The translations under genes were made by a program, and so were the position numbers. The notes under the pieces were generated by a model. That model saw only the letters and a program-made list of their open reading frames with translations, did no database searches and had not been told where the DNA came from. 25,184 bases of DNA, taken from a virus. Positions within the stretch are counted from its first letter, which is position 1. Each line of letters begins with the position of its first letter. The DNA lies in the IMG/VR virus record IMGVR_UViG_3300007514_000059, positions 1 to 25,184 of that record. One strand, written 5' to 3'. Of this stretch, positions 1 to 25,184 are shown piece after piece.

Positions 1-722
1 CCTGAGTATCTTTTATCATCTACACCAAATTCATCTTCTGCAAAATCCCACCATGCAGAAGTATACCATGAACTATCAATAACAGTTGGTGCGAATCCGT
101 ATGCTGGATGTGTTCTTGCCCCAAGTCCAACTGAAATATTAAAACTTCCAAAATCAGTTTCAAATTCTTTCCGTAATCTTAAATCACCTTGACCGTATCT
201 TATTTCTTCTAAACCCAAATCCATATATTTTAATTTCATAATAAACCAATCACCAAGATATCTCAATTGATATTCTTGACTCGCATGTTTCATATCCCAG
301 CGACGGTGTTCCATATACTTTACTAAATATTCAAATCCTTTAACTCTACCGATTGTTGCTGCTTCATTTGGACTTGCATCTGTCTTTCCTTTATACCAAT
401 CTCCACCAACTCCTGCATTTTTTACACCACGTTTTCCTTCATAATGAAATCGTGCAATTTTTCTTATACCAAATGCTATATCATAATCAGGTTTTAATTC
501 TCTTTCTTCTTTAACTACTGATAATTCTCCATTTAACCAATTTTCTATTCCAGTTTCAGGGTCAATCATTGACAGTTTATATCTATCATCCTGATGCATT
601 GGTGAAGCCATATTGAATCCAGCATAAACTGTTGAATACTTAAAAAAGTTAGAAAAGGCGCCTTCTAATCCTTGACCAAACAATGAAGTTGATAAAAGCA
701 TTCCAATTAATAATTTTCTCAT
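1..722 (-). CDS. Outer-membrane-type protein with signal peptide, 3' end cut by window edge
   Basis: The minus-strand frame is open from ATG at 722 to the window edge (240 codons, no stop), so the C-terminus is missing. The N-terminus, MRKLLIGMLLSTSLFGQ, is a typical Sec signal peptide: two basic residues, a hydrophobic core, and likely cleavage near FGQ. The mature part is rich in Tyr, Trp, Phe and Gly with alternating polar/hydrophobic stretches (for example around residues 150-215), which suggests an outer-membrane beta-barrel or another beta-rich exported protein. A GGAG ribosome site lies just before the ATG. It follows the MscS-like gene on the same strand, 38 bases downstream, so it is probably the distal part of the same operon. 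I cannot name a family. The exported/beta-rich reading is seen in the sequence; outer-membrane location is inferred. Confidence 0.75.
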   Translation of the reverse strand, partial: MRKLLIGMLLSTSLFGQGLEGAFSNFFKYSTVYAGFNMASPMHQDDRYKLSMIDPETGIENWLNGELSVVKEERELKPDYDIAFGIRKIARFHYEGKRGVKNAGVGGDWYKGKTDASPNEAATIGRVKGFEYLVKYMEHRRWDMKHASQEYQLRYLGDWFIMKLKYMDLGLEEIRYGQGDLRLRKEFETDFGSFNISVGLGARTHPAYGFAPTVIDSSWYTSAWWDFAEDEFGVDDKRYS

Positions 723-753
723 TTTTATCTCCAATTAGCGTTGCTCTACAACT

Positions 754-763
754 ATAAATATTA
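754..763 (-). promoter_or_regulatory. Possible promoter element (variant of the TTATATTTAT motif)
   Basis: Minus strand reads TAATATTTAT, one mismatch from the 10-mer seen in other gaps of this window. It sits in the 38-base gap, 31 bases before the ATG of the outer-membrane-type gene, and overlaps the stop codon of the MscS-like gene. Read on the plus strand it is TATAAATA, the T4 late-promoter core, but that would be antisense. In AT-rich DNA this may be chance. Confidence 0.25.
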
Positions 764-1168
764 ATGTTTTACAGTTTTCTCTTTTGCAACAGCATGTAAT
801 CCTTGTTTTTGTTTATCTGTGAGTTTATCAGTTGATTTTGGCAAATACCCATCTTTCGCCCTTCTTGATCCAGGCGGTAATCTTTTTTCTAAAGTTAGGT
901 CTTTTAGCTTTTCATTAGGTACTACCATTTTACTTCCCCTATCGGTCATATAAAATGTTGTTTTTGTAATTCCGACTCTTACGACTCTGGCTTCACGCCC
1001 ACTTATATAGATAACATCATCATTATTGAAATCATTACCTATAAAGACTTGCATGCCTTGAATCATACTCATTATAGATTCTTTAAAAAAGAATCCTAAT
1101 GCAAATGTAACAGCTATCCAACCATAATGACCTATGAATTGTTCCATAAGTGTTTGTTGGCTGTCCAC
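761..1168 (-). CDS. Minimal MscS-like (mechanosensitive channel domain) protein
   Basis: 135 residues. Residues about 14-40 form a hydrophobic helix resembling the pore-lining TM3 of MscS. Residues about 41-92 follow the MscS beta-domain pattern: F-x-x-x-D-V-I near 47-53, a G-x-E/A-x-V turn, a Thr-rich strand (TKTTFYMTD), and the hallmark VPNEKL at 83-88 (family: PN followed by a hydrophobic). The tail (95-135) is basic and polar. E. coli MscS is about 286 residues with three TM helices and a C-terminal alpha/beta domain, so this is a reduced version with one TM helix. The start is GTG at 1168 with AGGAG eight bases upstream; no ATG fits. It lies between tail-fibre genes and an outer-membrane-type gene. 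It might be an envelope-modifying or lysis-related phage protein, or a subunit mixing with host channels; neither is shown. Confidence 0.75.
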   Translation of the reverse strand: MDSQQTLMEQFIGHYGWIAVTFALGFFFKESIMSMIQGMQVFIGNDFNNDDVIYISGREARVVRVGITKTTFYMTDRGSKMVVPNEKLKDLTLEKRLPPGSRRAKDGYLPKSTDKLTDKQKQGLHAVAKEKTVKH

Positions 1169-1206
1169 GTGTGTTCTCCTATTTTATTGCTTCTATTCTA
1201 CTAACA

Positions 1207-1216
1207 ATAAATATAA
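1207..1216 (-). promoter_or_regulatory. Putative promoter element TTATATTTAT
   Basis: Exact minus-strand copy of the 10-mer also found at 8130-8139 and 22840-22849 (minus) and 22901-22910 (plus). It lies in the 61-base gap between the last fibre-like gene and the MscS-like gene, 38 bases before the GTG start. This is a suitable position for a promoter separating the envelope genes from the tail genes. The function is inferred from position and recurrence only. Confidence 0.4.
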
Positions 1217-1229
1217 TATATACTCTTAA

Positions 1230-2336
1230 TTAAGAATCAAATCGTACTAAAAATGAAATTGGTAAATCTTTATCATTTTTTATTGGATTTGAAAGTTTTG
1301 CTATAGCTAATAATTCTCGCTCATCATTATAAAGACCTATATTAGTAACATAAGTCCCAAATTCTGAATGTGTTGTGAAATTTTGATATTCTGTTCCTGC
1401 AGTATATGAACTTGCGTATGAACTACTTCCAGCAGGCAATACTAAATCAATAGTATTTTCATATTGAGGATTCTCCATATTTCCATCATAAATATATCTA
1501 GCATTCTCTGGAATATAAATACTACCACTTCTACCAACTACTGTACTTGGATTCGTTGTACCAGTAAATTGGTATTCTCCTACATTACATAAATATTGGT
1601 ATTCATAGGCAGTTTTTGTTGCCTGAAATCTTACTGACCAACCATCTCCACCAGTTTTAATCCCAGTATCAGTATAAGAACCTGTATCTGTAATTGTAAT
1701 TATACCATGTTCATAAAATACATTTCCTACAGCACTACCACTTTTATTACTGTCGGGAGTTCCTGCTGCAAAACTTGAAGAATAATTCCAATCATAAAGT
1801 TGTCCATGACCATCGTCTCTTAAATCAAATGTTACGGCACTACTGTCATCAAGAATCTTAACTGAATACGGTTTTATTTCTTCACCGAAATACTCTTGTG
1901 GTATTGTTATAACATTTACAGAACCGTGTAATTCTCTCGGAACTATTGAACCCCAATCAGCGGCTTCTCTACCATGAGGCCATTTTCTGCTCCAATTACT
2001 ACCACCATATAATGGAAATCTTGTTACATTTGATTTTGGATTAGGAACTTTATCATATTGATAATATGAATTTCTTATCTGATAATATAGTGGAATCTTG
2101 AAAAAAGTTCCACAACTATACCAAGTATCCCAAGGATGACCAAAACTTTTAGAATCTTCATTATAGACTCCAAAGCTTTGAGATGCTGCTGAACCGGTAT
2201 CGAAATTCCAAAAACTTCCACTTATACCTTCAAGTCCAAAAACACCACTTCCACTATCAGAATTTGTAAAAGTGAATTGTTTATAAGTTTTAAATTCTTT
2301 TATTGATCTATCATCAGGAGATATATCCTTAAACAT
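1230..2336 (-). CDS. Tail-fibre-like structural protein, paralogue 3 (shared C-terminal cassette)
   Basis: 368 residues, rich in Gly, Ser, Tyr and Thr, with no TM segment or signal peptide, as is usual for phage tail/fibre proteins. The last 40 residues (329-368, starting YVTNIGLYNDERELLAIAKL) match the C-termini of the two upstream genes, with the shared core GLYN-x4-ELLA-AKLS-P and a final V-R-x-D-x. The rest does not align obviously with those two, so this looks like a different body attached to the same assembly or attachment cassette. Start ATG at 2336 with AAAGGAG six bases upstream. It is the last of three cassette-bearing genes, 11 bases after its neighbour. A role as receptor-contacting or fibre-attachment protein is inferred from position and composition. 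Confidence 0.8.
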   Translation of the reverse strand: MFKDISPDDRSIKEFKTYKQFTFTNSDSGSGVFGLEGISGSFWNFDTGSAASQSFGVYNEDSKSFGHPWDTWYSCGTFFKIPLYYQIRNSYYQYDKVPNPKSNVTRFPLYGGSNWSRKWPHGREAADWGSIVPRELHGSVNVITIPQEYFGEEIKPYSVKILDDSSAVTFDLRDDGHGQLYDWNYSSSFAAGTPDSNKSGSAVGNVFYEHGIITITDTGSYTDTGIKTGGDGWSVRFQATKTAYEYQYLCNVGEYQFTGTTNPSTVVGRSGSIYIPENARYIYDGNMENPQYENTIDLVLPAGSSSYASSYTAGTEYQNFTTHSEFGTYVTNIGLYNDERELLAIAKLSNPIKNDKDLPISFLVRFDS

Positions 2337-2347
2337 GGGAATCTCCT

Positions 2348-3388
2348 TTAAAAATCAAGTCTTACTTTGATAAGTGCTTCAGTATTTGGATCTTTTTTGA
2401 ATGGTTTACTTAATTTGGCTACTGCTAATAATTCATTGTTATTATTATAAAGTCCAACCGTAGTAATATAAGTAACTGGTTCAGTTTTAAACGAACTATT
2501 TACTAATTCTGCATTTGAACCAGTAAAAAATGAAGGATTTTGACTGTGATTAAATTCTCCAGAACGAACATCACAAAAATAAAATGAACTTCGTTTCTGT
2601 TCTTCTCTACGGGCTGAAAAATATGAACCACTTTTTATTGAATTAAATAATTTTCTGTGATTGTAGTTATTAGTACTTGAACTCCTTGTAAGTGGTTCAA
2701 CAACACCACGTACTCCAATGTTATGTCCTGAACCAGATGCTATTGCACTTGGATTCAAAATAATCATACCCGCTTCAGGATAGAATAAACCATATGAACC
2801 AGAACTTGTTGATGTTGCCGTAGTGATTGCCGCTTCATATACTCCATTTGCTACTGAACCACTAACTACATTAAATTCTTTTTTTGCATTTCCGAGTTGT
2901 GGATTTGTATTTGCATTACTATCATCTATTAAATTAATAGTATTACTTCCACTTGTTAAATGTAATTCCCAGTTTCCTGGATCCATTTTTTCTCTATACC
3001 GTGCTCTGTTTACGGCTATTGCAAAAACTTCATCACTTAAATAACTTCCAGATCCACCACCATCGAAATTAAATTGAGTGGTTTGAGCAGGTAATAAAAC
3101 CTGTCTTAATTGAGAATATATTCCTTTGGTTGGATTTGTTGTTCCCGTAGTAGTTGAACCTTCGGATCCAGAACCAAGTCTATGACCATAGGTTACTGCA
3201 AACTGCACATCTGTAGTTTGATCAGTTGTCTTGTGAACATCCGCGTAGTATTTACCACTATTCGAATTCTGTACGGATCCAGTGAAAAATGTAGTTAATG
3301 TACCTGTATCTCCAGACCACATAGGTTCTGCTACAGTGCTATACATATTTTCTACTTTTTTATCAGGTTCGAAAATCTTAAAAGCCAT
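2348..3388 (-). CDS. Tail-fibre-like structural protein, paralogue 2
   Basis: 346 residues and a full-length paralogue of the gene at 3405-4451. Shared features include the N-terminal (S/T)-x-x-x-x-P-x-WSG segment, VQFAV-YGH near residue 61, the block VNRARYREK-DPGNWEL at 126-142, GSYGLFYPE, an FxARREEQ-x-SS-x-YF block, and the 40-residue C-terminal cassette from residue 307 (YITTVGLYN). Ser/Gly tracts (SGSG) link the blocks. No known enzymatic motif. ATG with GGAG seven bases upstream; 16 bases from its paralogue. Most likely a tail-fibre or baseplate-attached protein that duplicated in tandem; function is not recognisable from sequence alone. Confidence 0.82.
   Translation of the reverse strand: MAFKIFEPDKKVENMYSTVAEPMWSGDTGTLTTFFTGSVQNSNSGKYYADVHKTTDQTTDVQFAVTYGHRLGSGSEGSTTTGTTNPTKGIYSQLRQVLLPAQTTQFNFDGGGSGSYLSDEVFAIAVNRARYREKMDPGNWELHLTSGSNTINLIDDSNANTNPQLGNAKKEFNVVSGSVANGVYEAAITTATSTSSGSYGLFYPEAGMIILNPSAIASGSGHNIGVRGVVEPLTRSSSTNNYNHRKLFNSIKSGSYFSARREEQKRSSFYFCDVRSGEFNHSQNPSFFTGSNAELVNSSFKTEPVTYITTVGLYNNNNELLAVAKLSKPFKKDPNTEALIKVRLDF
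2963..3013. repeat. 51-bp direct repeat, copy A (inside paralogue 2)
   Basis: Matches 4008-4058 at 47 of 51 positions, including an uninterrupted run of 27 identical bases at 2987-3013. It encodes the VNRARYREK/DPGNWEL block. DNA identity here is higher than in flanking parts of the two genes. Confidence 0.8.
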
Positions 3389-3404
3389 TTAAAATCTCCG
3401 TTTC

Positions 3405-4451
3405 CTAAAAGTCTAATCGTACTTTAATTACAGCTTCTCTATCTCTTGATTTCAATAAAGGTTGACTTAATTTAGCGACGGCTAATAACTCATTATTATC
3501 ATTATATAGACCAACCGTAGTTATATACGCTTTTGGATCTTGGATAAAAGTAGTATTAGTTAATTCTGCATTAGTTCCTGCAAAATATGTTGGATTTTGA
3601 CTCCAATTATATTTGTCAGATCTAACTCTACAAAAATAATGTGAAGATTTAATTTGTTCTTCTCTACGGGCTTGAAAGTAAGCACCGTTTATAGAAGCTG
3701 ATACAAATTTGTACGCATTATTATTATTTGTTCCTGTACTTGAAACTGTTCCAATTGCTAATGGAGCTGCATCCAATCTATCAGCGTTTAACACTATAAG
3801 TCCTAATTCAGGATAGAAAAGTCCATATGAACCAATAGTTGCAGAATCACTTTGTTCTTGTGCTGCAGATCTAAACTCTGTGGCTGTTCCACCTGATATA
3901 GAACCACTAACTACATTAAAAACTCTCTGTGATGCTTTTATAGATGAGTCAGCTGTTGCTCCACTATCATCAATTAATTTTATTGCATGGGTTGAAGTAC
4001 CAAGTCGTAATTCCCAGTTTCCAGGGTCTACTTTTTCTCTATACCGTGCTCTGTTTACATTAACAACATAAACATCCTTTGTAGTACAAGATGTATTACC
4101 TTCAGGAAAAACAAATTTATCACCACTTGCCGCATTTTTAATACAGATATTTCTAAATTGACGATATATCGCTTTAGATGGATTATTTCCATCTGAAGTA
4201 GATAATGAACCACTTCCATCAAAATGTCCGTATGCTACTGCGAACTGTACTTCTCGTGTTGAATCACTTCCCGCTTTGTCATATACATCATAGTAATAAT
4301 TTCCGCTACTACCACTTTGTGTAGAACTGGTGTAAAAGGCGGTTAAAGTTGTTGCCCCTCCAGACCACACGGGGGAAGATATAGTACTTGGTATATTAGT
4401 CCTTTTATCTTCACCTTCTAATGGTGTAAAGAAATTTGTTATTTCACTCAT
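3405..4451 (-). CDS. Tail-fibre-like structural protein, paralogue 1
   Basis: 348 residues and the first of the three cassette-bearing genes. It aligns along its length with the 346-residue neighbour: VNRARYREK-DPGNWEL block at 132-148, FxARREEQ block, QNPTYFAGTNAEL near the end, and the C-terminal cassette from residue 309 (YITTVGLYNDNNELLAVAKL). Glycine/serine-rich and soluble. ATG at 4451 with AGGAG at the expected distance; the upstream gap contains an AT-rich element (4469-4478). At DNA level a 51-base stretch (4008-4058) matches 2963-3013 with four mismatches, which points to a recent duplication or conversion. It is inferred to be a virion tail/fibre subunit. Confidence 0.82.
   Translation of the reverse strand: MSEITNFFTPLEGEDKRTNIPSTISSPVWSGGATTLTAFYTSSTQSGSSGNYYYDVYDKAGSDSTREVQFAVAYGHFDGSGSLSTSDGNNPSKAIYRQFRNICIKNAASGDKFVFPEGNTSCTTKDVYVVNVNRARYREKVDPGNWELRLGTSTHAIKLIDDSGATADSSIKASQRVFNVVSGSISGGTATEFRSAAQEQSDSATIGSYGLFYPELGLIVLNADRLDAAPLAIGTVSSTGTNNNNAYKFVSASINGAYFQARREEQIKSSHYFCRVRSDKYNWSQNPTYFAGTNAELTNTTFIQDPKAYITTVGLYNDNNELLAVAKLSQPLLKSRDREAVIKVRLDF
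4008..4058. repeat. 51-bp direct repeat, copy B (inside paralogue 1)
   Basis: Partner of 2963-3013, 1045 bases away in the same orientation. Unequal crossing-over between the copies would produce a single chimeric fibre gene. Confidence 0.8.
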
Positions 4452-4468
4452 TTTATTCTCCTATATGT

Positions 4469-4478
4469 ATAAATATAT
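4469..4478 (-). promoter_or_regulatory. AT-rich variant of the recurrent 10-mer
   Basis: Minus strand ATATATTTAT, one mismatch from TTATATTTAT, in the gap before the fibre-like gene at 4451. It lies only 17 bases from the ATG and touches the ribosome-site region, so a promoter here would give almost no leader. A second ATATTTA lies further upstream in the same gap. Weak candidate. Confidence 0.2.
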
Positions 4479-4494
4479 TTTAAATATATTCTCA

Positions 4495-4944
4495 TTAAAT
4501 TTTGTCCACATAATCATAATATGTTAATATTTCATCATCTTTTTTTATATCCTTAATAGTATAAAATACAAAAATATCTAATTCTAAATTAGTTTTCCAA
4601 TCTACAGTCTTTTCATCTTCATTAATAACTGTATTGTAAATACTTCCAAATCCAAATGGTAAAACATACTTTTCAAAAGTTCCACCTCTTGGCCAATTAA
4701 ATTTATATCTATCAACATCACCGTCACTACCAACTTCTACATAATGACATTCCTCTAATACTTCTCCACTTTTAATATCTTCTTTTGCAAAAACTCCATA
4801 TCCTTCCAAAGTGGATTCTCTAACCTCTATTTTATCACTACTAAATAACTTATTTTTAACAGTTTTTTTAGGTAATCTATTTTCTATATATGGTACTGCA
4901 AAAGTAAAATTTGCTTTAATACTATTAGAATTCAGGTTCTCCAC
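4495..4944 (-). CDS. SET-domain-like protein
   Basis: 149 residues from GTG at 4944. The SET signature is visible: I-E-V-R-E-S near 39-44 leading to GYGVFA (48-53), K-x-I-x-x-G-E-V-x-E-E-C (57-66), GSIYNTV (100-106, in place of the usual G-x-x-x-NHS), an F-Y-T-I-K-D-I-K-K-D-D-E-I (127-139) helix/strand and a final YYDY (142-145). SET proteins transfer methyl groups from S-adenosylmethionine to lysines; small stand-alone SET proteins occur in T4-like marine phages. Here the NHS histidine is replaced by Thr, so activity is uncertain. The frame stays open further upstream through the Gly/Lys repeat of the preceding gene, but those residues are an out-of-frame reading of that repeat. GTG has AAGGA just upstream and overlaps the PKD gene by 20 bases, implying coupled translation. 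Confidence 0.7.
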   Translation of the reverse strand: MENLNSNSIKANFTFAVPYIENRLPKKTVKNKLFSSDKIEVRESTLEGYGVFAKEDIKSGEVLEECHYVEVGSDGDVDRYKFNWPRGGTFEKYVLPFGFGSIYNTVINEDEKTVDWKTNLELDIFVFYTIKDIKKDDEILTYYDYVDKI

Positions 4945-5296
4945 CCTTTCCTTTACCTTTACCTTTTCCGTTTCCACCTTTTCCGTTTCCTTTACCTTTT
5001 CCATTTCCTTTACCGTTACCATTAGGGAAAAATGGTGGTGGATCATCTTGAGTACCACCACCCCCACCGGCACTTGGTGGTATAGCAACTATTGTTGCAG
5101 ATGTAGTATCTGTTCCATTTTCATTTGTTACAGTTAAAGTAACAGTCCATGCTCCAGCTTGAAATGTATGAGTTGGATTTGGTTGTTCTGAACTTCCACC
5201 ATCTCCAAAGTTCCAATGATATGTTAAATCATCACCAGATGAAGTATTAGTAAAACTAATAGTTAATGGTGCCGTATTCATTGTTGGTGCTGGCAT
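4925..5296 (-). CDS. PKD-domain protein with Gly/Lys/Asn repeat tail
   Basis: 123 residues. Residues 8-71 are a PKD (polycystic kidney disease, Ig-like) domain with the diagnostic WNFGDG at 28-33, a P-x-H-x-F turn at 41-45, and G-x-x-x-V-x-L-x-V-T-N at 48-58. A glycine stretch and PPPFFPNG lead into a strongly repetitive tail (92-119) of GNGKG/GKGKG units ending in PEF. The usual first PKD strand (PxAxF) is missing at its N-terminus; similar segments occur at the C-terminus of the preceding gene in the same frame, one TAA stop and four codons earlier. ATG with AAGGAG seven bases upstream supports an independent start. PKD domains mediate protein or carbohydrate contacts on tail fibres. The basic tail could bind anionic surfaces; that is inference. 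Confidence 0.8.
   Translation of the reverse strand: MPAPTMNTAPLTISFTNTSSGDDLTYHWNFGDGGSSEQPNPTHTFQAGAWTVTLTVTNENGTDTTSATIVAIPPSAGGGGGTQDDPPPFFPNGNGKGNGKGKGNGKGGNGKGKGKGKGGEPEF
4938..5024 (-). repeat. Degenerate GGAAA(C/A)GG(T/A)-type tandem repeat encoding the Gly/Lys tail
   Basis: Short purine-rich units (GGTAAAGGA, GGAAACGGA, GGAAAAGGT) repeat with variations over about 87 bases and encode the GNGKG units of the PKD protein. In the +1 frame the same DNA is also open and reads as K/E/V repeats. Such a tract can expand or contract by slippage. Repeat borders are approximate. Confidence 0.7.
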
Positions 5297-5308
5297 TTCA
5301 TATCTCCT

Positions 5309-5881
5309 TTAAAATATTAAATTTATATTTTGATAATTAAAATTTGCCATTGGTGGTGTACCTTCTGGTGGTGAACCTTGACTATCTATAAAATATGTAA
5401 ATTCTGCTACAGGTGGATTATTAACATCATACATCTCCACCATATTATCATGACCAAGAGTAAAAGTATATGTTTCCTGATCTTGTGTCATTTGAGTTTC
5501 TTCATTAAAAAAACTAAAATTTTCTGTTATTGGAGTAATATCCTCTATATCATTCCTTCCCTCTAATGTAACTTGTGCAGGTATATTTGAAATAATAGAC
5601 TGTAAAGCTATCTCTGGAGCATCCGTCATATAATAATTCATAATCTCTTCTTCATTAATAAAGGACTCAAGAAGTGGCATATTCTCTATAACTCTGCCCC
5701 TTAAATTCTTTTGTAAACCTTCTTCATATAAAGAATAATCAACTTCATCATCACCCAAAGCAAACTGAGTAATTATATAATTACCCGAAGTATCACCTGA
5801 TAATGCATCTGCTAAAAGTTCTCTACCCCTTTTAGTAAAATGTGCTGTTACGGTTTGTGTTGTTTTATCTAAATATCCCAC
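5309..5881 (-). CDS. Modular tail protein: N domain + middle domain + PKD-start segments
   Basis: 190 residues from GTG at 5881, chosen because it aligns with the paralogues' MGFIN/MGYLN start and has GGGAG six bases upstream; an ATG 21 bases earlier is in frame but overlaps the previous gene. Residues 1-80 are the N domain (VGYLDKTT, F-T-K-R-G-R-E-L-L, I-T-Q-F-A-L-G-D-D-E-V-D-Y, P-L-L-E) shared with the genes at 6162, 6480 and 7203. The next section (ISNIPAQVTLEG to YTFTLGHDNMVEMYD) resembles the middle domain of the 233-residue paralogue. The C-terminus has two PKD-type opening strands, PPVAEF and PPMANF, and then stops, without a PKD body. That body follows in the next reading frame. No enzymatic motif. 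Inferred to be a tail or fibre subunit. Confidence 0.8.
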   Translation of the reverse strand: MGYLDKTTQTVTAHFTKRGRELLADALSGDTSGNYIITQFALGDDEVDYSLYEEGLQKNLRGRVIENMPLLESFINEEEIMNYYMTDAPEIALQSIISNIPAQVTLEGRNDIEDITPITENFSFFNEETQMTQDQETYTFTLGHDNMVEMYDVNNPPVAEFTYFIDSQGSPPEGTPPMANFNYQNINLIF

Positions 5882-5882
5882 A

Positions 5883-6158
5883 TTATACTCCCATATCATC
5901 AATTTCTACAACAAAACTAGCAACTGGTCCGATTGGTGGATCTAGATCTACTGCAGGTGGATAAAAGTCCAAAACTGCATCTCCAGGTTTTACTGTTACT
6001 CCTATAGTATGAGTTGCCCCACTCATCGTTCCTTCAATTTTTAAGGTAGTATTTCTTATAGCTGTAACTGGTCTTGATTTTAAACGTACTGATGATAATT
6101 TAGTTAAAACTTTCTTCTGTCCTACCCCATCTTGTCCTGTTTGTGTTACTGATAACAT
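5883..6158 (-). CDS. Detached C-terminal Ig-like domain of the modular tail family
   Basis: 91 residues. It begins in the same frame as the preceding 102-residue gene, one TAA stop and one codon later. Residues about 15-55 (KKVLTKLSSV to TMSGATHTIGVTV) align with the C-terminal domains of the 233-residue (KKVIGRVAQI to QMSGAIYVFPVKV) and 281-residue paralogues, sharing T-x-x-I-x-G-x-M-SGA. The end, PPIGPVASFVVEIDD, looks like the opening strand of a PKD domain that is not continued. The ribosome site (GAGAG) is weak, so it may depend on termination of the upstream gene. Either a genuinely separate small structural protein, a product of restart, or one made partly by readthrough. No function known. 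Confidence 0.65.
   Translation of the reverse strand: MLSVTQTGQDGVGQKKVLTKLSSVRLKSRPVTAIRNTTLKIEGTMSGATHTIGVTVKPGDAVLDFYPPAVDLDPPIGPVASFVVEIDDMGV
5888..5892 (-). promoter_or_regulatory. Ribosome binding site deciding the GTG start at 5881
   Basis: GGGAG, six bases before GTG 5881, embedded in the last codons of the preceding gene (its TAA is at 5885-5883). This fixes the start at the position where the protein aligns with its paralogues. Confidence 0.7.
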
Positions 6159-6161
6159 ATC

Positions 6162-6470
6162 TTAACTCTCTATCTCATTTTTAAAGATAAAATATCTCAT
6201 TGATTCATTGTCCGTTGGAGTTCTCCAATTAACATTAGGTTCTATCATTGGTTGGTTATCAATCACTTGACCATATGGTTTTACAAAAGCTGAACCACTT
6301 GGTGTTACATCCCACAATCCATAATCTATTTCATCATCTGCTAATGCAAATTTTGTAATAACGTGTTCTCCATTTTGATTTTCACCAAATACGGCCTTTC
6401 TTAAATAATCCCTACCTTTGTTTGTAAGTATTGCGTCTATAGTTAATGTATCTTTATTTATAAATCCCAT
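6162..6470 (-). CDS. Detached N domain of the modular tail family
   Basis: 102 residues comprising only the N domain: MGFIN at the start, DAILTNKGRDYL (13-24), ITKFALADDEIDYGLWD (38-54), and P-M-I-E-P (75-79). It ends about where the 233- and 281-residue paralogues continue from MKYKL into their middle domains. The next gene, in the same frame after one TAA, carries only the C domain, so this pair looks like a two-domain protein split by an in-frame stop with the middle domain lost. ATG at 6470 follows the previous gene's TAG, with AGGAA serving as ribosome site. Inferred to be a virion tail component; the N domain probably mediates a shared attachment. Confidence 0.8.
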   Translation of the reverse strand: MGFINKDTLTIDAILTNKGRDYLRKAVFGENQNGEHVITKFALADDEIDYGLWDVTPSGSAFVKPYGQVIDNQPMIEPNVNWRTPTDNESMRYFIFKNEIES

Positions 6471-6479
6471 AATTTATTC

Positions 6480-7181
6480 CTACCCAGTTGGTGTATTATC
6501 CACATAATTAACTTTTACAGGAAAAACATAAATTGCTCCTGACATTTGACCAGTTATAATAATTGATGTTTCTCTTGTAGTACCAACCGTACCAACTGTT
6601 GTTTGTATTTGTGCTACTCTACCTATTACTTTCTTACTTAACCTACCCGATTCTTCATTATAAACTGCACCAACTTCATAATTTGCAGTTCCATCATCAC
6701 CTACAACCCCAACATCAACTACATTTTTATTTAAAGTTAAAAAACTATAATTTTCTGCTGAAAATGTACCATCTACTCCCTGTGTTTCTGGATTAATAGT
6801 ATGGTCATCCAATGAATATGGTTGTGGTAATGAAGCATTATATGTAGTCTGTAATGCATTAGTACCAAGTAATCCAACTGGTGGTGTTACATTACTAATA
6901 TACGGTAATGATTTACTTCCAACTGGTATAGTAATTAGTTTATACTTCATCACAACCTCAGGATCAACACAAGGTTCTAACATTGGTGTAGATTCTAAAA
7001 CTGCACCAAAATAATCAGTTCCTTTCGGATGTGCTGTATCCCATAAAGTGTAATCTATTTCATCATCACTCAAAGCAAATTTAGTAATATTAAACTTACC
7101 ATCACTTTTTGCGAGATATTGTTTACCCTTCTTGGTTAATACTGCATTTAATATGTATGAAGTATTATTTATAAATCCCAT
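6480..7181 (-). CDS. Modular tail protein with N, middle and C domains (233 residues)
   Basis: Contains all three modules: N domain (MGFINNTS, LTKKGKQYL, FNITKFALSDDEIDY, GTDYFGAV, P-M-L-E-P, MKYKL, residues 1-88); middle domain (about 89-165, ISNVTPPVGLLG to the NYSFLTLNKNVVDV region); and C-terminal Ig-like domain (about 170-233, with IITGQMSGA and alternating strands). It is a close relative of the 281-residue neighbour, with the same block order. Soluble, Thr/Gly-rich, no TM segment. ATG with AAGG upstream. Position after the large baseplate protein suggests a baseplate-attached or short-fibre component; that role is inferred. Confidence 0.83.
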   Translation of the reverse strand: MGFINNTSYILNAVLTKKGKQYLAKSDGKFNITKFALSDDEIDYTLWDTAHPKGTDYFGAVLESTPMLEPCVDPEVVMKYKLITIPVGSKSLPYISNVTPPVGLLGTNALQTTYNASLPQPYSLDDHTINPETQGVDGTFSAENYSFLTLNKNVVDVGVVGDDGTANYEVGAVYNEESGRLSKKVIGRVAQIQTTVGTVGTTRETSIIITGQMSGAIYVFPVKVNYVDNTPTG

Positions 7182-7202
7182 TCTTTACCTTCTATGATTA
7201 TT

Positions 7203-8048
7203 TTAAGCAAGTGTAATCGTTATTGGAAACTCTATTACTGCTCCTGATTTTTCTCCAGTTATTACTACTGAAGTTTTTGTTGAAGCCGCTACTTGTTTTG
7301 TATAAACATATACGGCCTGTGTTCCGTTTGGATCAAATGTAAGTTGTCCACCACTCACCTTTGAAACTCCAGAAACAGTCTGTGATATATGTTGTACATT
7401 ATCTACGAAAGGCAACCAAAAATGATCGTTACCTGACATTCCACCTTCTAAAGTCCCTTCTGCATTAATATAATCTCTGGAACCCTGTTGTGGTATCGAT
7501 ACAGTCTCAAAGGGTGGAGCCAATATAGCAACACTTGAATCTAATAAAGTGATTGTAAATGTTTCATCATCTAATTGACCTAAATCCAAACAATCGTCAC
7601 CGTTAGCTAAATAACTTAATACAATTCCTGTAGGATCTGCTCCAACTTTATTACTGGTAAATCCTTCTGGGGCAATTGTAACTCTGTTTGAAAAGTTACT
7701 ACCTTCAGCCGAATACCATTTTAATGCAGCTAACGCAGTTGCTGTCGTATCGGTGTTTGTGTCTTGTAATTTAACCATTGCCCGTGTACCTTCTTGACGA
7801 GTTACGAGTTTATATTTCATAATCTCAGTAGGATCATTAAATGGTTCAAGTGCGGGTAAATTATCAATTACTGCACCATAATAGTCCGTTCCCTGTGTAT
7901 GGGTTGTATCCCACAAGGCGTAATCAATCTCGTCATCACCAAGTGCGAATTTAGTGACTTCGAAGTCCCCACCACTCGACAAAATCTCACGACCTTTCTT
8001 TGTCAAAATAGCGTCTAATACTCTGGTTGAATTATTTAAATATCCCAT
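7203..8048 (-). CDS. Modular tail protein with N, middle and C domains (281 residues)
   Basis: Longest member of the family and first in its order. N domain 1-85: MGYLNNSTRVLDAILTKKG, FEVTKFALGDDEIDYALWD, GTDYYGAV, P-A-L-E-P, MKYKLVT. A longer middle region follows (about 86-215), then a C-terminal Ig-like domain ending TSVVITGEKSGAVIEFPIT. Strong AGGAG ribosome site before ATG 8048. It is preceded by a 110-base gap with a putative promoter element, so it may head its own transcript. Likely the ancestral three-domain form from which the shorter neighbours derive. Virion tail role inferred from context. Confidence 0.83.
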   Translation of the reverse strand: MGYLNNSTRVLDAILTKKGREILSSGGDFEVTKFALGDDEIDYALWDTTHTQGTDYYGAVIDNLPALEPFNDPTEIMKYKLVTRQEGTRAMVKLQDTNTDTTATALAALKWYSAEGSNFSNRVTIAPEGFTSNKVGADPTGIVLSYLANGDDCLDLGQLDDETFTITLLDSSVAILAPPFETVSIPQQGSRDYINAEGTLEGGMSGNDHFWLPFVDNVQHISQTVSGVSKVSGGQLTFDPNGTQAVYVYTKQVAASTKTSVVITGEKSGAVIEFPITITLA

Positions 8049-8129
8049 TTGTTTTTCTCCTGTATAATAATTCGGATTTTACTAAATTTTTATAAGATTT
8101 AATATACTAAAACTTGTTATTCTTCTCTT

Positions 8130-8139
8130 ATAAATATAA
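8130..8139 (-). promoter_or_regulatory. Putative promoter element TTATATTTAT
   Basis: Exact minus-strand 10-mer in the 110-base gap after the 2281-residue gene and 81 bases before the 281-residue modular tail gene. The gap holds no hairpin that I would call a terminator. On the plus strand the same site reads TATAAATA (8129-8136), which matches the T4 late core but points antisense. Confidence 0.4.
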
Positions 8140-8158
8140 TCCTTTTAAGTTTTTATCA

Positions 8159-11100
8159 TTATTTATTCTTTACATCCATCTTAGTAGTAGTTTTATCGGT
8201 TGTTACTAATATAGTCGGTGAAACTGTTTCAACTTCCCATGCAGGTGAATTATCATTCCACCTAGCTGCTGCATCTGGTACTGTTGAAGTATCAGTCTGT
8301 ACACACCCCTCATAAAAAAGTCTATTAGTTCCTATTGCCTCGTCCCATCTATTGTCTAAATCAGAACGAACAAAACTTGAAGAATACGGTTTGTGCATTG
8401 AAGCACTTAATGAAGATGAATAATAATACTCTATTTCATCATTAAATTGTGATGTTACGTTTGTTTCTACTCGTGGCATAACCACTTCTTCAAATATAGC
8501 TTGAACACTTCCTTCTTGTATCGTTGAATTATAATAATCAGTTCCATACCAACCACTAAAATCTTGATTACCTACATTATACAAAGCTGGTCTTTCTAAA
8601 ATATGTTTTAATACATATGAACCAGTTCCTGCTGCCAATTCTGAAAAAGTATTACTTGGTGCATTCCACGAAGTGAAAGTTGCTGAAAATGTCACACCAG
8701 ATCCAGTTACTTGTGTTCTATTATTCAATCTAAATGGATCATATAAATTTAGAGGCAATGTATTTAACAGTTCTGGAGTTACTTCAAATCCCGATGCAGA
8801 AATAAATCCACGTGGTTCTGAACCACTTTGTTGTGTATAATAATTAACCCTAAATGGATCAGTATAAGTTAGGTCTGCCTCAAATGTTTCATAAAATGCT
8901 GAAGATGAAATGTACGAACCTGTTAAATTTGTATGTGGATTAATACCAAATGGTGCTGACCAATTTATACTTCTTTCATAATTCTTATATTCTGAACTTT
9001 CAGAAACATAAACCATTGTAGATAATTTAGTAGTATAGTGTTGTGGTTCAAATGTAGGTTTTTTACCAATAATAACTTTATCTCGTTCAAGTACTGTGGG
9101 TTCAATCAAAATACCAACTGTAGCATTTGCACGTGCTGGAATTAAAGTGTGAACTTGTTTGTATAATGAAGAATCATAATACTTTAATAATCTCATATAA
9201 TCCCAAAAGTTATTTGGTCCTGAATACTTTTGCCAATATAAATTTCTAGCTTCTACTAATCCCGTATATTGTTCTTTATATTGGTCACGTGGATCTCCAA
9301 TATATTGGTCAAAATCAAGATTTGGCATTGAAAGTATAATATCTTCATCTATTGCCGCAGACGGTGAAAAGAATATACCAAGTTTGTTAGAATCTGTTGG
9401 TGCTTTGTCATAAGCGGGTATTGTTATACTCTCTCCAAATTTTAATACAGGATTACCGAATTTATCTATCCTCTCGTCCGCTTCAATTCTTAATTTATTA
9501 GATGACCTACCACTTGGTCCCAAATTTGGAACTTTCATCTTTGTTTCATCTACTACGGATGAAAAATGAGTTCCATCACTATTTTTAAGTCCACTCGTAT
9601 AGTTATGTGGTGTTGCAGATGCAGTAAATGATGTATCTGCTGTTACATCTTGAAACCATTGATTATAAGAAATACTTAAATCTTTATCATCGTCAAATGA
9701 ATATCGAGTAACTAAATCTGTATAAGAAGCAGATGGTGTGTTACCATCAAATGCTATTGGAGCAGATACATGATTATCAAATGAAGATTCTTGTAATGCC
9801 GTAGTCCAATTTCTATATTCCATCATAGAACCACTTAATGATTCACCAAAGTATGTATTCTCTTGTGGACCACCTAATGTAATTGTTGTGGCACTTCCAG
9901 AATATGCTAAATTGTACGATTGAGATACTGCTCCCATTGAACCACTTATCAACAAAGTGTTTGTGGATTCATATATAATTTTACTTCTACCTGAGTCATA
10001 TTTTTTAGTATATAAACTATAAACGACATCTTGATTTGTAGCATCACTTGCTAAAAAGGCTCCAGATCCAGACAATGTTCTTGTCAACATTACAGACCAA
10101 AATTCTCCATCATATACAGGAAAATTAGAAGATGAAGTTTCAAGATACCCTCTACTACCACTTAACATAAAAGATACATGACCTCTTGTATCTGCTGAAC
10201 CATTATCTTTTAATCTAATTGCCCAATCACTACCCCGTCTTACCAATACTTGATTTGAACCCGTTACCGCTTTAAATCTAAATTCTACGGTATCTGGAAC
10301 TCTATTAGTTGCTCCACTTCCTGATATTACTGGACTCCAAGCATTATACTGTACATATGTATTGTTATCTTTACCATAAAAATCTAACGCCTTTGTAAAT
10401 TTTCTTGTTAAGAAATGGTCTGCTGCTTGTCCTGCCAACTTTGGTCCCCCATACTCTACTACACGTAAAATAGAAGATGGAATACCATAACAACTTATCA
10501 ATCCTTTAATTGCCCGTGATGTTCCCTTTGTCTTTAAGAAATATGGCATATTGTTTATAATACGACTCCATATTTCTCTTGATATATCTCGTTCAGGAGT
10601 TCCAGAATATTCCCAAGGAGTTTCTGAACCAGTCTGTTCCATTCCAAAAATATATCTTGGTAATGATATTAAATCTTTACCATCGTGTACATCCCAACCC
10701 AAAGATTGTGCTACTGGATGTAATAAATCTTTTGCTACACCTTCTGTAAGTTTATCTCTCTTATCATGAACATCAGTCATTGACTTTATAAATGTCCATA
10801 TATCATCAAAATGATGACCAACCATATCTACAAATTTTAAAAAGACATCATTTTCACTATCATCTTGAACAAACATTGGAAGATGACCTTTTAATCTATT
10901 TTTATTTGCCTTATCATATGCTGATGCAGAAAGTAATTGTTCTGAATACCAATTTGATGCAATAGATTGTGAAGTTCTATATAAAACATATGGACTTGAA
11001 TATTTTCCTTGTCCTGATTCTTTTGGCCATGCATTATCATGAAATATACCAATAGATTCACTTGAATACGAAGAACTTTGATTAAACATATATTTTTCAA

Positions 11101-14100
11101 ATTTATCAAAGTTAGTAATAACTTCACGGCGTTTCTTTTCCCAAGATTGAATTTGTGTTAATGAACCACTTACTGGAGTATATGGTGGATGTGCTGCTTC
11201 AGAACCAGAAATGTTTAAATAACCACCACCTATTGGATCTCCCTTAACTGAATGTAATCCACTTGAACCACTTGTACCTGATAATGAAGAACTTCTATCT
11301 GTATACTGTTCTATTAAATCTAATTTATATTTAAAATTTCTAAGTCGTTGTTCCGCTGAACTAAAATGTACAAAGTTCTCAAATAAACTAAAATCTACAT
11401 TAATATCTGCACTAAAACTTCCACTTAAAAGTTCATTTTCTAACTTATCCTTAATAGAAGAATCAGTTGTCACTAATTGAGTATAATTTTTAAATTCTGT
11501 TTGTCCTGTCCCAATTGGACTCGTAGTATTGGCAAACTCAGGAGTTCTTAAAACTATATCACTAATATATTCTTCCACAAACGGAACAAGTGTACAAGTT
11601 TCCTCAACTGGAGGAATCATTTCTCTAACAACAGTTACGAAATCTTTCTCTTGAATTTTTTCAGGAAGTGGTTCATATAATTTATAAACTAAAGAATGTG
11701 GATATTCAGGATATTCTTGTGTATCATATTTAAAATTTGTTATTAAACTAAAATCATTTGGTCCTAACTTTAACAACTTACTTAAATCATTTTGACTATC
11801 ACTTGGATATTGTACAAACCACTTATTAAAATCTATGGATTGATTTACTCCAAGTGTATTATCAAAATCATGTCCTTCTTCTTCACCAAGTTCCGTATAT
11901 GTATTTTTTAAAGTAACAGAATTACCAGTTACACTTTCAATCTCTCCTCTTAATGAACCATATACAGGAACGGATGTAGCAAGAGAAGATGTATAATCAA
12001 CATAAAAATCAGTAAATGTATTAAATGATTGAATATTTGCTTCATTATCAAATACAACCCCATCTGGAGCCAAACTCATATAATCTGTAATTAAAGTTGC
12101 AGTATTTCCATCTACGGATATTATTTTACCAACTAAATCACTTGTTATTGGTGCGGCGTCTACTGTATCTTTATTTTCAGTTAATTGTATCTGAACATTT
12201 TGTACCCACAAAATACCTTCAGGTCCATAATGTCCATATATGTAAACAGTACTTGCCTTTGTTAAATCCCAATCTTCTTCAACTATGGCATTATAACTAA
12301 CTCGTTCCCATTCTCCAGTTTTGGATACAGGCATATATCTTAAAAATTCTCTTTCTCCTGCCTCTAAACTACCTTCTTCTAATGTTGCCAGATGAGCTCC
12401 TATGGAAGCTCCCCAGTATGGATTTCCATCACTTTTCTTATAATGATGTAATCCAACCATTGCACCTTTATTTGGTGTATCAGATTTTTGATTCCAAGAT
12501 ATTGTTATTTGGTCACCTGGTTGAAGTCCTTGGGCCGCCATAGAATGTGGTAATGTTTGAGAAATTCCCATCCACCTATGTGCCAAATCGGTAGGTTGGG
12601 TGGAATCAAATGGAACATTTCCTGTTTTATGAATACCTTGATAATCATTATGATTTGGTGCATCAAATTCTGAATTTTGGTCAATAAACTTCATACAAGT
12701 TTCACCAAATTCACCTTCACCTTCTACCCATTTAGCGTGATGTCCTAACCAACCACTATGCCATCTTGAGTGTCCAGTTATTGCACTTGTAGAACCGCCC
12801 CAATTAAATGAATTGAATCCATCACCCCATCCGCTTGGTTTTACTGCATCTGAATGTAAAACTGGATCCCACCATTGCCAAATTTTATCGGTTATGCTTT
12901 CTCCCGCATCCCAAGTCCAACTTAAAATTTGATTATTTGCATTATTTACTGACCAAATCCAGGAACAATCTAATAAATCGTCATCTACATTCTCTCCCCA
13001 TGCTCCCTTGCCAGCTTCCGCTAAAGTTTTCCAAGCAGAACCTATTACACTATCTGTTTCAGAATTGCTTGAAATTGACCAAGGACCCACATTTGTTATT
13101 CTCGGTGGAAGATCCCATTCACCAGACAAAGTTTTTCTTTGCCAATCTTTTAATATACCCAGATAATCACTGGATCCATCACCTGTTTTTATTTCTTTTC
13201 CATTATAAACTATTTTTGCAATAAAAGCGGCGGGTCCTGTATTATTTCGAGTTTCTATTCTCAACCCACCTATATTATTTGGAAGTTCAAATGTTTGTGA
13301 TGTTCTCCAATCTGTTCCTGAACCAAGTAGGGTTTCAGTTCCATTCGGACTAACAGTAAATAAATCAAATTCATCATCAACTTGTAAAGTAATATAATTA
13401 TCATCACCCAATCCATGATAAGGACTTACTCTAAATTCTCTTTCACCCTTTAGAATGTCTGATGCATCTGGATTTTTTAATGGAATATTATCTATTATAA
13501 CCAACTCATTGTTTTGAGAAAAATCTTGGTCTGTAACATATGCATCTTTAATAGTAAGTTTACCATCTACCATTAATTCAGAGAATCCATCATCCTCATC
13601 TGCAAATACTGCCTCTACTTTATTGTTATCTATAAATGTAATTAATCCTGTCGTTGGTGAATCTTCTTCTTCAACTCTCTCACCACTAACCATATATGGA
13701 GTTGGTTTCCCGGCAGTACTCCCAGCCTCTACTTGAACATTTGTAATGTAACGAATTCCTTCTGTAGTTTCTACACTTGTCTTACCTAAATCTAATTTAA
13801 AATGCCCATCCGAATTTGCTGGTATAGTTATAACATTATATATTCTTTGCCATTCGTTACCACCTACATTCTTAACTTCAATAACATCTTTATTTTGTTC
13901 ACCAAAAGTTTGATATGTACCTCCAGACTCTACCTCTCCCAAAAATAATTGTGGTGCACCTTGATCGTTACCAGTAACCCATTCGTTAGACCAATGTACC
14001 CAACAACTAATTATATAACTTTCCCCTGGTATTCCATTTAATAAAAGTTGATAATTATTGTTATTATCTGAAGAAGTAGTCTTTAACACGTATCTACTAT

Positions 14101-15004
14101 TTCCTGGATTTGTAAACTCAACTACTTCGTGATTTCCAGAAGTTAATGCTACTTCTGCAATTCCACCACCATTTGCAAAATGACCATTTGTTACTAAATT
14201 TTGTGCTGCTGGTACTGTTTCTACATCAACTACTGGACTATATCTTGATATTTGTTCGTCTGATTCTTCATAATCTATAACAAAGGCCTCTCTTATTTTA
14301 AGAGTTCCACCTACCATAGCCTGGTCTAATGTTATAGTTCCGCCATTTATTGTTGCAACTTTACCATTTGCGTCAAATGTTATATTGGATTCTCCACTTA
14401 TATCTGAATATGATAGACAAGTAAATCCTAATAATCTAAATTGTTCGAAGTAATCAGTATCTACTATTCCAGGATTTGGTCGGAGTCTAATTTCAGTTCG
14501 AGATGGTGAAATTTCTTGTAACCAAAACTTATCATCTTGAACAAGTAGTTCTATTTCATTTCCTTTATCATCAAGTAAAGGGGCTGTTATATCTGCTTCT
14601 GAATTATAACTTGCAAGTACCTTACCATTTGTTCCTATCATATACTCATCTGTATAAACACTTTTATCTGATTTTTTCGTTAAAATAAACTTAGATGAAC
14701 CACCAACCTGTCTTAAAAAGTTATATACTATTTTATAAGTTCCTCGTTCAAATCCAAGACTTCTAACATGAGCACCTACATCTAAATTTGTTGGTAAGGG
14801 ATGTTCAAGTTCTCCTGAAGCAAGATAATTATCACTTCTATCATATACACAATACTCAATTATATCGGAAGTAAGTGTTCCAAATGGAGCTATAGGATCA
14901 CCACCGTCCAAACCATCTATTCCAATTAATGGTAAATCTTTCTTGTTTAATCTTGATAATTTTCCACTAACAATATCTCGTGTTAATTGTTTCTTCTTTG
15001 ACAT
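8159..15004 (-). CDS. Giant baseplate/tail protein with gpI-like segment and lectin-like domains
   Basis: 2281 residues, over a quarter of the window. N-terminal beta-rich region; a carbohydrate-binding-module-like jelly roll at about 269-438 (NLVTNGHF opening, G-x-R-Y-I-x-N-V-Q-V-E-x-G near its end); a second similar domain at about 771-940 (WVQNVQIQL near its end). Residues about 1385-1520 resemble P2 gpI / tail-protein-I wedge proteins: R-x-I-W-x-x-I-I-N-N-M-P-Y-F-L-KTKGTSRAI-x-x-L-I-x-x-Y-G. Residues about 1552-1754 look like a LamG/concanavalin-type lectin domain (EFRFKAV, WAIRLKDNG, a W-x-x-M-L-T-R strand, MEYRNWTTAL). The C-terminal part includes LIPARANATVGILIEP near 1950. It follows gp25 and gp6 as gpI/gp7 would, but is far longer than T4 gp7 (1032 residues). 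Its start overlaps the preceding stop (TAATG). Domain limits are estimates. Confidence 0.85.
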   Translation of the reverse strand: MSKKKQLTRDIVSGKLSRLNKKDLPLIGIDGLDGGDPIAPFGTLTSDIIEYCVYDRSDNYLASGELEHPLPTNLDVGAHVRSLGFERGTYKIVYNFLRQVGGSSKFILTKKSDKSVYTDEYMIGTNGKVLASYNSEADITAPLLDDKGNEIELLVQDDKFWLQEISPSRTEIRLRPNPGIVDTDYFEQFRLLGFTCLSYSDISGESNITFDANGKVATINGGTITLDQAMVGGTLKIREAFVIDYEESDEQISRYSPVVDVETVPAAQNLVTNGHFANGGGIAEVALTSGNHEVVEFTNPGNSRYVLKTTSSDNNNNYQLLLNGIPGESYIISCWVHWSNEWVTGNDQGAPQLFLGEVESGGTYQTFGEQNKDVIEVKNVGGNEWQRIYNVITIPANSDGHFKLDLGKTSVETTEGIRYITNVQVEAGSTAGKPTPYMVSGERVEEEDSPTTGLITFIDNNKVEAVFADEDDGFSELMVDGKLTIKDAYVTDQDFSQNNELVIIDNIPLKNPDASDILKGEREFRVSPYHGLGDDNYITLQVDDEFDLFTVSPNGTETLLGSGTDWRTSQTFELPNNIGGLRIETRNNTGPAAFIAKIVYNGKEIKTGDGSSDYLGILKDWQRKTLSGEWDLPPRITNVGPWSISSNSETDSVIGSAWKTLAEAGKGAWGENVDDDLLDCSWIWSVNNANNQILSWTWDAGESITDKIWQWWDPVLHSDAVKPSGWGDGFNSFNWGGSTSAITGHSRWHSGWLGHHAKWVEGEGEFGETCMKFIDQNSEFDAPNHNDYQGIHKTGNVPFDSTQPTDLAHRWMGISQTLPHSMAAQGLQPGDQITISWNQKSDTPNKGAMVGLHHYKKSDGNPYWGASIGAHLATLEEGSLEAGEREFLRYMPVSKTGEWERVSYNAIVEEDWDLTKASTVYIYGHYGPEGILWVQNVQIQLTENKDTVDAAPITSDLVGKIISVDGNTATLITDYMSLAPDGVVFDNEANIQSFNTFTDFYVDYTSSLATSVPVYGSLRGEIESVTGNSVTLKNTYTELGEEEGHDFDNTLGVNQSIDFNKWFVQYPSDSQNDLSKLLKLGPNDFSLITNFKYDTQEYPEYPHSLVYKLYEPLPEKIQEKDFVTVVREMIPPVEETCTLVPFVEEYISDIVLRTPEFANTTSPIGTGQTEFKNYTQLVTTDSSIKDKLENELLSGSFSADINVDFSLFENFVHFSSAEQRLRNFKYKLDLIEQYTDRSSSLSGTSGSSGLHSVKGDPIGGGYLNISGSEAAHPPYTPVSGSLTQIQSWEKKRREVITNFDKFEKYMFNQSSSYSSESIGIFHDNAWPKESGQGKYSSPYVLYRTSQSIASNWYSEQLLSASAYDKANKNRLKGHLPMFVQDDSENDVFLKFVDMVGHHFDDIWTFIKSMTDVHDKRDKLTEGVAKDLLHPVAQSLGWDVHDGKDLISLPRYIFGMEQTGSETPWEYSGTPERDISREIWSRIINNMPYFLKTKGTSRAIKGLISCYGIPSSILRVVEYGGPKLAGQAADHFLTRKFTKALDFYGKDNNTYVQYNAWSPVISGSGATNRVPDTVEFRFKAVTGSNQVLVRRGSDWAIRLKDNGSADTRGHVSFMLSGSRGYLETSSSNFPVYDGEFWSVMLTRTLSGSGAFLASDATNQDVVYSLYTKKYDSGRSKIIYESTNTLLISGSMGAVSQSYNLAYSGSATTITLGGPQENTYFGESLSGSMMEYRNWTTALQESSFDNHVSAPIAFDGNTPSASYTDLVTRYSFDDDKDLSISYNQWFQDVTADTSFTASATPHNYTSGLKNSDGTHFSSVVDETKMKVPNLGPSGRSSNKLRIEADERIDKFGNPVLKFGESITIPAYDKAPTDSNKLGIFFSPSAAIDEDIILSMPNLDFDQYIGDPRDQYKEQYTGLVEARNLYWQKYSGPNNFWDYMRLLKYYDSSLYKQVHTLIPARANATVGILIEPTVLERDKVIIGKKPTFEPQHYTTKLSTMVYVSESSEYKNYERSINWSAPFGINPHTNLTGSYISSSAFYETFEADLTYTDPFRVNYYTQQSGSEPRGFISASGFEVTPELLNTLPLNLYDPFRLNNRTQVTGSGVTFSATFTSWNAPSNTFSELAAGTGSYVLKHILERPALYNVGNQDFSGWYGTDYYNSTIQEGSVQAIFEEVVMPRVETNVTSQFNDEIEYYYSSSLSASMHKPYSSSFVRSDLDNRWDEAIGTNRLFYEGCVQTDTSTVPDAAARWNDNSPAWEVETVSPTILVTTDKTTTKMDVKNK

Positions 15005-15306
15005 TAGAGTTCCGTAAATTCTCGTTTGATTATTTTATTGGTTTCTTCTGTTTCTTCATATTTGAAATACCCATCTTGATATGAAAGAGTGTGATTTTGA
15101 GAATAACTTGTTCCATCAGTTCCTTGTCCAGGAATAATTTTTTCAAAAAGGATAATAGTCTTATTCTTCTTATCTCTAAGAACTCCATCTCTAACAAGTC
15201 CAGATTCAGTTTTCTTTTCAATCATCTCTAAATATTTAGATTCATCTCCTGTTATAAGACTTTGATAAAATGCTAAGTTATCTAACTCGTCTTTTGTATA
15301 TGGCAT
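15004..15306 (-). CDS. Small conserved-position protein of unknown function (100 residues)
   Basis: 100 residues, charged, soluble, helical in the first half (KDELDNLAFYQSLITGDESKYLEMIEKK) with a probable beta-rich second half (KTIILFEKIIPGQG, then Tyr-rich strands). No family recognised. It lies between the DNRLRE-like protein and the giant protein, with TAATG overlap to the latter and a GGTGAG ribosome site, so it is part of the baseplate operon and may be a chaperone or small wedge subunit. Real-gene confidence comes from tight packing and codon use like its neighbours. Confidence 0.75.
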   Translation of the reverse strand: MPYTKDELDNLAFYQSLITGDESKYLEMIEKKTESGLVRDGVLRDKKNKTIILFEKIIPGQGTDGTSYSQNHTLSYQDGYFKYEETEETNKIIKREFTEL

Positions 15307-15309
15307 TTT

Positions 15310-16428
15310 TTATCTCACCACTTTAAAGGAATGTTTTTCATCAAAATATTGAACGGTTTCATTGGCAGTTCCACTACCACTTACAACTTTATATTCTATT
15401 CTATAAAATCTTTCTGATTGTAATCCATTCATCCACAAATTGAAATAGTTTCCTGTAGAATCACAACTTACTACTGAACCACTTCCAAATGGAACAATTA
15501 CTTCTTCAGTATAAGCATCTTTAAGTTGATAATAAGTACTTCCACTTGGTAGATATTTTGCTGTTGTATATCCTGTACTATATCCACTTGTGGCATATGA
15601 CTTCTCAGGATACCTTTCTCTACCAATAACTCTAAATTTTACCTTTGAATTTTCTTTATATTCAGGTCGTAATCCTCTCATATAAAGAACCATATCTTCT
15701 AAATTATCAGATGAAAGTGCCGATAAAGAACCAGTAGCCCAAGTGGAATCGTCCCAGACTACTTCTAATTTTGGTTGATAAATTGTATGTGTATCCCTAC
15801 CGAAAAATGAAAAATGACCATATTTTGTAGTATTTCCTTCTTCAACAAGTGAACTGGCATTTCCAATACTACCACTTCTCTTTAACATAAATCCTTCATT
15901 TGGAATTGTACTACTTAACCACTTCCATGTAATATCAGTTACATCCATTCTTAAATCTGCAGGTTCATGAGTGAAAGATTGAGATGCTTCATATCCACTA
16001 CCACTATACCAAGTTCCACCAGATCCAGTTACATTCGCCCAAAGTGTTTTATCATCATTATTGTCTTTATAATTCCAACTTGCCCCATCTTCAATTTTAG
16101 GATTAGAATCACTTCTACCAGAACCCATATCCCACGATTGACTAACTGGATACCCATATAATGTTTGTGATATATTTAACTCTTTAGAATTAGCATCATA
16201 TAAATTTAAATAAAATCTCGTCTTTGATCCTGATGTAATTAAATTAGATGCTACTGATTTAGAAATATAAGTCAAATCAAATTTAATCAATGCCCTTGAA
16301 ACATTTATTACCGAACCATCTGAATTAGTATCTTTTTTAATTTCAAGAATCTCATCAAGTCCAGTATTCATACTTGAACTTATTTCATATAATGTTGTAT
16401 CTTTGGTTGCGTATTCAAAATAATGCAT
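15310..16428 (-). CDS. Structural protein with DNRLRE-like jelly roll, between gp6 and the giant protein
   Basis: 372 residues. Residues 45-227 follow the pattern of DNRLRE-type beta-sandwich domains: RALIKFDL (45-52), GASWNY (115-120), a W-rich strand at 165-175, N-E-GFMLKRS (177-185) and FFGRDTHTIYQPKLEVVWDD (208-227). The remaining third has repeated beta strands with SGSG linkers and ends F-D-E-K-H-S-F-K-V. Overlaps the gp6 stop by one base (TAATG), with GGGAG upstream. T4 has gp7 and gp8 after gp6; this occupies the gp8-like slot by order, but I see no sequence match to gp8 and do not assign it. Confidence 0.8.
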   Translation of the reverse strand: MHYFEYATKDTTLYEISSSMNTGLDEILEIKKDTNSDGSVINVSRALIKFDLTYISKSVASNLITSGSKTRFYLNLYDANSKELNISQTLYGYPVSQSWDMGSGRSDSNPKIEDGASWNYKDNNDDKTLWANVTGSGGTWYSGSGYEASQSFTHEPADLRMDVTDITWKWLSSTIPNEGFMLKRSGSIGNASSLVEEGNTTKYGHFSFFGRDTHTIYQPKLEVVWDDSTWATGSLSALSSDNLEDMVLYMRGLRPEYKENSKVKFRVIGRERYPEKSYATSGYSTGYTTAKYLPSGSTYYQLKDAYTEEVIVPFGSGSVVSCDSTGNYFNLWMNGLQSERFYRIEYKVVSGSGTANETVQYFDEKHSFKVVR

Positions 16429-18362
16429 TATAAGTCTCCCATTACCCTACCTCGTATATCAGTATCAGGGTGTTTAATTTCAAATATTGCAGGATCTACT
16501 GATGGATAAACGACACTATTAAAAGTTGCTGAAGTTACATCATATATGTTATCAGAATAAGACTTTCCACCTATAGTTCCCCATTTATTTTTTACTTGAA
16601 TAAGTTCTGTACTGTTCTCAAATGGTTTAACTACTGTGGCCACTCCTTCTGTTGCCAATATTTCAGATGCTATATCTGCTATTATAATTGGTTGATTTAT
16701 TTGCCATCTTTCTATATTAAAATAAGCTTTTAATCTATCAACACAACCCAACAAAACTTCATTTTTATTGAACCCCCTTTTGGTATAAATTGCAAATTCA
16801 ATTCCAATATTACATACCCAGGCATCTTTAAGTTGAACAGCATCTGTCATCATTCTATATTGTGTTAAATATGTTTTTATGTTCTCTTTTACTGCGTTAT
16901 TTAACTTAACTAATTTTTTATTATTATCATATCCAAGCATATACATATTCAAAGCTAATGGGTTAGGTTGGAATGTAGGATCTGCTTCATTTTGTCCCGT
17001 AGCCGCAACTTGTTCATCTTGTATCATATAAACTTTTGCTATATTACCATACTTTGGTGGTAATGAATAAACACGAGTTATAAAATCATCCTTAGTTACT
17101 GCCCTACTTTGTGCTTGAAAATATCCAAGAGCATTTACTCTCACATTTTCAAGTGTTTCCGCTCCACCACCTCCAGTTGCTGGATTTGGATTTGTTACTG
17201 CTGTAGAATTCAATGTACTTGTTTTTATATTTTCATCTAAAGTTAAAGAACTATCAAATTGTGGATCCCTTAATGTAATATTATTAATTTGATTTGATGC
17301 TACATTATCATCTATTCCACCACCATACGAATACTTAATTGTAAGAGTTGTATTAGTTGGACACTGACCATAAGTTTCTGTATTCAAAAAGTTTGCTGGA
17401 TCAAATGATGTATCAAGAAAACTCGGTGTTCCTGGTAGATTAGAACCAACACTTGATGGATTTGGAATAATCTCTTCATCACTACCTGCTGCTACTCCAG
17501 AACCAAATCTTATTTCAGTTTTACCATCTGGTCTTGTATAAGTTTTAAATCGTTTAGATGTCTTTACAAGTTTTAAAAGAAATGGTGCAAAATTTCTACC
17601 CTCTACTAAATCAGGAGAATTATTTGTAGTATTCTCAAAGTCTGCAAAAACTGTATCTTGTGCTAAAAATGGAACTTCATACCATTTATTTCCATCACTA
17701 TCTGTTACTGAAATTATTTCTAATACGGGACTGTTTGCTAATGCAATTCTTTTATATTTTTCTGCTGCTCCAAATGTTACATATTCAGTAGTAACCGTTC
17801 CACTAACCGCCTTTACTTCTTTTTTCAATAACCACTTAGTAATATTACTTTCATCATCTACTTCAAATATATCTTCTTGTCTTGGACTCATAGAACCAGA
17901 ATCTCTAAATACTACATCTCCCGTAGTTCTAAAAACTGTTCCGTTATCTGATGTGGCTTGCATTCCAGCTGGAATTGTAAGACAATAATCTTCATTAGGT
18001 TGTCTTTTACCGCCCACTTCATTATTAGGATCTGCAGGAACTGTTTGAAATACATCAAGGGTTACAGTTGCAGGTGAGGCCTGTCTTGGTTTATATCCAT
18101 ATCCTTGTGCTATTTCATATATGGTTTTCTTTTCTTCTGCAAATGATAACATACTTTCTTTGAATTGTTCGTCCATATAATAAGATAATGTATCACCTAC
18201 ATATGAAGCCATTTCTATAAACATCATACCTGGATCTGATTCATTAAAATCGTTATATGTATTTGGGAAATATGTTTTTGCAAATTCTATAAGACCATCT
18301 CTGAATGCAGAAAAATCTTTATTTAAATATTTTACGTCCTTACTGACTCCCTTTGTAGCCAT
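16428..18362 (-). CDS. gp6: Baseplate wedge protein, gp6 / gpJ family
   Basis: 644 residues (T4 gp6: 660). The N-terminus has the family signature: D-V-K-Y-L-N-K-D-F-S-A-F-R-D-G-L-I-E-F-A-K-T-Y-F-P, then FNESDPGMMFIEMASYVGD (39-57) and YYMDEQ (61-66), leading to a segment where KPRQASPA (91-98) matches the usual G-Y-x-x-R-x-A-x-P-A. The C-terminal third carries the J-type domain (YFQAQSRAVTKDDFITRVYSLPPKYGNIAKV and later a ferredoxin-like section). gp6 dimers form the inter-wedge ring of the baseplate in contractile tails. It lies directly after gp25, the same order as T4 and P2-like phages. GGGAG ribosome site. Confidence 0.93.
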   Translation of the reverse strand: MATKGVSKDVKYLNKDFSAFRDGLIEFAKTYFPNTYNDFNESDPGMMFIEMASYVGDTLSYYMDEQFKESMLSFAEEKKTIYEIAQGYGYKPRQASPATVTLDVFQTVPADPNNEVGGKRQPNEDYCLTIPAGMQATSDNGTVFRTTGDVVFRDSGSMSPRQEDIFEVDDESNITKWLLKKEVKAVSGTVTTEYVTFGAAEKYKRIALANSPVLEIISVTDSDGNKWYEVPFLAQDTVFADFENTTNNSPDLVEGRNFAPFLLKLVKTSKRFKTYTRPDGKTEIRFGSGVAAGSDEEIIPNPSSVGSNLPGTPSFLDTSFDPANFLNTETYGQCPTNTTLTIKYSYGGGIDDNVASNQINNITLRDPQFDSSLTLDENIKTSTLNSTAVTNPNPATGGGGAETLENVRVNALGYFQAQSRAVTKDDFITRVYSLPPKYGNIAKVYMIQDEQVAATGQNEADPTFQPNPLALNMYMLGYDNNKKLVKLNNAVKENIKTYLTQYRMMTDAVQLKDAWVCNIGIEFAIYTKRGFNKNEVLLGCVDRLKAYFNIERWQINQPIIIADIASEILATEGVATVVKPFENSTELIQVKNKWGTIGGKSYSDNIYDVTSATFNSVVYPSVDPAIFEIKHPDTDIRGRVMGDL

Positions 18363-18373
18363 TTTCTTCTCCC

Positions 18374-18802
18374 TTATTGATTAACAGCCGATTCAAATTG
18401 ATCAAAACTTACTGACACAGTTCCAAACCTATCGGGTTCAAATGACAATCCAAAATCTATTATTATATTAACTCTATTAATATTATAATTTGTCATTGTA
18501 ATTTCTATCTTTTTAATGTTTATGTATGGCAACCAAGTTTCTAAAGATGTTCTTATTGAATCTTCTAATATATCACTAAAATCTTCATTCATTGGTTCAA
18601 ATAATATTGAATGTAATTGTGATCCAAATGTTGGTTGGCCCAATCTTTCACCAGGAATCGTTTTTAGTAAATTTATAATATTATATTTTGCCTGTTGAAG
18701 TGTAGTTTTAGTCTGTTTAAAATACCCAGAATCAGAATATCCCATTGGAAGTTTCAATCCAATGAAAGTATCTGGATTTAAATCTTTTTCTCTTGCTCCC
18801 AT
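18374..18802 (-). CDS. gp25: Baseplate wedge protein, gp25 family
   Basis: 142 residues (T4 gp25: 132). The gp25/gpW core is clear: a helix Q-A-K-Y-N-I-I-N-L-L-K-T-I-P (37-50), then GERLGQPTFGSQLHSILFEP (51-70), matching the family G-E-R-x-x-P-x-F-G-x-x-L-x-x-x-L-F-E-P, followed by a helix with Asp/Glu and a beta hairpin (INIKKIEITMTNYN ... VNIIIDF). gp25 joins the wedge to gp6 and sits next to the first sheath ring. AGGAG ribosome site; 11 bases before gp6. Confidence 0.93.
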   Translation of the reverse strand: MGAREKDLNPDTFIGLKLPMGYSDSGYFKQTKTTLQQAKYNIINLLKTIPGERLGQPTFGSQLHSILFEPMNEDFSDILEDSIRTSLETWLPYINIKKIEITMTNYNINRVNIIIDFGLSFEPDRFGTVSVSFDQFESAVNQ

Positions 18803-18812
18803 TTATATTCTC

Positions 18813-19412
18813 CTATTGATTTATTATCTCTTGACCAACTATCAAACCATTTTTTACTACAATTCTTTTACGAACAGTTATTACTCCAGTCGGTGTTGTT
18901 TCAGTATCAGTTACTATAAAATCTTCTGTAATTCCTTCGTATTCTTTCCTACCTTCGTGAGTCTTATATCCACCCGTATCCAAAGTCCCATCTGTTTTTA
19001 TTTCACCAAACTTAAAACTAAGATTTAATTTATCAAATATTTTTTTTAATACTATTATTTGTTTAGACTCGTCAATGTTTGCTTTAGCAACTGTTTTAAA
19101 TCTTTTTAATAATCTTGATAATCTTGATTTTTTAGATTTAGGATTAGTCTGAACTTGTCTAATATTTAACTGATTTCCTCTACCTATAAAAAGACTTCCA
19201 GGTAATCTATTTTCTAAATATGATTTATTATCAAGTCTATCTATTTCATCTTCACCAGTCAAATAAGAATGTATTGCATCTGCTTCTTCTGCAGCCAATT
19301 TAGCATTTTCTTTTCTTATTCTCTTTTTAGTTTCAGTATCTTGGTCTTTAAAAATTCTTTTATTTTTAATTCTCTCAAGTTTATACTTTAAAAACTTTTT
19401 ATCTAATGCCAT
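18813..19412 (-). CDS. Basic protein of unknown function next to gp25 (199 residues)
   Basis: 199 residues, strongly basic. Residues 1-47 form a charged helix with many Lys/Arg; 65-80 contain YLENRLPGSLFIGRGNQ; 92-112 are another basic segment; 115-135 an amphipathic helix; 163-199 look like a beta hairpin (DFIVTDTETTPTGVITVRKRIVVKNG). No family recognised. T4 gp53 has a similar length and neighbourhood but I see no shared motif, so that name is not given. GAGGTGAG ribosome site, 10 bases before gp25. Probably a baseplate or assembly protein. Confidence 0.78.
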   Translation of the reverse strand: MALDKKFLKYKLERIKNKRIFKDQDTETKKRIRKENAKLAAEEADAIHSYLTGEDEIDRLDNKSYLENRLPGSLFIGRGNQLNIRQVQTNPKSKKSRLSRLLKRFKTVAKANIDESKQIIVLKKIFDKLNLSFKFGEIKTDGTLDTGGYKTHEGRKEYEGITEDFIVTDTETTPTGVITVRKRIVVKNGLIVGQEIINQ

Positions 19413-19423
19413 TACTCACCTCA

Positions 19424-19945
19424 CTATGGACGATAATTCGTTCCACCACCTTTTTTCTGGTCTATTGCCTTTAAAACAGCTGAATAATCTTTTGTTAATG
19501 CATTTGTTACATGGTCAGGAACTTGGTCAACTGAAACACCAGCTTTCTTTATAGAATCAACTGCTGCTATTTCTCGTTTCTTTTCCTTTACGGATTCCGT
19601 GTCTCCTAAACCTGTTTCTCTTGCGAGGATTTCATTCACTTTACTACTGTCATATATTCCACCACCCATAGTTTCATATTCACCATCTCCTTGTGGAACT
19701 CCACCAACGGTTTCGTTTAGAACCTTGTTAAGAGCCTCATTGGATGTATAATGAACATCTTCTTTGGGTTTAACTTTATACTGTTTTCTAATAGGTTCTT
19801 TGAACTCTTTTTCAGTTAATGGTTTTGAAACTAATTCGGTAAGTGAAGATGAGTCTTTATCTTTAATAAATATCTCATTCATTTGTTTTTTCACTTCTTT
19901 ACGTACCACTGTTTCAATTATTTTTATTAACTCTTGTTTCTTCAT
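19424..19945 (-). CDS. Charged helical protein of unknown function (173 residues)
   Basis: 173 residues. The N-terminal helix (1-25: KKQELIKIIETVVRKEVKK) is highly charged and coiled-coil-like. The middle contains ETVGGVPQGDGEYETMGGGIYDSSKVNEILA, a glycine-rich linker before a helix; the end is Lys/Gly-rich (KKGGGTNYRP). No TM segment or catalytic motif. Good AAGGAG ribosome site. Sits between the hydrophobic 419-residue protein and the 199-residue protein in the baseplate operon. An assembly factor or chaperone is possible but unsupported. Confidence 0.75.
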   Translation of the reverse strand: MKKQELIKIIETVVRKEVKKQMNEIFIKDKDSSSLTELVSKPLTEKEFKEPIRKQYKVKPKEDVHYTSNEALNKVLNETVGGVPQGDGEYETMGGGIYDSSKVNEILARETGLGDTESVKEKKREIAAVDSIKKAGVSVDQVPDHVTNALTKDYSAVLKAIDQKKGGGTNYRP

Positions 19946-19958
19946 TTTATAATCTCCT

Positions 19959-21218
19959 TTATAAACCTCTTAAATAATCATTTAATTCTGGACTTGAAAA
20001 ACATTTTTCAAGTTCTTCCATTTGTTTTGTTAATTCTTCAGATAATGCTGATGTATCTATATCATCAAAGTCTGTATCAGTATCCAAATCTGTCCAAGTT
20101 CCACCTGCATCTTCACAAGATTTCTTATCTAAATGTTCTGTTATAGAACAAAATCCAATTGATTCGTCTCCAACATCTAATTCAGTAGATGATAATTGAT
20201 CATACATATCTTGTAACTCCTTTAATTCATCAGGATCAATCCAAGTTCCACCTTGTGCTTCACAATCTTCCTTATTATCTGGTGGTGGTTGTCCTGCTTC
20301 TACTGCACATTGTGCAAGTATACTCATTAATTGTGCCTGTAATATAGGAATAATCATTGTAAATCTACCTACGGCCTTTATTAAAGTAGCAACACACATA
20401 TCAACTAATCCCATAATGTTTAATACTTTCATTAATGCTTCAACAATGGGTACAATAAATGGTGGTGTCCATTTTAAAATTTTTCTAACTAACTTTATTA
20501 CTTTTCTAATTATTTTTATGACTTGAATTATCTTCTTTAAAATAGGTATTATTTTCATTAACTCTGCCATAAGAGCTAACATATTTCTTATTACAGTTTT
20601 TAAGGGTTCTTTACAGACATCTTCTGGATCGATAACAGCCTTGGCCATTATTTTATCAACTTCTGCGTTTACCTTACCTAATACCAAATTAAGTTTACCC
20701 ATTAACTCTTGAATTTTTGCAGTAAACCCACTCAGTGCCCAAGCCTGTAAATCAGGTAATTGAAAATTAGCTAATTCTGACAACCAATCTTTTTCTGCGT
20801 CGGTTGGCATATTAACATTGCCAGAACCTACACAAAAACCCTTATCTTCTCCATCATCTCCATCATCACCACTTGTTTCAGTTCCATCTCCTGAATTTGT
20901 TGCAACTGAATCATCTTGTGTAATATATGGTGCACATTTTACTTCTCCATTCTCAATAACACAACCAACATGAAGTGTAGTTCCAGCAGGTACAATTTCA
21001 CCTTCTCCATATTTCATCAAATCATTACCCGTATCTGGCCATATCACTACTGCACCATTAGCACCAGCAACTCCATCTACTACCGCAAACATAAATGGAA
21101 ACTCCTCTTTATTTTCAAAGATTCCACTCCCTTCTATAAGTTCACATCCTGGTATAATTGGTTCACCTGGTCCCAATGTTACTCGTTGTCCTGCTATTGA
21201 TTTACATCTTATTGGCAT
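19959..21218 (-). CDS. Unusual tail-associated protein with long amphipathic/hydrophobic helical centre
   Basis: 419 residues. Residues 1-100: beta-rich N-terminal domain containing several Cys. 101-128: very acidic Asp/Gly linker. 140-200: helical. 205-305: a continuous run of hydrophobic helices with Lys/Arg spacing (LMKIIPILKKIIQVIKIIRK type), then TPPFIVPIVEALMKVLNIMGLVDM. 319-326 and 368-375: two copies of CE(A/D)-x-GGTW. 327-419: acidic helical tail. The centre resembles membrane-active amphipathic segments, but a packed helical bundle is also possible. It starts one base after the spike gene's stop, with no clear ribosome site, so translation is probably coupled. Next to the spike, it may be a hub, tape-measure-type or membrane-contacting protein; that is inference. 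Confidence 0.8.
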   Translation of the reverse strand: MPIRCKSIAGQRVTLGPGEPIIPGCELIEGSGIFENKEEFPFMFAVVDGVAGANGAVVIWPDTGNDLMKYGEGEIVPAGTTLHVGCVIENGEVKCAPYITQDDSVATNSGDGTETSGDDGDDGEDKGFCVGSGNVNMPTDAEKDWLSELANFQLPDLQAWALSGFTAKIQELMGKLNLVLGKVNAEVDKIMAKAVIDPEDVCKEPLKTVIRNMLALMAELMKIIPILKKIIQVIKIIRKVIKLVRKILKWTPPFIVPIVEALMKVLNIMGLVDMCVATLIKAVGRFTMIIPILQAQLMSILAQCAVEAGQPPPDNKEDCEAQGGTWIDPDELKELQDMYDQLSSTELDVGDESIGFCSITEHLDKKSCEDAGGTWTDLDTDTDFDDIDTSALSEELTKQMEELEKCFSSPELNDYLRGL

Positions 21219-21219
21219 A

Positions 21220-22401
21220 TTAATTCGTCTTTACTATATCACTCTTTGGTTCATCCAATCGAGTTTTTAATTCTTGAAGTGCACCTACTAATCCCATTGA
21301 TGGTCCTATAATGTTATCTATCGGTATTTTAAAATCTATTACTGAACCCATTGATGGGGCTATTCCATTTGCAAATTCAATTAACGCATCCAACAAACTA
21401 TCAATTAAATTCATTGTTTGGTCACCTCTTAATACTGGTTGAATATTAGAATTATCACTTACCCATCCAGTAGTTTCACCTTGTTTTGGTGCTGTACCGA
21501 GATATACATTTTTATGTCCTTCCAATACAATTCTATTATTACTAATTAAATTTATATCTCTATTTGAATAAACAAAAGTATCAGTACCTTTTGAATTAAA
21601 AACTATTCTATCAGAATTTAAAATTATTTGTTTTCCGTCAAATTCTTTTGGTTGTAAATCTGGAACACGAGAAAGTGATGATTGAAAAAGTGGAACTATT
21701 TGGTCAGTTGTCATCCACAAAGAAGAACCATCTTTATTTATATCTTCCTTAACAGGTTTCTTTAGAATAGTTTCTTGTACTCCCTGTCCTGCTCTTATAA
21801 TAACATTCGGTGAATTCTTTTTCCCTTCAGTTTCCGTTTCCTTTACACTCTTAACATTACTACCAAACCTAATTGAATTTCCAAACCTACCATTAAATGT
21901 TATATCACCTTCTTCTGCCTTTAATTGTCGTATAACTCGATCCTTTACATTAGGTAAATTATCTTTATAACCTTCTCTTTTCCAGGGATTATGTATTTTA
22001 CTTAATCCAGGTAATATATTAGTATCTACATTATTATATAAATTTAATTTTTGAGTATAAAATTTAGTTCCAAAATATTCTACAACAATTACATATTCAC
22101 CTGGATATGGATAATCTTTAATATTAACTTCCATAGGTGCAACCACAATAATATCATGTTCTCCCTCATTACTAATACACATTCTGGCCTCGATAAATCC
22201 ATACAATGAATAATCGGTTCTACCATCAGGCAATTTAGGTAAATCTTCTTCATCTAAATAGACCTTAATTACTTCTGCCGGTTCTAACTCATAAAATTCA
22301 GGAGTTTTTTGTTGTTTCATTGCCCTCCGAACTTCTCGTGCTGAACTTGGTCCGTCTGGCAAAACAATATGTTCGTCAGTCCTATTAATTTTATAGGCCA
22401 T
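21220..22401 (-). CDS. Baseplate spike/hub protein, gp5 / gpV-like, without lysozyme domain
   Basis: 393 residues. An OB-fold-like segment lies near 85-125 (P-x-E-V-N-I-K-D-Y-P-Y-PGEYVIVVEYFG), followed by an ITFNGRFGNSIRFGS block (167-181), characteristic of phage baseplate-assembly/spike proteins. Residues 256-302 carry alternating short strands (IILNSDRIVFNS, FVYSNRDINLISNNRIVLEG) as in the trimeric beta-prism of gp5/VgrG spikes. The end (P-V-L-R-G-D-Q, 322-328, then an L-x-x-L-L-D-A-L helix) resembles the C-terminus of spike proteins. T4 gp5 has an internal lysozyme domain; none is seen here. Start ATG overlaps the preceding stop (TAATG), AAGGA upstream. Confidence 0.82.
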   Translation of the reverse strand: MAYKINRTDEHIVLPDGPSSAREVRRAMKQQKTPEFYELEPAEVIKVYLDEEDLPKLPDGRTDYSLYGFIEARMCISNEGEHDIIVVAPMEVNIKDYPYPGEYVIVVEYFGTKFYTQKLNLYNNVDTNILPGLSKIHNPWKREGYKDNLPNVKDRVIRQLKAEEGDITFNGRFGNSIRFGSNVKSVKETETEGKKNSPNVIIRAGQGVQETILKKPVKEDINKDGSSLWMTTDQIVPLFQSSLSRVPDLQPKEFDGKQIILNSDRIVFNSKGTDTFVYSNRDINLISNNRIVLEGHKNVYLGTAPKQGETTGWVSDNSNIQPVLRGDQTMNLIDSLLDALIEFANGIAPSMGSVIDFKIPIDNIIGPSMGLVGALQELKTRLDEPKSDIVKTN

Positions 22402-22793
22402 TAATTTTCCTTAACTGATTGTATATCTTCTGTTATCTTATCTGATTTCTTTTGAATGTCTACAACTACTTCATCTATACTTGTGAGTAATTGTTCTTTC
22501 TCTTTGTCTGATAAACCAAATTCTGATTCACTGCCTCCCTTGTTTTCAGCAGCAATCAATCGTTGAACAACTGTAGCTAACTTAACAAGTTGTTCATCAT
22601 TCTTTACATTTATGTCCAAATACTCTTTTATCATAGGAATTAACTGAATAGCCATATCCCCATCTTTGATAAACGAAGCAACTTCACCAACTAATACTTC
22701 AAGTTGTTTTTTGTTATGTTTGGAATTATCATAAATGTCTTTGAATAATGATGATAGTGACTTACCTTCAAATAATTCGTAATCCTGACTCAT
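22401..22793 (-). CDS. Small acidic helical protein, first gene of the baseplate operon
   Basis: 130 residues, nearly all helical and acidic: LFEGKSLSSLFKDIYDNSKHNKKQLEVLV, IQLIPMIKEYLDINVKNDEQLVKLATVVQRLIAA, then a C-terminal coiled-coil-like helix (KEKEQLLTSIDEVVVDIQKKSDKI). No family with a known role recognised. ATG with GAGGAA upstream. As the first gene after the divergent promoter region, it heads the tail operon and overlaps the spike gene start by one base. A virion-assembly or small structural protein is likely. Confidence 0.8.
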   Translation of the reverse strand: MSQDYELFEGKSLSSLFKDIYDNSKHNKKQLEVLVGEVASFIKDGDMAIQLIPMIKEYLDINVKNDEQLVKLATVVQRLIAAENKGGSESEFGLSDKEKEQLLTSIDEVVVDIQKKSDKITEDIQSVKEN

Positions 22794-22834
22794 TTTGATT
22801 TCCTCATATTGTATTAAAAATAGATGTTATAACT

Positions 22835-22849
22835 CATAAATAAATATAA
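22835..22849 (+). repeat. 15-bp inverted repeat, left arm (CATAAATAAATATAA)
   Basis: Perfect reverse complement of 22901-22915, with 51 bases between the arms, in the gap between the divergent tail operon and the plus-strand small gene. The arm may be a promoter or a regulator-binding site. It contains CATAAATA, fitting the NATAAATA late-promoter core reported for T4-like cyanophages, pointing toward the plus-strand gene. Confidence 0.75.
22840..22849 (-). promoter_or_regulatory. Putative promoter element TTATATTTAT for the baseplate operon
   Basis: Minus-strand copy of the recurrent 10-mer, about 46 bases before ATG 22793, the first gene of the tail operon. I see no convincing -35 at proper spacing, so a phage-specific or phage-modified sigma factor would be needed. 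Confidence 0.45.
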
Positions 22850-22876
22850 AACAAGTCAAAAATTGATGCATATATA

Positions 22877-22904
22877 TTGAAATAAGAAAAATGGTATATA
22901 TTAT
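22877..22904 (+). promoter_or_regulatory. Sigma-70-like promoter for the 73-residue membrane protein
   Basis: TTGAAA at 22877-22882, 16-base spacer, TATTAT at 22899-22904 (five of six matches to TATAAT). Predicted transcription start near 22911, about 90 bases before the ATG, right at the first leader hairpin. It overlaps the TTATATTTAT element at 22901-22910, so the two readings describe one promoter. Predicted only. Confidence 0.5.
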
Positions 22905-22915
22905 ATTTATTTATG
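22901..22915 (+). repeat. 15-bp inverted repeat, right arm (TTATATTTATTTATG)
   Basis: Exact inverted copy of 22835-22849. Its first ten bases are the recurrent TTATATTTAT element, here on the plus strand and upstream of the only plus-strand gene. Confidence 0.75.
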
Positions 22916-22934
22916 TCGGAAATTGATTTCGACA
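22914..22934 (+). promoter_or_regulatory. 5' leader hairpin of the small membrane protein mRNA
   Basis: TGTCG pairs with CGACA, then (after one bulged G) AAA with TTT, closing on a TTGA loop. It would lie at the very 5' end of the predicted transcript, where such hairpins commonly protect mRNA from decay; as DNA it could also be an operator. Confidence 0.55.
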
Positions 22935-22962
22935 ACAGAAAACGGAAGTTAAAAATCCCTTT

Positions 22963-22987
22963 TTTGTTAAATGATAAGAATAACAAA
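22963..22987 (+). promoter_or_regulatory. Second leader hairpin just upstream of the ribosome site
   Basis: TTTGTTA (22963-22969) and TAACAAA (22981-22987) can form a 7-bp A/U-rich stem with an 11-base loop, ending one base before the CGGGAG ribosome site. Weak stem; it could keep the ribosome site open or be incidental. Confidence 0.35.
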
Positions 22988-23000
22988 CGGGAGATAAACA

Positions 23001-23222
23001 ATGAAGGAAGTCATCACATTGGTCAAAGGCTGGGTGGACGATATAGCTCACCTATTAATGTCCTTTGTAGCCATAGGAGCTGTTTCTGAAGTAATCTTTG
23101 GAACTGGCGTCTTTGGTGTTAATGTAATAGGTAACCTGACATCAATCATAAACACATTTGGCGAATCTGGTTTCGCTGGGTTAGTCGCTTTGTTGGTGTT
23201 GGTGGGTTTATTCCGTAAATAG
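23001..23222 (+). CDS. Small two-segment membrane protein on the opposite strand (73 residues)
   Basis: 73 residues. A short amphipathic N-terminus (MKEVITLVKGWVDD) is followed by a long hydrophobic Gly-rich stretch (about 17-49: LLMSFVAIGAVSEVIFGTGVFG ...), a short polar break (NTFGESG) and a second hydrophobic helix (58-71: GLVALLVLVGLF), ending in RK. Gly-x-x-x-Gly-like spacing suggests tight helix packing. No cysteine, no signal-peptidase site. CGGGAG ribosome site seven bases before ATG. It is a one-gene unit with a promoter, hairpin leader and a perfect terminator, which suggests high expression. The pattern fits a holin-like, membrane-embedded virion or pilus-associated peptide; I cannot assign a family. 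It may relate to the pilin-like genes that converge on its terminator. Confidence 0.85.
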   Translation: MKEVITLVKGWVDDIAHLLMSFVAIGAVSEVIFGTGVFGVNVIGNLTSIINTFGESGFAGLVALLVLVGLFRK

Positions 23223-23238
23223 CTATTATCGGATAATG

Positions 23239-23267
23239 AAAAAGGGGTGGAAACACCCCTTTTTTTT
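23239..23267. terminator. Bidirectional rho-independent terminator
   Basis: AAAAA-GGGGTG-GAAA-CACCCC-TTTTTTTT: a perfect 6-bp G/C-rich stem with a GAAA loop, A-tract before and T-tract after. It ends the plus-strand small gene. Read on the minus strand it ends the pilin-like cluster, whose stop codon is at 23271-23273. Confidence 0.95.
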
Positions 23268-23270
23268 GCT

Positions 23271-23717
23271 TTAAATTGTTATAGTGGTAATTAATTTACC
23301 TGTTAAAGATACTGGTTCAAATGCTCCACCTCTTACTATATCATAATCCCCAGGTGGAATATAATTACTTCGTTCTGTTTTATATAATTTCCATACATAA
23401 ATTAAATCTCGTGGTGAACCATCTTTATGTGGATTTCTTGCCAAAGGTTCTTCATGAACAAGTCTTCCCGTTTCTCTACTATACATCCATAACTTAGTGT
23501 CAGAACTTACTACTCTATATTTAATCTTTACTACATCACCTTGTTTACCATTCCATTTTTCGTGTGTGGTTTTCCAGGCAACAATAGGATGTTGATTAAA
23601 CTCTTCTTTTGTATCAGTATATTGTTCGGTATATTTTGCTTCTGGCCAAATAGTTATTCCTATTATAATAAGAATCATTGAACCAACTATAACTTCTAAA
23701 ATTTCTTCAAATGTCAT
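23271..23717 (-). CDS. N-terminally membrane-anchored exported protein, last gene of the pilin-like cluster
   Basis: 148 residues. MTFEEILEVIVGSMILIIIGITIW: one TM helix at about 6-24 preceded by two glutamates, resembling the N-terminus of a pilin but without a prepilin leader. The exported part (25-148) is beta-rich and soluble: KIKYRVVSSDTKLWMYSRETG, an RDLIYVWKLY segment and PPGDYDIVRGG near the end, which looks like an Ig-like or lectin-like fold. ATG overlaps the preceding stop as ATGA, so it is translationally coupled. Probably a cell-envelope protein acting with the two pilin-like proteins; no family recognised. Confidence 0.78.
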   Translation of the reverse strand: MTFEEILEVIVGSMILIIIGITIWPEAKYTEQYTDTKEEFNQHPIVAWKTTHEKWNGKQGDVVKIKYRVVSSDTKLWMYSRETGRLVHEEPLARNPHKDGSPRDLIYVWKLYKTERSNYIPPGDYDIVRGGAFEPVSLTGKLITTITI

Positions 23718-24133
23718 ACTTTTATTTTCTTTCTTATATAAGATAAATAGTTATCCATTTCTCGTAACTTCGGATTATTTTTATCTTTCTTAAACAACTC
23801 ATCTCTTTTGTTTTTCAGTTTACCATATGCCTTTTTATAGTCTTGTTGTGAAATTCCTTTCATTGATTTCCTATAATATAAATGATGAAATGCTTCATCC
23901 TCGGCTTCTGCTCCACGAACTCCAGCAACTGCTGTTACTTGTTCTACTTCATAATAGACTTCAGTAACTTCTTGAATTTCTTCCCATACTACTTCATCCC
24001 ACATAGCATCTAAGTCAAGAACCAAAGTATCAATCTCTGGCTCTTGACTTAATAGAATACTACTCGTAAAGAACAGGAGTTTCAGAAAGTTCGAAGTTAA
24101 GTGAATCGTATGTGTAATAATAAATTTCATCAT
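23714..24133 (-). CDS. Small exported protein of unknown function in the pilin-like cluster
   Basis: 139 residues from ATG 24133 (ATG 24130 equally possible; the frame is open further upstream, inside the pilin gene). A hydrophobic stretch FLKLLFFTSSILLSQ with likely cleavage after SQ suggests a signal peptide with a long N-region. The mature part begins acidic (EPEIDTLVLDLDAMWDEV), continues with EVTEVYYEVEQVTAVAGVRGAEAEDEA, and ends in a basic helix (DYKKAYGKLKNKRDELFKKDK). The start overlaps the upstream pilin gene by about 70 bases and no good ribosome site is seen, so start choice is the weak point. Overlaps the next gene by four bases. No function assigned. Confidence 0.6.
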   Translation of the reverse strand: MMKFIITHTIHLTSNFLKLLFFTSSILLSQEPEIDTLVLDLDAMWDEVVWEEIQEVTEVYYEVEQVTAVAGVRGAEAEDEAFHHLYYRKSMKGISQQDYKKAYGKLKNKRDELFKKDKNNPKLREMDNYLSYIRKKIKV

Positions 24134-24479
24134 TAGGTCTTTGGTGGAATATTGCAGGTTCATCTACAGCATCCAAACTAAATTGCCATTCATTATCTTC
24201 ATCTGGTACACCAAGTTCTAAATTAACAGTTAAATTTCTAACTCTTTTTATAGTAGTCAATGGATTAAATGGCCATTCAGCCACACCATTTTCAATCAAT
24301 CTGTTATTAGCTTCTTCTTCACATCCTGCCCATATCTGGTCTACAAAAGTTTTCTCGGCTCTCTCGGTAGCCATATCTAATGTTTTACCATATCTCGGAA
24401 TTGCTACTGCTGCAAGAATACCTAAAATGATTGTAACCATTACTAATTCAATTAGTGTAAATCCTTTTTGGTTTTTCAT
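24060..24479 (-). CDS. Type IV pilin/pseudopilin-like protein
   Basis: 139 residues. Textbook prepilin N-terminus: MKNQKG|FTLIEL with cleavage after Gly6, Phe at mature position 1 and Glu at mature position 5, followed by a hydrophobic helix VMVTIILGILAAVAIP (13-28). The remainder is a short globular domain (DMATERAEKTFVDQIWAGCEEEANNRL, then beta-rich to the end). The length fits a minor pilin or type II secretion pseudopilin (GspG/H type). It would be processed by a prepilin peptidase (PilD/GspO family), not encoded here. GGAG ribosome site before ATG; 22 bases downstream of the larger pilin-like gene. Confidence 0.88.
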   Translation of the reverse strand: MKNQKGFTLIELVMVTIILGILAAVAIPRYGKTLDMATERAEKTFVDQIWAGCEEEANNRLIENGVAEWPFNPLTTIKRVRNLTVNLELGVPDEDNEWQFSLDAVDEPAIFHQRPNDEIYYYTYDSLNFELSETPVLYE

Positions 24480-24495
24480 TTTAATTCTCCATTCT

Positions 24496-24507
24496 CCGTA
24501 ATTACGG
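24496..24507. repeat. 12-bp perfect palindrome CCGTAATTACGG
   Basis: Lies at the junction of the two pilin-like genes and includes the stop codon of the first. It could be a small operator or a weak hairpin; it could be chance. Confidence 0.4.
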
Positions 24508-25158
24508 TGTTAGTGTCTTATGTAACTGAGAAGGGTTCTCAATATCTGCAACGATTAGAGCCGGTGCTTGTGCGGAAGTACCACTACCTGATCCTGGTAT
24601 CACAAGATAAATGTAAGCACCATCCTGAAATGGTGATTGAATTCCTGAATTACCAAAGTTCTTCACAAAATCATTTGCACCATCTACATCAAACTCAACA
24701 TCTACTTGGTGTGTTTCACCTGCGAAACTCATCCAATCACCTGCTAATGCATCTTCATCATCTACTGCTGGTGAAAAGACATAAACATAATCAGATAAAT
24801 CTGATGTATATCCAGTTTGTGCAGCCTTTACATAATCATCTATGTATGTTTCAAGTGCCTGGTCTGTAGTTTGACCTTCACCAAGTGTTACTCCACCTAC
24901 TTCTGAATCATACTTAGATTGTCCTGGGAATCTTCCTTTACCCTCTTCAGACACTGCTTGGTTGTAATAGTTATTTGCTACGGTAAGAATTTTATCAATG
25001 TTATTCATTGATTTCTTTTCTTTAGCACCAGCACCGACACCACCAAACTTTGGAGCGGCTGTGGTGGCTAGAGTAGCCATCATAGCTGTAGTAACTGCGA
25101 ATTCTGCGAGTGAATTACCTTTGTTACTTTTTAGCTTTTTAATTAGGTTTATGAACAT
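24502..25158 (-). CDS. Large pilin-like protein with prepilin signal
   Basis: 218 residues. The prepilin-type N-terminus MFINLIKKLKSNKG|NSLAEFAVTTAMMATLATTAAP has a basic leader ending in Gly14, Glu at mature position 5 (Glu19) and a hydrophobic helix of about 20 residues ending at Pro36. The globular part is acidic and Gly-rich, with YYNQAV, a long D/E-rich middle and a hydrophobic AYIYLVIPGSG strand near the end. The start at 25158 is chosen because AGGAG lies seven bases upstream; an ATG at 25173 is in frame but would put that site inside the gene. First visible gene of the cluster. Assembly would rely on host type IV pilus/T2SS machinery. Major or minor pilin-like role inferred. Confidence 0.82.
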   Translation of the reverse strand: MFINLIKKLKSNKGNSLAEFAVTTAMMATLATTAAPKFGGVGAGAKEKKSMNNIDKILTVANNYYNQAVSEEGKGRFPGQSKYDSEVGGVTLGEGQTTDQALETYIDDYVKAAQTGYTSDLSDYVYVFSPAVDDEDALAGDWMSFAGETHQVDVEFDVDGANDFVKNFGNSGIQSPFQDGAYIYLVIPGSGSGTSAQAPALIVADIENPSQLHKTLTP

Positions 25159-25165
25159 TTCAGTT

Positions 25166-25170
25166 CTCCT
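25166..25170 (-). promoter_or_regulatory. Ribosome binding site deciding the start of the 218-residue pilin-like gene
   Basis: AGGAG seven bases before ATG 25158; supports the shorter start. Just before it, the minus strand reads ATG AAA CTT AAA TGA, possibly the end of an upstream gene beyond the window. Confidence 0.7.
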
Positions 25171-25184
25171 CATTTAAGTTTCAT

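Follow-up and report, generated by a model that had tools for sequence, protein, structure and literature searches.

The window analysed here is the whole of a 25,184-base viral record, whose genes lie on the minus strand. Opposite to them runs a plus-strand open reading frame (23001-23222) with the 73-residue product MKEVITLVKGWVDDIAHLLMSFVAIGAVSEVIFGTGVFGVNVIGNLTSIINTFGESGFAGLVALLVLVGLFRK. The first-pass annotation had described it as a self-contained unit encoding a hydrophobic, Gly-rich membrane protein, with its own promoter, hairpin at the mRNA 5′ end, ribosome site and terminator, and with nothing else on its strand. The features of the locus and of the window are as follows, with their basis in brackets.

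761-1168, minus strand: MscS-like gene encoding one transmembrane segment and a beta-domain (PF00924, 5.6e-7), with the 18-nt promoter
1206-1223, minus strand: the 18-nt promoter again, ahead of the MscS-like gene and in like orientation
22401-22793, minus strand: divergent neighbouring gene of 130 residues and unknown function, the anchor of the conservation test
22840-22847, minus strand: ATATTTAT element reading leftwards, probably the promoter of the divergent neighbour (sequence, with the motif taken from its enrichment in the relative G007)
22894-22911, plus strand: late-type promoter element GTATATATTATATTTATT, with the core ATATTTATT at 22903-22911 (18-mer repeat, motif conservation)
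22914-22934, plus strand: 5′ leader hairpin with an 8-bp stem, 22914-22921 / 22927-22934 (predicted fold, recurrence in relatives)
22957-22993, plus strand: second leader stem, in which CCC can pair with the ribosome site GGGAG (predicted fold only)
23001-23222, plus strand: gene for the 73-residue two-helix membrane protein (relatives, dN/dS, predicted helices)
23238-23265, plus strand: symmetrical intrinsic terminator (A-run, GGGG...CCCC, T-run)
24060-24479 and 24502-25173, minus strand: phage-encoded pilin/pseudopilin genes

The plus-strand gene and its signals

We found relatives of the 73-residue protein in at least 450 viral contigs of an IMG/VR scan, and among the best 80 of these, which were kept for analysis, identity was 68-99%. 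A second scan, with the most divergent family member as query, gave 403 relatives. None turned up at E ≤ 1 in a search that covered 50,697 phage records, and comparison with the Pfam, PHROG and NCBIfam families gave no match to the protein. The gene is coding, and selection on it is strongly purifying: the median dN/dS is 0.086, and the mean minor-allele fractions are 0.08, 0.024 and 0.275 at codon positions 1, 2 and 3, third positions being about 11 times more variable than second positions. Residues K9, D13, D14 and E30 are invariant in the family, as is most of the segment GVxVIGNLTxII...FGxxGFxGL. The gene is thus real, as the first-pass annotation had claimed, and its conservation is established. 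Read-through of its UAG codon was considered and rejected, since in many relatives the frame beyond it runs straight into another stop.

The 18-mer at 22894-22911 has one other copy in the window, which is exact (1223-1206, minus strand). The motif ATA[GT]TTAT[TA] occurs in 77 of 93 leaders compared with 5.8 in shuffles, and ATATTTAT is 10.9-fold enriched upstream of genes, the tail sheath gene included, in a 216-kb relative (G007). The T4 late promoter consensus TATAAATA (PMC1524935) does not occur upstream of any G007 gene; it is found in some leaders of relatives of the 73-residue gene, but was rejected as the driver on account of its absence from G007. The enrichment of ATATTTAT in G007, including at the sheath gene, together with this absence, suggests that these phages use the ATATTTAT-type element as their late promoter. 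Late transcription in T4 (gp55, TATAAATA) offers a parallel, in that the late genes of a T4-like phage are again preceded by a single short element of late type, although the element here is ATATTTAT(T/A). The promoter of the first-pass annotation, a sigma-70 site (TTGAAA-16-TATTAT), differs from this conserved element and was rejected, since such sites are at chance level in the region (24 found, 24.3 expected); the conserved promoter is the late-type element with the core ATATTTATT. The neighbouring gene c6 was also considered as a gp55-like late sigma factor; PDB, PHROG and Pfam gave no support for this assignment, which is a guess.

The leader of the gene folds with z = -2.5, and a hairpin placed 3-4 nt past the promoter was seen again across a set of 50 leaders that had diverged by more than 15%, with a median z of -2.4 and 37 of the 50 below -1.5. 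The ribosome site GGGAG (22989-22993) lies 7 nt 5′ of the ATG and is conserved in relatives. Downstream of the gene, the terminator forms 12 pairs (z = -4.0, 0 of 200 shuffles), and a terminator was found at this place in 78 of 83 distinct relatives, whereas dinucleotide shuffles gave one in 0-1 of 83; the stem sequences differ from one relative to another. The hairpin, ribosome site and terminator of the first-pass annotation were all borne out. Because the terminators are symmetrical, they should stop transcripts from the converging neighbour too, and the one at 23238-23265 probably works on both strands. From these signals only, we infer that the gene is highly expressed.

Further structures were seen around the gene in some relatives. 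In the leaders of L008, L111, L144 and others, a U-run comes after the first hairpin, as in an intrinsic terminator, and ahead of the ribosome site. This U-run can pair weakly with the site GGGAGAAA; the arrangement could possibly serve attenuation or translation control. A covarying 3′ UTR hairpin with a constant CCUAC loop was observed in L008, L039, L045, L059, L061, L069, L075 and L076, and its CCUA could possibly pair with UAGG at the stop codon to form a pseudoknot.

Strand isolation and phage group

Most of the window's remaining plus-strand ORFs overlap genes of the minus strand and have the appearance of antisense frames, in keeping with the earlier claim that nothing else lies on this strand. 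For an unbiased test, contigs were picked by the divergent neighbour alone, with at least 430 nt of upstream sequence required (n=57); in all 57 the 73-residue gene was beside the neighbour and divergent from it. With the terminator found in 78 of 83 relatives, both the protein and its whole unit are thus conserved in the same place, which supports the notion that the unit is self-contained and serves a specific role at the membrane. In the best 80 loci, the 73-residue gene is opposite in strand to nearly all of its neighbours across several gene contexts. The isolation extends to whole genomes: in a strand survey that took in four large relatives (G007, G889, G890 and G891; about 545 kb in total), approximately 98-99% of coding bases lay on one strand, and the 73-residue gene was the only clear minor-strand gene, the other minor-strand ORFs being judged by eye to be antisense or chance frames. 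In six large contigs there was one copy of the gene per phage. The first-pass annotation foresaw neither this genome-wide strand exception nor the homology to a cellular family described below.

The phages that carry the gene are T4-like tailed phages. The window contains the T4-like baseplate wedge genes gp6 and gp25, and G007 encodes Gp23, the capsid protein (1e-77), a tail sheath, which is contractile, and a prohead protease (Peptidase_S77). The 73-residue gene adjoins baseplate genes in most lineages and is far from them in others.

Several other genes of these phages were recorded. Some lineages have a second small plus-strand gene 3′ of the 73-residue gene (L084, 10315-10545; L042, 3319-3555, plus strand), whose product has a signal peptide and a Lys-rich tail. 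Phage proteins with a TonB C-terminal domain and signal peptides are encoded near the 73-residue gene in others (L073, 7036-7371; L067, 6278-6592; and others). G007 (L221-L231) encodes two Mom-like DNA modification proteins, two SET-domain proteins and an Fe-S assembly protein, and also APS kinase, HSP20, peptide deformylase and carbamoyltransferase.

Cellular relatives and the likely host

In a scan of bacterial genomes, Opitutales contigs were found to hold relatives that are about 40% identical. A profile built from both the phage and the cellular relatives matched 123 of 245 genomes in the phylum of G005 (the MAG TMED198), with E values down to approximately 1e-14 for tandem chromosomal copies, compared with 4 of 241 genomes of Verrucomicrobiota and 1 of 398 of Pseudomonadota, the last being a phage contig. 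The cellular relatives are mostly tandem pairs, A and B, of two-helix proteins of about 70 residues (two or four copies at 40 of 44 loci), and a terminator follows 27 of the 44 loci. The phage protein resembles the type A member, to which it is approximately 35-44% identical; it is 44% identical to the copy in the same MAG, and BLASTP against L199 gave 44% (1e-17). The 73-residue protein is thus homologous over its full length to the cellular type A family.

The uncharacterised type A and type B proteins of the G005 phylum share with the phage protein their length, two-helix layout, solitary locus with a terminator and a core motif, (V)IGNL...I...(F/L)G..G(L/F).GL.A. The phages differ in having one gene rather than a pair, a late-type promoter and two to three extra turn residues. 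Glu30 of helix 1, which is invariant in the phages, is absent from the type A copies inspected and present in some verrucomicrobial relatives. A tree of 97 short sequences does not show the direction of gene transfer, and no relative was found when plasmids were searched with a cellular relative or phages with an Opitutales relative. The genes around the cellular copies, among them Amidase_3 (8 of 44 loci) and glycosyltransferases, point to no common function. A lone family member was seen on a proteobacterial-looking contig (L201, G349:C57; ALA synthase and alternative oxidase by eye), and either the MAG may be chimeric or the family gene may move between phyla.

NCBI classifies TMED198 as unclassified Bacteria only. 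The sequence TAAACTGGCGAACGGGTG, which we take to be the complement of a SAR406 16S probe (a literature search gave no confirmation), was found for the G005 phylum in 70 of 245 genomes, compared with 0 of 96 for Verrucomicrobiota, and the G005 phylum is probably Marinimicrobia. The likely host of the phage group is this phylum. One phage contig of the group is binned in the TMED198 MAG and another in a gammaproteobacterial MAG, which makes binning alone weak host evidence. Full-length homologues of the pilin/pseudopilin gene at 24502-25173 lie in pseudopilin clusters of about 20 G005-phylum genomes, at identities of up to 53%; Verrucomicrobiota gave short, weak matches only. A literature search for Marinimicrobia phages with such a gene found nothing relevant.

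A possible role at the inner membrane

Hydropathy places two membrane segments in the 73-residue protein, and AlphaFold2 predicts helices at residues 2-33 and 36-72 (mean pLDDT 81), with a pTM of 0.40 that makes their packing uncertain; the hydrophobic, Gly-rich membrane product first described agrees with this topology. Fold searches gave no PDB match and a single, meaningless BFVD match (E 6.6), and a PDB sequence search with the family gave two chance-level matches only. Positive charges at both ends suggest an N-in/C-in arrangement, so that both ends are probably cytoplasmic, and the protein probably oligomerises through its Gly-rich second helix.

The second copy of the promoter points to the MscS-like gene at 761-1168 as the probable partner of the 73-residue gene. 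A two-gene reverse-strand island, in which the MscS-like gene is followed by the homologue of the 73-residue gene, is present in 13 contigs (L406-L427; for instance, the MscS-like gene of L406 is at 3992-4333) that fall into about four sequence groups, and the islands inspected have a promoter element before each gene and a terminator after. In some other lineages the two genes are close together on opposite strands, and the linkage between them is established. The likeness of the window's gene to MscS channels consists of the PF00924 beta-domain after one transmembrane segment; the phage copies are mostly 113-135 residues long, compared with 260-286 positions in bacterial MscS models, and this short form recurs in marine phages (197 relatives). 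In two unrelated phages an MscS-like gene lies near an endolysin gene with small transmembrane genes between them, namely in L349 (MscS-like gene at 9362-9760; GH108 endolysin, phrog_315, 3.8e-44) and in L409 (MscS-like gene at 181-519; M15 endolysin, phrog_465, 5e-42). Since these are only 2 of approximately 80 MscS-like loci, the link to endolysin is only a hint, and the short MscS-like phage proteins are possibly a new lysis-associated protein.

The explanation that we favour, tentatively, is that the gene encodes an insulated, late-made helical-hairpin membrane protein, related to a protein family of the probable host phylum, that permeabilises or depolarises the inner membrane in a holin-like manner with the MscS-like protein as its partner. 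The unit would be a dedicated late transcription unit, fired only by the phage late promoter. Given that nearly all other genes run the opposite way, the reverse orientation and the two-sided terminator would shield the gene from genome read-through, and the leader hairpin probably protects its short mRNA. The protein would insert as two helices, with its ends probably cytoplasmic, probably oligomerise via the second helix, and at the end of infection would most likely act on the host inner membrane, with the MscS-like protein as partner.

A comparison with class II holins, such as the pinholin S21-68 of phage 21, shows likeness in the two transmembrane segments, the length of about 70 residues, the packing of small residues and late expression, with an N-in/C-in topology as a further probable likeness to the pinholin (PMC7312051). 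The 73-residue protein differs in that it matches no holin family, is not beside an endolysin gene, is far more conserved and has cellular homologues. No endolysin was recognised among the neighbours of the gene. In G007 no holin family was found among ten other small membrane proteins searched, which speaks for the holin-like reading of the 73-residue protein, and no endolysin among 59 further proteins. The holin-like role suggested by the first-pass annotation is thus plausible, with circumstantial support: MscS-like genes of two unrelated phages have an endolysin gene in their vicinity. Holin families give no match. Holins diverge fast, and strong conservation is unusual for them. The reading is weakened by the conservation of the protein, by the low pTM of its model, by the want of any lysis gene adjoining it, by the small share of MscS-like loci near an endolysin gene, and by the cellular tandem pairs, which are widespread, lie on chromosomal contigs and fit a housekeeping role.

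The main rival is a viral version of a host envelope protein with no lytic role. Encoded as an auxiliary gene, it would replace or join the host's paired small membrane proteins late in infection, to preserve the function of the membrane or alter its state. We regard this as a genuine if doubtful possibility: the size, core motif, helical layout and high conservation of the protein, its identity to the copy in the same MAG and the terminators that also follow cellular pairs all fit it, whereas the phages hold one gene instead of an A/B pair, and such a role alone explains neither the link to the MscS-like gene nor the strict insulation.

A structural or assembly role appears improbable, whether in anchoring the forming head or baseplate to the membrane or as a virion-borne membrane protein. 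It would fit the late-type promoter and the constant position next to baseplate genes that most lineages show, but the gene is encoded on the opposite strand and has a terminator to itself, it is far from baseplate genes in other lineages, and T4-like virions are not known to contain a membrane; the virion-membrane role proposed earlier gained no specific support. The proposed partnership with pilins is likewise weak, because the pilin genes adjoin the 73-residue gene in some lineages only; moreover, a search of the protein for a prepilin motif gave no N_methyl or GFxxxE match. It is very unlikely that the functional product is a conserved leader and terminator RNA with the peptide secondary, since purifying selection on the protein is strong, whereas the RNA sequences change freely, even if the leader and 3′ elements are structured in most copies. 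That a short ORF arose by chance among chance signals, as the sigma-70 match might suggest, is refuted for practical purposes by the hundreds of relatives, the dN/dS, the kept ribosome site and terminator, and the uniformly divergent loci.

An extension of the holin-like reading, which we consider rather unlikely, is that the host-related hairpin and the truncated MscS-type protein form an undescribed membrane-attack module, encoded in an insulated reverse-strand island by abundant ocean phages, probably of Marinimicrobia. If this were true, the insulated island would keep genome-wide forward transcription from switching the module on early, and a pair of small membrane proteins that is widespread in this uncultured phylum would gain its first link to a function. 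What was an unannotated 73-residue ORF becomes a conserved marker of a common, uncultured ocean phage group; it points to the likely host phylum of that group, exposes an uncharacterised small membrane-protein family there, and provides a clean test case of why a phage keeps one gene against the direction of all others.
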